The notes under the pieces are model-generated. The model was not told the origin of the DNA and did no database searches. It was given only the letters and a program-made list of their open reading frames with translations. Position numbers and translations under genes: made by a program. 64,000 nt of DNA from Parietichytrium sp. I65-24A (taxonomy: Eukaryota; Sar; Bigyra; Thraustochytrida; Thraustochytriidae). Below, one piece after another: positions 1 through 64,000 of the stretch. Positions within the stretch are counted from its first letter, which is position 1. Each line of letters opens with the position of its first letter. Location of the stretch: the NCBI GenBank assembly GCA_012862575.1, contig BLSF01000022.1:186001-250000 (forward strand). The letters are read 5' to 3'.

Positions 1-624
1 CAGGTGGCCCTGGAGCACAGCCATGACAGCAAAGTCGGACTTGGCAGTGGCCACCGCAAGCGCTCTATTACAACTCTCTTCGTCTGAACCGAGGTGATTT
101 CGTCTTAATAAATACTTTGCGCAATCTGGGTGGCCGCCCTCGCACGCATACTCTATCGGCGTCTTGCCCTTTATATCTGTGCTGGAGCTTCCCCCGAGCT
201 CGACGATGAGAGCAAGGCATTCCAAGTGACCTTCTTGCGCAGCAAAGTGGAGCGGAGTTTGCCCAAATGTATTCCTGACATCCACGAGATCAGGGCACGA
301 CTCGAGTAGCCTCTTCAGCTTGACCTTTTCTCCTTTCGCGGCCGCAGCCCACGGCGTATCCCACGTGATCCAGTTCTCCAGCGATCCTTCTTTTCCTCGT
401 CCGTTCCCCTTGGCCGCGAACACAAAGCTTTGTCTTCGCACATTCTCGCGCGTCAGCTGCCTCTGGAGGAATCGCGACTTTCGCGCTTGGAGCTGCCTCT
501 TCTTCAGGCCGTCTTCATGCGAGTTAGCCTCGACATCTGTCCCGCCAAGTCTTTCCAGCACATCGGTCTGTGCTCTTCCATCTCCGTCCTCTATTACATC
601 GGTCCCGGGCTCCATCCTTTGCAT
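1..624 (-). CDS. Ankyrin-repeat protein (C-terminus off the window)
   Basis: An open frame runs on the minus strand from an ATG at 624 (second in-frame ATG at 615) to the left edge, giving 208 codons with no stop. An in-frame stop lies a short way upstream of the ATG. The N-terminus is charged and basic (a KKRQLQARKSR-type stretch). It is followed by a segment W-D-T-P-W-A-A-A-A-K-G and then ankyrin repeats with the hallmarks FGQTPLHFAAQEGHLECL and KGKTPIEYACEGGHPDC. Ankyrin repeats are protein-binding scaffolds; no catalytic domain is visible in the part present, so the partner and role are unknown. It faces away from the DPY-30-motif gene starting at 1587. The 3' part lies outside the window, so full length and other domains cannot be judged. 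Confidence 0.75.
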   Translation of the reverse strand, partial: MQRMEPGTDVIEDGDGRAQTDVLERLGGTDVEANSHEDGLKKRQLQARKSRFLQRQLTRENVRRQSFVFAAKGNGRGKEGSLENWITWDTPWAAAAKGEKVKLKRLLESCPDLVDVRNTFGQTPLHFAAQEGHLECLALIVELGGSSSTDIKGKTPIEYACEGGHPDCAKYLLRRNHLGSDEESCNRALAVATAKSDFAVMAVLQGHL

Positions 625-1586
625 GCACCATCGCGTGAAAGCCGCCGCTCTCTGTCATCATTCATCATGATCTCTGCTATCATCGACATCGACATCGCCG
701 CCCCGAGGTCGTGTGGCCGGCCCCCAGAATTACGTGCACTGCTTTTCTCTGCCGTAACGGTAACTTTTGTCGTCGAGCTAGGGCACACGGTAGAGCATCC
801 TTAGCGGCCGCTGGGTTTTGTTGGATTTTGATTGATTTCAACTTGAGATTGATTTTGATTGTTGGTTGATTGATTGATTGTTGATTTGTATCGGTCGAAA
901 ACATCGAAATGTGTAGAAAATTTGAGAATTAGTTTTTAGAATTTCGGACTTGACTTATTTGTTTTGTTTGTTGTTTGTTGTGCTTTACAAGAAAATAGTG
1001 TTGCGGGCAAGAGCCAACAAGAAAAAATGTCGAAAGCACCGCGAACACCAGCGCGGTATAGTCTCGCGATTTGCTATCCTCGACCGCAATTGTGAGTTGA
1101 CCAACACCAAGACCAAATAAACTTACATAGACAAAGAAGAAGCGGAATGGTTGTTGCGTTTGGATGTTTTGTCCAGCTGCTTGCAATTTTCCCATTCATT
1201 CATTCTTTCCCTTTCTTTCTGTGCTTTCAGTAAACAGCGATCGCTTCCTCACTCTTCCAAAACATCTGCGCTGCCGACAGTGAGTGAGGACCACCCCTCA
1301 CGCGGCGAGGCAGTGTGGCCCATCTGTGCACCGGTAACGTGCGAACGGCAGTCAATTGACTGCGAAACAACACCAAAACACAACTTGACATCATCTGTCA
1401 ATCCGCTCTCGTGCTTGGAGCAGCAGCGAAGTGCATCGCAGCGCGTTCAGCTGTTCAGTCGTTCAGGTCGCACTCGCCAATAGCTTGTGTTGCAGTGGAC
1501 AGGCGCCATTGTCGTCAGTGTCACGCACGACCAGGAGCTCGCAGGTGTTTCTCGGCATTTGTAAGCAGCGCTGGCGGAGCGGAGAG
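625..1586. other. Divergent intergenic region with a candidate 5'-UTR intron
   Basis: Separates the ankyrin gene (minus) from the DPY-30-motif gene (plus). A good donor (GTGAGT at 1092) and a pyrimidine-rich acceptor (TTTCTTTCTGTGCTTTCAG, ending at 1230) would remove 139 bases from the 5' leader. Splicing these also joins an ATG at 1027 to a frame open until 1483, about 105 codons of low-complexity, unrecognised sequence. It could be an upstream ORF, a small gene or chance. A short GATT-rich run lies near 838-886. Confidence 0.4.
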
Positions 1587-2993
1587 ATGGAGGAGAAGCG
1601 CCAGGAATCTGCCCGCTCGCAGAGCTCGCAGATGGGAAAGAAGGTGGTGGACGTGGCCAAAGCGCGAGAGTATATGCGCGAGAAAGCCGAGCCCATCATC
1701 ACGAAGCTGGTCAAGGAGCTGGCGCTCGAGCAGCCCGACGATGTTCTGGGGTACATGATTTGGTTCGCCGAGCGAGAGCTTGGGGGCCAAGAGGAGGAAG
1801 AAGGCCCGGAGACGTCCGCTGACGAGGAGAAATTTGCCGAGCAAAAGTTTGAAACAGCCGAGCTTTCTTCGAGGGAAACTCCAAGAAATGAAGCGCGACC
1901 TGTACAGGAAGACGAGCCAGAGCATCTGAGCGAAGGAGGTCACGAAGATGAGGACCGCGATGTGGACGAGTTGAACGAGACGACGGAATACGACGACGAC
2001 TATGAGCAAGACGACGACAATCAGGAGGACGAGCAGCACTCTGAGCGCGAGAGCGAAGAGGAGCAAGAGCACAAGGAGGAAGAGGAGGAAAAGGTGCAGG
2101 CGGAAGAGCACGGTTTTGTCTGCTGCATTAGCGGCACTCCGGCGGAACTCAAGGTGAGAATGCCAGGGAGCGACGAGATTGAGTACTATTCGCGCGATCT
2201 GTTTGAGGCTTTAAAAAGAAAGAACAAGATGCGCGGAGCAGTAGCGGTGGAGCTTGACGAGGAGTTCCCTGAGGAAGAGGAGATTGGCGACGCTCCCTTC
2301 CCGATCACCGAGGAAGAGCGGGAGCGTCTCGCAGACAAGAAGACGGTTGATGAAGTTGACAGTCGCCCGGTGACCCCGCCTCGCCGCGGCTTTGAAATGA
2401 CTCGTCCAGGCGAGAATTACCACAACGGAGAAGGGCCTCGCATAGTTGGGGAAGTTGGGCCCGTCAAGTTTGAAGCTCGAGCTCTTGGAGAGTCAAATGC
2501 AACAGACAAGCGCGCAGCCGCGATCGAGGCCGCCGAGCGCAGAGCCAAGGAGAGCACGGATCACATTTCAGAGGAGCAGCGAGAGGAGCTCAAGTTGAAG
2601 CGAAAGAAGGACGAGCTGGTGGGTAAAATTTCTGCTCACTATGCATCGCTCGGCATGGATGCTCCAGTTGGTCTCGCAGCGGCTTCCATCGAGACGCTCC
2701 AGAAGCATTTTGCAAAGATAAGAATAAAGTCCGAGGAGAAGCGGAGCGAGCGCGTCGAGGAGGACCGCGCTCGCGGAAGCGAAGAAAAGGCCCGGGCCTT
2801 TCTCAAGCACGTGAAGACTGGCGGCGCGGAGTCGACCGAGAAGAGTGGGCTTGCCAGTTCCCAAACCCTCGCTTTCGAGCCTCGAGCTTTGGGTACTTCT
2901 GACCCTGCTCAGTCGTCTGAGGCCGACACCGCGGAGAAGCGTCGAGAGCGAGCTGCCATGGCCGCCATGCGCCGCTTCTCCAATGTGAAATAA
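1587..2993 (+). CDS. DPY-30/RIIa-type motif protein, highly acidic
   Basis: 468 residues from the ATG at 1587. The frame is open further upstream, but that part contains no ATG and looks like leader. Residues about 25-66 (a V-x-x-A-x-x-Y-M-R-E-K-A-E-P-I run, then L-x-x-E-x-P-D-D-V-L-G-Y-M) fit the short DPY-30/RII-alpha dimerisation-docking motif. That motif docks on AKAP-like helices in radial spokes, Set1/COMPASS complexes and other assemblies. A long Glu/Asp-rich disordered segment follows (about 100-180), then a mixed region with a VTPPRRGFEMTRPGENYHNG-like stretch, a helical Lys/Glu-rich part, and a basic end (M-A-A-M-R-R-F-S-N-V-K). The flagellar genes elsewhere in the window make an axonemal role plausible, but nothing here proves it. 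The motif call rests on visual similarity. Confidence 0.75.
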   Translation: MEEKRQESARSQSSQMGKKVVDVAKAREYMREKAEPIITKLVKELALEQPDDVLGYMIWFAERELGGQEEEEGPETSADEEKFAEQKFETAELSSRETPRNEARPVQEDEPEHLSEGGHEDEDRDVDELNETTEYDDDYEQDDDNQEDEQHSERESEEEQEHKEEEEEKVQAEEHGFVCCISGTPAELKVRMPGSDEIEYYSRDLFEALKRKNKMRGAVAVELDEEFPEEEEIGDAPFPITEEERERLADKKTVDEVDSRPVTPPRRGFEMTRPGENYHNGEGPRIVGEVGPVKFEARALGESNATDKRAAAIEAAERRAKESTDHISEEQREELKLKRKKDELVGKISAHYASLGMDAPVGLAAASIETLQKHFAKIRIKSEEKRSERVEEDRARGSEEKARAFLKHVKTGGAESTEKSGLASSQTLAFEPRALGTSDPAQSSEADTAEKRRERAAMAAMRRFSNVK

Positions 2994-5381
2994 TCAGTGA
3001 TGTAGTTTCTTTGAGTCTAAAGGTGTATTCAAATCTTCTCAACTCTGCACTTTTCCACCCGGATTCCGATCCACTGCTCTTGGGGCATTTCCCGCGTGCT
3101 GTTCTTCTCTTTTCCTGTTTTACATGTCAGAATTTGGAATTTGGAAGAAATTTCCCGTCGCAAAACGAATTTTTTCCCAGAGTTCATTCAGAAGTGTCAG
3201 AAATTTGTCAGAACAGAAAAGTAGCGAACCCTGTTGTTATGTTGTCGTTGTCGTTGTCGTTGTCGTGCCACAGTGCCACAGAAGAAACGTTTCGAAACGG
3301 CAGTTCTGATTACTTGGCGGTGTTCACGTTGGTTAACTTTTAGTTTATTTGGCACAGCGTCAAGTTCAAAATGACATTAGCCGTCGATGTTTCTGCCTTG
3401 CAATTTTCGCAACACATAATAAGGTGAGTCGTCACGGTTGTCCATGAATCAACGAATAAAAGATTTTGTCTTCATTCTAATCTTCCCAACTTCTGAATTC
3501 TGAATTTACAGAATTTAGAAGTTCAGAATTTTGATAATTGATAATTTATGGTTTCTTTCCTGGTATTCTGTACCGGTATGCTCTATTCGGAGGGAAAAGA
3601 AAAAGGAAAAAAGGAAAAAAAGAAAAAAAAAAGAAAAAAGGAAGAACGTGGCACAAGTCACATCAAGTCACGAGAGTCACGAGCCCACCTGCGCCCCAAA
3701 CATCCCCAAACTCTCTTTTACGCTCACCTCTTTCAGTAACTCGCTGCAGATACTGCAGATCGCCAAGATCTGTGCTATGATGAATGTGAATGTGCTACAA
3801 GGACAAGTGAGTTACACGCTATAGTTCTTCCTATTCCCACCTCGCACGAGGTTGGATCAAGGAAACCGACCAGTTCTACCGAGGGTGTAGTCAGCGCTAC
3901 TGCGTCGCAACTTTTTGTGTCGCTCTTTCCTACTGTTTTGAGGAAGAAGTTCTACTGAGGTGGGTAGGACGTTGTCGTTTCGCCGATACCAAGACTTCCT
4001 CGCAGCGGTCACTCTTTCCGGTAGTCTTGCAGTAGGCTGTTGCTGGCAAACCGTTGCGGAAAAAAAGTCCGCAAGGGTCCTACTGCTTGCGTCAAAAGAT
4101 TACCGTAAACGCAAAGTTACCTGCCGTTCTCGAGTGTGAGATTTCCCCGGATACCCCGAGAGAGCGGGGCCAGGTCCTCCTCATTCTAGCTAGTTCTACA
4201 ATTCAATATAAGAAGAGAGTGCGCTGCAACGCATCCTACTGAGCACATGTACTCGAGCCTATCATCGCCACTAGACAAGCGAGTAGAATCAGTTGGAACT
4301 GCTGTCTGACGCGCTCGGAAATGAGTGCGTGCATTGCCTCCACCTCTCTTTCAACGCTCCCTCCTCTCACAGCGAACGCACTAACTGATAACATACACAA
4401 ATCCTTGCGAACCTGAGAAGGTCTCAACATGTCTCAACTCCCATTTGCCAATTCACAAGTTTGTTCCCCCTTCATCGCCTTGTGAGTGAGTTGGACCCCA
4501 CTTCTCACAAAACTAAGCGGAAGTTACTCACTAAGTTATCATTCTTACCATCCTGCCAGCACCAGTATGCAGTACCTAGTCCAACACCCTCCTACCCAAT
4601 CTACTAGCTATGGCTATCCGTGCTAGTGTGTGGGAAGAGTACCAAGTACAGAGTACAGCTTACTGAGTACCAGTAGAAGTTGTCCGACAAAAGAAAAGCA
4701 TGAGCTAATGGCACTAGGCTTTTCTCTTAATCAATTTGTGTGACGGAGGGGAAGAAAAAAGAAGAGTTTGTCACTCACATCACTCACATCACTTGCAGTT
4801 TGTTCTTGTAAAGTAACAACAAGCAGTACGTAAACGCGGAGGAAGCCAGGTGTGGGAGGTTGTGTCCTCGAGTACCTGTGGGAGGAAAAGCTGCTGATTG
4901 GTTGGTTGGTTGGTTGGGGCGAGCGGCCCGTGTGGGAAGAAAGCGCGTGCACTGCAATCGGTCGGTCAGTGAATCAGTGAGTCAGTGAGTCAGTGAGTCA
5001 GTGAAACAGTGAAACAGTGGGTGGGTGGAACAGGAAGAGATCTGAATTTTGAATTCTGAATTCTGAATTCTGAATTCTGAATTCAAAAGTTCTGGTTGAT
5101 TGGATAGGTGTGGTCTTCTTGTTGGAGAGCCCAGCTGACGGTGGAGCTGTGCGTTGTTGCACGCAAAGCTGCTCGCTTGAAAAGTGGTCGGCACGAAATA
5201 CTGGAATACCGGAATATCGGAATATCGGAATACGGACGGGTTTTGGAGTTGCCCCGACTGCAAAGTTGAGACCTGAGGTGCGAAGGTCAACGGGCTTTGT
5301 TTTTATGGTCGAAAGAGCTTTGTCTGTGGCAAGCAGGTGGAATCCCGTCACGATCTGGGGGCGGAGAGCGAACCCGCAAAG
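2994..5381. other. Gene-free stretch with tandem repeats and a purine tract
   Basis: No convincing gene. It contains a GTTGTC microsatellite (3241-3266), an A/G-only purine tract (about 3590-3646), a CTAC/GTAC-rich island (about 3830-4720), and several short repeats close to the next gene, listed separately. Small frames over the purine tract and the repeats have no conserved features. Confidence 0.6.
4965..5235. repeat. Three short tandem arrays upstream of the rolling-stone-like gene
   Basis: 8-base CAGTGAGT-type units at about 4965-5020. Then 7-base GAATTCT units (about five) at 5051-5085. Then imperfect 8-base CGGAATAT/GGAATACC units at about 5196-5235. All lie 150-420 bases upstream of the ATG at 5382. 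A GGTT array is also present at about 4896-4919. Confidence 0.8.
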
Positions 5382-6701
5382 ATGGAACATAGCCTGGGCA
5401 AGGAGGTAGAGAGCCGGGATCCCAGCAGAACTGAGCAAAATGGGAGCTTCGAGCAGGTGAGACTTCCAGGACAGGTGGACCCCACCGAAGATGAGCCCGC
5501 CACTATCGGGGATGCGGCACTTGCTGGGCGAGTCGAGTCCGTGCAGCGCAAGTCCAGTGAAGCGGAGATCGAGATCCAACCGTCTACTGCGATGGAAGAA
5601 ACAGTTAATATCGATGACATCCCTGGGCTATCGAAGCCCAGCAATGCATCTCGCGAGTCTGGGTATGCAGTAGTGTATGATGCTCATGCGGAAGACGACA
5701 GCGACCCAGCTGGAAATTTTGGTCTGATTGAGGCTACTGGCAACGCCGAAGACGGTGAGGAGGATGCAGCAGAGCCTCTTGTGAGGAAGGCAGAGCCTGC
5801 GGAGGGCACTGCTCCATTGCAGCAAAAGTTTTCGCGCAAAGTGCGACCACTCCCGCACCCACGCGCAATGCATCGCAGGGCGCGAAAGGTGAAGCGCGTA
5901 ATCGACTTGTTCACCTACAGCCCCTACTTTAGCACCTGTGCACAGCTTGGACGTTTCAGGGCCTTCGTGGCGTTGTACGCATGGGTTTCGCTCTTCGTTT
6001 CGATTCCTCTCTGGGGAGAGGGTAATCAGCTTATGCGCGGTAACCACGCTTGCACCTACTCTTCAGGCGCTGTGGGGATGTTTTTCACGCATCCAACATT
6101 TTGGAACTTGCTGCTCTGCTGCCTTAAACTAAGCATCGGAGCTTATCTATGCCTCAAAAACCGGGACCCTAAGCTTCGAGTTTGGTACTCGCTCTTGGAG
6201 CACGTGGCGCTGCCAGGGACTTTAACCTACAGCATTTTCTTTTGGGGTGCGTACACCTCGCTCGAAACCCAACTCGCCAAGGGCTTGGCTTTTAACAACC
6301 ATCTTGCGCTTCCCTTAATTCTTGTCCTCGAGACATGGGTAAGCAAGGCGCCTTTTCTGATCGAGCGCATCTGGCAGATCGCAATCTACCTGCTTTGGCA
6401 AGCCTTTTTTGTGTACATTTTCGAATCCGTGTCGGGCCCTGGGTGCTACTTGCTTCCGGCCCTCAACCCGGATCGCAATGTACTCTGGATTTCATATCCG
6501 GGATTGCTGATGCTCTATCTGGCGGGATTCTTTGCGTGTTACACGTTTACCCAACTTCGCGACCACGTTGCGCCATGTGGTCAAGAGGTGTTCCCTCCTC
6601 AAGCCCAAACGCAAACTCGAATTCACTGCTACTGCCCAGAGCGCGTGCTCAATTCCAAGTTGCTTGCGACACAAGGCAGCGCCACACGGCTCCCTAAATA
6701 A
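5382..6701 (+). CDS. Rolling-stone / FAR-17a-AIG1-like multipass membrane protein
   Basis: 439 residues from the ATG at 5382; the frame extends upstream only through non-ATG codons. The first ~165 residues are acidic and disordered. The rest is a polytopic domain starting at VKRVIDLFTYSPYF, with about six hydrophobic segments. The signature is N-N-H-L-A-L-P-L-I-L-V-L-E-T-W followed by a P-F-L-I-E-R-I-W helix and W-Q-A-F-F-V-Y-I-F-E. This matches the pattern of the rolling-stone and FAR-17a/AIG1 superfamily (H-x-x-N-type motif, lumenal loops, several conserved aromatics). AIG1/ADTRP members hydrolyse fatty-acid esters of hydroxy fatty acids, whereas rolling stone acts in myoblast fusion; which applies here is unknown. 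It ends in a short polar tail. The family call comes from pattern recognition, so the confidence is moderate. Confidence 0.65.
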   Translation: MEHSLGKEVESRDPSRTEQNGSFEQVRLPGQVDPTEDEPATIGDAALAGRVESVQRKSSEAEIEIQPSTAMEETVNIDDIPGLSKPSNASRESGYAVVYDAHAEDDSDPAGNFGLIEATGNAEDGEEDAAEPLVRKAEPAEGTAPLQQKFSRKVRPLPHPRAMHRRARKVKRVIDLFTYSPYFSTCAQLGRFRAFVALYAWVSLFVSIPLWGEGNQLMRGNHACTYSSGAVGMFFTHPTFWNLLLCCLKLSIGAYLCLKNRDPKLRVWYSLLEHVALPGTLTYSIFFWGAYTSLETQLAKGLAFNNHLALPLILVLETWVSKAPFLIERIWQIAIYLLWQAFFVYIFESVSGPGCYLLPALNPDRNVLWISYPGLLMLYLAGFFACYTFTQLRDHVAPCGQEVFPPQAQTQTRIHCYCPERVLNSKLLATQGSATRLPK

Positions 6702-7410
6702 GGCATTCCTGCCCGCCTCCCGTGAACTGTATATATATACCATATTCGACCAATTCTTCTATTCAAATACCCTTCTTCTTCTCACGACTGATTCAAGCTT
6801 TGAAAAAGAGACTCTCTTCTCTGCGCATCGCGCCCCCTTTCACACTGAAGTTGCCGGTTTTCCATCCTACCTGCCAGTGAGATTCCGACTCGGAGAACTC
6901 GGAGAGCATGAGCCGAACGGACCATGCGGCGTCGTTCCCCATCCTGCTCGAACATTTGCATTTACTACTTTCTAAATTCTATTTTTACTGTTAGTTAGTT
7001 GCCTCTTGTGCGTCGCAATGCTCGCTACAGAATCTACAAAAGATGACTAGCATTCGCACTCCCAATGCGATCATGGGAGACGCGAGCACGCGAGTCTCTG
7101 GCCGCACGCTTGCCTCACGTCCTCGTATCGCCTCGTTACGACAGCAGCTCTGCCTTGGCAAACTGCACAGAGCGTCGTTGCTGCCGCTACGCTGTGCCTT
7201 CGTCCAGGTTCACCGCGCCTATACCATCCGCTTCGACCTGGTTTGGCCCAGTAGCGAGAGGGTTTGCCCTTAGCTCTCTTTCATTCATTCATTCTTTCTC
7301 ACTCTCGCTCTTAATCTTGTTCTTGTTCTTGCTCTCGTTCTCGTTTTGGAAGAGTGGCGTTGCGCTGCAAGCGCTGGCACAGAGCTTGGGCCGCACAAGC
7401 AGCGGAGGCG
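6702..7410. other. Intergenic, no gene seen
   Basis: 3' flank of the membrane protein and 5' flank of CMC4. It holds a short TATATATATA run near 6730 and several small frames without recognisable features. Confidence 0.5.
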
Positions 7411-7644
7411 ATGGTGTTCGTGTACCAAGGCGCGGGGAAAAAGCAGAAAGAGGGCGAGGAAGATCCTTGCCTCGCGAGCAGACGGTGCAGGCAGCTTGCA
7501 TGCGACATTCAGTGGTGTCTGTCGAGGAATGGCTACAGGCAGGACAAGTGCGAGGAGTTTGTGCAGCGATGGGAGGAATGCTGTGAAAGGGAAAAGATGA
7601 AGAAGAGGTTGAAGGCCGAGAATGCGAAGGCGCCAAAGGAGTGA
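7411..7644 (+). CDS. CMC4: CMC4/p8-MTCP1-like twin-cysteine mitochondrial protein
   Basis: 77 residues from the ATG at 7411; a longer frame upstream has no ATG nearer than this one. The core D-P-C ... L-A-C-D-I-Q-W-C-L-S-R-N-G-Y then K-C and E-E-C-C lines up cysteine by cysteine with human CMC4 (DPC, ACEIQKC, KC, KCC). Cysteines are at 20, 31, 36, 47, 57 and 58, with the same 10- and 9-residue gaps, plus one extra at 26. CMC4 proteins are small CHCH-fold proteins of the mitochondrial intermembrane space, imported and oxidised by the Mia40 pathway. Their exact role is poorly defined. The basic Lys-rich C-terminus and the short N-terminal extension are specific to this copy. The gene lies downstream of, and on the same strand as, the rolling-stone-like gene. 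Confidence 0.85.
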   Translation: MVFVYQGAGKKQKEGEEDPCLASRRCRQLACDIQWCLSRNGYRQDKCEEFVQRWEECCEREKMKKRLKAENAKAPKE

Positions 7645-7997
7645 AAGGTTGCTCGTGCGCCAAGGGCAGTTAGCGTGTATATATAGCACAAGTATTTCGT
7701 CCCGCCAGGTGACTGCAAGGTCTCCTTGAAAACTAGTAGTTCTTTTTTTAATTCTCTCAAAATTACTCTGATCTTTCGCTTCGGCTGCCACTGCCGGGCC
7801 TTTCTTATCTTCTACTGTCGCACCACACCTGCACGTGTGAATTTTCTTTTCCTTACTTCAGGTCATCAATGCACAGCCGTCATGCTCCTTTCTTGTGATC
7901 ATGCCCTTAGCAGCCTCGATCCCTAGCCTACACTGTGGCCTCCGCCTCGGGCGTTCGCTGGCGCGCGATGGGATGGCATTCGCCACCAAACGCGTTC
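7645..7997. other. Convergent 3' flanks of CMC4 and UBE2K
   Basis: 353 bases between two stop codons on opposite strands. A TATATATA run is at about 7678. No gene seen. Confidence 0.5.
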
Positions 7998-9102
7998 TTA
8001 TGCGTTACTGAGAAGGTGGTTGAGAGCCTTTTCCTGGTCTCCACCAACGGCAGCAAGAGCCTCCTTGACCATATCCTCGGAAAATCCCATCTCGCAGAGC
8101 CCCTTGACAACTTCGTCGCTGGAGACCTCCACCGCGTACTGGCTTGTCCTGAGACGATTGTCGGAGCAGCAACTTGTCAGCTTGCCTTTCAAACTTCATT
8201 TCATCTTCAACACATGCACGGTCGACTTACCAAAATGTCGCGGTCTTGTCAAAGAGAGGCTAGATATTTGAAGATATAAGCATTTCCGTGAGTGCCCTCC
8301 TCAAGGTGAAATACAGCAGCAACGGTAACAACAACTCACCTTGTCCTTGAGAAACTGGGTCGCCACTTGGGCGTCTTGAGGGTCGCTAGGCTCCGGAGCC
8401 GACAAGAGTGCCTTCAACATGGATTACGAGTCAGGTGCAATCAATTCTAAGCAAGGATTCCAGCTTGCTGTTCGAGACTTACCTGCAAAGACACGAGCGC
8501 AGTCTTGATGGTAAGTGCAGGGGACCATTGATCCTTAAGAATATCCAAACAGATAGCGCCGGTTACAGAAGACACATTCGGGTGCCAAATCTTGGTCGTG
8601 AACTTCATTTTTGGAGGCTCAAACGGGTACGAGTCTGGGATAGTTATATCCACACAGAAGATGCCGCCCTCGTACACAGTTCCCGTTGGACCCTTGATCT
8701 TTCCAGCCAGCCTGTCATACTTGCCATCCTCTATGCACCTGACCGACACTCCAGTCAATTTCTGTACACCCATCACGCCTCCACTCGTTAGACACCGCCA
8801 CACCATCCAATGCAAACATACTCCGCAATTAAACGGTCCCCAGGCTTGGAAACCGAACATTGCCCAAAAACTTCACGGTCCACCAAGTTCCAGGAGCGAT
8901 CATCTTCCGGGATTCATCTCGCGAGCACTGCTGGCATAAACCGCATAAATGGCATAAAATGGCATAAACCAACAACGCAATCCGCTCCCTCCCTATCTCG
9001 CTCCTCCACCACTCGCATCCACACCAAACTCAAAAGTAAACGCACCTCATCCTTGGCGCACTCCGCCAGCTCCTTCACGATCCTCCTCTTGTCCGTTGGC
9101 AT
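7998..9102 (-). CDS. UBE2K: Ubiquitin-conjugating enzyme E2 with C-terminal UBA domain (UBE2K/Ubc1 type)
   Basis: Five exons on the minus strand: 9046-9102, 8483-8761, 8340-8411, 8231-8259 and 7998-8148. All four introns are GT-AG (donors GTGCGT, GTAAGT, GTGAGT, GTAAGT). The joined product is 195 residues (human UBE2K is 200). The UBC fold carries P-F-E-P-P-K at about 65-70, HPN at 79-81 and the active-site Cys at 90 within [10 protein letters not shown]. Residues 112-136 ([17 protein letters not shown]) are typical of this subclass. A UBA domain (about 157-194, with L-C-E-M-G-F) closes the protein. UBE2K/Ubc1 enzymes take ubiquitin from E1 and extend Lys48 chains in cytosol and nucleus. Exon 4 is only 29 bases. 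The joins were chosen by splice consensus and alignment to the family, and all phases agree. Confidence 0.92.
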
Positions 9103-9214
9103 CTCCCCGCAGCTACTGCACGAGCTCCTCCTGCTTCTTCCTGTCCCCTACTTCTTTCTGCCCCCTTCCTCCTTCCCTCTCAGTCCGTTTCTGCTCCTCT
9201 GTTCTTGCTTAATT

Positions 9215-10257
9215 CTGTTCTGTCCCCGCTCTCCCATTCTCTCTCTCTACTCTCTCTTTGATTTTTGGTGATGTGTTCGCTAATGATCGCTACTTGACGT
9301 GGTACGGGCGAATGATACTCGCAGTTAGATGATTGGGTAGGTGTGGGAATACGCCGTGGGAGAGTTAGTGATCGTGGTAGAGGCAGGGTAGTGGTTTTCT
9401 GTGCTCTCTGCGCTCTAGTGGAGTGTACCAGGATGTGTATGGAGGTGATAGGACTATCACTAGGGACGCCAGTGAACTTCGTCGGGTTCCTTGTGCTCGC
9501 TAGTGTTCCCTTATCTACTTAGTAGTAGTAAATGATATGGAAGAATAATAGAACTGACTATAGTACTCCTTACTAACCCTTCATAGTAATGCTATAGAAG
9601 CGATTAAAAGACTATGCCAATACGTAACTTCATGTTGAGAGTCCAGGCGGACACGTGCTCGATTCTTGCTCGCTTGCTTTTTTGATTTGCTGGCTGGAGT
9701 CTTGAGATGTCTTGAGTTGTGATAATATGGGTTGTGATAAAAAGAGTTTCGCAACCGGCTTTCATTTTGTACGCATAGGTCCAAAAAATAGAAACCCCAA
9801 GCAGCCTCATGCACAGTGTGTTCGCTCAAGAGCCGCGGGAACTCACTGACATTCATTGTATTTCGGCTTCAAAAGCTCTGAATTCGCTGTTCAAAACTGT
9901 GCTCCGCACATTGACTAGAGCAGTTCGCCATTTCGTGCTTGCTGATAGCAAAGCTTCTTTCTTACGAACTCAGAAAGCTCTGGAGGTTCTCACGTTCCGT
10001 TCGGTTCTTGTCTCTTTCACTTCCTGTCGATTTTGGGTTCTTGGCTCTTCATCAACCTTTCATATTCCTAACCATCGCCACGCGAAACTCATAAGGGCAT
10101 TCAAATTTAAACGAGGGCGACCAAAGAACCGCCCTCTCCTACTGCACGTCTACCGTTAACGCTGAGAATAGCTGATGAACAAATTAGTCCCCTCTCTCCC
10201 CCTCTCTCTCTCTCTCTCTCTCCTCTCGTCCCACCACCTACGACGGCGTACGACCCG
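9215..10257. repeat. Direct repeat copy A (~1.04 kb), left of a single N
   Basis: Begins CTGTTCTGTCCCCGC and ends in ...GACCCG just before the N at 10258. It matches 10259-11302 almost base for base, with scattered substitutions, a CT-run length change, and a ragged right end with several extra bases. A 116-codon plus-strand frame (9809-10159) and a 91-codon minus-strand frame are present in both copies, but neither resembles a known protein. No terminal inverted repeats or target duplications are seen, so it does not look like a transposon. Confidence 0.85.
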
Positions 10258-10258
10258 N
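10258..10258. other. Single ambiguous base at the junction of two near-identical copies
   Basis: An N sits exactly between copy A and copy B of the 1.04-kb repeat. This is the pattern left when two overlapping contigs are placed end to end and not merged. Confidence 0.8.
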
Positions 10259-11302
10259 CTGTTCTGTCCCCGCTCTCCCATTCTCTCTCTCTCTCTACTC
10301 TCTCTTTGATTTTTGGTGATGTGTTCGCTAATGATCGCTACTTGACGTGGTACGGGCGAATGATACTCGCAGTTAGATGATTGGGTAGGTGTGGGAATAC
10401 GCCGTGGGAGAGTTAGTGATCGTGGTAGAGGCAGGGTAGTGGTTTTCTGTGCTCTCTGTGCTCTAGTGGAGTGTACCAGGATGTGTATGGAGGTGATAGG
10501 ACTATCGCTAGGGACACCAGTGAACTTCGTCGGGTTCCTTGTGCTCACTAGTGTTCCCTTATCTACTTAGTAGTAGTACATGATATGGAAGAATAATAGA
10601 ACTGACTATAGTATTCCTTACTAACCCTTCATAGTAATGCTATAGAAGGAAATAAAAGACTATGCCAATACGTAACTTCATGTTGAGAGTCCCGGCGGAC
10701 ACGTGCTCGATTCTTGCTCGCTTGCTTTTTTGATTTGCTGGCTGGAGTCTTGAGATGTCTTGAGTTGTGATAATATGGGTTGTGATAAAAAGCGTTTCGC
10801 AACCGGCTTTCATTTTGTACGCATAGGTCCAAAAAATAGAAACCCCAAGCAGCCTCATGCACAGTGTGTTCGCTCAAGAGCCGCAGGAACTCACTGACAT
10901 TCATTGTATTTCGGCTTCAAGAGCTCTGAATTCGCAGTTCAAAATTGTGCTCCGCACATTGACTAGAGCAGTTCGCCATTTCGTGCTTGCTGATAGCAAA
11001 GCTTCTTTCTTACGAACTCAGAAAGCTCTGGAGGTTCTCACGTTCCGTTCGGTTCTTGTCTCTTTCACTTCCTGTCGATTTTGGGTTCTTGGCTCTTCAT
11101 CAACCTTTCATATTCCTAACCATCGCCACGCGAAACTCATAAGGGCATTCAAATTTAAACGAGGGCGACCAAAGAACCGCCCTCTCCTACTGCACGTCTA
11201 CCGTTAACGCTGAGAATAGCTGATGAACAAATTAGTCCCCTCTCTCCCCCTCTCTCTCTCTCTCTCTCTCCTCTGTCCCCACACCTAGACGGCGTAGACC
11301 CG
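10259..11302. repeat. Direct repeat copy B (~1.04 kb), right of a single N
   Basis: Starts at the same base as copy A (CTGTTCTGTCCCC) and continues without a break into the unique sequence leading to the FHA gene. Differences from copy A are single substitutions (for example near 10648, 10792 and 10884) and simple-repeat length changes, as between alleles. Confidence 0.85.
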
Positions 11303-11548
11303 CAGAAACGAGTCCCCTCACAACATAACGAGGACACCCAACCGGTACTCGCGGGAGGGGGCGGCTCCCATTAGTGATGCCACTAACGGAACAAGTAGCA
11401 GCGGAGGAAGAACAGAAACAGTGACAGAAAGCAACATTTCCGCCATTTCCGCCGCGCGGAGAGAGAAAGAGTACTGACTGCGAACCGTACCGCCCGCGGT
11501 AAATAACTAATCGAGTGCGCGTACCGAGCGTCAACTGCGGGGAGGGCA

Positions 11549-11583
11549 ATCACCAGTCACCAGTCACCAATCACCAGTAATAA
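11549..11583. repeat. CACCAGT-type tandem repeat in the leader of the FHA gene
   Basis: Imperfect 7-8-base units (ATCACCAGTCACCAGTCACC...) end about 18 bases before the ATG at 11601. Confidence 0.7.
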
Positions 11584-11600
11584 ATCGCCAATCACTGAAG

Positions 11601-13880
11601 ATGACGGCACATGCGTGGGGCGTTCTTGAGCACAGGGTGCGGTCGCGGAAGAGTACTGCGGGGAAGGACTCGACCGCGGACGCGAACGACGAGCATATGG
11701 GACTGGTGCGAATGAGCTGTACGCCGTTCCTGATTGGTCGGATGCCAAAAACATCAAAGCGCCCCGATGGCTGCGACAAGGTTTTGAAGGAAACCGTCGT
11801 CTCCAGCAAGCATTGCAAGTTGTATTTGGACCTTGGCATTGGCCCGCGCAAGGCGTTCGTCGTAGACAGTAGCTCAAACGGGACCTGGCTGAATGACACG
11901 CAAATGCAACGAGGCGTCCCTGTAGAGGTCAAAGAGGGAGATGAGCTCAGCTTGGCGATAAAATCTCCAGAGGACAAGTACCATGTCTTCGTGTTCAGCT
12001 GGGCGACCATCGAGCCCAACTTGAGCGACAAGTCATCTACCAAGGCGCTGGAACGTACAAAATCGTCGCCCGAAGAGGAAGCAGGGTCTGGGGTAAATGG
12101 ACCTTCAGTGGCAAATGGGACAAACGGATCGAATAGGAATGAGGATTCGAGCCCCAGCAAAGGTGGGAAGCGGGTCCGGGTGGGTTCCCATGCTAGCGAC
12201 GTAACCCAGGAAAACAAGACCAAAAAGTCACGCACAAGGATCTCAACCGGGGAGGCTGGGGTAATGGCGTCCTTGGCCAGGCTACGCGAGGGTTTTGAGT
12301 TGGAAAAGAAGGAGATGCAGGCGGCCTTCAACAAGGAGATTTCAATAATGCGGCAGGAAATTGCGGACCTAAACGCAGAGGTCAAGAGGGGCAAGGAGAA
12401 ACTCTCCAAAGCAAAAGTGCGAAGTGCCGCAGCTGAAGGCGAGTTTAACGCTTCTAAATTGGCGCTGGAGGGCAACGTGGCTGAGCTCAGAGAGAAGCTT
12501 CTGGCGAATGAAAAAGAGACTGCCAAACTCAAGGAACGGATTCAGCAGCAGGATCGAGACATATCTCAGCTAAAACAAGACGTGACGGAGAAAGACGAAG
12601 AGTGTCGCGCCATTACAAAGAAACTAGAGCTTGCCGAAAGCTCTTTTGAGGAGACCGTTAAGACCAAGGAGAGATTGTTGCAAGCGGACTTTCAAAATCG
12701 ACTGTTTGAGGCTAACGAAACCGCCAAGGTTTGGAAAGAAAAGTTGCAAGGTGCAGGAGCGGAGGCTCTCTCCATGAGGAAATCCTCAGACTCAATTCTC
12801 AAGGGCCTTCAAGAAACCTTGCTCGCCGCCATTGCTCGAGCATCTTATAAGCTGGACTCTTCAGCAACACAGATGCATGCGCTTTGCATAACAGAGTGTC
12901 TAGAATCCGAATGTGCAAAAAACGACGACGATGACGAACACGGAGACGATATGGAGGGTCACTGCGGAGAGGGCTCAGGTGAAGCTGGATTCCAAGCAAC
13001 GCAGCAGAACTTTGCAGAGAGCGAAGACGTCGAAGAGCGCATTGGAAAGAAGGGCAATAAGAAAGACCTTAAAATACCTTCTACGTTGCCGGAAATGGAG
13101 GCTACGCAGATGGACGGAGTTGAACAACATGGCGTTGGTGCGATGCGTCAACAGGAGACACAACAGAGTCAGCAGTCTAATCATCGCCGAAAGAGAGCCG
13201 AGTCGGACCAAATGGCCGGAACACAACATGAGAGCTTGCCTTCGCGCACAAGCGATGACAAAAACCGCTCGGGCTTACCGAGGCAGCCCAGCGTGGCTTC
13301 ATCGACCAGCGGCGCGTTGACGCAGAGGAGCTCCGCCGCCGCACCACTAGCAAGCATGGGCCCAACCATGGATGAAGAAGAAGTGGTCGGGGAGAACCTA
13401 AACGACACGATGATGGAGGATGAGGAGAACGGGCGTGACCCGTCGCCCATTAGTGAGGGGCCTTCAAACAGTCGATTCCCTGGAGTGGTGGCCAGAGATG
13501 AGCACGAAGAGGATGGGCATCTCTTTGACCCTGACACTGCTCGCTCCAGCCGAGGCTCAGAGGACCATGTGGTGGAGGAGGTTCTTGGCGAGGAAGATTT
13601 TGTAGACCATGATATACGCGATGCGCAAGAAGGGTCCGGGGAGGAACAGGAGGAGGAGGAGGAGGAGGAGGATGACGATATCGATGACGATGACGATGAT
13701 GACGAGGAATTTGAGCGCGGCAGCTACGGGTTGAGGGCTTCTGCACGCGATCCAAGCACGGCAAAGGGCAACGCACACGTGTTGGGGCGGCCAAAGCAAA
13801 GTGCAGCCGTAGGCAGTCGCCGAGTCAAAGACCTCGCGGATTCAGATTCGGAATCCGACGATGAAGTTGACGGTTGGTGA
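11601..13880 (+). CDS. FHA-domain coiled-coil protein
   Basis: 759 residues from the ATG at 11601. An FHA domain occupies about 35-125 with the key residues in place: F-L-I-G-R (Gly46-Arg47), V-S-S-K-H (Ser69, His71) and S-S-N-G-T-W-L-N (Asn93-Gly94), then G-D-E-L-S-L. FHA domains bind phosphothreonine peptides, often in DNA-damage and cell-cycle signalling. Residues about 220-430 form a long charged coiled coil (for example IQQQDRDISQLKQDV). The C-terminal third is disordered and acidic, with poly-Glu/Asp around residues 680-710, ending D-S-D-S-E-S-D-D-E-V-D-G-W. There is no RING, kinase or BRCT domain, so it is not RNF8, CHFR or Rad53. A nuclear scaffold role is an inference. Confidence 0.85.
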   Translation: MTAHAWGVLEHRVRSRKSTAGKDSTADANDEHMGLVRMSCTPFLIGRMPKTSKRPDGCDKVLKETVVSSKHCKLYLDLGIGPRKAFVVDSSSNGTWLNDTQMQRGVPVEVKEGDELSLAIKSPEDKYHVFVFSWATIEPNLSDKSSTKALERTKSSPEEEAGSGVNGPSVANGTNGSNRNEDSSPSKGGKRVRVGSHASDVTQENKTKKSRTRISTGEAGVMASLARLREGFELEKKEMQAAFNKEISIMRQEIADLNAEVKRGKEKLSKAKVRSAAAEGEFNASKLALEGNVAELREKLLANEKETAKLKERIQQQDRDISQLKQDVTEKDEECRAITKKLELAESSFEETVKTKERLLQADFQNRLFEANETAKVWKEKLQGAGAEALSMRKSSDSILKGLQETLLAAIARASYKLDSSATQMHALCITECLESECAKNDDDDEHGDDMEGHCGEGSGEAGFQATQQNFAESEDVEERIGKKGNKKDLKIPSTLPEMEATQMDGVEQHGVGAMRQQETQQSQQSNHRRKRAESDQMAGTQHESLPSRTSDDKNRSGLPRQPSVASSTSGALTQRSSAAAPLASMGPTMDEEEVVGENLNDTMMEDEENGRDPSPISEGPSNSRFPGVVARDEHEEDGHLFDPDTARSSRGSEDHVVEEVLGEEDFVDHDIRDAQEGSGEEQEEEEEEEDDDIDDDDDDDEEFERGSYGLRASARDPSTAKGNAHVLGRPKQSAAVGSRRVKDLADSDSESDDEVDGW

Positions 13881-14046
13881 ATGCGGAGGCTCCGCTCCCC
13901 TGCTTTTCTATTTTGAAGCGAATTGCAGTGCTAAATTTTCACTTCTTTTCTGAATTCTGTTGATTCACTCAGGTCCACTACAATTTGTTTATTATTCCGG
14001 CAGACTCTTTCCCGCCACGCTCTTATTACGAACAAAGTGTCTGAGG

Positions 14047-14664
14047 TCATTCCCACTCCTCGTCGGCAACTTCCTGTGCATCTGCATCGCGTGGGGGAGC
14101 ATCGCTGGCCACCATTTGCTCTGCCAAATTCGAGTATAGCCTCTGGAAGTGCTCCGACCGTTCCTCTCCCGGCTCTCCCGGCTGTTGCTGTTGCTGTTGC
14201 TGCACTTGTTCTTGAAGCTGGTGACGAGAAGGATGGTGGGAAGTTGGATCAGCATCCCCTTCTCTTTGAACCACCACGACGTGGTCCGCGCCTTTCCCGC
14301 ACAGCACGCACTCCATAAAGTACTCCTGATCGCCTTGCTCCGTCACTGCGAACCTGTAGAAATGCTCGCACACCACGTGGCCGCAGCTGACGCACACATG
14401 ATCGAACGCCACCTCCTCCTCGTGCTCGCCGTCTTCCTCCGCCTGGCTGTCATCGCCCGCCACTCCATTTACTTGGACCTTCCCATGGTCCGCGGCGTCG
14501 CGTGACACTTGGCCCGCAGGCGGTGGCGGCGACCTGAGCTGCGACTTGGGCGGCAAGTTGCTCGCGCACTGCGCGCATGCGGACCAGTTCAAAAGGTATG
14601 TGCCAGCGTCGAGGCACGTGCGACCGCGAGCGGGAAGCGCCTCGCGCACGCAGCGAATGCACAT
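14047..14664 (-). CDS. Churchill-family zinc-binding protein with an internal insertion
   Basis: 205 residues from the only ATG near the family's usual start (14664). The frame runs further upstream but only from non-ATG codons, and known Churchill proteins also begin Met-Cys-x-x-Cys. The N-terminal half (MCIRCV, R-G-R-T-C-L-D-A-G-T-Y-L-L-N, C-A-Q-C) and the second half (FDHVCVSCGHVVCEHFYRF, then Y-F-M-E-C-V-L-C-G) match Churchill's zinc-ligand pairs. Likely ligands are Cys2/5, 30/33, 91/94 and 119/122. A ~55-residue polar insert separates the two halves, and a Gln-rich tail follows, so the protein is nearly twice the length of the ~112-residue animal protein. Animal Churchill acts as a transcriptional regulator in early development; the role in protists is unknown. 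It is convergent with the FHA gene, 166 bases away. Confidence 0.85.
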   Translation of the reverse strand: MCIRCVREALPARGRTCLDAGTYLLNWSACAQCASNLPPKSQLRSPPPPAGQVSRDAADHGKVQVNGVAGDDSQAEEDGEHEEEVAFDHVCVSCGHVVCEHFYRFAVTEQGDQEYFMECVLCGKGADHVVVVQREGDADPTSHHPSRHQLQEQVQQQQQQQPGEPGEERSEHFQRLYSNLAEQMVASDAPPRDADAQEVADEEWE

Positions 14665-15653
14665 TTCTAGCGTTCTGTCTCCTCCCTCGCACTTTACTTT
14701 CGCCCTTGAGCTCTTCCGGCTTGGATCCTTCGAGGCTGGCGTGTGGGCCTGGACACTGGCGTTCGAGCGAGCCAAAGCTGGCGGGCGTAGGGAGACGGGA
14801 GATGGGAGATGGGTGCGCTTGCCTTGGAGCGTTGTTGCGCAGTCCGCAGTGCGCAGTGGAGGTATCAGCGAAAGAAGTCGGAGAGTTTACGGAGCGGACT
14901 ATCCTGGCGTGTGCGTCGGGCGGTGGGCGGTGGGAGGGAGCCCTGAACTCGGAATGAGGGAACGCACGTACGAAAACGAAACGAACTGGATGATGGTGAA
15001 GCGCGGCTGAGCCGCCCAGTTCATTCCTCTGCGTCGGCCAGGATGTAAATCGTTCTCCGGGATCCACATCAACCCACAGCAGTCCATGCTTTCCAATCTT
15101 GCGAAAGAAGCCTTCCCACGGTCTTCCAGCTTCTTCTCCTTCCTTTCACCACTTCCCAGCATCAAGTGCCCGGTGCCTAGTGCCATTCCACCCGGAAAGC
15201 CTTTGCCCCTTGCCCCGCAAAAGAGAACCCGATATCGTCAGCGAGTACGCGCAGCGAGGTCTCCGATCCGAGCAAAGTGGCACGCTTGCGCCAAGTTTCC
15301 GCTCTTTCTTTCAAGTTCCGCATCGACGCCGAAGAAAGTGCCGAGCTGGCCATGTCATTGTCTCATTGTCCCATTGTCCCATTGTCCCATTGTCTCATTG
15401 TCTCATTGTCTCATTGCGAAGGGTGCTTTTCGTGGCCGGATGTCCGCTTGCGCAAGTGCTGCCCAGTTCTTCTGTTGCTCTGTTGAACGGCATAGCTTGC
15501 ATGGCTCCCATCATCCACTTTGTCCACGTCGCTCACACATCCTTTGCATCATTCACTTCTTCTACGTCGCTTCACGCTCTATCTATCTAGTCTCCCTACA
15601 CTGGCTCTCCATTTCCCATTCGCCATTCGCCCGTGCCCAGAATCATCGCATCC
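14665..15653. other. Intergenic upstream of Churchill with minisatellites
   Basis: No supported gene. GGGAGATGG-type units lie at about 14790-14812, and an 8-base array is at 15354-15417 (listed separately). Frames crossing here follow the repeats and show no family features. Confidence 0.5.
15354..15417. repeat. 8-base minisatellite TCYCATTG, about eight units
   Basis: Units alternate TCTCATTG and TCCCATTG, nearly perfect from the end of the 15301 row to 15417. No coding role is visible. Confidence 0.85.
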
Positions 15654-15657
15654 CACC

Positions 15658-15767
15658 ACGACCCGAACCCGAACCGGAACCGGAACTGGAACCCGAACCC
15701 GAACCCGAACCCGAACCCGAACCGGAACCGGAACCGGAACTGGAACTGGAACTGGAACCCAGGATGC
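15658..15767. repeat. GAACCC/GAACCG/GAACTG hexamer array (copy C)
   Basis: About 18 hexamers GAACYS in all. A matching array appears at 16429-16580 after the second N. Any frame through it reads as a dipeptide or tripeptide repeat (Glu-Pro, Arg-Asn or Pro-Asn rich), which explains spurious long frames here. Confidence 0.85.
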
Positions 15768-16426
15768 CATCGTAGAAGAGGTTAATGTCGGTGCTATGTT
15801 CTATGGGTGGTAGTGAGGACTACCCGCAAACCGTAAGGCAAAAGGTGTGCGCGAGGTGGAGAGAGAGAGTAGCTGCGGGGAGAGCAGAGTTGGTGTGGGG
15901 TGTGTTTCGTGTTTCGTATTTCGTGTGGCGAGGTGTGGTGAGGTGTCGCGTTGCACGGCTGAAACTGACGAGTGTCGAGTGTCGAGAGGACTGAGAGGAC
16001 TGAGAGGGATCAGGTGGATCACAGGAGCAGCTCTCGCGACTCTCACAGCGCGAGGAAGAGCAAGGCTTTGGCTCCTACATACATACTCGCACGCACGGAC
16101 GAGCGAAACGGGGGAGAGGAGACTGGGAGGAGCATGTCGGCGACAGCGAGCAAAGAGCATGATGGCGAGGGTGAGGGTGAGCAAAAAGAAGTGCAAGTGG
16201 AAGTGGAAGAGGAAGTTGAAGAGGAGAGCAATTCTTGGTCTAGCTGGGCTAGTAGCACAATGACAGGATGGATGGGCGAAGAAGCAGAGCTGATCAGCGT
16301 GGCGGATACGTTTGTGGACGATGTTGTGGTCGTGAAAACGCCGCGGGGACCGGCGCATTTCAGTTGCCCGAGCAGTATACCACACCCGAAGATATGGCCA
16401 GACAAGCCGCTGATGGTGAGAGATTC
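15768..16426 (+). pseudogene. Partial second copy of the DUF1769 gene's 5' region, cut at a single N
   Basis: This is the same sequence as 16580-17273: leader repeats, the ATG (here 16134), and the first ~98 codons ending at ...K-P-L-M-V-R-D. It then stops dead at the N at 16427 and the hexamer array restarts. Compared with the complete copy it has two GAGAGGACTGA units where the other has three, and fewer Gln-Val and Glu codons. It carries substitutions such as Arg for Gly before D-K-P-L. It is most simply the other allele or an overlapping contig end, not a genuine pseudogene. Confidence 0.7.
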
Positions 16427-16427
16427 N
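16427..16427. other. Single ambiguous base at a second duplicate junction
   Basis: An N interrupts the partial DUF1769 copy and is followed directly by the hexamer array that precedes the full gene. The arrangement is the same as at 10258. Confidence 0.8.
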
Positions 16428-16428
16428 T

Positions 16429-16620
<192 letters not shown>

Positions 16621-16968
16621 TAGGGGTGGTAGTGAGGACTACTCGCAATCCGTAAGGCAAAAGGTGTGCGCGAGGTGGAGAGAGAGAGTAGCTGCGGGGA
16701 GAGCAGAGTTGGTGTGGGGTGTGTTTCGTGTTTCGTATTTCGTATTTCGTGTGGCGAGGTGTGGTGAGGTGTCGCGTTGCACGGCTGAAACTGACGAGTG
16801 TCGAGTGTCGAGAGGACTGAGAGGACTGAGAGGACTGAGAGGGATCAGGTGGATCACAGGAGCAGCTCTCGCGACTCTCACAGCGCGAGGAAGAGCAAGG
16901 CTTTGGCTCCTACATACATACTCGCACGCACGGACGAGCGAAACGGGGGAGAGGAGACTGGGAGGAGC

Positions 16969-18015
16969 ATGTCGGCGACAGCGAGCAAAGAGCATGATGG
17001 CGAAGGTGAGCAAAAAGAAGTGCAAGTGCAAGTGCAAGTGGAAGTGGAAGAGGAAGAGGAAGTTGAAGAGGAGAGCAATTCTTGGTCTAGCTGGGCTAGT
17101 AGCACAATGACAGGATGGATGGGCGAAGAAGCAGAGCTGATCAGCGTGGCGGATACGTTTGTGGACGATGTTGTGGTCGTGAAAACGCCGCGGGGACCGG
17201 CGCATTTCAGTTGCCCGAGCAGTATACCACACCCGAAGATATGGCCGGACAAGCCGCTGATGGTGAGAGATTCCTCAGTGCACTACGGGTGGAATCCAGA
17301 GTCCGCGGCAAGACCCATACCGCTGGACGGACAGGTGCACGAATTCGAAACAGACTTGTTTAAGGGGCGAATGATCTTTCGTGTGAAAGGCCGCGAAGGC
17401 GCTGCGGCGTACTTTGAGGGTAGAAATCGGCTCTCCTCGGTTGTTATCTCTGGCAAGTTCAAGGAGGAGCTTAGCTTTGCCGATGTTCAGACTGGCCAGG
17501 AGTTTTGCAAGCAGGTCAGACGCCCATCCACCTTGATCACAACACCACTCATCCGTTTCTTCCGGTTGCTGGCGCCACTTCTACAAATCCATGTCGGCTC
17601 GCAGAGCTACTTGCTCTCGCCACTGTGCCAAACAACTCAGACTTTACACGTGTCTGACGACCCGATACAGCTTAGGCCTGCAATTGACGTCCAAGAGAAC
17701 TGGGGACTCTCGGAACTCGGCGCCGAGATGTCCTCAGTACAGAGGAAAAAGTATTTCTCGAGCAAGGGGAATCTGGACAAACACATTTTTCGAACTGACA
17801 AATTTTACACGTTTGATTTTTACAATGACAAGCTCGATATGCTGGAGTTCAAGCTACACGCTCTGGGACAGCAGTTTGAGGTGCAGCGCTACTTGAAGGG
17901 CCAGCCACTACGCGTGCTCTCTCGCCTCTTTCGCACAGGAGAGCCAAAACCTCTTTATCTCTGGAATTTTGAGATTTGGCATGAAAGCGTAACGTCCTAC
18001 TTCGCCACGAGATAG
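16969..18015 (+). CDS. DUF1769-family protein (complete copy)
   Basis: 348 residues from the ATG at 16969. The frame is open upstream but through repeat-derived leader (an E-R-T repeat from GAGAGGACT units). After an acidic Gln/Val/Glu-repeat N-terminus and S-W-S-S-W-A-S-S-T-M-T-G-W come residues typical of DUF1769: F-K-G-R-M-I-F-R-V-K-G, A-Y-F-E-G-R-N-R, ISGKFKEELSFADVQTGQEF, and near the end FYTFDFYNDKLDMLEFKL. The family is found in fungi, amoebae and other protists, and its function is not established. Its stop is 19 bases from the stop of the opposite-strand gene, so the two 3' UTRs must overlap. The N-terminal repeat differs in length between this and the partial copy, so it appears polymorphic. 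Confidence 0.8.
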   Translation: MSATASKEHDGEGEQKEVQVQVQVEVEEEEEVEEESNSWSSWASSTMTGWMGEEAELISVADTFVDDVVVVKTPRGPAHFSCPSSIPHPKIWPDKPLMVRDSSVHYGWNPESAARPIPLDGQVHEFETDLFKGRMIFRVKGREGAAAYFEGRNRLSSVVISGKFKEELSFADVQTGQEFCKQVRRPSTLITTPLIRFFRLLAPLLQIHVGSQSYLLSPLCQTTQTLHVSDDPIQLRPAIDVQENWGLSELGAEMSSVQRKKYFSSKGNLDKHIFRTDKFYTFDFYNDKLDMLEFKLHALGQQFEVQRYLKGQPLRVLSRLFRTGEPKPLYLWNFEIWHESVTSYFATR

Positions 18016-18034
18016 GCATACATAAGGCAGTCCC

Positions 18035-19231
18035 TTATCTTCTTGGCGTTGATGTCGACGAGGAAAAGAGCATTGTCACCATCGGAGACCGCGCTGACAG
18101 TGCCTTGTGTAGAGAGAAGGTGTCCTTCTGTATCCGTGGGGGGTCAACAAATAATGGCACACCGGCAATTGTCGTGGATGGGAGCTTTGCCTCAATCTTC
18201 TTGATAACGTTATGCCATTCAGGTTTGCGGTTTCCCTTATTTGCTGTACTTGGCTTCAGCCAGCTTTTCTTCGCGAGCTCCTCCTGGTCAAGCTCGTCGA
18301 GAAGAGACTTTAAGCCGATTGTTCGGTTGTCAGGAAGTTTTCCATCGGACGACGAGGACTGCCTTGACTGCTCCACGTTGTCACGACCAGGCATGTTCCA
18401 CTTTCTGGAGGCATCGGAGCTTTGCGATGTTGGGGCGTGCGGGTTTCTCCCAGATGAGTACTTGAAACTTCCTGCTACACCGGACCCATCTTCACCAGAG
18501 CGACCTTGCTTGCCTGGGGCGCGACGCGCCAGGCTAGAACGCCTCAATATGTTGGTCTTCTCCTTCTTGAGCACGGCCATTTCGTTGCGGGCCCGCTCTT
18601 GTTCTTCAAGCGCGAGACGCTTAGCTTCCATGTCAAAGCAAGGACCGCGAAATACATAGCAGAGCTCCCCGAGCACCCTTTGCCCAAACGCCTTTGGGTC
18701 AAACGGCGATGCGTCGACACTCTGCTTCACGACCAAGTACGTAAAGTGATACATGCATTCGAAGAAAAGTAGATCGTCCACCGTGTGCTCGTAGTTGCTG
18801 CAAGTCAGAAGGACCTTGGCGTACTCCTGGGCAACCTGGGTCAGTCTCAGCTTCTGATCTTTCCTCGCCTCTAGAAACGTCTGAGGGCTCTCGAGGTCCG
18901 CTTCGATCGCGCCCTGTTCGCGCGCTTTCGCCAAGGTGTTGTTTTGACGCACGTGTTCCTTCATCACCCTGACGTACGCGTAAAAATAGTATATAGTGGA
19001 AGCGAGGAAGCTTCGCATCATCGGCCCATTGTAGAATTCATAAAACCGGAGTGGAATCTCAATCTTGTTGTTCACGCCATAATCCCCGACGAGCAGCTCG
19101 AACACGTTTTCAATCATCTCGGACATATTGAACTTTCTCTTCTCCTTCGTCTTGCTCTTGCTCGCGTTCGACGCAAACGACCCGCGGCTGCTTGCCCGCG
19201 ACAGCGAGCTCATGCTTCTCATGTGCTCCAT
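18035..19231 (-). CDS. Uncharacterised protein, tentative PPP1R36-like
   Basis: 398 residues from the ATG at 19231. After a Ser-rich basic N-terminus comes a helical domain (about 35-205), including M-R-S-F-L-A-S-T-I-Y-Y-F-Y, Q-E-Y-A-K-V-L-L, and F-F-E-C-M-Y-H-F-T-Y-L-V-V with a following L-x-x-x-x-R-G-P-C-F. The spacing of E-C-x-Y-x-F, a Val-rich helix and a late Arg resembles what I recall of protein phosphatase 1 regulatory subunit 36, a ciliary/testis protein. This is weak and unverified. The C-terminal half is disordered, Ser/Arg-rich, with a short helical K-P-E-W-H-N-V-I-K-K-I-E-A-K-L segment. It is divergent from RRP7 and tail-to-tail with the DUF1769 gene. Confidence 0.6.
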   Translation of the reverse strand: MEHMRSMSSLSRASSRGSFASNASKSKTKEKRKFNMSEMIENVFELLVGDYGVNNKIEIPLRFYEFYNGPMMRSFLASTIYYFYAYVRVMKEHVRQNNTLAKAREQGAIEADLESPQTFLEARKDQKLRLTQVAQEYAKVLLTCSNYEHTVDDLLFFECMYHFTYLVVKQSVDASPFDPKAFGQRVLGELCYVFRGPCFDMEAKRLALEEQERARNEMAVLKKEKTNILRRSSLARRAPGKQGRSGEDGSGVAGSFKYSSGRNPHAPTSQSSDASRKWNMPGRDNVEQSRQSSSSDGKLPDNRTIGLKSLLDELDQEELAKKSWLKPSTANKGNRKPEWHNVIKKIEAKLPSTTIAGVPLFVDPPRIQKDTFSLHKALSARSPMVTMLFSSSTSTPRR

Positions 19232-20249
19232 CTTTCTCGACGCGTGCCAATCTCCTGAGCCAGGTATCCAAGACCCGTCACACGAGCAGCCAGCTTCAAC
19301 GTTGGCCCTGGTCGCTGCTCCACCTTTCAGTCAACGTGCGCTCTCCGCATTACCTTGCCGCGCTCCTGCTCTTCGTCAACCAACACACACTTGACGAACG
19401 GGCCTCCTTCTTACAGCCCCATCCACCAAATCCTAAGCTTTTCGACCTCTTCAGGGTTCGACTTGCACCTTTTTACATACCGGTACATACATCATCATCA
19501 CATCGACCTTCACGCCGGAAACTATTATTATTTTGCTTATAAACAGATCAAGCGTCAGCAATACTTTAAGGTGAGTGAACCAGTCGATAATGATCCAATA
19601 GAAGGCAATAGCAGTCCGCCGCGGGTAGGAGTGCCTATACATAATTGTTTATAGTCTTATCTGTAGTAACATAGCAAGGGATATTAATGTACTAGATGGA
19701 CCTAATCCCCTTTCCGCGCCAAGAACAAATGAGGCTCTCTTTGTTCGTCATGGATACCTCCGACAAACAGCTACCCGTGCACGAGGTCTCTCCGAAACTG
19801 AGTTTATAGCACCACAACAACCTTTTCCCCTCACAACAAGACTCCCCTCAAGCTCGAGCATATTACGTCGAGAGAATAGCCATTTTCTAGTAATCATTCC
19901 ACACAGCGGGCCACGTACTAGGAGACACATGCCTGAAACATTAGCGCGCCGATAGAAACCACCAGTAGCCAAATTTGATTGGCTGAGAACGTTTGACGAG
20001 GTGAACGAGGAGGACCAAAGGAGGAAGGAGGACGAGATATGCGCGAAAGTGTGAGTTGACTGTGGGCGACTGAGCGATCGCAAGTTGCGTAAGGTGCGAA
20101 GAGGGTATCAACAACTTTGTCGGGCGACGTAAAGCTTAAAGCTTGGTGGAAAGAAGACTTGAAGACTTTGCGTGGCGCAGCTTTTGAGATCTCGTGGTAG
20201 TTAAGAGTCAGAAGCTGAGGACCGTCGAATTTTGAATTTGGCAAGAAAC
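19232..20249. other. Divergent intergenic region before RRP7
   Basis: 1018 bases between two divergent starts. No gene seen. A short TAG/CTA-rich patch lies at about 19580-19700. Confidence 0.5.
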
Positions 20250-21143
20250 ATGAGCGGTCTCGGAGTGCTCAAAGTGGCTTGCGAGCTTCCGCTGGCAATG
20301 GAAGACGCCGTGGAAGAAAGCGCGGCAGCGCGCAAGGGCGGTAAGAAGCGCAAGTTTCCCGGAACGGCGTTCCAGGCTCCTGATTGTAAAAAGTTTCATC
20401 GGTACATGTACGTCAAGCAGCACGGAGGAGCTGATGGGCAGGACGACTCGACGCTCTTCGTGGCGAATGTTGGCACCGCATGGTCAGAAGCAGAGACTCG
20501 TCAAGTTTTCGCCAAGTTCGGAAAAGTGGAGAAAGTGAGCCTTGGCAGCGTCAACGGATGCCGCTTCGCGCGAGTAAAGTTCGCGAACGCAAAGAGTATG
20601 CGGAATGCTCTGCAAGTTGCTGCAGGGGACTGGAAGAATAGTTCCGCAATCGACCTGGAATTCGAAGACAAAGATCCTTTTAACGAGTCGAGAAAAAGAA
20701 AGCCTATCTGGCTATCCAAGTATCACAGTGACAGACCAGGAGGTGAAGTTCTGAAGGCTGAGTCAGAAGCTTACATGGTTCGGTTTTCTGAGCTGGAGCA
20801 AGAAGAGGAAAAGCGACGCCAGGAAATGGCCAATAAACAAGATGACGATGGATTCACGCTCGTTACGTACAAGAAAGCCTCACGAGCAAAGCAAGCTGCA
20901 CCCCTCGCAGCAGACACTTTGGTTGGCTCAGATGGCCAGGTACAACATATCGCCACTGTTACCGGTTCAACAAGAAATTTGCACCTGAACAAGAAGAAGA
21001 AGGAGAAATCCTTGACGGACTTTTATCGTTTTCAGACACGTGAGAGGAAGCGCGATGAGCTTGCAGATCTACGTGAAAAATTTGAGCAGGACAAAGCTCA
21101 TCTGCAACGCCTCAAAGCGTCCAAGGCATTTCGCCCATTTTGA
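20250..21143 (+). CDS. RRP7: Ribosome-biogenesis protein RRP7
   Basis: 297 residues from the ATG at 20250. An RRM-like fold (about 65-140: S-T-L-F-V-A-N-V, then C-R-F-A-R-V-K-F) is followed by the conserved RRP7 C-terminal domain. That domain includes D-G-F-T-L-V-T-Y-K-K and, at the end, FYRFQTRERKRDELADLR with a final R-P-F, which is the family signature. RRP7 belongs to the UTP-C/CURI module of the small-subunit processome and acts in the nucleolus in 18S pre-rRNA processing and 40S assembly. Length matches yeast and human orthologues (about 280-300). Lys-rich stretches near residues 30-40 and 250 are probably nucleolar targeting signals. No introns. Confidence 0.92.
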   Translation: MSGLGVLKVACELPLAMEDAVEESAAARKGGKKRKFPGTAFQAPDCKKFHRYMYVKQHGGADGQDDSTLFVANVGTAWSEAETRQVFAKFGKVEKVSLGSVNGCRFARVKFANAKSMRNALQVAAGDWKNSSAIDLEFEDKDPFNESRKRKPIWLSKYHSDRPGGEVLKAESEAYMVRFSELEQEEEKRRQEMANKQDDDGFTLVTYKKASRAKQAAPLAADTLVGSDGQVQHIATVTGSTRNLHLNKKKKEKSLTDFYRFQTRERKRDELADLREKFEQDKAHLQRLKASKAFRPF

Positions 21144-23023
21144 TTGAGAAGTCAGCTTCAATCTTACTTTGATGCCGATAAATACAAGCAGGTCTTGCCA
21201 CAGGGCCTGTGAATTCGCAAATTCTGCTCTTGCACCCACTATAAAAGAAACTCGTCGTAAACGAACTTACTGTTAATTTCCATCTGTATTTTTTGTTGTT
21301 CGCCTTCCTTTTGCCTATCTGGGTACCTGAACCCATATCGTCTTACTGGATCGCAACCTCCAACACTCTTTAAAACGGGCCGTTCACCCTGGTCATCGTC
21401 GGTGGATGGCAGGATCTCCAGCAGCAGCAAAGAAGAAGAAGAAGAAGAGCCAACAAAGACCTTATTAGAGAGTGATAATTATGATTAGAACTGTTGAGTG
21501 TGAGTGGGAATGATACTTACGACGATACGCTAGAAGGAAAATTGAGCCGTTGAAGAATGACCGTGCCACTGGCAACCGTGCCACCGTGACGGTGACAGTG
21601 AGAGCCCATGCATGTGGGAGACAGCGGCGGCGACGTCAAGGTCTCGCGAGAATTAAATTTGACTGTTGAAAAAAAGTTTACTTGCTCGAGCCCCACCGCT
21701 TCTGCGCTGACGCGGCGGAATCATTCCCGCTTCCAGTGGCGTCCGTCCGAGAGCTGAGACTGATTACATTTGGCAATTGACCGTGAATGTTTTTGGACGG
21801 CCTAAACCATCCATAACACACCGAAGAATATATCTCAATCATGAGCCTCGGAGTCTAGATTTTTGCATGACATCGCATCGCATCGCATGCCCCAGTGCCA
21901 CCAGTGCCACCAGTCAATTCTTTACGTTACGTTACATTTGCAACTCTAAGAGCCTGTGCCTTTCTCTTTCTTTTCCTCTTCTGCCCCCAGCTTCAGAGGA
22001 GCAATTTTCAGTGTTCCGTGAGGGAAAAGGCTGGCAAAGTCTATGTACTGCATGTCCTGTGGGGAGGCGGAATATTACGTGCTTCGTTGCCCAATGATTT
22101 TGGGATTGAAACGAGTTGTTCCGTTCTGACTGCCTCTTTCCTCTGCGGTGCAACGGTGTGACGTAAGTCATTACTTCACATTTCATTTTATGCTGCTTTC
22201 AGCAGCAAGTAAGTAAAAGTGAAAATCAAAAAAGAATGCCAGAAACCGACAGCGACAGTGAGATCGCATCGAGGCATGCTGCGGCCAACCCCAAGCTTTG
22301 TAGCCTGAGATGCTATACTTCAACGATATTTTGAATTGCCCCACCCCGTCCCCTCCCCTCCCCGCGCCCCTCGAGAAACGCAGCAAAGATACAGGCATGA
22401 GGCTCAAAAGGCGGAGTGAATGGTTAGGAAGCGCCGCCCGCAGCGTAGTAAGCAGGACGTCACGCCCATCGGTCGTACCTGCTGGAGTACTGAAAGCTTG
22501 ATAAATTGATTGATTGATTGATTGGCTTGATGACAAAGAAAACGATCATATATTTGCCCAACCAATTTGAGTTGAAACTTCTCCGCAAGAACGCGTAGTT
22601 CGTTTTTCAATAGCTGGTAGGATACGGGTCTGACGTAAACGGAACCTCTGGCGATTTGCGCATATTAAGCAATTGAAAACTTCGCGAAGAGGGGCAAAGC
22701 CGTTGCTGCGATATGAAATTTTCACAGTGCGATGGAGGTTCGGGCACTCATTGCAAAACGAGAAACAGCCCTCTCTCTCGTGAGCAGGTCTATATTTATT
22801 TGTATAGATGCTCGATGGCCTTCGGGCCGACCTTTCAAAATCGATGGACCAGACCAGACCAGAACCCGAACACCGGAACAGCACCGGAGTGTTTGGGACG
22901 TTCGATACTTGGAACAGCACCGGAGTGTTTGGGACGTTCGATACTTGTGAAGCACCCGTTGTTCACTGTTACCTCGCCGATCATTAGTTTGCAAAAATTT
23001 GGTGAGCTTTCCCGTTCGCCAAA
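21144..23023. other. Gene-free stretch upstream of the rhodopsin gene
   Basis: 1880 bases. A short GAA run lies near 21432-21448, a GATT run near 22505-22522, and a tandem 36-mer just before the rhodopsin ATG (listed separately). Small frames have no conserved features. Confidence 0.5.
22875..22946. repeat. Perfect tandem duplication of a 36-mer upstream of the rhodopsin gene
   Basis: Two identical 36-base units (GGAACAGCACCGGAGTGTTT... ending TTCGATACTT) abut at 22910/22911, and the array ends 77 bases before the ATG at 23024. No differences between the copies, so the duplication is recent. It could lie in the promoter or in the 5' UTR. Confidence 0.95.
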
Positions 23024-24748
23024 ATGAGTGACATGGGCGTCTATGGCGCACGGCTGTGCACAGCCGTGAGCAGCATCGTTCTGGTGTGCTTTTACGCCAC
23101 TCAGATGTACTGGGGTCGATGCAACTTCCACCCGCTCTACGTCCAGAGTATCACTGCGATGGTGTATACTTTGAGCACCTTTGCAACAACTGGATTTTTG
23201 TCGGTGGAGTTGTGTGAGGGATCGGACATTGCTCAACGTGTGGAGCTCGGTCGCTACCTCTTCTGGATCATGACTTGCCCTGTCATCATCGCCAACCTCG
23301 TCGGCTTGCTTACCCGCCTCAGCCCTGAAGGAACCCCGCTATCCCGCACTGTTACCCTCATGTGCAAAGACATCATCATGACAGCTTTCGGGATTATTGG
23401 AGCTTTTCAGCCAGACGGTGTGATTAAGGTCATCTTCGTGACTCTGTCTTTCGTAGCGTACTTTATGCTCGGCTGGGATTTGTACAGAATCTTTCAAGAG
23501 AATCGTCACCATATGCCAGATCACATGATTCGACTCTTCATGATGATTGCCGTCTACGTCACGTTTGCATGGAACAACTTCGTCATTCTGTACGTCATCG
23601 GCTCGCCAATGTTTGGATTGATCAATGACTCCACGGATTCCATCGCGCATGCAGTTTCGGACTTGCTTGCAAAGAACATTGGTGGTTTCATCGTTTGGTA
23701 TTTCCGCTTCTTTATCGTCGAACCAGAGTACCAGGCACGGCGACTGAAGACTATGACTCACGGTGGGGGCTCCATGGCGATAGTCCCGTACAGCCTCGGC
23801 AAGAAGAAAAATGGCGGACAACGCGCAAGCAGAGGGACCATCCTCGTCATCGAGCCTCGCATCGAAATTCAGCGCCTTTTCTCTTATCTTCTTCAGAGTG
23901 TAGACTACCGCGCAACTTTTGCATTTGGGGTAGATGAAGGCCGCTCCATGCTCATGCGAGAGCCGAGCGATTTCTATGCGGCCATCTTAATTTCTTATCG
24001 TGATTTTGAGATGACCCCGGGACTCCTCGAGAATTTCAAGCCCTTCGCTTCTGGAGATCCGTACTACATCCCTATCCTTGGATACTCGTTCGATTTTGGA
24101 GCGGAAGAAAATGATGACGGCCCTGGTCGTGCGTGCTGCGATGGAATCGTTAGGCATCTTCTCGACGAAAACAAGGTTGCCGAGCAGATCGAATTCTGGA
24201 GGAAGGCCACAATGCAGTGGAAGGAGGCATTCAAGGTCCAGGAGAAGCAGCGCGAGTTCCTCGTCGGCAAGCCGCATCTTACAAGGGTGATGAATGAGCC
24301 AGCCTACGACATGGAGACGGAAAGCGTGTCTTCTCGCCAGCGCCGCAACTCCCAAGCTGAATCAATTGCGAGCAACGAGGACCCCGTTCTCATGGACGTA
24401 CCACGGGATCAGCCAGGCGACTATCCAAACAGCTTTAGCTTTTCTCGCCTCGAACAGGATGAGTTTGGACCTCGCCAAGCACAGCAGGTGACGTTTACCA
24501 GGTCGAACAGCAATGACCTGCAACAACCATTTCGCGACTCGCAAAGCTCCCGGGTGCGCTCCGCGGACCTTCAACAGCAAGCTAGATCCCCGCATGGGAT
24601 GCGCCCCCGAACTTTCTCGGAGGAAGACTTTGCCAACAATGGGGCACAGTCTCACGAGCTCCGCAGGACAAACTCTCGTGGTCAGCCAATCGATTATCAG
24701 CCACCACAGCCTCAACGCCGTGGAAGCCAGCAGTTCAATCGTATGTAG
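23024..24748 (+). CDS. Microbial (type I) rhodopsin, channelrhodopsin-like, fused to a degenerate receiver domain
   Basis: 574 residues from the ATG at 23024. Residues 1-235 form seven membrane helices. Helix C reads R-Y-L-F-W-I-M-T-C-P-V-I (77-88), with the T-C-P motif usual in channelrhodopsins. Helix G reads S-D-L-L-A-K-N (212-218): Lys217 is the retinal Schiff-base lysine and Asp213 matches bacteriorhodopsin Asp212. The Asp85 position is Phe80 and the Asp96 position is Asn91, so proton pumping is unlikely. Trp183 keeps the helix-F retinal-pocket Trp. Residues about 271-395 resemble a response-regulator receiver (I-L-V-I-E-P-R, A-A-I-L-I-S-Y-R-D), but the acidic pocket and phospho-Asp are not conserved. 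The last ~170 residues are disordered, Ser/Gln/Arg-rich. Labyrinthulomycetes are known to carry red-shifted anion channelrhodopsins (the RubyACR group); membership of this protein is an inference. Confidence 0.9.
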   Translation: MSDMGVYGARLCTAVSSIVLVCFYATQMYWGRCNFHPLYVQSITAMVYTLSTFATTGFLSVELCEGSDIAQRVELGRYLFWIMTCPVIIANLVGLLTRLSPEGTPLSRTVTLMCKDIIMTAFGIIGAFQPDGVIKVIFVTLSFVAYFMLGWDLYRIFQENRHHMPDHMIRLFMMIAVYVTFAWNNFVILYVIGSPMFGLINDSTDSIAHAVSDLLAKNIGGFIVWYFRFFIVEPEYQARRLKTMTHGGGSMAIVPYSLGKKKNGGQRASRGTILVIEPRIEIQRLFSYLLQSVDYRATFAFGVDEGRSMLMREPSDFYAAILISYRDFEMTPGLLENFKPFASGDPYYIPILGYSFDFGAEENDDGPGRACCDGIVRHLLDENKVAEQIEFWRKATMQWKEAFKVQEKQREFLVGKPHLTRVMNEPAYDMETESVSSRQRRNSQAESIASNEDPVLMDVPRDQPGDYPNSFSFSRLEQDEFGPRQAQQVTFTRSNSNDLQQPFRDSQSSRVRSADLQQQARSPHGMRPRTFSEEDFANNGAQSHELRRTNSRGQPIDYQPPQPQRRGSQQFNRM

Positions 24749-24774
24749 ATTCCCCAATCTAATATATAGCCAAA

Positions 24775-24780
24775 AATAAA
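24775..24780 (+). promoter_or_regulatory. Candidate polyadenylation signal of the rhodopsin gene
   Basis: AATAAA lies 26 bases after the stop codon, within CCAAAAATAAAGCGG. The motif is canonical, but its use in this organism is not shown. Confidence 0.35.
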
Positions 24781-25587
24781 GCGGAATTTCTGCTTGTGTT
24801 TCTTGTGGATGTGGAAAAGCTTATAATAATCATTCAACGCTTAAAAATTGATACGCATTGTGCGCTAGTAAAAAAAAATTGCTGGTGGGTGGGTGGGTGG
24901 GTGGATGACAAACTAAAGCCTTCCCTTCCTCATCACTTTCCAGCACCTTGCAAAACAATCTATCAGATCAACGTCCTAGCATCTTCAAGTCCCCAACCAC
25001 CTCCAGCTGGAGCGCCAGGGTTTCCGATCCACTCGATCTCCAATCGCACTAAGCAAACGATTCCATCGCTGTGCGTGGCTCGCATTTCCATTTGCATCCC
25101 AGTGGGAATCGCGTGCTTCCTTGACCACAGTTCTTCCTCGGACTGTCACTTTCACAGCTTTCTTCATCGGTGGTGGACTTGATACTACCATTGCTCGCCC
25201 CGCCGTGCAAAGATTCTCATCCATTCTTCTTCCATGACCTCGGTTCTAATCCCTCTCTCTCTCTCCCTCCACATATCATGACCCAGCACCCGCCAAAAGA
25301 CCCGTGTCTGCTTTTCATTTCACACCGCACCACCACCTTCCTTCCTATCCACGCCTCACAATCACTCAGCCAATACACCACTTCCGGTAAAGCCGCACCA
25401 TCTTCCACACGTGCAAGGGTCCGCCACTGAGACACTGAGACACTGAGACACTGAGAGAGAGAAAGCTTGCTGTGGGGAAAGAAGCTGTGTAAACGGGACG
25501 CTCCCTCAGCAACTGCGGGGAGGAGGAGGAGGAGGAAGGAGGTTTGCAAAGAGTGGGAGAGTGGGAGAGTGGGAGAGTGGGAGGAGG
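24781..25587. other. Intergenic, repeats before the Q-rich membrane protein
   Basis: No gene. A GGTG run lies at about 24886-24904, 8-base GAGACACT units at about 25430-25458, and 9-base AGTGGGAG-type units at about 25550-25582, ending just before the ATG at 25588. Confidence 0.6.
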
Positions 25588-28167
25588 ATGAACTCCGGCG
25601 ACGGTGGGTCACTGTACTTTCTTCCGGATGACTTGATCGGCGAGGAGGACCAGCAGGAAGAGGAGCGCTGGCAAGCGAAGGCGTCAGAGTACAATGCATT
25701 GAATGCGTTGAATGCGTTGAATGCGGACTACAATCAGTCCGCTGCGACCGCGAGACGGCGCCAGCTGGATAGAGCGATGGAAAATCACGCCAGACTGCAA
25801 CCCCTTGCTGCTGAACAACGCAGCAATATGCTGCAGCAGGTGCAACGACAAGAACAAACCCAGCAGCAACCACCGTTCGGAGCAGGATTTGCGCGGCAGC
25901 AGGGAGGGCAGCAAGAGCCGCGATTACAGCAGCAATATTGGGCGCCTTGGGACGGAGTCCCAACACCGCTGCCGAGCCTGAGAGATGGGTACCAATTCGC
26001 GGATTTTGAGAGCGAGCCCTTGGCCGCGAGAGGGGCGCAACCGCTTCCGCCATCCCGGCCAAGGGTGCAGGAGAAAGCTGGCATGGGGCAGCTGTCCCCT
26101 GCAAGCTACTTGAGCACTCAGTTTCAATCGGCGCGCAACATCGTGTCGGAAGCCTTCACGAACTCTATTTTCCAACCCCAACGACGGCCACAAGCTGACA
26201 GTGTATTTCAGCCTTTTGGAGGGTTGCCGTCATTTCAAAGCGGATCGGGGGCGAGGCCAGAGCCCCGGCAGCAGAGTGATCTGCCTTCATTTTCGCAGCA
26301 AAGTCGTCCAGAGCTTGGCTCCTCGTCTGTTCGAATTGCACAGAACTCCGCTGGACCATCGATGCACGCTACGGAGGAGGCGGAACAGCAAGCTAGGTGG
26401 TATCAGCCTTCTATGAGTACTGTGATGTCAGGAGAATGGGCAAAGGCCCTGTTGAAAGGCCGTGTGGGAGACGAGAAGGGTAGCGCAAAATGCGCTCCGA
26501 CAGAAAAGTCCCGCGGCCAAGGCCAACACCCTTCAAGCACGAGGGGATTTCCTCTCAAAACAAAACCTGAAAAGGCTGTATCTCCTGTCGGATTGCAGGC
26601 CCAAGGCTCGCGCAAATCTGACAAACGGAACGTGCACCAACATCAAAGAAGTCGTGCAGCAAGTCATCATGGAGTTGCTACATTACAGCCCTCTGGAACG
26701 CCACATCAGAATCGGGCACACAATAACTTTGGCCAGCATCATCAAGCTCCGCAGCTGGCTGCAGGCGGGAGCGGGTCTACCCGTATAAAGCGAGGAGGCC
26801 AAGCGACCGGTTTTGCCCGAGGTGCGCATCGAAGAAAACATTTTGGTGACGGGAAAGGGGTAACCGACGGCTCCCAATATCCTAGTTCACAGCGATCGAG
26901 AAGCACCGAAGGGCGCAAAGCAGCCCCAATGCACGAAAACCCTCCTCGTCGCGCTGACCAGGAAGAGGCTCATGAAGGCGACGAGATCTACTCTCCCCAA
27001 GACTCAGACGAACAACAGCCCCTTCCTACCAGTTTTACTACTCCTGTGCGTCGCCAAGCTGCCCGAGACCGGCGAGCACCGGAATCTGAAGATCCCGTCA
27101 CGTTTTCCAATCCATGGGCTGTTCTCGATTCTGACGACGAGGCTATTGATTCTGCTTTAGAGTCTGGCGAGCAAGGAGGGGACGGAGAGGATAGCGACGA
27201 TGAGGAACAGAGCGTGCACTCCAGCTCTGTGTCAGCTGAGAAGGAGGAGATGGTAGTGGAAAATAACTCTGCGATGGAGACGGCACTGAACGGTGGCCCT
27301 TCAACCTCTGGAGAGGATTTACCGAGACCGCTGAAAGGTGCCTCGAGCAAGACATCCACTTGGCACGTTGGAGACGTGTATTCGCTAAAGAAGAAAGGGA
27401 AGAGCAAGCGCAGAGATACTCCTAACCGACGTGCATCTCGCACAGCCAAGGGAAAGAAATACGAGCTTGACACTGATTTTGATTTCTTAGAACAGGAAGC
27501 TGCACCCACGACCCCTGAGCGGGATTCAAATGATACTGCCACTTCACTGATTAAAGACAAACTGCCGGACATCAGACAAGTGGAGGAAAGTGCTTTGAAA
27601 GCAGGTCTTGCTTTGAGTTCCCGCCTTGTGTTTGTAATACGCACGTCGCTCCTAGTTGCTGGTCGCTTGTTGGGGCACGTTGCCGCTATCCACAAAAAAG
27701 CTTGGGTGGGGGTTATTGCACAAAACCGATTCTGGCACACATTTGTTTGCTACGTCACATTGCAGCTTTTTTCTCCGTTCGTGCAGCTGGTACTCGCGGG
27801 CACACCTCCTTGGCCGCAGGTGTGCATATGGTTCGCATTCCTGACCCAATATCTGTGGCTGAGCAACACATCCGTCTCTCGCGAGTTTTGGAAATATTCC
27901 ATTCCTGTCTTGTTCCTCTTGCGCGGGGTCTCTCAGCCTGTCTTGCTGCTCGATTTAAACGGCGGAGAGCTTCTTCTCCTCAGCTATGTGATTTTGCTCT
28001 TGGGCGACGGGCGCATCGACATGAGTTCGGAGTTGGCTCTCTTCGTTTCGGTTCAGGTTATCGTGGTTCTTGTTTCGGGCGGACTCCTCAGTATTCAGTG
28101 GCTTATCTTCGTCGGCCAACTCTGCCACCTTGAGGAAGTGGCGAGCAGCGTGGAACTCTTGTCGTGA
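25588..28167 (+). CDS. Large protein with Gln-rich disordered N-terminus and polytopic membrane C-terminus
   Basis: 859 residues from the ATG at 25588. I do not recognise the family. Residues 1-640 are predicted disordered. They include an N-A-L repeat (N-A-L-N-A-L-N-A-L-N-A-D, from a 9-base tandem repeat), Gln-rich blocks around 80-120, many Ser/His/Arg-rich stretches, and acidic blocks near 460-560 (S-D-D-E-E-Q-S). Residues about 665-850 contain about five to six hydrophobic helices (for example A-L-S-S-R-L-V-F-V-I-R-T-S-L-L-V-A-G and E-L-A-L-F-V-S-V-Q-V-I-V-V-L-V-S). The shape suggests an organelle or plasma-membrane anchor with a long cytosolic disordered tether. There is no catalytic motif. 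It follows the rhodopsin gene on the same strand, but no functional link is evident. Confidence 0.75.
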   Translation: MNSGDGGSLYFLPDDLIGEEDQQEEERWQAKASEYNALNALNALNADYNQSAATARRRQLDRAMENHARLQPLAAEQRSNMLQQVQRQEQTQQQPPFGAGFARQQGGQQEPRLQQQYWAPWDGVPTPLPSLRDGYQFADFESEPLAARGAQPLPPSRPRVQEKAGMGQLSPASYLSTQFQSARNIVSEAFTNSIFQPQRRPQADSVFQPFGGLPSFQSGSGARPEPRQQSDLPSFSQQSRPELGSSSVRIAQNSAGPSMHATEEAEQQARWYQPSMSTVMSGEWAKALLKGRVGDEKGSAKCAPTEKSRGQGQHPSSTRGFPLKTKPEKAVSPVGLQAQGSRKSDKRNVHQHQRSRAASHHGVATLQPSGTPHQNRAHNNFGQHHQAPQLAAGGSGSTRIKRGGQATGFARGAHRRKHFGDGKGVTDGSQYPSSQRSRSTEGRKAAPMHENPPRRADQEEAHEGDEIYSPQDSDEQQPLPTSFTTPVRRQAARDRRAPESEDPVTFSNPWAVLDSDDEAIDSALESGEQGGDGEDSDDEEQSVHSSSVSAEKEEMVVENNSAMETALNGGPSTSGEDLPRPLKGASSKTSTWHVGDVYSLKKKGKSKRRDTPNRRASRTAKGKKYELDTDFDFLEQEAAPTTPERDSNDTATSLIKDKLPDIRQVEESALKAGLALSSRLVFVIRTSLLVAGRLLGHVAAIHKKAWVGVIAQNRFWHTFVCYVTLQLFSPFVQLVLAGTPPWPQVCIWFAFLTQYLWLSNTSVSREFWKYSIPVLFLLRGVSQPVLLLDLNGGELLLLSYVILLLGDGRIDMSSELALFVSVQVIVVLVSGGLLSIQWLIFVGQLCHLEEVASSVELLS

Positions 28168-28942
28168 CAGCCTTACTATTGAGCTTGAACAATTGAAGAG
28201 GGACTGAAGGAAGAGAAAACGATGTTTTTAGCTCTCTCGTCAACGAGGCTAGAGCCCACTCCTCGCAGCGCCGCAGTGGGAAGTCGATGACCCTGCCAAG
28301 GGTATCGTCAAAGGGCAGTTCAAGTTAGAGGGGGAAAACCGCAGTATCGAGCGCCTCACTGACCACGACTGCTCGGGCACGACGGCCCCGGACGGCGTCT
28401 GTTCGCATCCCAAACTCGGCTCTCTTGCCAAGCTTGTACGGCATGTAGTCACCCCAATGATCATCTTGGCTGGCGTCGTGCTCGTGACGGTCACCTTCAC
28501 GTCCACGGATTATCGCCTCAAGAACAGGACCTCGCGCATGCATCATCTGCGGCGTTAGTATGGGCGCTCTCTTCACCATTGTGCTTGCCTCCTATGGCCC
28601 AAGGGCGGCGGGGATGGGGTCGTTACAGCTTGCTCCGACTCGGCTCGCCCGAAGAGGTGCATCAAGAAGAAGAAGAATGAAATAGTGATCGGCGCGGGGA
28701 AGTCGTACGGCGCGCCGTTGACCATGAATTCGGTGACGAGGGGCCCAATAGAACGGAGTTGCGCGAACTTGGGGTCCGCGAAGCGCATGGGTGGGTATGT
28801 GAGGAGGCAGATAACGCTTCCACTCAGGATGGACAAAACGCCGGGCGTTTATCGGGGAAAACATCCTGCAACTTCCGGAAGTGCGGCATGTTCAAGGCAG
28901 AGCCTGCAATGATATAAAAATTATTACTCAACACTGATATTG
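28168..28942. other. GC-rich interval, ambiguous coding on both strands
   Basis: On the plus strand a frame from a possible acceptor (CTAG ending at 28252) runs 28253-28558 and contains a TM-like V-T-P-M-I-I-L-A-G-V-V-L-V-T-V. On the minus strand a frame at about 28836-28573 holds a hydrophobic F-P-A-P-I-T-I-S-F-F-F-F-L, next to a TACTAAC-like branch site and CAG (about 28547-28560). Neither has a clean start or complete splice model, so I do not call a gene. Confidence 0.3.
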
Positions 28943-31900
28943 CTATTTGCTGGTCAATATTTGGACGATCTCAGCGATTTTCTCACTCATCATTTTTAGC
29001 GGGTTCGGGAACTTAATCTTGGCAAGTGCGACGACTAAACTGAGGAATTCTGTAAAACAGAGGGCAGCGGAGCTTTTCCCCTTCTGGCTACTCGCTGCAG
29101 CCGAGGTGAATTCCAACCCTTTGTTAACGCGACTAAAAAGTTCCAGCAGCTCTCCGCGCGACAAAGGACCTTTGTTCGCAACAATCGCTTTGCGGTGGTC
29201 CAAGAGATTCCTCCAATTCGCGGAGGAAATTTGGCCGGCGGGGGAGGTTTTGGTTTGGAATTTGTCAAACAGGTATCGCAAGGACTGGATCTGCTTGCTC
29301 TTGAACAGATAAACGTCTTTGTCACAGACAACGTCACACGAGGAGACCTTTTGCAAAACGTGGGCGTCAAGGGTTTTGACCAGCTCCTCATCAACTTTTC
29401 CTTCCTGATGTCTTTCTGCGACGAAGAGAAAGGCTTCAAGAATGTGCTCAAGTTTAAGTCGATCCCCGCTTAGCGGCAAAAGACCAGCTAATTTCGGCTT
29501 CAGTTTTTTGTTGCTGAATTTCTCTGCGTCCAAGAGTTGTGTCTCTTTCAAAATGTCCAACACAGAGCCTGATATACTGTACCTCTTCATCAGCAGCGTC
29601 AAGAGATCCGCATGACGACAGAATAATTCACCCATCGGTTTTTCCAAATATTCGACTGGATTGTAGTCTTCATCATGGTCTTGATTCGCTGGGCGATAGC
29701 GTTTCGCAATCACCACAACAGTCGCTTCTAATATCTCGTATCGGCTAATCAAGTTTGGAGCTTTAGACTGGTGCTTGTGGCCCTTGAGCCCCTCCAACTC
29801 AATCAACGTCATGGAATGCCTGGAAACCACTTTTTCAGCCTGCTCGCTCGAGGGCTGGGAGCCATTTTCACTCAAGCGCTTCCACAAAAGGCTTTCCATT
29901 TCAGAAGTGAATTTGAGCCTGTACTTGTCCTTTTGTAAGCTATCTGTAACAGCGAACTGAGAAAAAATCAGCGTTTGCCAACGGGTGCGAAAATTCCGAG
30001 TTTGCTCAATAAACTCTTCCCCCTTTCCGCCTCCCATCAAATTTTTCTGTGCGTCGCTGAAATTCAAATATGGGTGGCTTGACATTTTGGAGAATTCTTG
30101 TTTCAATTCCGCCAAAGATTTAAATGATTCTGCATGCTCCGACAGCAATGGTTTCAAAAGCGGGTTTGCGATGGCCAAGCTATGGAGGAATGCCAAAAGA
30201 AACACCGAATCGTGCTCGCCCTCGGGCTCGATAGCCTCTAAGAGCTCTTCCACAGCGACCATTGGCAGACTCTCATCGAGAAACATAAAGTCATCGCGGA
30301 GATCCTCCAGAGCCGCTTGGAGGTTTTGGTCCAGGCCATTATTATTCACGCCAGTGCTTGCGGTCGAACGACCGAGATCATCGATAAAGCTTGGTTCCGA
30401 GGACAAGAAAGAAGCTCTTTTTTGCAGCCCCTGGCGGAGGCTGGGGCCGCGCTCAAGAGTTGCTTCGATTGACAGCGTGCTATTTTCTGATTTCAACTCT
30501 GTGTAAGACGGTTCTCTAAGAAAGGTAGGAGTGGACCCGCTGTTTCCGGCGCCAGCGCCAGGTACCGCAGCGGTGGTTCTTCTTTGGTTCGCTTGCACGA
30601 GCTTGACCTTGTCCATCACCTGGAGCGATTTGCACAAAGTGACAACAGCCTTTAGGTGATCTTGGTTGCATCCCTCCGTGAAAGTTTCGTCAAGCAAAAT
30701 ATCCTCGTCAGTTATATTCGCAGCCTCGGCACGAATATCTGCCGGAATACACTGCACCAGATCGTGAATCAGCCCAAGCTCTACTATCTTCTCCACACTC
30801 TTAGAGCCCGTCAAAAGCATCCGTTTCTCCGGCTCCGCGTCGTACAAGCTGCCAAGAACAGCTTTGAGCCAAACGAGCAAAAGGGCTTCTTCGGCACTTG
30901 ATCGCTCAACAACGGCGCGCATATCTGGCACGGTAGTGAAGTGCTTCAACAGAGCTGTACATCCCTTTGAGACGTTGTAACCTAGAACATCCGCGAATTT
31001 CTGAAGCTTTTGTACAAGCGCATGTAGTTCCTGCATTTCTCCCAAGACAGAAAGAGAAGACTCTTGATTTTCCTCAAGCGCTTTGGTCTCGTTCTCCACG
31101 GTCTGGGTTTTCGCTTGATACTCGGCTTTTAGTTGATTCAGCTTGCTCACCTTGAGCTCATACCTACGTTGCTCTGCATCGAGGGACTGCTGGTGGTTTG
31201 CAAGCTCAAGATTGCCTTGATCGAGGTCATTTTGAAGTCTGCTTTTGACTCTTTCTGCCAAAAAGGTTTGCCACTGTTGAAAGTAAAACTTGAGCAAATT
31301 TTCTCCTTGCCACCATTTCGCAAACATACCCTGCATTCTTTTGGTCTGCTCTTTGCGTCCACCCACTTGAGCGTGCCATGCGTTGAAGGTCCGCCTCAAA
31401 ACTCCTTGCTGCAATTTGGACACAGTCATCTCGAATTGCTCTTGGTGTTTCTTCTGCTCCGCTCGCATATTTCGGTGTCGCTCCACAAATTCTTGTCGTT
31501 GACGTTTCAACTTTTCAATTTCCGTCAGCGCTTGATTGTGCAACTGGAAATATGGAAGCTGGGTTGCATCGTCGTACACGAGGTGGTAATAGAGGGAATG
31601 CAGCTCACGCATCACGTCTTTGAGCTCACAGAATGCTGGATTTAATTGCGCCAGCATGTTGCAGCTTAGCGCGGCCATAAACTTGTTTGGAGTCGGCAGC
31701 GCTTCTGTCATGCGCAAAGCCTCAGTCAGTTTGACTTGCGCTTCCACAACTGGTGAGACGAACTTAATATCGCTGCCAGCTTCCACCTCGTCGAACCAGT
31801 CCCGCAATAGCGCGTGAAGCGCCTCTTTGCTTTTCCCATCCGTCTCCACACCGTTCTTGAAGAAAGCCAGCCGGTCTTCGGTGCTCAACTGAACCAATTT

Positions 31901-31996
31901 GAGTGCATTTTTAGGCTGTGCCTTGGGGCTGCGCACCACTTTCGACCCCGGCTGCCGTCCTCGCCTTCGATCTCTTGCTCGCTCCAGGTTGCTCAT
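28943..31996 (-). CDS. Large coiled-coil protein, probably cilium/basal-body associated
   Basis: 1017 residues from the ATG at 31996; upstream in-frame codons lack ATG and meet a stop. The basic N-terminus leads to a helical domain (about 50-160). Long coiled coil follows (about 160-370), with Trp-containing helices F-N-A-W-H-A-Q-V, M-F-A-K-W-W-Q-G and Y-F-Q-Q-W-Q-T-F that recall SFI1/IQ-like centrosomal repeats. After a Ser-rich linker is a second helical region. The C-terminus ends in a segment (L-C-F-T-E-F-L-S-L-V-V-A-L-A, then F-P-N-P-L-K-M-M-S-E-K-I) resembling the F-x-E-F-L-x-x-L-V-x-x-A pattern common in flagellar and EF-hand-like protist proteins. I cannot name an orthologue. It is divergent from IFT52 with 1.2 kb between the starts, which supports a ciliary context. 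Confidence 0.75.
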   Translation of the reverse strand: MSNLERARDRRRGRQPGSKVVRSPKAQPKNALKLVQLSTEDRLAFFKNGVETDGKSKEALHALLRDWFDEVEAGSDIKFVSPVVEAQVKLTEALRMTEALPTPNKFMAALSCNMLAQLNPAFCELKDVMRELHSLYYHLVYDDATQLPYFQLHNQALTEIEKLKRQRQEFVERHRNMRAEQKKHQEQFEMTVSKLQQGVLRRTFNAWHAQVGGRKEQTKRMQGMFAKWWQGENLLKFYFQQWQTFLAERVKSRLQNDLDQGNLELANHQQSLDAEQRRYELKVSKLNQLKAEYQAKTQTVENETKALEENQESSLSVLGEMQELHALVQKLQKFADVLGYNVSKGCTALLKHFTTVPDMRAVVERSSAEEALLLVWLKAVLGSLYDAEPEKRMLLTGSKSVEKIVELGLIHDLVQCIPADIRAEAANITDEDILLDETFTEGCNQDHLKAVVTLCKSLQVMDKVKLVQANQRRTTAAVPGAGAGNSGSTPTFLREPSYTELKSENSTLSIEATLERGPSLRQGLQKRASFLSSEPSFIDDLGRSTASTGVNNNGLDQNLQAALEDLRDDFMFLDESLPMVAVEELLEAIEPEGEHDSVFLLAFLHSLAIANPLLKPLLSEHAESFKSLAELKQEFSKMSSHPYLNFSDAQKNLMGGGKGEEFIEQTRNFRTRWQTLIFSQFAVTDSLQKDKYRLKFTSEMESLLWKRLSENGSQPSSEQAEKVVSRHSMTLIELEGLKGHKHQSKAPNLISRYEILEATVVVIAKRYRPANQDHDEDYNPVEYLEKPMGELFCRHADLLTLLMKRYSISGSVLDILKETQLLDAEKFSNKKLKPKLAGLLPLSGDRLKLEHILEAFLFVAERHQEGKVDEELVKTLDAHVLQKVSSCDVVCDKDVYLFKSKQIQSLRYLFDKFQTKTSPAGQISSANWRNLLDHRKAIVANKGPLSRGELLELFSRVNKGLEFTSAAASSQKGKSSAALCFTEFLSLVVALAKIKFPNPLKMMSEKIAEIVQILTSK

Positions 31997-33205
31997 CCCT
32001 TGGGCCCGCGTTGAAGCATTGCCCGTCGGCTGCACCGGAGTCTACTGCTGCACCAGAGTGTGATGGTCCCTACACGAGCGTGAATCAAATATTTTGCTAT
32101 TGTCTGTGAGATTTTTCAAGTTCCCGAGCCTCTTCGTTCGAAGAAGCAATGAAGACAGCTAGTAGAACGCGAAGCAAAAGCGCAAAAGGCACTGTCACCT
32201 TGAATCAATCTTCACGTACACGTGGCGGGCTTTCTCCCGGATCCAAGGTCACAAGTCAAGAATAGAATGGAGAACTTCAAACTTTGCCTTCTCCTCTATC
32301 ACTCAATCGTTGATCGAAGAGTCAAAGGAATCGAGGAAACCCCAAATCGAACGCAGCTGTGCCGCCCTTCCCTTGCAAAAGGAGCACAATAACATCAATA
32401 ACAATACTGACAACAACAACAACAACAACAACAACGGCGACAACGGCAGCCAAAGCATCGCTGACAAAAAGCAATGCAATGCGACTTGCAATGCAACAGA
32501 GCGCGGAACGAAACCAGGGCATAAAAAACGACTAGTTTCCTTCTCCGCAGACTCGCTCTCGGTCCGTTTCGGTCTCACCATCATCGGCCCCTTCCCCTGC
32601 CAGTCTCCACCCCAACTGTCTGGGGGCATTCGTATCTCAAAATATCACTCTCCCCCTCTGTAATACCGCCGAAATATTCTCTACCCGCCCCCGAAATACG
32701 CCTTCAAAAACGGTAACTTCTTCGCTTACTGGTAATCCTTCTATCATTCATCCATTCCTTTCCACCAAACCCAAAGCCAACGTCTAACTTTCAATTGAGG
32801 AAGAGTCTCTAGAGAAGAGACCAACTCTCAACTCTCAACTCTCAACTCACAACACTCACAACTCTCAACTCTCAACTATCGCTAATCAGCACACGTCGCG
32901 CGAGCTAGCAGTGGGTCAAGACACGGACGATACGGTGGAGCAAGCGGGTGGGTGGGCAAAGACTCCATGCGCGAGCCAGCGGGCTTGTCATAGAAGAAGT
33001 GAGTGGAAGAGATAGCTTGCACCTGTCCGTCGCTTTCGACCAAATCAGCGAGCAAAGTGAGCCAAGTGAGCCAAGTGAGCCGAGTGAGCCGAGGGAACGG
33101 CAGTCCGGCCAGTAGTCGTGCGGAAGGAGCCCGGCCCGAGAAGCATTCGCGGTAGCGACCAAGACACAGACCACAGACCACAGAGTACAGACAGTGTGGT
33201 GCAAG
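31997..33205. other. Divergent intergenic region between coiled-coil gene and IFT52
   Basis: Contains an AAC microsatellite (32410-32434), 7-base CTCAACT units (about 32822-32878) and 9-base AGTGAGCCA units (33056-33093), the last two in the IFT52 leader. No gene seen; frames across the AAC run are repeat artefacts. Confidence 0.6.
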
Positions 33206-34789
33206 ATGTCGGGCGAGAAGACGGAAGAGGAAGTGTCGGCAAGCGGCAAGGTGATTCTATTCGATGCCTCCAAGCGCGAGACGCACCATGCCGGAAGCGG
33301 CCTGAAGCGCCTTCACAGGCGACTGCGCAATAGCTACAAGATCGCGGTGAACAAGGACCCGCTGTCGAGGGATAAGTTGGCTGAGGCGAGCTTGGTGGTG
33401 TTTGGCGGGCCGAGGGAGAAGTTTTCCGCGGCGGAATTTGACATGCTCAAGGAGTATTTGGACAAGGGCGGCTCGGTACTTTTCATGCTTGGTGAAGGTG
33501 GCGAGGAAAAATACGGGACGAACATCAACTTTTTATTGGAGGAGTACGGAATATCGTTCAATAACGACAGTGTGGCGAGGACAGTGTACTATAAATATCT
33601 CCACCCGAAAGAAGTCTTTATTGGAAACGGCGTGCTCAATCGTGGTGTCGCGGAGGCTGCACAGCGCCTGTCGGGCAAGAAGTCAGACGGGCTCAAATCT
33701 AGCGACAAGCGCAAAAAGTCCTCTTCATCGATTTTGGCCAAACAACAGCAGCAGAAGAAAGCGCAAGGTAAAAACACAGACAAGAGCGGACTGGAGTTTG
33801 TCTACCCGTACGGAAGCTCGCTCAACGTCCAAAAGCCCGCTGTCGCCCTGCTCTCCTCTGGGCACATTGCCTACCCGCTGAACCGCCCAGTTGTTGCATG
33901 TGCGCAGAGCAAAGGTTCCCCCACCTGGGACCGAAAGGAGGGTGGAAGAATAGGAGTTGTCGGGTCCGTGGAAATGTTTTCCGATGAGTGGCTCAACAAG
34001 GAGGAGAACGAGAAGGTGTTTGATGTTTTGTTCAAGTGGCTGATCGGAGAGGGCGAGATTATTCTCGATCACGCGGACGCCGAAGACCCGGACATTAGTG
34101 ATTATCACCACATCCCACACACCGAGGCTCTAGCAGAGAGACTTCGGTCGTGCTTACAAGAAGGAGAGCAGCTCCCTCGAGATTTCACCCAGCTTTTCGA
34201 CGATGACATGTTCAAGTTGGACACGAACCTAATTCCTGAGACGATTGCTCTCTTCAAGCAGCTGCAAGTCAAGCACGAGCCGTTGTCCCTGATAGCTCCG
34301 CAGTTTGATGCTCCGCTGCCCTCTCTCCTACCTGCAGTATTTCCTCCGGCGATGCGTGAACCTCCGCCCCCAGCTCTGGACCAGTTTGATTTGGACGAGC
34401 ACTTTGCATCGGAGAGGTTGCGTCTTGCACAACTTACAAACAAATGCACAGACGAAGATTTGGAATACTACGTCCGAGAGAGTGGGGAGATTCTTGGTGT
34501 CCTGAAGGATCTTAAAGCAGACCCTGATGACTTTAAAGGCGAGTTTGGAGCCAAGAGGATCTTGGAGCACATTATGCGCGAGCTTGTTCGGTTTAAGAAT
34601 CTCAACCAGGATTTCTCTTCCGGCGTTTCAAACGAAAACAGTCAGTCCAACGCAAACTTGATGTCCGACAATCGCTTGGGGTCAGCGAAGCAGGCTGTGT
34701 TTATGAGAGGGGTACCCGAGGAAGAAAAGCAGAGCACTTTTGATGAGTCGAAAGCCGATTCTTACTTTGGGGACGAGGGTAAATTTTAA
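33206..34789 (+). CDS. IFT52: Intraflagellar transport protein 52
   Basis: 527 residues from the ATG at 33206 (four codons upstream begin with GTG only). The N-terminal GIFT domain is strongly conserved: V-I-L-F-D-A-S-K-R-E, G-P-R-E-K-F-S-A-A-E-F, FMLGEGGEEKYGTNINFLLE, E-Y-G-I-S-F-N-N-D and Y-L-H-P-K-E. After a Lys/Ser-rich insert comes F-V-Y-P-Y-G-S-S-L-N and I-G-V-V-G-S-V-E-M-F-S-D-E-W, then the helical C-terminus. IFT52 is a core scaffold of the IFT-B1 complex, needed to build cilia and flagella by anterograde transport. It is longer than the human protein (437) because of the insert near residues 155-195 and a Ser/Asn-rich tail. This is direct evidence that the organism makes a flagellum. 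Confidence 0.95.
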   Translation: MSGEKTEEEVSASGKVILFDASKRETHHAGSGLKRLHRRLRNSYKIAVNKDPLSRDKLAEASLVVFGGPREKFSAAEFDMLKEYLDKGGSVLFMLGEGGEEKYGTNINFLLEEYGISFNNDSVARTVYYKYLHPKEVFIGNGVLNRGVAEAAQRLSGKKSDGLKSSDKRKKSSSSILAKQQQQKKAQGKNTDKSGLEFVYPYGSSLNVQKPAVALLSSGHIAYPLNRPVVACAQSKGSPTWDRKEGGRIGVVGSVEMFSDEWLNKEENEKVFDVLFKWLIGEGEIILDHADAEDPDISDYHHIPHTEALAERLRSCLQEGEQLPRDFTQLFDDDMFKLDTNLIPETIALFKQLQVKHEPLSLIAPQFDAPLPSLLPAVFPPAMREPPPPALDQFDLDEHFASERLRLAQLTNKCTDEDLEYYVRESGEILGVLKDLKADPDDFKGEFGAKRILEHIMRELVRFKNLNQDFSSGVSNENSQSNANLMSDNRLGSAKQAVFMRGVPEEEKQSTFDESKADSYFGDEGKF

Positions 34790-37700
34790 TAATCTACTAA
34801 CTCTTGTTTCTATCCATGTAAAATTCATGCTCTTCAAGTTGGGTCGTTCGCGAACGCTTCTCGCAAGTCGAATGGATCGCTTTTTATTGCCTCGGAGCGA
34901 GCTTTAAAAAACAAGTAGTGTTTGATTGTGCGCACATGGAGCGGACTCTGAAAAACAAATACCCAGAACTAAGCTCGAGAAGTCAATATCGCAATTTCAT
35001 CCTTTCGAGGTTTTCTCATTTTCAAAGCCAAAGGTCAGAGCGAAGTAAAAAAAGCTCGCGATTCCTCATCGATGAAGAGGAGCCGCGAACAAACAGATTC
35101 ATTTTTTCGTAAAGATGAAATTTCTGTTCAACGAAATGGAAAACACGAGGTAAGAAAAATCGTTTGGGACTAGACTAGCGAAACCTGCACGCGCTACGGA
35201 CGTTACTCAGCGCGAATGAAACGCTCGAGCTTGGTCCCGTGTTTGTCTCAGATAGAAAACGTGTGGCGCTGCATCTTCTTGCCGAATTCCGGGAAATTAA
35301 CGCGATCAAGTTTTCTCTCTAAACTCGGGCAATTTCTTTTTGCTATTCAGCATTCCCGACGCCGAAGACACTTTTTCTGTTGCAGACGAGCATCGCACCT
35401 GCTTTTCCCTCTGCACCCCCTTAGCGTTTCAGAGACCTGCAGAAAGCCGACAAGCGAAGCGGCGTTGAGAAAAGACTCCAGCGCTGAGCATTTGCACTCT
35501 CCTCTCAAACTCGCATGCTCTTCAAGCTCAGGGTTCAGCTTTCCAGTGGGTTGCAAATGTCAGGCTACCACAAGTCGGCTCGGACTGGCTGCCAGGCTCA
35601 GTGGCTCGCTGTGCCTTTGAGAGCTAAGCGGGATCTTGAAGGCTAATGATCATGATCATCACATGTGACCGTGACAAGTGCCGCTCCAACGGTCATATTT
35701 ACGTCAGGAGTAGCGATAAGTGCAGCGAAGCGCCACGCGCTTTTGAGCTTGTGTACAGTGCCCCGTGGTACAACTTTCAAAGTTGGACCGGGGAGGATTG
35801 CGCCAAAATGGACTCGCCAAGGCGGGTGGTCGACAAAGTGTGCATGACCATGAATGAACGAACCCATGCATTCCACGACAAGGTTTTCACTTCCTAGCCA
35901 CAGCTGCAAACCAGACGAAGGAGGGTTGATGCAACTTGATCTCGATTGCACCTCCTGCCTCACTTTTCGTGCCACAACCTGCCACAAGAGAGCTGACTGA
36001 CTGCATGAACACTCTTGGACTCGGCCACCGAGACTACCGCGAAAACCGGGATGGGAAGAATACGAATGCGAAGTCTAGAAACCTACTCTTATCGTGTTAG
36101 AATTCAGTGAACACAGCCAGCAAGGGTCAACTCCAGCCCGTTCCTCCCTTTCTTCCCGTGACCGCCGCGACATTCGCATGCCCGCTGCTCCAAGAGCGGT
36201 GTCTTCGACATCTTTCCATGGGGCTCGAGAAAGCGATCACCGTGAACGCTTAAGCATCAGCCACGGAGAGAGAACTCACTGCCAAGTGGACTGGGCACGC
36301 CGTGATATCAGTCCAAGGCATGGTGGTTCGACTATGATACTGAGCCTTCCGAGCTTTGTCTTCACATTATTTTCCAGATCCTTCCAACTAATTACTCCAA
36401 TCCTTTTCGCTTTCATTTGACTGAAACCATTTTCTACATTTGTATTATTGGCATCGAGATATCTATAATTGACTCTGCTCCTCTCCACTATGTATTACTA
36501 CTCTCCGCGACGAAAGACCTACTGGCTAGCTCTAGTAGAATTGCTTAGCCTTATTTTGAGGCTATGGTCTGAGGTAGAGAAAGGGATATGTCTGTGGTAG
36601 GGGGAGCACTTGAGAATGGAATTGTTGCTTTCTTTCTTCATTTTGGAATGGGTCTTTCCTTTTAATTCATTTCTAACTTCGTCAGAATAGACAGAACGCG
36701 CAGGCTGTTGTGTCAGAGGCACGTGGTCAGAGGGAGAGAATAGATTGGAAGACAACCGATATAGTATGATATAGAAGAACACCAGGCAACGTTGCGAAAA
36801 ACGATGATCGAGCGAAACACGCTCATTTTATAGTTAAGACTATCCGCATGATAAACGACGGAACAGTCTCTCACAGCCGGTCAATCGTTCATTTTCAGTA
36901 CTACGCGGACCTCACTAGTAAAGAATCATGATTTCACTAGCATCGAGAGAACTAAAGATTCCAACGCTTTCCCTCACGATCGGTTCTAACTCTAGCTAGA
37001 TCCTATCGGGGATAGGAAGTTGAGCCTAGCTGCACGGTAAGTCAGGCACAAGTCGCGCGCCATTGGCATAGTCCTTTCCACTGGTATAATGGGACTACTT
37101 CCTCCTGTATGCACACTGTCAAGTTTCAACCTTTTCCCACCCAGCCCAGCTCAGTGGGGTGCACCGCTCCACTAGCTGTTACGGTAGACGCACTCCTTTT
37201 GTTATAGAAAAGACTATATCCACTCGTATCGACGGGTATTCCGCGACGTTGTCTTATTTTGTTCTCTTATTATCTTGGATTAGGAATAGAGTTTGGTCTA
37301 TCTACTAAATAGCGGCATCGTAGAGCGAAGATAATAGGCTCATGGGTTATTCCTCTCTCCTAGTGGGTTGCGTAGAAGGCGCGGTGAGTTTCGCCTGGGC
37401 TACAAGTGTTCTTTCTCCCTCTCAGCGACTTGAAGTTGGTTGACGAGGAATGTGCGATGGATTCTTCGCTTCAAACAAGGTTCCATTTCTTCCCCTTCTT
37501 CCTCACAGGTCAGTTTTAATACTCCTTTCAAAAGATTCAATTAAAGCTTCCATCAAAAATGAATTTGAAAAGCTAGTCTAAAAAAGAGAAGAAGAAGAAG
37601 AAGAAACAGTTAACTTGACCATGCGTCCAAGCCGAAATATTTGCCGCCAAGTCGTGTTGGCGCTTGTAAACAGCGAGCCATGAGAGAGGGGGGAAGGGGA

Positions 37701-38838
37701 AGGAGGAGGGGAAGGAGTGGACTTCCCTCAGGCCAGGAGGGCTAGCGCAGGGCAGTAAGCGCAAGTAGCAACTGGCGAGAAGATCAAGCCCTCCCTTCCT
37801 TCCTTCTTCCTTTCTTACGTCTCAGTCTCTCAGAATCTGTTTGCTGAAGACAATTCTTTTTGCACTGAAACTAATTGATTGATGTGAGTTTTCAAAACTT
37901 TTTCAATTATTTGGTTTCCAGCGCATGAAGACTTACTCTCTTTTCTCTCTTTTCTCTCTATCGCGGAACACTCAGGCGAACATTCATGAGAGTTAAGACA
38001 GAGAGACAGGAGAGAGACTGTTTTCTTTTCTCTTTTCTCTTCCTCTCAGAGAAACAAACAGCAAGTTTTAGAGTGAAAAGTCACATCCGCTCAATGGACG
38101 TTCCCAACTTGTCCATTCGATAACTTCACAATTCAACCAAACCTGTATGTGACTCATACCTACCCCGATCAATTTGATCCATTCCATTGCATTCATGCAA
38201 TCCTTTTTCATTCATATAAAAAAACAAAAGTTGATTTCAAGCTCAAAATTGGAATTTGGCAAACAGCTGTGAGTCCACTAAGTCCAATCAGTCCAGTGAG
38301 CTTATACATTTCTTACCTTGCCATCTCTCGCAGTTGAGGGAGGAGGGCATGTTTCACTCATCGCTACGACTCGCACGGCGGCCTACCCAACCGAGTAGCT
38401 GGGTGAGTAGTCGCTTGCAGCACACCTTTTTCACCTCTCCACTTTGTTGTTTGTTTGACACTCTAGGCACACTTGGCACAACTTGAAGACACACTTGGCA
38501 TAACCGTAAGAGAGCAGTCCAGCAGGCACTATAAACATCTGTGAACTGTGAACGCGGAGTAGGTTGCAAACTCGAAACAGCATCCATCTTGCCCATATTT
38601 TGCAGTGCACCGTTGGCGTTGTTGTGCTCGTTGTAATCGTTGTGGCTGTTGTTGTTGCAAGGCATCGAGACGCGTGAAGCAAGGAGCAAGGAGCAGAGGT
38701 GGCAAGTCTTTGGCGGTTGGCGGTTGGGCTGGGTCTCCAGCAAGCAGGACAGAGCTGGGAGGCGGTGGCGGCGGTTAGATTCGGGGAAGGAAAAAAGTGC
38801 GCAAGCTCATTCGGCTTTGGCGGGAAAGGACATCGACC
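34790..38838. other. 4-kb stretch without a supported gene
   Basis: AT-richer than the coding regions, with a CTA/TAG-rich patch (about 36430-37560) and pyrimidine runs CTCTCTTTTCTC (about 37935-38050). The largest frames (about 35216-35620 and 35643-35987) show no family features or codon pattern. GT-rich CACTTGGCA repeats lie near 38458-38505 in the FCP1-like gene's upstream region. Confidence 0.5.
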
Positions 38839-39696
38839 ATGTCGAAGCCGCTTACAAACTCAGGAGGCGGCACCTCCTTGCCGCCTGTGCACCGCAAGTC
38901 AAACGCAACTGGGTCGTCGAACCTGGCAACGCAGAAAAAGAAGTTCAACAGCACGACGCTAGTGAGCTCGCCCAACACCGCTATTACAAACACTGCCGCC
39001 ATGGGCTCCGCCCCTGGCGCGAGCCCGCTCTCTAGCGGGCGGCCGCTGTCCGGCCGCGGTAGAAAGCATATTATAGGCCCGCAAAGCCCGCAGGATATTG
39101 GCAAGCTAACGGTGGTGCTTGACGTGGACGAGACTCTTATTCATAGCCGCCTGACCGGGCAACAGGAGATGTTTAGGCAAGCCGAGGATAGAAAGCAAGC
39201 GGCGAACGCTCTTGATGAGTTCTGTATTACCCTGAACGACGGGGAGCTGGTTCGAGTGAACAAGCGACCTGGCCTGGACGAGTTCCTACTGGAGGCGTCC
39301 AAGCAATACGAACTGATGGCATACACAGCAGGACTTGAAGAGTATGCGAAACCTCTTCTGGACTGGCTTGACCCTCACGGAACAATTTTCCGCCACCGCT
39401 TTTATAGAGATTCGTGCGTCTTTGCAAAGGGCTACTATCTCAAAGACCTTTCCAAATTAAATCGTTCTCTGAATCGCGCGGTTTTGGTGGACAACAACGC
39501 GTTCTGCTTCCTTCCTCAGCTGGCAAACGGTATTCCAATATCCTCTTTTTACGACGACCCGACGGACACTGCGTTGTCAGTTTTGTTAACATTTCTCGAT
39601 CGCATCAAGGATGAGCAAGACGTGCGTCCCTTCTTGCGAAAGAGCTTTAACCTAGAAACATTGCTCAAAGAACACAGAGCACAGATCATTGGTTAA
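38839..39696 (+). CDS. FCP1/SCP-type (NIF-like) HAD phosphatase
   Basis: 285 residues from the ATG at 38839. A Ser/Thr/Asn/Gly-rich N-terminus (~80) precedes the catalytic domain. The active-site D-V-D-E-T-L is at 95-100 (Asp95 the phospho-acceptor and Asp97 the acid/base in the family). Then come R-P-G-L-D-E-F, Y-T-A-G-L-E-E-Y-A (the second HAD motif), and A-V-L-V-D-N-N with a later F-Y-D-D-P-T-D. This layout is that of the CTDSP/SCP/TIM50 group. Members dephosphorylate the RNA polymerase II C-terminal domain, or (TIM50) act in mitochondrial import. There is no BRCT domain (unlike FCP1) and no obvious TM segment, so SCP-like is preferred. It is tail-to-tail with the ankyrin gene, 302 bases apart. 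Confidence 0.88.
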   Translation: MSKPLTNSGGGTSLPPVHRKSNATGSSNLATQKKKFNSTTLVSSPNTAITNTAAMGSAPGASPLSSGRPLSGRGRKHIIGPQSPQDIGKLTVVLDVDETLIHSRLTGQQEMFRQAEDRKQAANALDEFCITLNDGELVRVNKRPGLDEFLLEASKQYELMAYTAGLEEYAKPLLDWLDPHGTIFRHRFYRDSCVFAKGYYLKDLSKLNRSLNRAVLVDNNAFCFLPQLANGIPISSFYDDPTDTALSVLLTFLDRIKDEQDVRPFLRKSFNLETLLKEHRAQIIG

Positions 39697-39998
39697 TGCT
39701 CAACCGACGGGCATTGTGTGTGTGCATAGGAAGTACTTGCGGGGATACGTCGCTGGGGCAAAGTTTTTTGATGTTTGGGTTGTATAGGATAATAACACTG
39801 CCATGAACTGCATCTGTACAAAATTGTTATTCTAAAGTTTGACGCTCTTCTCTACATTCGCGCTTCTCGGAACAGTTCCGAGCTTATTGTTTTTCAAGTA
39901 TGCTACAATAAATATTTTTGTGGTCCTTTCTTCAAGTAGAATAGTTCTACGGCCTTTCTTTGTTCAACTTCTTCTCCAGCAGCCGCAACAGTCCATCG
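39697..39998. other. Convergent 3' flanks
   Basis: 302 bases with an ACAATAAATATT at about 39904, a candidate poly(A) signal on the plus strand. Nothing else seen. Confidence 0.4.
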
Positions 39999-41387
39999 TT
40001 ATTTCCGAAACATGGGATGACTCGCGAAGAAACAGAACATCTCGCGAAATGCCCTCTTGTCATGCAAGGTAATGTATTCTTCCGGCTTCTTCCCAAAAGT
40101 GTCAGCTAAAGTCGGGTTCGCCCCACAGCCTAACAGGTGGATGGCCAGTGGGTCTACGCTTTGCTCCTTTGCCGCAACATGGAGGGGAGTTTGTCCATAA
40201 TAGTCGTACCCGTTAATGTTCAACGCAAGCTCTTCGAAAAAATAGTCGAGCATCTCCTTACATGCTTTAAAAGTGATCTCTCCTCGACCGCAAGACTCAA
40301 CTACGACATGCACTGCAAGAGCATGAAAAACCTGGAGTGCGTCAAAGGCCAACTGTTTCTCCTGCGACAATTCCGCCATCGCCTTTGGTTCGCACTCCTC
40401 GTCTGTCGGCTTGGGCTCGTCTGGTTGGAGCTCCTGATTTAGGTGCAGAAGAAGGCGCTCTACCACCTCCAAACGAGCGAGTCGAACCGCATCGAGAAGG
40501 AGAGTGGAGGTGATGCTGACCTTTCTCAGTAACAGAGCGTCAACCACGTTTGTCGCGCCGTTAACACAGGCGAGAGACATGGCTGTCTCTCCATCCAGGT
40601 TTTCCATCACGAGCATCTCAAATGGCAATGCATCGATCAGGAATTTCGCCGTATCGCGATACAGCTTGAATCCTTTGCAATCAGGACTGCAAAACATCAT
40701 AGCCAAGTGTAGTGGCGTGTTTCCCCTCTGCGAATCCGGAGCGTACCAAGGCTGCTTCTTAAGTCGCTTGCCCTCGGCCGTCATAACCGGTGGCCCGTCC
40801 GTCTCATCAAAGCACATGGAGTCTACCACGACTCTCCTTAAAGTTTGCATGTCGTGAGTCAAGGCTGCCACGTGCGGTACCTCCAAAAACCGCTTTGCGC
40901 TTGCTGTGTATCCACATACCCCGATTGGCGGTGCAAACGAAGGTAAGTCACTTCCCTCCTCAATACTTTCCATGGCAGCTCTGAACTGCAGCCAATATTC
41001 CCGAAGATCGGGCTCCAAGTCCACCATATAGTTGAGCTTTGGCCACAGCTCATCCTCCAGTAGGAAAGTAACCCCAGTCTCGAGGCCGCGAATATTCACA
41101 AGGCAACTCTCAAGCTTCTTCTCAAGGCTTGCAAGCTCCTTCGCCGCTCTCGCATTCAAGGCTGTACCGACCTTGAGCTTCTTCTCAATCTGCCGCTCCA
41201 GCTCCCCTCTCGTTTTGGCCAACTTGGCCAGCTCAAGCTGCGTCAATTCTTCCCGATTGTCTTTCGCTGCTTTTTTCGTGACCGGACCTCGCTTTGTGCC
41301 CGCACTCGCTGCCCGACCTTGGCCCTGGCTCTCCTTCTGCGGCGCATTCTTCTTGGCCTCTTTGGCACTCTTCTCCTTCCGCTCCAT
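39999..41387 (-). CDS. Ankyrin-repeat protein with helical N-terminus
   Basis: 462 residues from the ATG at 41387. The N-terminal 100 residues are highly charged (Lys/Gln/Ala-rich), followed by coiled coil (about 47-100: L-E-L-A-K-L-A-K-T-R-G-E-L-E-R). Ankyrin repeats start at R-G-N-T-P-L-H-L-A (221-229) and E-T-A-M-S-L-A-C-V-N-G, and return at Y-G-Q-T-P-L-H-V-A-A (397-406) and G-A-N-P-T-L-A-D. A helical segment lies between. There is no catalytic domain. It is likely a cytosolic scaffold with unknown partners. It is divergent from the two-TM gene at 42456. Confidence 0.82.
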   Translation of the reverse strand: MERKEKSAKEAKKNAPQKESQGQGRAASAGTKRGPVTKKAAKDNREELTQLELAKLAKTRGELERQIEKKLKVGTALNARAAKELASLEKKLESCLVNIRGLETGVTFLLEDELWPKLNYMVDLEPDLREYWLQFRAAMESIEEGSDLPSFAPPIGVCGYTASAKRFLEVPHVAALTHDMQTLRRVVVDSMCFDETDGPPVMTAEGKRLKKQPWYAPDSQRGNTPLHLAMMFCSPDCKGFKLYRDTAKFLIDALPFEMLVMENLDGETAMSLACVNGATNVVDALLLRKVSITSTLLLDAVRLARLEVVERLLLHLNQELQPDEPKPTDEECEPKAMAELSQEKQLAFDALQVFHALAVHVVVESCGRGEITFKACKEMLDYFFEELALNINGYDYYGQTPLHVAAKEQSVDPLAIHLLGCGANPTLADTFGKKPEEYITLHDKRAFREMFCFFASHPMFRK

Positions 41388-42455
41388 CCCCCGCCCCGGC
41401 TAGCAAACCATGCACGCTTGTCGTCTCCAAGGTCCAGACACCCTCTTGAAAAAACGAAACACTCGCGAGTCAAACTGGAAGACTGTCTGACGAAACGGCA
41501 TCATTTACGGTATTTTGTACACCAGGTCATAGTGGCTAGAACGTTCGCTCACTCACTGATGCCATGATGTATCAAATCTATCAAATCTATCATCCTTCCA
41601 AGAGGGATCTTGTGTAAGGATAAGTGATGATGATGTTCATTGACTGTGAACGAAAGTCAAAAGTCAATTGGTTTCACTTTCGATGCACAGTCAGTTCTGC
41701 CAATTAAGTTTAGTGTGAATTCATGAATGGCAATGTGGTTGACTGGCAGGTAGGTACCGGTAGGTGGTTTGATCTCGATCAGATTGGCGTGAAAGTTTAT
41801 CGAAAGTGGAAGCAACCTCGAAAGTGACAAAGTGGAACCGTTGACGCCGCGGAAAGCTTGAGCTGTCATTCGTGTCCTTTTATTGGAAAGGAAAGTTCGG
41901 CTTCTTGTAAGAGCGTTCGTTCGTTGGCTGCGTCCTCTTACAATATGCGAGATGCGTGCGATTGATGTCCATCTCCATCTCCTGTGCACAATGGATGTAG
42001 TAGTAGCGTACCGCGACGTTCGAGAACGTCACACACCTAACAGTCTCTCGCAGTCAACAGACTATGCTCGCATCAGTGCTTGCCAACCTTCGCGCGTACT
42101 CACCGTTGGGCTCTGGTAGACTTGCGCAGCGCGGGAGGTCTGCGGGAGCTGTGGAAGGGAAGCAATGCAGCTGCGGGAAGGAAGTGTGACAATAGCTGCA
42201 GCGAAGGTCTCTGAAAGTTGGAAAGGGTTCTGGTCGCGAGGGGTTTGGTCTTGAAGCGCTCGCTCTGACGGGGCTCGGGATAAGCTTGTGGACGTACGTC
42301 CTTGAAGACGCTTTCAAACGGCCGGCGCGGAGGCCCGCAGGCGAAGAAAGGTTTTGGTTGGGAAATCGCTTGCCAACCTATTTGACAGCGAGTCGAACGC
42401 CAGCGAAAAGAGACGGGAGCGGGGAAGGAAGATCAGCGAGAAAGTGTCTCTGAAA
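41388..42455. other. Divergent intergenic region
   Basis: 1068 bases between two divergent starts. A short ATCAAATCTATC repeat is at about 41573-41594. No gene seen. Confidence 0.5.
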
Positions 42456-43409
42456 ATGGTCTCGAGATCGGATCAATATGTCGCAGCGCTAGTGTGCACT
42501 CTGGCGGGAGCGTCGTTAGTGGCAAAATGGGCTCTCGAAAAGGACTTGGCTCTTGCGAAGGCGATTCGAGGCGCGATCCCACTCTCCAGGTACAGAGAGT
42601 CGTCCACTGGATTGGTGCAGGAGCCCTTGGTCGCAGCGGTAGTTCCCGAAGAGGAGACAATTTCGACTGATGTGCCAGAGGCGCAAAGTGTAGAAGGCTT
42701 CGTGCGCCATTCTCGAGCGCAACAGGATCAATTTGGATTAGTGGTTGTACATGGCGTGGCGAATGCCATTGGCGCGATGATTCCTTGCCAGTCAGTGGCA
42801 CATGCAAGCACTGGCGTCCTTGCGCTGAAACGCTGGACGGAACACTTGTCCATGGTGCAAGTCAAAACAAAGAAGACGAAGCGGGAGAAGAAAAACAGAC
42901 AGAAGCCCAACTGCCGCGGGCACTCGGCGCAACACAATTGTGAAGTCTGCTCGCAAGAAAAATGTGAAGAGGCAGTTGTGACGACAACGGAAAAGCGTAG
43001 GCGCTTAGTCGTGCAGACTGTCCACGCCACAGACTCACAAGTGGCCGCGCTGGAGATAGAAGGGGTGACGGTTCCTCTTTCCCCGTTTCGCTTGCTGAAT
43101 CTTCCAGGTGTGCAGACAGCTGAAGAAGTTGTAGAAGAAAGCTGGTCTATTGACGGGAATTCTGGGATTCGGATTCGAGAACTTGTCGTGCCTTTTGGGT
43201 GTGAATTGTATGCTTACGGAAGGCTTTCCGAGTCGCATGGCAAATCACGTCTCGAAGCCAAAATGATTTCCCGACATGGGCCTGACAAGCTCGCCAGAGA
43301 TCTGGAATTCACTGCTTCTCTGGCGAGTAATTTTCGAAAATTCGCCAAAGCTATCATTGTGTGCGCCGTAGTATCGCATATTGTTGCAAAGATCTCCAGT
43401 TACCAATAG
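42456..43409 (+). CDS. Two-TM protein, possible GIDE/MUL1-like domain without RING
   Basis: 317 residues from the ATG at 42456; earlier in-frame codons have no ATG. A hydrophobic segment near the N-terminus (Y-V-A-A-L-V-C-T-L-A-G-A-S-L-V-A) and one at the C-terminus (F-A-K-A-I-I-V-C-A-V-V-S-H-I-V-A) enclose a soluble domain. The latter part of the domain (I-R-E-L-V-V-P-F-G-C-E-L-Y-A-Y-G-R-L, then L-E-A-K-M-I-S) recalls the V-L-P-x-G-x-x-L-x-V-x-G-E-x pattern of the GIDE/BAM domain of mitochondrial MUL1. There is a Lys-rich basic segment and four Cys (N-C-E-V-C-S-Q-E-K-C), but no canonical RING. The resemblance is weak, so treat this as an unnamed membrane protein. Confidence 0.55.
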   Translation: MVSRSDQYVAALVCTLAGASLVAKWALEKDLALAKAIRGAIPLSRYRESSTGLVQEPLVAAVVPEEETISTDVPEAQSVEGFVRHSRAQQDQFGLVVVHGVANAIGAMIPCQSVAHASTGVLALKRWTEHLSMVQVKTKKTKREKKNRQKPNCRGHSAQHNCEVCSQEKCEEAVVTTTEKRRRLVVQTVHATDSQVAALEIEGVTVPLSPFRLLNLPGVQTAEEVVEESWSIDGNSGIRIRELVVPFGCELYAYGRLSESHGKSRLEAKMISRHGPDKLARDLEFTASLASNFRKFAKAIIVCAVVSHIVAKISSYQ

Positions 43410-45540
43410 GACTCGCTGGCCGTGATCTGGTTCTTCGACGCACTTTGTGGTCGATATCACGGTAGTACCCGTTCAACTTCACTGCCAAGCTATAGCTTTT
43501 CGAAACTTTAACCTCTCAAGCTCGCCTCTCAGCTCGGTTGCAATGATTGGAAGAACCTTGCCGTATTTTGCAAGACTTCCGCGCAGCACACTGAGCGAGC
43601 GTCAGCTGCGTTTGTTTTGCTAGACCATTTATCTTGATCAAAAAGAGTCGGTCGAAACGTAGAACTTGAAGAGAGTCATTCACCTATTTTGAGAACTAAC
43701 TGTAAATCATGAAATTCTCCGGGGATGAGCCTGAAGCGAGGCGTTATCTTTTCCCCGTCAAATTGCGAATGTAGTAAAAGCCATTCAAGTGAAGAAGTGG
43801 CCTGCCAAAGTAAAAGGGATGAGGAAGGTCGGGACTTGCTTGTTGCACGTAGAGCAAAGAGGACGCTGTGAAATCCGTACGGAGTTCACGAGGAGAGGAC
43901 AATGCGCTCAGAACCGGAAGAGATTACGCCACGTAGCAACCAAAGCGGAGTCTCAGTGTGCAACCTTGGGTCTCCTTAGGCAAAGACTCATCCGATGGGA
44001 TTTGATGTGGCTCTGATGCGGAGTCAATGAACCAACGTAAAACGAAGCAAAGGGATGCTGCTTGCCACAGACCATCGCTGGCAGGCGCTCTTCCTTTCAA
44101 GTTGAATAGCCGACCACTCTCTGCACCCCACCTTCCGACAGGATTTGTTTACGCTGCACTTCGTCGAAGCCACTTGCACTCTCTGTGCCATCAAATCCTG
44201 CGGAACACATTTCGCATCAGGCACCATCTTTCTCCAACTATTTATAACTATTTCCAACTCTTTCCAACTCCCTCGTATCCCACGTAGCTCCGAAACCGGC
44301 TATTCAACATTAGTCTACATATGTCTTCAGTCTTGGAGTGCCAGTCTCCATCGACAAGAGCCTGCTGCACGACTCAATCTTGCTGCTGGCGTTGCACAAC
44401 TTCACCCCATCTCGTTTCAATACACATCGCGGTCTGTGCGCAACTTCGGAATTCAGCACTTCTTTCCTTCTTCCTCCCGCACGAAATCTCATCGAATACT
44501 GGAGGTAACAGTTTCATAATGCAGCTCAGCTTCAGATAGCCTCTCTGGTAGGAGAGACTAGATGCCCGACTGTGGGACACCCAAGCACATTTGATCCCAA
44601 TTCCGGGGGACCAGTGAGGAAGATCGCACCAATCTCGGGGCAGTCTCTCAGCCTCGCAGCCTTCGAACAGATACCGTGCACACTATTCGATTCACTTATC
44701 CAGTATAATAGCGTTTAAGCTGTCCCTCTTATTTTAGGGGAGCATAAAAAATGAGATGTACAATATGGCGGCCGTTTTCCTTATCTATTGTTTATGGTAG
44801 ATAATACATATGCAACAACAGCGAACTGTGCCTGCTCTATCACGAACCGTATACACTACTAATCTCGAAACGCCATCTGTCCTTCAGCAATCTACCGCAA
44901 ATCATAAGTCTCACTACCACGAGAGTTAGTGTCTGACCGTTGTTCACCTCGCATCCTACCCAATTCCGTATCACAACCCATAGTACTTGACAAGCCCATC
45001 TCTCCTATCCGCTCCTACCACCAGCTTATACTCCTACCATATCCTCTAGTTAGAGCAGAACGGAACACCTGCGAGTACCGGCACTCCTACCCGAAGACTA
45101 CTGTACCGCCCTATCCCTTCCTATCCGGCCGTGGCCCAGAAGTGACGGAAGCTGGTGTGGATAAGACCCCAATAATGAGTATTCTAATGTTGCACGGGAG
45201 AAAGGGCGAGAGGAGTCCTATCGAATCCTAATGATAATCAGTAGCAGGAGGAGTCAAAATTCGACGCTCAGAAAGGGTCAAAAACAACGATGAACGAATG
45301 AAAGAAAGACTGATGGACTGTTCGATTGACGTCAATCAATCAATGAAAGAGTGAAAGAGTGAAAGAGTGAAAGAGAGAAAGAGAGAGAGAGAGGGATGGA
45401 CAAGCCGCGTTCAGATTGGAATGAGCATTGATTGAATGGAACGGAAGAGTTGCGAAGAGGTGTCCATTTGAAGAGCTAAAAGGTAAATCAGGAGATTGTT
45501 TGGGAGGCAAAGGCGGTCGGCTGGATGGGAGAGAGTGCGA
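43410..45540. other. Intergenic, no gene seen
   Basis: A CTAC/GTAC-rich patch lies at about 44690-45240. A GTGAAAGA repeat (about 45345-45393) lies 150 bases before the M6 protease ATG. Small frames show nothing recognisable. Confidence 0.5.
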
Positions 45541-47598
45541 ATGGGGAGACCGCGCTTCACAAGGCGCGTGGAGGGATGTCTGCTGTTTGTTTTGGCGGTG
45601 TTGGCAGGGGGAATAGGAGAGGCGCAAGCAATCATGCCCGCACCGAGGGTTGAGACAAACGCGGCCAAAACGTGGCTCCGAGGTGCCGACAAAGCACAAG
45701 AAGAAGAAGAAGAAGAAGTGGGTGTTCAGATTAATGGCGGAGACGAGGTGGTGTACAAGTCCTTGAACGGCTATGCTGTCGTAGAGCTTCGAAACGGAGA
45801 GCTCGCATACGCAGATCGCATTGACTCGGTCACGGGTTTTCTGCTCCCTGCAGAGAACGGTCTAGTAAGCCAAGTGGATGATCCTGCAAGGGAGCTCGGA
45901 GTGCTCCCTGGTCTGAGGCCTCAGCCCAGCAAGTACCGGACAAACGCCACTGATGACTGGGCAATTTTTCAGCGCAGAAAAGAGTCCTTCCAGGCGCACC
46001 GTCGGCGATTGCAATCAGGTAGCATCACACAAGAAGAAGACGCCCTGCAACTTGGAAGCTTGGTCCTCCTGCTGCGGTTTAGTGATCACCAGGACAGAGA
46101 GTTGCTGAGCAAAGACGACTACGAAATTTTCTTCAATCAGATGGGCGCTCACGAGACTCTTGCGCCGACAGGCTCCGTCAGAGAGTATTTTTCCAAACAG
46201 TCATATGGGCAAGTCGATATCCAAAGTACGGTCGTTGGTTGGATCGACGTCTCCGTCACGGAAGCGCAAGCTTCCGAGGGCTGCTCTGGGACCTGTGGTG
46301 CCGTGTGGGGTGGGTACTTGCACGATGCTATCAGCGAAGCCCTGAGAATTGCCGAAACCGATCTGGGAATTAACCTGGGCTCGTTTGATGATGACGGAGA
46401 CGGGGAAATTGATGGTCTGACCATTATCCATTCCGGTTACGGTGCAGAGTGGTCCAACGCCGATGAGGTTGGTACTCCCTCTTCGTGGCGTATCTGGAGC
46501 CACAAGTGGGAGCTCGCGGTGCCCTATGTCAGCAACCTTACCGGCGTCGTTGGACGGCGCTATAACGTCAACACTGGGTTTTGGGGTTCCAGCGGCGTAG
46601 GTATTTGCCGAATTGGGCAAGTATGTCACGAAATGTCTCACGGTCTCTTTGGACTGCCTGATCTGTATGATAATGTGGGGAACGCCACTGCCAGTATTAA
46701 TGTTTACGACATCATGTCGAATGCGTGGGGCATGGACAACACGCAGTTGTACCCTGGGTCGTTTTCGCCCTGGGTCAAGTACGAGCTGGGCTGGCTGGAG
46801 GCTGTAGAGCTCACTCGCACAGGAGACTATAGTATTCTTGCCTACCAGGGGGGTACTCGTCGAAGCTTGTACATAATTCACGACGGGTTCCCCGACAACG
46901 AATACATTTTAATTGAGAACCGGAGCCCCGATTCGAGACATGTTTTTGACTCAAAGCTTCCTGGAGGAATCATGGTCTGGCATATTGATGAATCGGTAGG
47001 GACGCGCTGGAATTATGACGAAGGTTATCCAGGGGACGGGGGCTATTGGCCAGCAAGGCATTACTTTGTTCGAATCATTCAGGCTGACAACTTGTGGCAC
47101 TTGGAGCGCGACGAATACTACACTTTTGATGCTGGGGACTATTTTCGAAATGAGAGTAGCGTGCTTTCTGACACTTCAACACCATCGCTCCTCTCCTATG
47201 AAGAGAGAGTTCGCAATTCGAGTGGTCAAGGGTGTACCAAGACCGGCCACCGGCTCTCTGAATTTCGCTCATCAGAGGCTGACCCAGAAACCTGGAGCTT
47301 CCGATACGAGAGGTTATCTCGTAATAAGTGTGAAGAGCCTGACGAGATCGAAAATGGAGAGGTCACGAGAAGCGACTCGGTGTGTGTGACATCAAATGAT
47401 CTTGAAACTGGGGTCGCGTTTCCAGCTGTGCCAAACCAAAGCGTCTGCATGGAGGAGTGCGGCGGAGACTGCTTCGCAGTGGTATGGAGGTCAGAGTCCT
47501 CCAGTTGTCAGATTTGGCGCGTTGAGCCGTCGCTTGGATTTCTCGAGCGAAGCTTCGCATGCATCCTCATGAGGCCTTTGCATCTCTCAGAGATCTAA
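45541..47598 (+). CDS. Secreted M6-family metalloprotease (immune inhibitor A-like) with cysteine-rich tail
   Basis: 685 residues from the ATG at 45541; the frame reaches further upstream only from non-ATG codons. A signal peptide (Arg-rich start, then C-L-L-F-V-L-A-V-L-A-G-G, cut near A-Q-A) leads to a ~150-residue pro-region with a Glu run. The catalytic domain has C-H-E-M-S-H-G-L-F-G-L-P-D-L-Y-D: zinc ligands His363 and His367, catalytic Glu364, and the conserved G-x-P-D. Before it is the family's F-D-D-D-G-D-G-E-I-D-G calcium-type loop and I-H-S-G-Y-G. After it is G-G-I-M-V-W-H-I-D-E. The last ~100 residues hold six or more Cys in a PAN/apple-like pattern. M6 enzymes degrade extracellular proteins. 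There is no TM segment, so it is probably released as a digestive protease. Confidence 0.9.
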   Translation: MGRPRFTRRVEGCLLFVLAVLAGGIGEAQAIMPAPRVETNAAKTWLRGADKAQEEEEEEVGVQINGGDEVVYKSLNGYAVVELRNGELAYADRIDSVTGFLLPAENGLVSQVDDPARELGVLPGLRPQPSKYRTNATDDWAIFQRRKESFQAHRRRLQSGSITQEEDALQLGSLVLLLRFSDHQDRELLSKDDYEIFFNQMGAHETLAPTGSVREYFSKQSYGQVDIQSTVVGWIDVSVTEAQASEGCSGTCGAVWGGYLHDAISEALRIAETDLGINLGSFDDDGDGEIDGLTIIHSGYGAEWSNADEVGTPSSWRIWSHKWELAVPYVSNLTGVVGRRYNVNTGFWGSSGVGICRIGQVCHEMSHGLFGLPDLYDNVGNATASINVYDIMSNAWGMDNTQLYPGSFSPWVKYELGWLEAVELTRTGDYSILAYQGGTRRSLYIIHDGFPDNEYILIENRSPDSRHVFDSKLPGGIMVWHIDESVGTRWNYDEGYPGDGGYWPARHYFVRIIQADNLWHLERDEYYTFDAGDYFRNESSVLSDTSTPSLLSYEERVRNSSGQGCTKTGHRLSEFRSSEADPETWSFRYERLSRNKCEEPDEIENGEVTRSDSVCVTSNDLETGVAFPAVPNQSVCMEECGGDCFAVVWRSESSSCQIWRVEPSLGFLERSFACILMRPLHLSEI

Positions 47599-47861
47599 CG
47601 GTGTAGTTCGCATTTCACCGTCAGTTAATCACTGTATAATATACATGTTCACATACAATCATCTGTTCACTCAATTCCGGTACAGCGTGTTAATTTTCTA
47701 AGGCACTGGAGTCTCGGCAAGAGAAGGGGACTGCTGCTTGCTTGCACGTAATGTCAATCAGAATCCTTTCTCGTGGTTTGAACGCAAGAAAAACGAACTG
47801 GAAAGTAAACAAAAACAAAAAATCAATGAAACTATATTTATATATGCTTCCATGCTTGTTG

Positions 47862-49619
47862 TTAGAGCTTGCTCTCGTACAGTGGATTGGAGGCTTGGGT
47901 TGGAAGGCCGAGATCGGCGCGCGCTCCTGAAAACGCTGAAGACGAGGAAGCGCGAACTCTGCGAACGAAAAATGACCCAGCGACGAAAGCTACTACTGCT
48001 CCAGCCACCGACGCACCTGCGATAAATGCTACGCCGGATGAGCCTTCAGAGTTCGCACTGGAGAGTGTATTGACTTCAGCAGCTATTGCAGAACTGATTG
48101 TTACGTCCAAATTCTCAAAGTCGTACGCGCCAGAATTTCTTTGAGACCAATTTGAAGCGGTGCAAATGCGCTGCAGCATTTCAGTTCTTGTGCCCACTGT
48201 ATCTCCACTGTATACGTTTTCATCAAAATGATCCAAGGCCACTTCATGCAAGCCAGCCACCAAGCCTGGCGGAAGAGCTGAGTCTCGTGAGGAAATGGCG
48301 GATGAAGCGGAACTCCAAGAATTGCTCGAATAGAGGAAAGCAAAGATAAATTTTGGCGAAGAAGCGCTGCCAATGTAGACCAGAAGATTGTCCCCTGCAG
48401 TCGACGGCGCAAAACTTCCCTCCATTGACCAAGAAGGAGAGCCATCTTCGTAGAGGATGGTTTTTCCAGCAGAGACGCCGCCAGAAGGCACGGTATAGGA
48501 AACGGTCCCTTCAGTTGAGGCGAGCTCGCTTCCAAGCCACGCATTATCGGTGACAAAAATGACTGTGCCGGCCGCGACTGGGACTGTTGTCAGCAGCGCG
48601 AAAGACCTTGGCGAATCAGAGTTCAGTCCAACTACGACAATGTCGCCTGCGGCGAGTTTGGCCGAGGATGGGGTTTCTGTCGGGAAGGGTGTTGGGACTT
48701 GGTTCGCTGCGGAAGGGTGTGACGTCGACTGTGTGGAAGGAAAGGGGGTCGGGCCGGTCGTGACGTACTCCAATGGCACGTTGCACGATTCCGCAGGTTC
48801 TTCCCAGTCGCCAGCTAAAAAGATTCGGTCTGCTAGCTCTGGAAAGTCAACGAAGGGGTTGCGGTTGTTCTGATACATTGAGCAAACTTTGCTGTTTCGA
48901 ATCTGCTCCAATTTGCTGGGCGGATATTCCCTATTCCACTGCAGGAGAACATTTAGCTTGCCCATAAACTTGTTCTCTTTACCCGGGCAGTTGCTGAGCA
49001 AGAGTCGAGTTTCATTGACATCATCATCGTCTCTGTTGTAGCGAGTTGTCATGTACAGCAACGAACGGGCCACTTCGCCACGGCGATTGACTGGCGGCAT
49101 GAAAAATTCGTCCTTGAGCATACCGGTATCCAGCGCGGCATCGCCAGAAGCAGGTACCGTGCATTCGGTCCCACAGATGTCAAAGTACAGGTTGCCTCTC
49201 AAATTGTTTATATCTTTCTCTGTTGCCCGGATGTGATGAAGGTCGGAGTCGTCACTTCCGGAATACTCAACTCCCTTTTTCCTTGGCCAGAGATGCTCTC
49301 GGTTCCACGTCCCCCCAGAGCCTACAACGTTATCATCCTTGTTCCAGGCAACGTCCTTGTAAAAGAGGTGGACCATATTCGTCGACTCATCACCATTGTA
49401 CGCCTCCAAAATTTTGATGGCGTCGTAGGTATCGAGAACATCTCGTTCGGAGTAAGGAATGCTCTTGTGATCTTTTCGCAAGCGCACGCTCAGGGCTTCA
49501 GACAACTCCGCGCCCTTCAAGGTCATGTCCACGGATGCGTAGTAGGTTTCCACGTCGCAATCCTCTCCAGACACGATGCCAACACCTGCGGCGGCCAAGG
49601 CAAGCAAAACCTTCATCAT
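47862..49619 (-). CDS. Membrane-anchored endonuclease I, paralogue 1
   Basis: 585 residues from the ATG at 49619. A signal peptide (first ~18) precedes an Endonuclease_1 (EndA/NucM, PF04231-type) domain with N-R-E-H-L-W-P (106-112; His109 the likely general base), D-L-H-H-I-R-A-T (126-133), and N-N-L-R-G-N-L-Y-F-D (metal-ligand Asn segment). Several Cys indicate disulphides. A Pro/Thr linker (T-P-F-P) leads to a second beta-rich domain (G-D-I-V-V-V-G-L-N, then A-G-T-V-I-F-V-T-D-N-A-W), a module seen in bacterial secreted proteins. A single C-terminal TM helix and a short cytosolic tail with S-N-P-L-Y-E-S-K-L follow. The predicted job is degrading extracellular DNA/RNA at the cell surface. This is the most diverged of the three paralogues. 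Confidence 0.9.
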   Translation of the reverse strand: MMKVLLALAAAGVGIVSGEDCDVETYYASVDMTLKGAELSEALSVRLRKDHKSIPYSERDVLDTYDAIKILEAYNGDESTNMVHLFYKDVAWNKDDNVVGSGGTWNREHLWPRKKGVEYSGSDDSDLHHIRATEKDINNLRGNLYFDICGTECTVPASGDAALDTGMLKDEFFMPPVNRRGEVARSLLYMTTRYNRDDDDVNETRLLLSNCPGKENKFMGKLNVLLQWNREYPPSKLEQIRNSKVCSMYQNNRNPFVDFPELADRIFLAGDWEEPAESCNVPLEYVTTGPTPFPSTQSTSHPSAANQVPTPFPTETPSSAKLAAGDIVVVGLNSDSPRSFALLTTVPVAAGTVIFVTDNAWLGSELASTEGTVSYTVPSGGVSAGKTILYEDGSPSWSMEGSFAPSTAGDNLLVYIGSASSPKFIFAFLYSSNSWSSASSAISSRDSALPPGLVAGLHEVALDHFDENVYSGDTVGTRTEMLQRICTASNWSQRNSGAYDFENLDVTISSAIAAEVNTLSSANSEGSSGVAFIAGASVAGAVVAFVAGSFFVRRVRASSSSAFSGARADLGLPTQASNPLYESKL

Positions 49620-51328
49620 GTCTTCCTCTTTCTCCGATTTTAAATGGACTGGAATTTGACCAAGTTTGGTGTTTGCTTGCTTGCAGCTTCACCTTTTTCC
49701 AACTCTTCTGCCAATTTTCGTCACCGATCATCGAAGGAGGTTTTCGCAATGTGATCCTTTCGCTATAGTACGAAAACGTTGCCAGGAGCGCACTCGGTCG
49801 ACGAGCTGTCTATGAATAGCTACTGGTTCCTGTCTGATTTGGAGAGCCCTTCGGGCGACTTTGTGGATCCGAGCTCGAAGAAAGATCGCGTCCCATGATT
49901 TCGTTCTTGCGTGAGTTCGGTTCCCGTGGCAACAATGTGGCACAGTGTATAGAAACAAAAGAGCGAATGCTGCTCGGATCGCGTATTCTGGGGTGCACAC
50001 TCTATTGACCGTCACGTTGAAGTGCAGTCGCAGTCACAGTGACAGAGACAGCGGTCCTCTTTTCATTTTCATAGTTTCCTACACTTGGAAAGGAGAGTTG
50101 CTGTTGAAACAGAAGGAGACCGAAATTTCGTTCCATTCTGGTGACATAGTCAAAGGTAAATACAGTGTGAAAATCACATGTCTGTACGTTTTGGAAGACG
50201 GCAGACTGGCCGAAAGCCGAGACCTGCGTTCCGTTCGTTTGGTGTCGACTAACGCCAAGTAGCAGGCTCTCGCCGCGAAGGGCGCTGGAAAAAGCTAGCA
50301 CGCAGTTCGGGCAGTGCTGGTATGTTCGCTCAACCCGAACCTGTCCCAATGATACGATCATTCAAAGGCTGCTGCAGTGCGCCAAGGTTCCTTCAAGAGT
50401 GTGAACGACTAGACGATCGACCATGACGCAGCTCTTCTTGCACCGTGCAAGTACGCTGAGCTTGCATCCTGGCCTCTCCCAGCTCCTGTCGCCTCGTCTC
50501 GTTTCGTTTCGTCTCGCCAAATGGCAAATGGCACGGAATCGAACTGTCGAACTTTCGAACTTTCGAACTGTAACGCCTTTTCAAATAGTTTTCTCTATGC
50601 TACTTCTACGCGCTCCTGACAAAATTTCGCACACCTTTTGGTAGAAGTCACATATCAACCGCTAAGCATCATGGGCTAATCAGATCCGTATCACCGTAGC
50701 AAGTGGATAGTCACGTTAGCAGATACAATGTATGAGGTTACTATTGTAAAGCATAAGATGATGAAGAACAAAACACTGTTCTTCGGGTTCTCGCTGGAAG
50801 AACCCGTGCTCGAGGTGTGCGTTACCGATAATGATGCCTACTTTTTTCCACCATGCGCACAGGTGGACCGCGAATGATCGAACAAAAAAAAAGGAGGAAC
50901 CAACCGAGCCGAGACGGTCGCCTTGTCGCACTGTTGTTACAAAGTTGTTACTTGCAGCAAACGTTGTAACGCCACGAAAAAGAAGTAAGTACTTTCTGTG
51001 TTCATCGAAACACGAACTGTTCATGGACACTTTGAAGTATGATGGTGTGGTATTGATTAACGCGTGGGTGGTGGACGAAATGAAAGGAAATGAAAGAGAT
51101 AGAAAAGGGCAGGTACTAGTACTCGAGTTGTTTTCTTTTTGATTGATTTAGAACTTTATTAATAGTGAGCTGAGCCATGAGCTGGACTGTGCGTGCGAAC
51201 AGCAACAGTCCGCATGACCAGCAGAGAGAGCACAGCGATAGAGAGATAGATATTCGATATAATATTCCGCCCGGCGCAGGGATCCTAAAATACGGCTACT
51301 GAGACAATTTGAAGGCCGGGCGCGCAAC

Positions 51329-51362
<34 letters not shown>

Positions 51363-51502
51363 TCGACGACAACAACAACAGCAACATCGACGACAGCGGC
51401 GGCGCTCGTTCCTTGTTCGTCCGCAAGTCTACAATCTCGACAGCTCGTCCGTAGCGCTACGGACCGAGCTTGCGAGTTTGCGAGTCTAGCTTACATGTTA
51501 TG
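49620..51502. other. Intergenic between nuclease paralogues 1 and 2
   Basis: 1.9 kb with an AAC/ACA microsatellite (about 51325-51386). A 105-codon plus frame (to 50262) has no recognisable domain. No other gene seen. Confidence 0.5.
51325..51386. repeat. AAC microsatellite
   Basis: Mostly perfect AAC/ACA triplets, interrupted by GAC and ATCGACGAC. Confidence 0.9.
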
Positions 51503-53323
51503 TTAGTACGAGTCGGCCTTGAACATCGGGTTGGTGGAGACTGCCGCGACTGGCGGGCCTCCCGCGAGCTCCTTGTTGGATGCGGCAGCAGCCCTCCTCT
51601 TCCTCACGACGACCGCCGCCACCACGGCCACGCAGACGACTCCCACAGCTCCGCCGGCAGCCAGCGCCGCGCTGGAAACACCAGAGGTCTCTGCTTCTTC
51701 TTCGGCAGCGTCGCCGGCGGCGTACTCTGCGACGGAAGCAGTGGAGGACACGGAGAATGACATGGAGCTGAACGAGTAGGTGGACGAGTCGCTGCCAGCC
51801 CAGTTGCTCTCAGTGGCGATGGCAGAGAGCAGCGAGGCGCGCGAGCCGGAGGTGGTGCCGCCGTAGCGGTAGTTGTCCTTGTGCGAGAGGGTGAGCTCGT
51901 GCAGACCTGCGGTGAGAGACGACGGCAGAGCGGACTGCTTGGACGTGAGCGACGTGGACGCCGAGCTCCATGAAGATCCGGTGTACAGCAGCGCGAAGAG
52001 GAAGGTGGGCGACGACTCGGAGCCAGTGTACACGAGCAAGTTGTCGCCCGATGTGGATGGGATGAAGTTGCCCGATGTTGTCCAGGAGGAGGACCCGTCG
52101 GTGTACTGGAAGACCGTGCCCTTGGAGATGCCGCCGGAGGGGACGGTGTACGAGGCAGTGCCCTCCGTGCCGCTGAACGCGCTGCCGTACCATGCGTTGT
52201 CCGTGATGGAGATGACCGTGCCGGCGGCGATGTCCACGGTCGCGAGCAGGGCGACGGCCTTGGTGGAGTCCGAGTTGAACCCGACGATCGCCACGTCACC
52301 AGCAGCGAGGCTCGTTGGCGCCGCGTTGGGGTAAGGCGTTGGGTTGGCGGTGGTTGGCGCCGCGTTAGGGTAAGGGGTCGGGTTGGCGGTGGTTGGCGTG
52401 GTCACCGGGTATGGTGTCGGGCTGGTGACTGGGCTCGGGTTGGTTGACGGCATCTCGGTGATTGTGGGCGTCGGGCTGCTGGAGCAACCGGACCCAGCTG
52501 GGTCTGACCAGTCGCTGGCACCGTAGATCTGCTGGACGAGATCAGGGTAGTCAACGAAAGGGTTGCGGTTGCCCTGGAACTGGGAGCAGACGAGGTAGTT
52601 TCTGTTGCGCTCCCAGTCATCAGGAGGGTCCAGCTCGTGCCAGGTCAAGAGGGTGCTGAGCTTGCCCATCAAACCGTTGCTGTCGCTAGGGCAGTTGCTG
52701 AGTCTCAGGTTCATGGTACTCGAGTCGGACCCGTCGTAGCGGGTTGCCATGTAGAAGAGCGAGCGAGCGATGTCCCCGCGGCGGTTTGCGGGAGGCATGA
52801 AGCGGTCGCTGTCCTTGGCGGTGTCCGCAGCGGCCTCCGAGTGAGCTGGCACGGTGCAGCCACTCTCGCAAAAGTCAAAATAAAGGTTACTGCGAGCAGA
52901 GTTGACGTTCATGTCTGCTGCGCGAAGGTTGTGCAGGTCGGAAAAGTCCGCGCCCGAATCATCAATGCCGTAGCTCTTTGGCCACGTGTGCTCGCGATTC
53001 CAGGCGCCATTCACACCGTCGCCGGAGGTGTCGTCCTTGTCCCAGGGCACGTTCTTGTAGATGAGAAGGACCTTGGACGAGTCGCCTTCGTAGGCGTCCA
53101 CGACCTTGAGCGCGTCCCACACATCCGTGGAGGACGAGGTGTAAGGAATCACGGTGTGTCCGTCAATGAGGTCGTGAAGAACACTGTTGAGCGAGGTACC
53201 AGTCTTAGTGAGGTCCACGCCAGAGTAGTACGTGCTGAGCGCACACGAAGCTGCGCTCTGTGCTTCGGTCTGCGCGGCGCCGGCGACGACAGCCGCGGCG
53301 GCCACCAAGAACTTGGAATGCAT
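51503..53323 (-). CDS. Membrane-anchored endonuclease I, paralogue 2
   Basis: 606 residues from the ATG at 53323 (M-H-S-K-F-L); the open frame continues upstream with non-ATG codons only. The signal peptide ends near A-Q-S. The catalytic domain has N-R-E-H-T-W-P (109-115) and D-L-H-N-L-R-A-A (129-136), with Asn where the paralogues have a second His, plus N-S-A-R-S-N-L-Y-F-D. The linker holds a P-T-P-Y-P-N-A-A repeat. The second domain (G-D-V-A-I-V-G-F-N, A-G-T-V-I-S-I-T-D-N-A-W) matches paralogue 1. A TM helix (A-V-G-V-V-C-V-A-V-V-A-A-V-V-V) and an R-K-R-R start lead to a tail ending T-N-P-M-F-K-A-D-S-Y. Its catalytic domain is far closer to paralogue 3 than to paralogue 1, so these two share a younger duplication. 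Confidence 0.9.
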   Translation of the reverse strand: MHSKFLVAAAAVVAGAAQTEAQSAASCALSTYYSGVDLTKTGTSLNSVLHDLIDGHTVIPYTSSSTDVWDALKVVDAYEGDSSKVLLIYKNVPWDKDDTSGDGVNGAWNREHTWPKSYGIDDSGADFSDLHNLRAADMNVNSARSNLYFDFCESGCTVPAHSEAAADTAKDSDRFMPPANRRGDIARSLFYMATRYDGSDSSTMNLRLSNCPSDSNGLMGKLSTLLTWHELDPPDDWERNRNYLVCSQFQGNRNPFVDYPDLVQQIYGASDWSDPAGSGCSSSPTPTITEMPSTNPSPVTSPTPYPVTTPTTANPTPYPNAAPTTANPTPYPNAAPTSLAAGDVAIVGFNSDSTKAVALLATVDIAAGTVISITDNAWYGSAFSGTEGTASYTVPSGGISKGTVFQYTDGSSSWTTSGNFIPSTSGDNLLVYTGSESSPTFLFALLYTGSSWSSASTSLTSKQSALPSSLTAGLHELTLSHKDNYRYGGTTSGSRASLLSAIATESNWAGSDSSTYSFSSMSFSVSSTASVAEYAAGDAAEEEAETSGVSSAALAAGGAVGVVCVAVVAAVVVRKRRAAAASNKELAGGPPVAAVSTNPMFKADSY

Positions 53324-53897
53324 TTTGTTGCTTGCTGACGATTTGGTTGGAAGATTGCTGTGCGATTGCTCGCGGTGAGCTGTGCTCTTTGAGCTTTGCG
53401 AGTTTGGGGTTTGCTGTCTGGCAATTTGGATTTGCAATCTTTGATCAATCGATCAATCAATGGGATCTGAGAGGAGGAGGATGGCAAAGTGCCAGTTCTA
53501 CCTCTTTGGGCTAGGCGGGCAGGCAGACAGCAAAAGGGAACGGGCGGTTCTGAAAAGTGTCAATGTGGCCAGGTCTGAGACCGGAACGGCGCAAGGTGAA
53601 AAAGGCCAGCACGCACGCACAGGTCAAACAGACGGAAGCGAAGTGCAAACGCAGCTCCTTGCCACCGGGGAAGGGGGCGGACTCGGTCGGATCCACTTCG
53701 GAGCACGGCAGGGTTGAACGTTGGGTCCGAGTTCGTGGAGGTTCCCGGCGTTGTTGTCGGCACTTTCCTAAGCTGAAAGGGGGGAAATCGCTTCTTGATT
53801 CTCCTCTTTGTGGCTTTCGCAAGCGTCCTGACAGAGACTGCCTTGGTAGCTGAACGCCGGAAAGAAAGTCTAGCTACGGAGGCGAGTGGCTGGCGGA

Positions 53898-53946
53898 GGA
53901 GTGAGTGAGTGAGTGAGTGAGTGAGTGAATGAGTGAGTGAGTGAGC
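53898..53946. repeat. GAGT tetranucleotide array
   Basis: About 12 GAGT units with one GAAT variant. Confidence 0.9.
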
Positions 53947-56910
53947 GAGGCTGTTGGCGATTTTGCGAGTGAGACTGCTGAGAGTTGGAGATTTGCCTGT
54001 CGAGCTCCTGAAATCAGCACGACTTGTGCAAGGCCAAAGACAGAATTCGGGCCGATCGCTTGTTTGCTTGGGTGATCACTGGATCTGGCTGAGAATGAAG
54101 CAGCGGAGTACGAGTGCCTGCTTGTCCAGTTCGATCGCTTTGGAGTTATCCGAATGTGAGTACTGGTAAGCGGCGTGATGGGATGAACGCTGTGCAAAGC
54201 AGACTGCTGCGACTCGGTCGGCTGTTTTGCCAAGAGTCTCTCTTCCCTACCTGGACAAAAGGATAAGGAGCAGCAGGGGCTTGTCTGGCTTGCGATTTCA
54301 CAAGGGTGAAAAGTTGGGTTGGGACACGGACACACTTCGAATTCTTCGAATACGGGATGCTGGAGTAAACACTTTTTGTAAACTTTGGCGGGTCAGGTAC
54401 GACGGCGTGGAGCCAGAATTCAGCTTTTTCGGGTTTAGGCAATCTTGTTTCGCTCGACGTTGGAATTCGTCCCCCCTTTTGATAACGTATGTGGATCAGT
54501 TATCGACAGTGAATTCAGATGAGAAGAAGAATCTTGACAGTGTACGTTCTCTCCAACCCTCCCTTCTTCTTCCTCTTCTTCTTCTCCTCCAAGCTCGAAC
54601 GCTGGCAGGAACGCGGTGGTAAAAGGTAAATCTGTTGTATCCGAGAGGGGGTTCTTCCCCACACCCCTTCAGCCCCCTTTCCTTTCTGCCTCTCAGACCT
54701 AGGGCAGTGAATTGCGCCAGCCGGGTTTTGCTCAAGCCGGAAACCCTTTGAATCTCTCAGTGCATCTTGAAAATCAGCACCGTGATGCCCAAGCCCAGCC
54801 AGCCTGAATCAATCCCCTGACCCCTCTGACCAAGGGAAGAGGTTTCCAATGTCAAAAACTATTTATCTATTCTTCCCTGTAAAAAGAAAACTCTGTCAAA
54901 GATATTCCTGAACCACCCCTTTGGGCTTTCTCTGGCACACTGTGGCACGCTGAGGATAAAATTGCCCAAGAAAAAGAGGCAAACCAAATTTCTCGAGTAA
55001 AATTTTACCAAAGATTCGGCTTGAGGAAAAGTATACAAGGTGACATGTATTGTTGCGTTATCCGAACGCAGGTAAAAGTGTTATACTGCGGGCTGCTCTC
55101 TGATCTCTGATCTCTGATCTCCCAAAGGCCCAAAGGGCCAGGGGCAGGATTTGAATGACAAAGAAACACAGTCGTTTGCAACGTGAAATACAATCCCCAA
55201 CAACACTGTGTGTGACCCCGCTTCTGAGCATTCTAAGTATTCTAAGCGATGCGGAAAACGCCCTACTTTTCTTTGCCATCCTCTACGCTCTACCGGCAGT
55301 GAGTGCAGTACTCGTACAGTACCGGTGGCGTAGCCCTTGAGACCTACCTGCCTTTTCTTTACGTTGTCAGTGGCAATCGGTTTCGGTTGTGCATGCGGAG
55401 GGGCTCCCAAGCCACACTTTTTGTCGCCTCTGTCGCCTTTGGCCGTTTTTGTTTCTTCTCCGCAAGAAGATTGGTAAACCAGCAGTCTCAAAGATCCGAA
55501 AAGGTCCCGGGCTCTCGGCAGTCGTCCGTTGAATCACGAAGTTGACTTTGTAAATTGCGAAATCTTGTGCTCTCATGTGCTTTGTCGACTCCGTCTGTCA
55601 GTCTGTGCTTTTCCGAGCTGGACTTTTTTTCCCACGTCGTCTTCAAAAGCAAGTTTCGCACGGCTCATTCTTTCGCACAGGCGAGAAGCATGCTTCGAAA
55701 AGAAGACAGGAAGCGACGTGGCGACACTTTCACACCGTCGATTTCCATTTACACAAGTGCGGCCGGTGCTGCGTAATCAATAATCGCGGCGCAGGAGACG
55801 ATCAACATACGCTGCGCTGACTCACACGGGAGAGAAGAAGAGCCCTACGGCCCACAACTTATTCTACGCAAGAGAAAAAAAATTGAAAGCGAACATTTCT
55901 TGGCAATTTGTATAATCGTGTTGTGTTATGTTATGTTTATTTGCTTCTTCTTTCACTTTTTTGCTTTGCCAAATGAGGAACTCATGAGAAAGTGTACAGC
56001 GGCTGACTGAGCGAGTGTTTGAGTGCTTCTCGTTTCCTCTCGTTTGCTCCTTGCCTGCTGTCCATCGGCGGGACGACACCTCGGCCCCATGGCTCCACAC
56101 GTGGACAGTATACGTTCACGTGGCACTCACAAACTCCAAGATGTACCTGCCGGAAAGAGCGAAGCCATTGGAGAGCAGGAGGAAGAAACAAATTATTTGT
56201 TTTACTCTTTGCTTTTTGATTCTTGTGCGTTGGTGACCGTGAGCCTGAGCCTGAGCCTGAGTCTGAGAGAGCATTCTCAAAGGATAACACTCTGAAAACT
56301 CTACACTGAAAACTGGGACGGACAGCAATTTGGAGGACATCTTGGGCGTCATCTTGGTAATAAATTATGGCCGTTCCCGCTCGCACGGCCGCTGTACATG
56401 CAGATCATTTCGGTGATCCATGTGCTCTTTCCTCTCGTAATTGCACACTGTGAATTATCAAATCTTCTTGTCCTTCTTGTCCTTCTCTCCGAAGTGCCGA
56501 ATTGAGAAATCAGAAATATTCAGAAAGTCAGAAATTCAGGGATCAGGTCAGAAAAGGAAAAGAAGAAAAGTTTCCTCTCCTTGGGTCAAAGTCTCCTCGA
56601 ACACATGAGCACATTGGCACATCAGCCGCCGCAACAGCCAGACTGCAGTGCCAACTGAAAATGACAGCAAAATTCACACCTTTCAAAGCATTCCTCCCTC
56701 ACTGTAAACATCTGAGTTCTGAATTCTGTGAACGCAGAAAAACTAACGAAATGCAGTGCAATCGTTGGCCGAGCTCAGCACAACTCTAACTCCAAAATTC
56801 GAAAAAAGAGGACTTCTGAATACTTCTGACGACGAACAAGTCACAGTGAAACAATTGCTGTGAGTGAGTGAGCAACACATCACACCTTTGGGTACGAATG
56901 GCCCAGCCAC

Positions 56911-56950
56911 CCAGCCATACCCAGCCATACCCAGCCATACCCAGCCATAC
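56911..56950. repeat. 10-base tandem repeat CCAGCCATAC, four units
   Basis: Four perfect units, preceded by one partial unit and followed by CCAGACAC and CT repeats. Confidence 0.9.
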
Positions 56951-58087
56951 CCAGACACCCTCTCTCTCTCTCTCTCCCTCTCTCTCTCTCGTATCCCTGG
57001 CCTCTCTTCCTTCCTTCTCCTCCTCCTCTCTCTTGCTCAGCTTGCGGTACACACCTTGCGCGTTCAGGGACAATAAGTTGTCAACAATAAGAGGGAAAGA
57101 AAGAAAGCAGTGTTCCCCCCTTTTTTCCTTCTTTCTTTTCTTCCTCTTTTTTTGTTTCTTTCTTTCTTTTTCTTTTCCGTCCCTCTCGTCTGGGCGGAAG
57201 TACAGAATAGGCGTTATGAACAGCCCACTCAGTCTGAGCGAGAGAGAGGAGGGCGTCGTCTGTCGGCTTAAAAAGTTATCGACGAGGTGGGAAGGTCTCG
57301 AGACAGATTCGACAAAGCCCAGGGCCAGTAAACGAGTATTTAGCGACGGGTGGAGCGTTGGAAAATCTGGAGCAGAAACGAAGGGCAGCGACGGAGAGAA
57401 GGCGCACTCGCCCTCACACGCTCAGCGAGGAATCTAACTCGGTCTGTCCACTGGACATCACTGGACTTCGGCATTGCCTTTTGACTTACTGACTGACAAG
57501 CGGCTGGGACGGGCAACGAACGAACGAACCAACTTGACACTGAGTAAGGCTTACTCCAACGCCCTCGCGAAGATATGCGAAGATGGCGGGACCGCATTGT
57601 GCGAAAGACTGTGAAAGACAGCATCGGCCAGTGCCATCCGCACTCCCGACAAGTCCAATTTCGCTCTATCCGCCTGCCTCTTTCCCACTCTCAAGTCTCC
57701 CCTTTCCCCTCTAAGCTCCTCCTATCGCTCCAACAAACAAACAAACCAAAAGAGTCCAAAGTGCACCTCCAATGCATGGATCGCCTAGGAGCCTCGCGCA
57801 TTCCTCTCTCCGTAGCCCTTGACTCGTCGACGAAGGGATGAATGAAAAGTGATAAAATAAAAGAAATCATCAAGGACATCAAGGCATGGAATGGAAAACA
57901 TGGAAAAGGCATGGAGGGAGGGAGGGAGGGAAGAAAGGAAGAGACAGACAGGCACACGCCACTGGCGCGATACTGAGTGCTCCGCAGGCAATAGGCGAAA
58001 GTGTGACAGGTGCGGGAAAGAGGGATGGAAATATGGGACGACCCTCTCTCTCCCTCTGTCTCCCTCCCCCCCACTGGCGAGAGGCAC

Positions 58088-58145
58088 GCAGAAGAAGAAG
58101 AAGAAGAAGGAGAAGAAGAAGGAGAAGAAGAGGAGAAGAAAAAGA
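58088..58145. repeat. GAA/GAG purine microsatellite
   Basis: Alternating GAAGAA and GAGAAG units, giving poly-Lys or poly-Glu in the frames that cross it. Confidence 0.85.
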
Positions 58146-60196
58146 CCGCAGAGGAGCTGAGCGAGATGTCTCTCAGTGCAATCAAGCCGGACTCGAGTGA
58201 GTCACACATGTAAATGAAATTAATCAGCTTTGATTGCTAATTGAATCTTTTCATCAACACGCGATCATATGTCGTCGACTTCAATCGATCGATCAATGAA
58301 CTAAAAAATCAATCCATCAAAATGTTCAATCAATCTCTAATTCTATCAACTCAGAATTCAGGAAAACCAGTGAGAAAAACGTTTACGCCTCGTATAAAAA
58401 AACAACTCTCGCCCCTCTCACACCATTCTCGGCAGCCCACTTGGTGTGAGATGATCCACCATCCAACACTATCTCCAACTTACCGGATACCATAGAAATA
58501 AAAGCGTTCCGCACTGCAGATCGCAGCGTTGCCGAGAACGGTGCAAACACGGCAGGAAAGGGGCGCAAGTTGGCAGTAATTGCACCCCCCTGGCTCCTCT
58601 TCTTGCGCCAGCTTTGCCAGCTTCTAGTACTTTTAGCTATTAGCCCCAGCGTCCCCTGCTCCACCTGCTCCTGACATTGCGCGACCGGGATTCCACATGG
58701 CACTTTGCCCCGCGCATGGTCCGATACTCGCCTAACATTCGTCTACTTTAAACAATAGTAATGCGTCAAGAACCAGAGCGGAGCGCTGGCGTGATGCTGG
58801 CGTTCATATTCGTTCGCGGCATAGTGGCATAGTTGGCATAGTGCTGGCTTTTACGAGTCGGGAGTTGCGAGTCGCGGACTTGCAGGGCGCAAGATGCCGT
58901 GAATGGTCCGTCAGTCTGGCGTTTCGGTTTGGTTGGCTGGCAGCGACGCGGCGATCCCGGACGGAAAGTTTCCTCTGTGTCGATGCACGGCGACCACTGG
59001 AGGTGTAAGCTAGTTTAAACTGTGGGATGAAGTCTTGTAGGTTGCACGGGCGACGCCGATGGGTGAGAGGTTCAGGAGGTTTTTGGCGGCCCAGGAAAAG
59101 ATACAAAAGCGAACCAAACTTTTGTGTCTAGGTAAACTCTAAGATCGGTTACGATGTACCTCCGGAGAGAACGTTCCTCAACTGGATAATATTTTATATA
59201 GAGTAAACTTTAGTACAGCATCGTTGCACCAGAGAGGGATGCAAATGGCTGCGGAACGCAAATGAGCCAGGAAGGAAGGCTCCTCTGTTCCTTGCGACCC
59301 GGAACCGAGGCAAATCGGGTTCTTGAAGCGAGAACCCAAGTTGGCTTCTTGCACGGATGCAAGACACTTGGAGCTGCTCTGTCACGTATGACGACTTTCG
59401 CGACGATTGCTGCGCAGAAAGAGTTCCTTTGCCGCCGCCTCTTTCCGAAAAACAAAAACGAATGGAGATGGGTCAGCTGACGAGATTGTGAATTGTGACA
59501 CGGACCAGCGGACCAGCGGGTGCGAAAAACCCAAATCGATGCGTCCCGAGTTCCTCGCATCCTGCTGCTGCTGGTGTGCGATGGCACGCGTCCGTTCCGT
59601 TTCGCGGTGCACTTTCGTGAACATCTGTGTCCCATCTCTATTTTGGCTGACACTAGGGTCTAGCTCTGTGCTAGACGAATGTAGGCTCATATGCTGACAA
59701 AAGTATGTCGACGTATGCCACGTAGAAGGAGCGTAAGGAAATCACGGCTTGCAGTGTGATTCGCAAGACATTTCCTCGCTTTTATTTCTAAAAGAACATT
59801 CAATCAACTGAACAGCGCCCTTTTATTATTTACAGCTAGTCAAAATCGGGCTCAGCTGTTTCACTGTCAAAATAGTCAAAATGCATAATTGTTTGTGTTG
59901 CAGAGAATTCATTTCAACTCGTCGCAAAGAGCTCCAGCTCTCCCGGGAGTGCGCTGACAATTGCGAGCAAGGTAGAGTAAGTTGATCTTCCTCTGAGTTG
60001 TCGCGATGACAGCAAGGAAGGAAGAAAACGAATGTCCAAGTCGGAAGTGTAAAGATTTTTAAAATTTTGATGTGACTAAATTGGGTTTTGCTAAAACGAG
60101 GATTCTCTGCTCAAAACAGGCTCCAGCCGCAGGCCGGAGAGAAGAGAGACCCCATAATTGGCTATGGAAACATTGGATAGGTCGGGGAAAGTGCGC

Positions 60197-62356
60197 TTAG
60201 TAACTGCTCTGGTACATCGGATTGACAATCGCCTTCGGGGAGTGGTTTTGGAACTCCTCCTCCTGCTTGCCTTTCCGCACCTTCAGCACGAAGAAGACAG
60301 CGATCGCCGCAAGAAACAACACTCCTGCTACGCTACCACCAATAATGGCGCCAAGTGCGCTGGATCCTTCCTTTTCAAACACGGAACCGGAGTCGAGATC
60401 CTCAACGACCACAGAGGCGGACGAGACTGAGGAGCACACTTGGCAGGTCTTTGGACACGCAGAGCGAACGGACGAGTACGATGAGCAGTACCTGTATAGG
60501 TCGCTGCACTCAGCTGCAGAGCCGTCCGAATAGTAGAGTCCGCTCGGAATGCTGTCCTCGCAAGATGAACCGCAGAGCCCGCATGTCAACTTGCAGTTGG
60601 CTTGAACCACGGTGCTGGTCTTGCAGTAGCCGGTCAAAGTGCTGCAAGGTGCGGCGCTTCCGTCAGACCAGGTGAGGCCCTCTTCATTGACGCACTCTTC
60701 GTCGCCGGAGGAGGTTGGCTTCGGGGTTGGCGCTGGAGCAGTGCCTCCGACAGTAAAGCTCATGTCGTCGAAGGAGTAGGTCTCCGTGTTGCTTCCGACC
60801 CAGTTCGACTCTGTGGAGATGGCAGAGATCAAGTACTCTCGGGATCCTGAGGTTGGCCCGGTGTACTTGTAGTTATCCAAGTGAGGGAGTGCAATCTCGT
60901 ACACGCCCTCAGTCAGGGCGGATGGCAGAGCGGACTCGGTCGAGCCCAGAGAAGAAGACGGAGAGCTCCATGACGCGCTCGAGTACAAAAGGCCGTACAA
61001 GAAGTTTGGCGAGGTGGAAGACCCGGTCATCACGAAGATGTTGTCCCCAGAAGTAGACGGAACGAAGTTTCCAGAGATGGACCAGGAGGAGGATCCAGCT
61101 GTGTACTGGAACACCGTGCCCTTGGAGATGGTGGAAGTTGTGGTGAAAGAACTCGTGCCCTCGTTGTCATTGAGCTCGCTGCCGGTCCAGGTGTTGTCCG
61201 TCAAGGTGATAGTGGTTCCAGCCGCGATGTCCACAGTGGCCAGGAGAGCGATGGCTTTTGCGGAGTCTGAGTTGATGCCAACAATCACAACATCACCAAG
61301 AGAGAGTCCCGAAGGGTTGCTGACTGGAGAAGGGGTGCTGACTGGAGAAGGGGTAGAGGCAGATGGAAAAGGCGTTGGCAGAACACTTGGTGTGGTCGGC
61401 GTGGTCACCGGTGATGCGGTCGGCGTGGGCACCGGCGATGGAGTAGCAGTGGGAGAGCTCACCGGATTGGTGGATGGCATTTGGGTCACCGTAGGAGTTG
61501 GGCTGTTGGAGCAACCAGATCCAGCTGGGTCAGTCCAGTCGCTGGCGCCATAGATTTGCTGCACCAGCTCCGGGTAGTCCACAAACGGGTTGCGGTTGCC
61601 CTGGAACTGCGAGCAGACAAGGAAGTTCCTGTTGCGCTCCCAGTCATCAGGAGGGTCCAGCTCGTGCCAGGTCAAGAGCGTGCTGAGCTTGCCCATCATC
61701 CCAGCAGAGTCGCTTGGGCAGTTGGAAAGTTGGAGGTCTATGGTGCTCGCGTCGGTCCCGTCGTAGCGTGTCGCCATGTAAAAGAGCGATCGAGCGATGT
61801 CTCCGCGGCGGTTTGCAGGAGGCATAAAGCGGAGTGAGTCCTTGGCGGTGTCTGCAGCAGCTTCCGAGTGAGCAGGGACGGTGCAGCCAGTCTCGCAAAA
61901 GTCAAAGTAAAGGTTTCCGCGCGCAGAGTTGACATTCGAGTCTGAGGCGCGAAGGTGATGAAGGTCAGAATAGTCCGAACCGCTGTCCTCTCCGACACCG
62001 TAGCTCTTTGGCCACGTGTGCTCGCGGTTCCATGCGCCGTTGTTATTACCGTCGCCAAGGGTGTCGTCCTTGTCCCAGGGCACATTTTTGTAGATGAGAA
62101 GCACCTTGGACGAGTCGCCTTCGTAGGCGTCCACAACCTTGAGGGCATCCCACACATCAGTCGAGCTCGCAGTGTAAGGAATTCTGGTGTGTCCGTCAAT
62201 GAGGTCATGCAGGACTGAGTCAAGCGCGGAGCCAGTCTTTGTGAGGTCCACGCCAGAGTAATAGGTGCTGATTTCGCATGCGGCTGCGCTCTGAGCGTTG
62301 GTCTGGCTGGCGCTGGCGACGACAGCCGCTGCGGCCAACAGGCACTTGGAGTGCAT
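60197..62356 (-). CDS. Membrane-anchored endonuclease I with two ShKT domains, paralogue 3
   Basis: 719 residues from the ATG at 62356 (M-H-S-K-C-L). Signal peptide, then the catalytic domain with N-R-E-H-T-W-P (110-116), D-L-H-H-L-R-A-S (131-138) and N-S-A-R-G-N-L-Y-F-D. A Pro/Thr/Ser linker (T-P-S-P-V-S repeats), then the second beta-rich domain (G-D-V-V-I-V-G-I-N, I-T-L-T-D-N-T-W). Two six-Cys ShKT-like modules follow: C-V-N-E-E-G ... C-K-L-T-C-G-L-C, and C-E-D-S-I ... C-P-K-T-C-Q-V-C. ShKT modules occur in extracellular enzymes and toxins. A TM helix (G-S-V-A-G-V-L-F-L-A-A-I-A-V-F-F-V-L) and a basic tail end V-N-P-M-Y-Q-S-S-Y. The catalytic part is nearly identical to paralogue 2, so the ShKT pair was gained in this copy or lost in the other. 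Confidence 0.9.
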   Translation of the reverse strand: MHSKCLLAAAAVVASASQTNAQSAAACEISTYYSGVDLTKTGSALDSVLHDLIDGHTRIPYTASSTDVWDALKVVDAYEGDSSKVLLIYKNVPWDKDDTLGDGNNNGAWNREHTWPKSYGVGEDSGSDYSDLHHLRASDSNVNSARGNLYFDFCETGCTVPAHSEAAADTAKDSLRFMPPANRRGDIARSLFYMATRYDGTDASTIDLQLSNCPSDSAGMMGKLSTLLTWHELDPPDDWERNRNFLVCSQFQGNRNPFVDYPELVQQIYGASDWTDPAGSGCSNSPTPTVTQMPSTNPVSSPTATPSPVPTPTASPVTTPTTPSVLPTPFPSASTPSPVSTPSPVSNPSGLSLGDVVIVGINSDSAKAIALLATVDIAAGTTITLTDNTWTGSELNDNEGTSSFTTTSTISKGTVFQYTAGSSSWSISGNFVPSTSGDNIFVMTGSSTSPNFLYGLLYSSASWSSPSSSLGSTESALPSALTEGVYEIALPHLDNYKYTGPTSGSREYLISAISTESNWVGSNTETYSFDDMSFTVGGTAPAPTPKPTSSGDEECVNEEGLTWSDGSAAPCSTLTGYCKTSTVVQANCKLTCGLCGSSCEDSIPSGLYYSDGSAAECSDLYRYCSSYSSVRSACPKTCQVCSSVSSASVVVEDLDSGSVFEKEGSSALGAIIGGSVAGVLFLAAIAVFFVLKVRKGKQEEEFQNHSPKAIVNPMYQSSY

Positions 62357-64000
62357 TTTAAAGTGCGCCTTAGATTAGAGGTGGGAATCACGTAGAGCGG
62401 CAAGCTTTGAAGACTCAAAAGCCTGCGAAGAGAGATTTGGGGTTTGTCGGTTTGTTTGCCCAAGCTCTCGCCAGCTACAGCTGGTCAGCTGGTCCTTGAG
62501 ACCGGTCGATAGGGTTCAGGTCGGACCACTCACTAGAGAGCTGGATGGTTTAGTTTGGTTCTGTTTGGTTGCCCGCTTGTTAAATATCTTCTCGAGGACG
62601 AAGGTGTGCTCCCAATGTTGGATTGGAGAGGGGCAGTACTCGTACTGCGAGGTCGTGTTATTCAGAGTTTGCCTCAGCACAGAGTTTTCCGTCGTTAGAT
62701 TCGCCAACTTGCGTGGATTCACTGCTGATTGACCAGACAAGGGCAGATCCAATTTGCGAGAGGTGGAGCTAAGAACGCAGTGGTTCTGGACTAGCAGCAC
62801 TTTTCCGGCAACGATTCTGATGGTTTACTCGCCCCGTGAAAGCAGCTACCTTTCGCTTGCCTCCCGGCGTCGAGAAAGGTTTTCAACCACTGGAATTGTA
62901 CAGCGTATTCCTGCTCTGCGCTCCTTCAAGCACTCGCGTGACCAGTCTTTTCAGAATCAGAAACTTCCGTTACTCGCAGCCTGTTCAACAAGCTCAGAGG
63001 TACTTGGGCACTCACAGCTCACAGCGTTTACAGCGTCCCTTTAGGTCTGTACTCTTGTCTCTCTGCTTTTGCAGTGAATCTCTGACTCGTCAATTTTGAT
63101 TCTGTCTCCTGACTCTGGCCGACGCGGAAAACACAAGCCTAAAGTCGTGAGAATCTAACCAGCCGGTGCAGCCGCCCTCGGTCATGACTCCACCGATTGC
63201 CACGATCCACTCTCAAAAATTTTCAAACGGCAAACTACGAAACAAACAAACAAAGAGGGAGGGAAGGAGGGAGGGAGGGATGGAGAGAGAGAAAAGGAAG
63301 GAAAGCTCGCACGAGCACCCCGGAAAAAGGAAATATACGGATGGATAGTCGGGCAGATAGAAGAACAAAAAATGGTCTACCAGTACCACCCTCCTCCCAC
63401 CCAGCACACTTTCCTTGTCTAGTTGTCGTATCGTTGCAACGCCGCATAGTGATCACTGCATAGGGTTGGGGGGGACTGCCAGACTGCCTCAGCGAGCGAG
63501 AGTGGCACGGAGGGGAAACCAGCTGCAAAAATGTAAAAAAAGTAAAATGGCGCCAAACTGAAAATGGCAGAGTCTCCACCTGCTTTTGAATGAAAAAGAA
63601 GAAGGCGCTCCATCTCCATCTCCATCTCCATCTCCATCCCCCTCTTGAGTGGCCCAGCCTGATGGAGGGATGAGGGGGAATGCGTAGTGGTGCCAGTGGT
63701 GCCAGTGGTGCCAGTGGTGCCAGTGGTGCCAGTGGCAAGTGTGTAAATCTTTCGTATCTAATGCCCCCAATGCAGTGCGAGAGTGACACGGAGGAGAGAG
63801 ATGGGCTTGAAGCGCAGTTTTTTTGCTGTATTTCGGCGCCACTGCGGCAGGAGATGGAGAAGATGTGAGCATTCTGATGACTTCAAGAGAGCCTTCGTTG
63901 TGTGAGGTGATGAGAACAAGCGACGCAGTGTAACTGACTACTGTGTGGAGCTATCTCACCTATCTCACCTGTCACACAACGTCTTTTACATGGGCTCCTC
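62357..64000. other. Right-edge region without a supported gene
   Basis: Leader of nuclease paralogue 3, then low-complexity DNA: GGGA/GAGG units (about 63256-63280), CATCTC units (63611-63639) and TGCCAGTGG units (63686-63735). Any gene reaching in from the right cannot be seen. Confidence 0.5.
63686..63735. repeat. 9-base tandem repeat TGCCAGTGG, about five units
   Basis: Perfect or nearly perfect units just left of the window edge. Confidence 0.85.

What the first reader, a model, noticed from the sequence alone, without database searches (positions are those of the whole stretch)
23024..24748. Rhodopsin fused to a degenerate receiver (pseudoreceiver) domain
Seen: seven helices with the retinal Lys217 and helix-G Asp213, followed in the same frame by a receiver-like fold (I-L-V-I-E-P-R, A-A-I-L-I-S-Y-R-D) lacking the acidic pocket and phospho-Asp, then a Ser/Gln-rich tail. 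Known: channelrhodopsins often have long cytosolic C-termini, and labyrinthulomycetes have red-absorbing anion channelrhodopsins. Inferred: a light-gated channel whose cytosolic part is regulated without phosphotransfer, or which serves as a docking platform.
Basis: partly seen in the sequence, partly recalled or inferred. Interest (0 to 1): 0.85.

Follow-up and report, generated by a model that had tools for sequence, protein, structure and literature searches.

The report
Channelrhodopsin fused to phosphorylation-dead receiver
A protist, probably a thraustochytrid, carries a light-gated channel joined in one protein to a worn-down bacterial-type receiver that can no longer take a phosphate in the usual way; its two sister genes carry the same part, which suggests that the unexplained tail of these light sensors is a real, conserved domain.

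Summary
The ORF at 23024-24748 (574 aa, one open frame) is a type-1 rhodopsin (residues 1-245) with retinal Lys217 and Asp213. A receiver-like domain (about 272-403) and an Arg/Ser/Gln-rich tail follow in frame.

The rhodopsin is channelrhodopsin-like: profile and structure searches put channelrhodopsins first, and the pump carboxylates and six ChR2 glutamates are replaced. Three colour-tuning residues match the red labyrinthulid ACR HfACR1 (Phe/Met/Ala). Two residues reported as unique to RubyACRs are missing (Trp and Val, not Gln and Ile), so it is not a RubyACR proper.

No Pfam model finds the receiver. Profile comparison with the genome's own receivers (score 42, shuffles at most 18), weak PDB profile hits and a modest AlphaFold model point to the CheY fold. 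The phospho-Asp is Ser324, the second pocket Asp Pro278, the Lys His378; Glu277 and Ser355 remain. By a published definition it is an aspartate-less pseudo-receiver.

Both other rhodopsins found in the genome share it, and one metagenomic relative shares its first half; one paralog adds a MYND finger. Best reading: a light-gated, probably anion, channel for zoospore light sensing with a phosphotransfer-independent docking module. The docking role is inferred.

The parts
23024..24748 (+). whole ORF, 574 aa, one open frame: rhodopsin - linker - pseudo-receiver - low-complexity tail
   Evidence: same architecture in both paralogs
23024..23758 (+). seven-helix rhodopsin, residues 1-245 (helix G runs to about residue 245 in the model)
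   Evidence: Pfam PF01036 E 4.3e-23; helices 3-29, 35-53, 75-98, 106-128, 132-163, 166-200, 204-245 in the model
23660..23674 (+). Asp213 - Leu - Leu - Ala216 - Lys217: counterion, red-shift Ala and retinal lysine in helix G
23759..23836 (+). low-confidence basic/Gly linker, residues 246-271
   Evidence: pLDDT under 50 for 242-269; in most pairs the least conserved part (residues 237-270)
23837..24232 (+). pseudo-receiver (aspartate-less receiver) domain, residues 272-403
   Evidence: Pfam silent, NCBIfam without a credible match
23852..23857 (+). Glu277-Pro278 at the CheY D12/D13 positions; the same in 4 of 4 sequences
23993..23995 (+). Ser324 at the phospho-Asp position (Ser, Asn, Asn in the three relatives)
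24086..24088 (+). Ser355 at the CheY Thr87 position; the same in 3 of 3 sequences that reach it
24155..24157 (+). His378 at the CheY Lys109 position
   Evidence: alignment register
24233..24745 (+). C-terminal tail, residues 404-574; the part counted (421-574) is Arg/Ser/Gln-rich with 7 R-x-x-S/T motifs
   Evidence: 7 against 3.2 expected, 2.3% of 5000 shuffles reach it; not seen in the L002 tail (1 against 1.9) or for this motif in L003 (1 against 0.75)
24775..24780 (+). AATAAA, possible polyadenylation signal 27 bases after the stop (motif recalled)

Best explanation
The gene encodes a channelrhodopsin of the labyrinthulid type whose cytosolic half contains an aspartate-less receiver (pseudo-receiver). 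Light isomerises retinal on Lys217 and opens a pore in the seven-helix part, most likely to anions; the change in membrane potential steers or arrests the flagellated zoospore. The pseudo-receiver follows helix G through a short flexible linker. It cannot run ordinary Asp phosphotransfer and serves as a protein-docking module that places or clusters the channel and perhaps senses its state. Ser/Thr phosphorylation of the Arg-rich tail would adjust it. Shown here: the fused frame, the channelrhodopsin-type sequence, the receiver fold by profile and model, the missing catalytic residues and the shared architecture in the paralogs. Inferred: anion selectivity, zoospore role, docking, tail phosphorylation.
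For: Channel: with a four-sequence profile the first 9 PDB sequences listed are all channelrhodopsins or designs from them (E 7e-28 to 1.5e-24), the first pump follows at 1.2e-17; the first 15 Foldseek rows for the whole model are channelrhodopsins. BR Asp85 and Asp96 are Phe80 and Asn91; ChR2 E82, E83, E90, E97, E101 and E123 are all replaced in the window gene, and no Glu stands at these positions in 4 of 4 sequences; [quoted passage not shown] Receiver. The region is present in 3 of 3 rhodopsin loci found in the genome and its first half in P0002; identity window to L002 is 33% in the receiver and 41% in the rhodopsin part, window to L003 30% and 29%. Docking precedents for pseudo-receivers: FrzS, CikA with KaiB (PMC12632262, sections 19-20). 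The L003 paralog carries a MYND finger (residues 594-628, E 1e-6), which I recall as a protein-binding domain. Zoospore: IFT52 in the same window; in A. limacinum the three channelrhodopsins fall after the zoospore stage, one of three significantly (PMC12221091, passage). Retinal supply: RPE65-family frames in the genome.
Against: No electrophysiology, no partner, no expression data for this gene. The window's receiver part alone is barely above decoys, and the PDB profile hits are each not significant alone (best E 0.041) with 3 of 6 not receivers. The AlphaFold models are of modest confidence (pLDDT 54 and 65) and form no clear fifth strand. The L002 rhodopsin scored alone hits a pump slightly before channels (1.8e-9 against 1.9e-8). 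The tail motif enrichment is weak and not shared by the paralogs. [quoted passage not shown]
Confidence: 0.6

Rival explanations
1. The pseudo-receiver is a decoy or regulator of the cell's own phosphorelay: it binds Hpt or histidine kinase without accepting phosphate and so couples light to two-component signalling.
For: The genome gave 16 receiver matches, 7 HisKA matches (6 over the cut-off) and 1 Hpt match. The conserved columns include the first strand and helix (E277-P278, Q283, L285), the face that in ordinary receivers meets the kinase or Hpt (recalled). PMC12632262 discusses pseudo-receivers acting on partner kinases.
Against: No interaction data; only one Hpt was found; conservation over 3-4 sequences is too thin to map a surface.
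Confidence: 0.15
2. The domain is a vestige: the channel descends from a rhodopsin-histidine kinase-receiver protein that lost its kinase, and the receiver now only fills space or stabilises the protein.
For: Rhodopsins followed by kinase and receiver are known in green algae (PMC7693036 and PMC7714340, passages). Phosphotransfer residues are lost.
Against: The domain survives in 3 of 3 paralogs whose rhodopsin parts differ by 59-71% and keeps motifs of its own (E-P, F-A, G-Y-S, L-D-E, two Trp). A useless domain would be expected to have been lost or broken in at least one.
Confidence: 0.15
3. The cytosolic part is some other alpha/beta domain (flavodoxin-like or Rossmann) and the receiver likeness is convergence.
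For: Pfam does not recognise it and NCBIfam gives nothing credible; two Rossmann-type structures are among the 50 rows shown by VIA-align and decarboxylases take 11 of the 50 Foldseek rows shown; 3 of 6 PDB profile hits are not receivers; fifth strand not formed.
Against: Sequence profiles, not only folds, pick receivers: the first two of the six PDB sequences under E 10, and the comparison with the genome's own receivers.
Confidence: 0.07
4. The rhodopsin is a pump or a pure sensor, not a channel.
For: L002 alone hits a pump first; other rhodopsins with effector domains are sensors (recalled).
Against: No carboxylate at BR 85 or 96 in 4 of 4 sequences; channelrhodopsins first for window, L003 and the family profile.
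Confidence: 0.1

Closest known systems
RubyACRs and other labyrinthulid anion channelrhodopsins (HfACR1, AlACR1-3)
   Same: Phe/Met/Ala at BR 85/118/215 as in HfACR1, no Glu90, three genes per genome as reported for A. limacinum, probably the same host group
   Different: Window gene has Trp183 and Val187 where PMC11473104 gives Gln and Ile as unique to RubyACRs. Whether their cytosolic part holds this same domain could not be checked: the 2020 PNAS paper is not held and no such sequence turned up in the collections searched.
Chlorophyte channelrhodopsins (ChR2, C1C2, Chrimson)
   Same: Best matches in sequence and model; Thr-Cys-Pro motif and the C128-D156 pair kept in the window gene
   Different: Six channel glutamates replaced; a 2020 search for modular ChRs lists FimV, UL36 and MED15 fusions and no receiver (PMC7693036, passages)
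Histidine-kinase rhodopsins / two-component cyclase opsins of green algae (COP5/HKR1)
   Same: Rhodopsin and receiver in one chain (PMC7693036, passages)
   Different: Those have kinase (and cyclase) domains; here none was found, and the receiver lacks its Asp
Aspartate-less pseudo-receivers (FrzS, KaiA/CikA, plant PRRs)
   Same: Receiver fold without a working phospho-Asp site; many studied cases act through binding (PMC12632262 sections 4, 19, 20)
   Different: No example in the three sections read is tied to an ion channel; a scan of all Pfam-A up to E 10 listed no receiver or pseudo-receiver model for any of the three genome proteins

Membership tests
Type-1 (microbial) rhodopsin | seven helices, Schiff-base Lys in helix G | tested here: met
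   PF01036 E 4.3e-23, seven helices, Lys217
Channelrhodopsin | closer in sequence to channelrhodopsins than to pumps; no pump donor and acceptor carboxylates | tested here: met
   the L002 paralog alone does not separate channel from pump
Channelrhodopsin | light-gated passive ion current | not testable with these tools
   needs patch clamp
Labyrinthulid ACR | no Glu at ChR2 Glu90 | tested here: met
   Thr44; rule from PMC8406140 (passage), which also fits prasinophyte ACRs
Labyrinthulid ACR | source organism is a labyrinthulomycete | tested here: inconclusive
   CrtI-CrtB fusion in one frame fits thraustochytrids but is reported elsewhere too; rRNA search not answered
Labyrinthulid ACR | groups with labyrinthulid ACRs in a tree | not tested
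   no reference sequences in the collections used
RubyACR (red-absorbing subgroup) | Phe, Met, Ala at BR 85, 118, 215 | tested here: met
   Phe80, Met119, Ala216; positions from PMC12448745
RubyACR (red-absorbing subgroup) | Gln and Ile at the places of MsACR1 W182 and G186 (G186 given as BR Pro186) | tested here: not met
   Trp183 and Val187 (PMC11473104). So not filed as a RubyACR
Receiver (REC) fold | (beta-alpha)5 fold, homology to receivers | tested here: met
   four of five strands only: the fifth is not formed in either model
Canonical receiver | DD, D, T/S, K all present | tested here: not met
   E277, P278, S324, S355, H378
Pseudo-receiver / aspartate-less receiver (definition of PMC12632262) | receiver lacking at least one of the five residues, and the Asp for the aspartate-less subset | tested here: met
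   with the definition read
Histidine-kinase rhodopsin | kinase domain between rhodopsin and receiver | tested here: not met
   only PF01036 listed in the chain up to E 10; the linker of about 26 residues leaves no room

The most novel reading that the evidence does not exclude
Labyrinthulid channelrhodopsins are two-output receptors: besides the ion current, the pseudo-receiver reads the photocycle through helix G and passes it, without phosphate, to partners of the cell's phosphorelay or flagellar machinery. The family would be the surviving half of an ancestral rhodopsin-kinase-receiver protein, and paralogs with different colours (and one with a MYND finger) would address different partners.
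Probability: 0.15. Interest if true: 0.78.

Novelty: new variant of a known kind. Interest (0 to 1): 0.55.

Why it matters
PMC12448745 (eLife 2025) states that the role of the channelrhodopsin C-terminal domain, up to half of the chain, remains unclear (passage). If that half is a pseudo-receiver in labyrinthulid channels, there is a defined domain to delete, swap or use as bait, which makes the question directly testable. It would also suggest a link between channelrhodopsins and two-component rhodopsins in origin and offer a natural cytosolic handle for optogenetic tools.

Tried and rejected
Protein search of 5.8 billion sequences with the three paralogs (E up to 1e-3), with the rhodopsin parts (up to 1e-5) and with the receiver parts (up to 1): one relative, P0002, in the first two searches (in the second it was itself part of the query), none in the third. 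I infer that this collection holds few eukaryotes. Viral contigs: 72 and 45 pattern matches, none a relative. Prokaryote genomes with the receiver part: 120 pattern matches, none a relative. A second prokaryote scan (80 loci) and two plasmid rhodopsins were fetched as pump references for a tree; I made no tree because, without labyrinthulid or other ACR references, three groups in an unrooted tree cannot show which two are sisters.

'Channelrhodopsin' with 'receiver domain' gave 0 papers. With 'response regulator' 36 papers were listed; of these I looked at passages in PMC12558739, PMC7693036 and PMC7714340, which describe kinase rhodopsins and not receiver-fused channels; the other 33 I saw only as a listing. 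Passages alone were also seen of PMC8406140 (plus its section 7), PMC8818676, PMC12221091, PMC8815786, PMC10147648, PMC9601134 and PMC10016063; PMC11473104 section 6 and PMC12448745 section 8 besides passages; PMC12632262 abstract, passages and sections 4, 19, 20. I found no print of this fusion in those searches, but the library lacks the RubyACR paper and Rozenberg 2020, either of which may mention it.

Full report
What is there. The frame 23024-24748 on the + strand is open from ATG to stop, 574 aa, and lies in contig C22 of a 42.5 Mb genome of 172 contigs. Pfam lists only Bac_rhodopsin (37-228, E 4.3e-23) up to E 10; NCBIfam lists nothing credible. An AATAAA stands 27 bases after the stop (motif recalled). 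Three loci with this family were found in the genome, 3 of 3 over the cut-off: the window gene, L002 on C101 and L003 on C16. All three have a receiver-like region at the same place.

The rhodopsin. A profile of the window gene, both paralogs and one metagenomic relative puts nine channelrhodopsin sequences (native, chimeric or designed) first among 173 PDB sequences matched (60 shown), E 7e-28 to 1.5e-24, with the first pump at 1.2e-17. The window gene alone and L003 alone agree; L002 alone does not separate channel from pump. The whole-protein model (pLDDT 65) matches channelrhodopsins in the first 15 Foldseek rows, ChR2 first with E 9.7e-10. Read from the alignment (ChR2 positions carried over from the alignment, BR positions by my numbering): BR Asp85 and Asp96 are Phe80 and Asn91; ChR2 E82, E83, E90, E97, E101, E123 are His36, Pro37, Thr44, Ser51, Thr55, Phe80; Cys85 and Asp116 keep the ChR2 C128-D156 pair; Asp213, Lys217 and Asn218 are kept. 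Loss of Glu90 fits labyrinthulid ACRs (PMC8406140, passage). Anion selectivity is a prediction.

Colour. PMC12448745 (section 8) shows that Phe104, Met143 and Ala242 keep HfACR1 red-shifted; the window gene and L002 have all three, L003 has none (Ser, Leu, Ser) and P0002 two. The same paper warns that these residues sit in blue-absorbing ancyromonad channels too, so they do not fix the colour. PMC11473104 (section 6) gives Gln and Ile at the places of MsACR1 W182 and G186 as unique to RubyACRs; here they are Trp and Val, and in the other three sequences Trp and Pro. So none of the three genes found in this genome is a RubyACR proper by that mark, and the window gene's colour is uncertain, perhaps toward the red.

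Catalytic residues. DD is Glu-Pro in 4 of 4; the phospho-Asp is Ser, Ser, Asn, Asn; Thr/Ser is Ser in 3 of 3 that reach it; Lys is His, Asn, His (P0002 ends before the last two). By the definition of PMC12632262 this is a pseudo-receiver of the aspartate-less kind. That review quotes about 4% of receivers as aspartate-less and describes docking, ligand binding, covalent modification and multimer control as ways pseudo-receivers act (sections 4, 19, 20).

Conservation. Between window and L002 identity is 41% in the rhodopsin and 33% in the receiver; window to L003 29% and 30%; L002 to L003 30% and 23%; the linker is lower for window to L003, 18%. The receiver is thus held nearly as well as the channel, which speaks against a dead remnant. 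Among the columns invariant in the three are E277-P278, Q283, L285, F299-A300, R312, G353-Y354-S355, L380-D381-E382, W392 and W399. L003 ends in a MYND finger, residues 594-628, E 1e-6. The window tail has 7 R-x-x-S/T motifs against 3.2 expected (2.3% of shuffles); the tails of L002 and L003 show no excess of it. This is a weak hint.

Organism and setting. A single open frame holds Amino_oxidase (which I take as CrtI) and phytoene synthase domains, the fusion that PMC10016063 describes in thraustochytrids and, with a further domain, in an apusomonad (passages); Pfam named no lycopene cyclase in the 1257 residues read. IFT52 lies at 33194-34789 of the window, so the organism probably makes flagella. 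RPE65-type frames, seven matches at five loci, one of them with stops, could supply retinal. Two-component parts exist: 16 receiver, 7 HisKA (6 over the cut-off) and 1 Hpt match. In A. limacinum the channelrhodopsins fall after the zoospore stage, significantly for one of three (PMC12221091, passage).

How it probably works. Light opens the channel; the current acts on the flagellum. The receiver domain, tied to helix G by a linker of about 26 residues, docks the channel to a partner without phosphate. The first step is by family knowledge, the second is inference. Rivals are a phosphorelay decoy, a vestige, or another fold (see the fields).

Novelty. Channelrhodopsins with long cytosolic parts and pseudo-receivers are both known. 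In the searches listed under Tried and rejected I saw no report of the two joined, but the two papers most likely to mention it are not held. I call it a new variant of a known kind. The interest lies in giving an unexplained half of these proteins an identity that can be tested.

Noticed in passing
L003:1117-3021 (-): The third channelrhodopsin paralog ends in a MYND zinc finger (PF01753, residues 594-628, E 1e-6) after a Gln/Pro-rich tail: rhodopsin, pseudo-receiver and MYND in one chain.
   Followed up: partly
22875-22946: A perfect tandem duplication of 36 bases (36 of 36 alike) ends 77 bases before the ATG of the rhodopsin gene.
   Followed up: partly
47862-49619, 51503-53437, 60197-62356 (all -): Three Endonuclease_1 (PF04231) proteins, each with a hydrophobic stretch near either end as read by eye, stand in a row; a local expansion of what look like secreted or anchored nucleases.
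   Followed up: no
45496-47598 (+): Peptidase_M6 (immune inhibitor A type) protein beside the nuclease row.
   Followed up: no
33194-34789 (+): IFT52 homolog, 8.4 kb downstream of the rhodopsin gene.
   Followed up: partly
L112 (G000:C89): CrtI-CrtB fusion in a frame of about 1400 aa, with a hydrophobic C-terminal part that Pfam does not name.
   Followed up: partly
L111 (G000:C31:176351-177949): An RPE65-family match with three stops inside: pseudogene, intron or assembly error.
   Followed up: no
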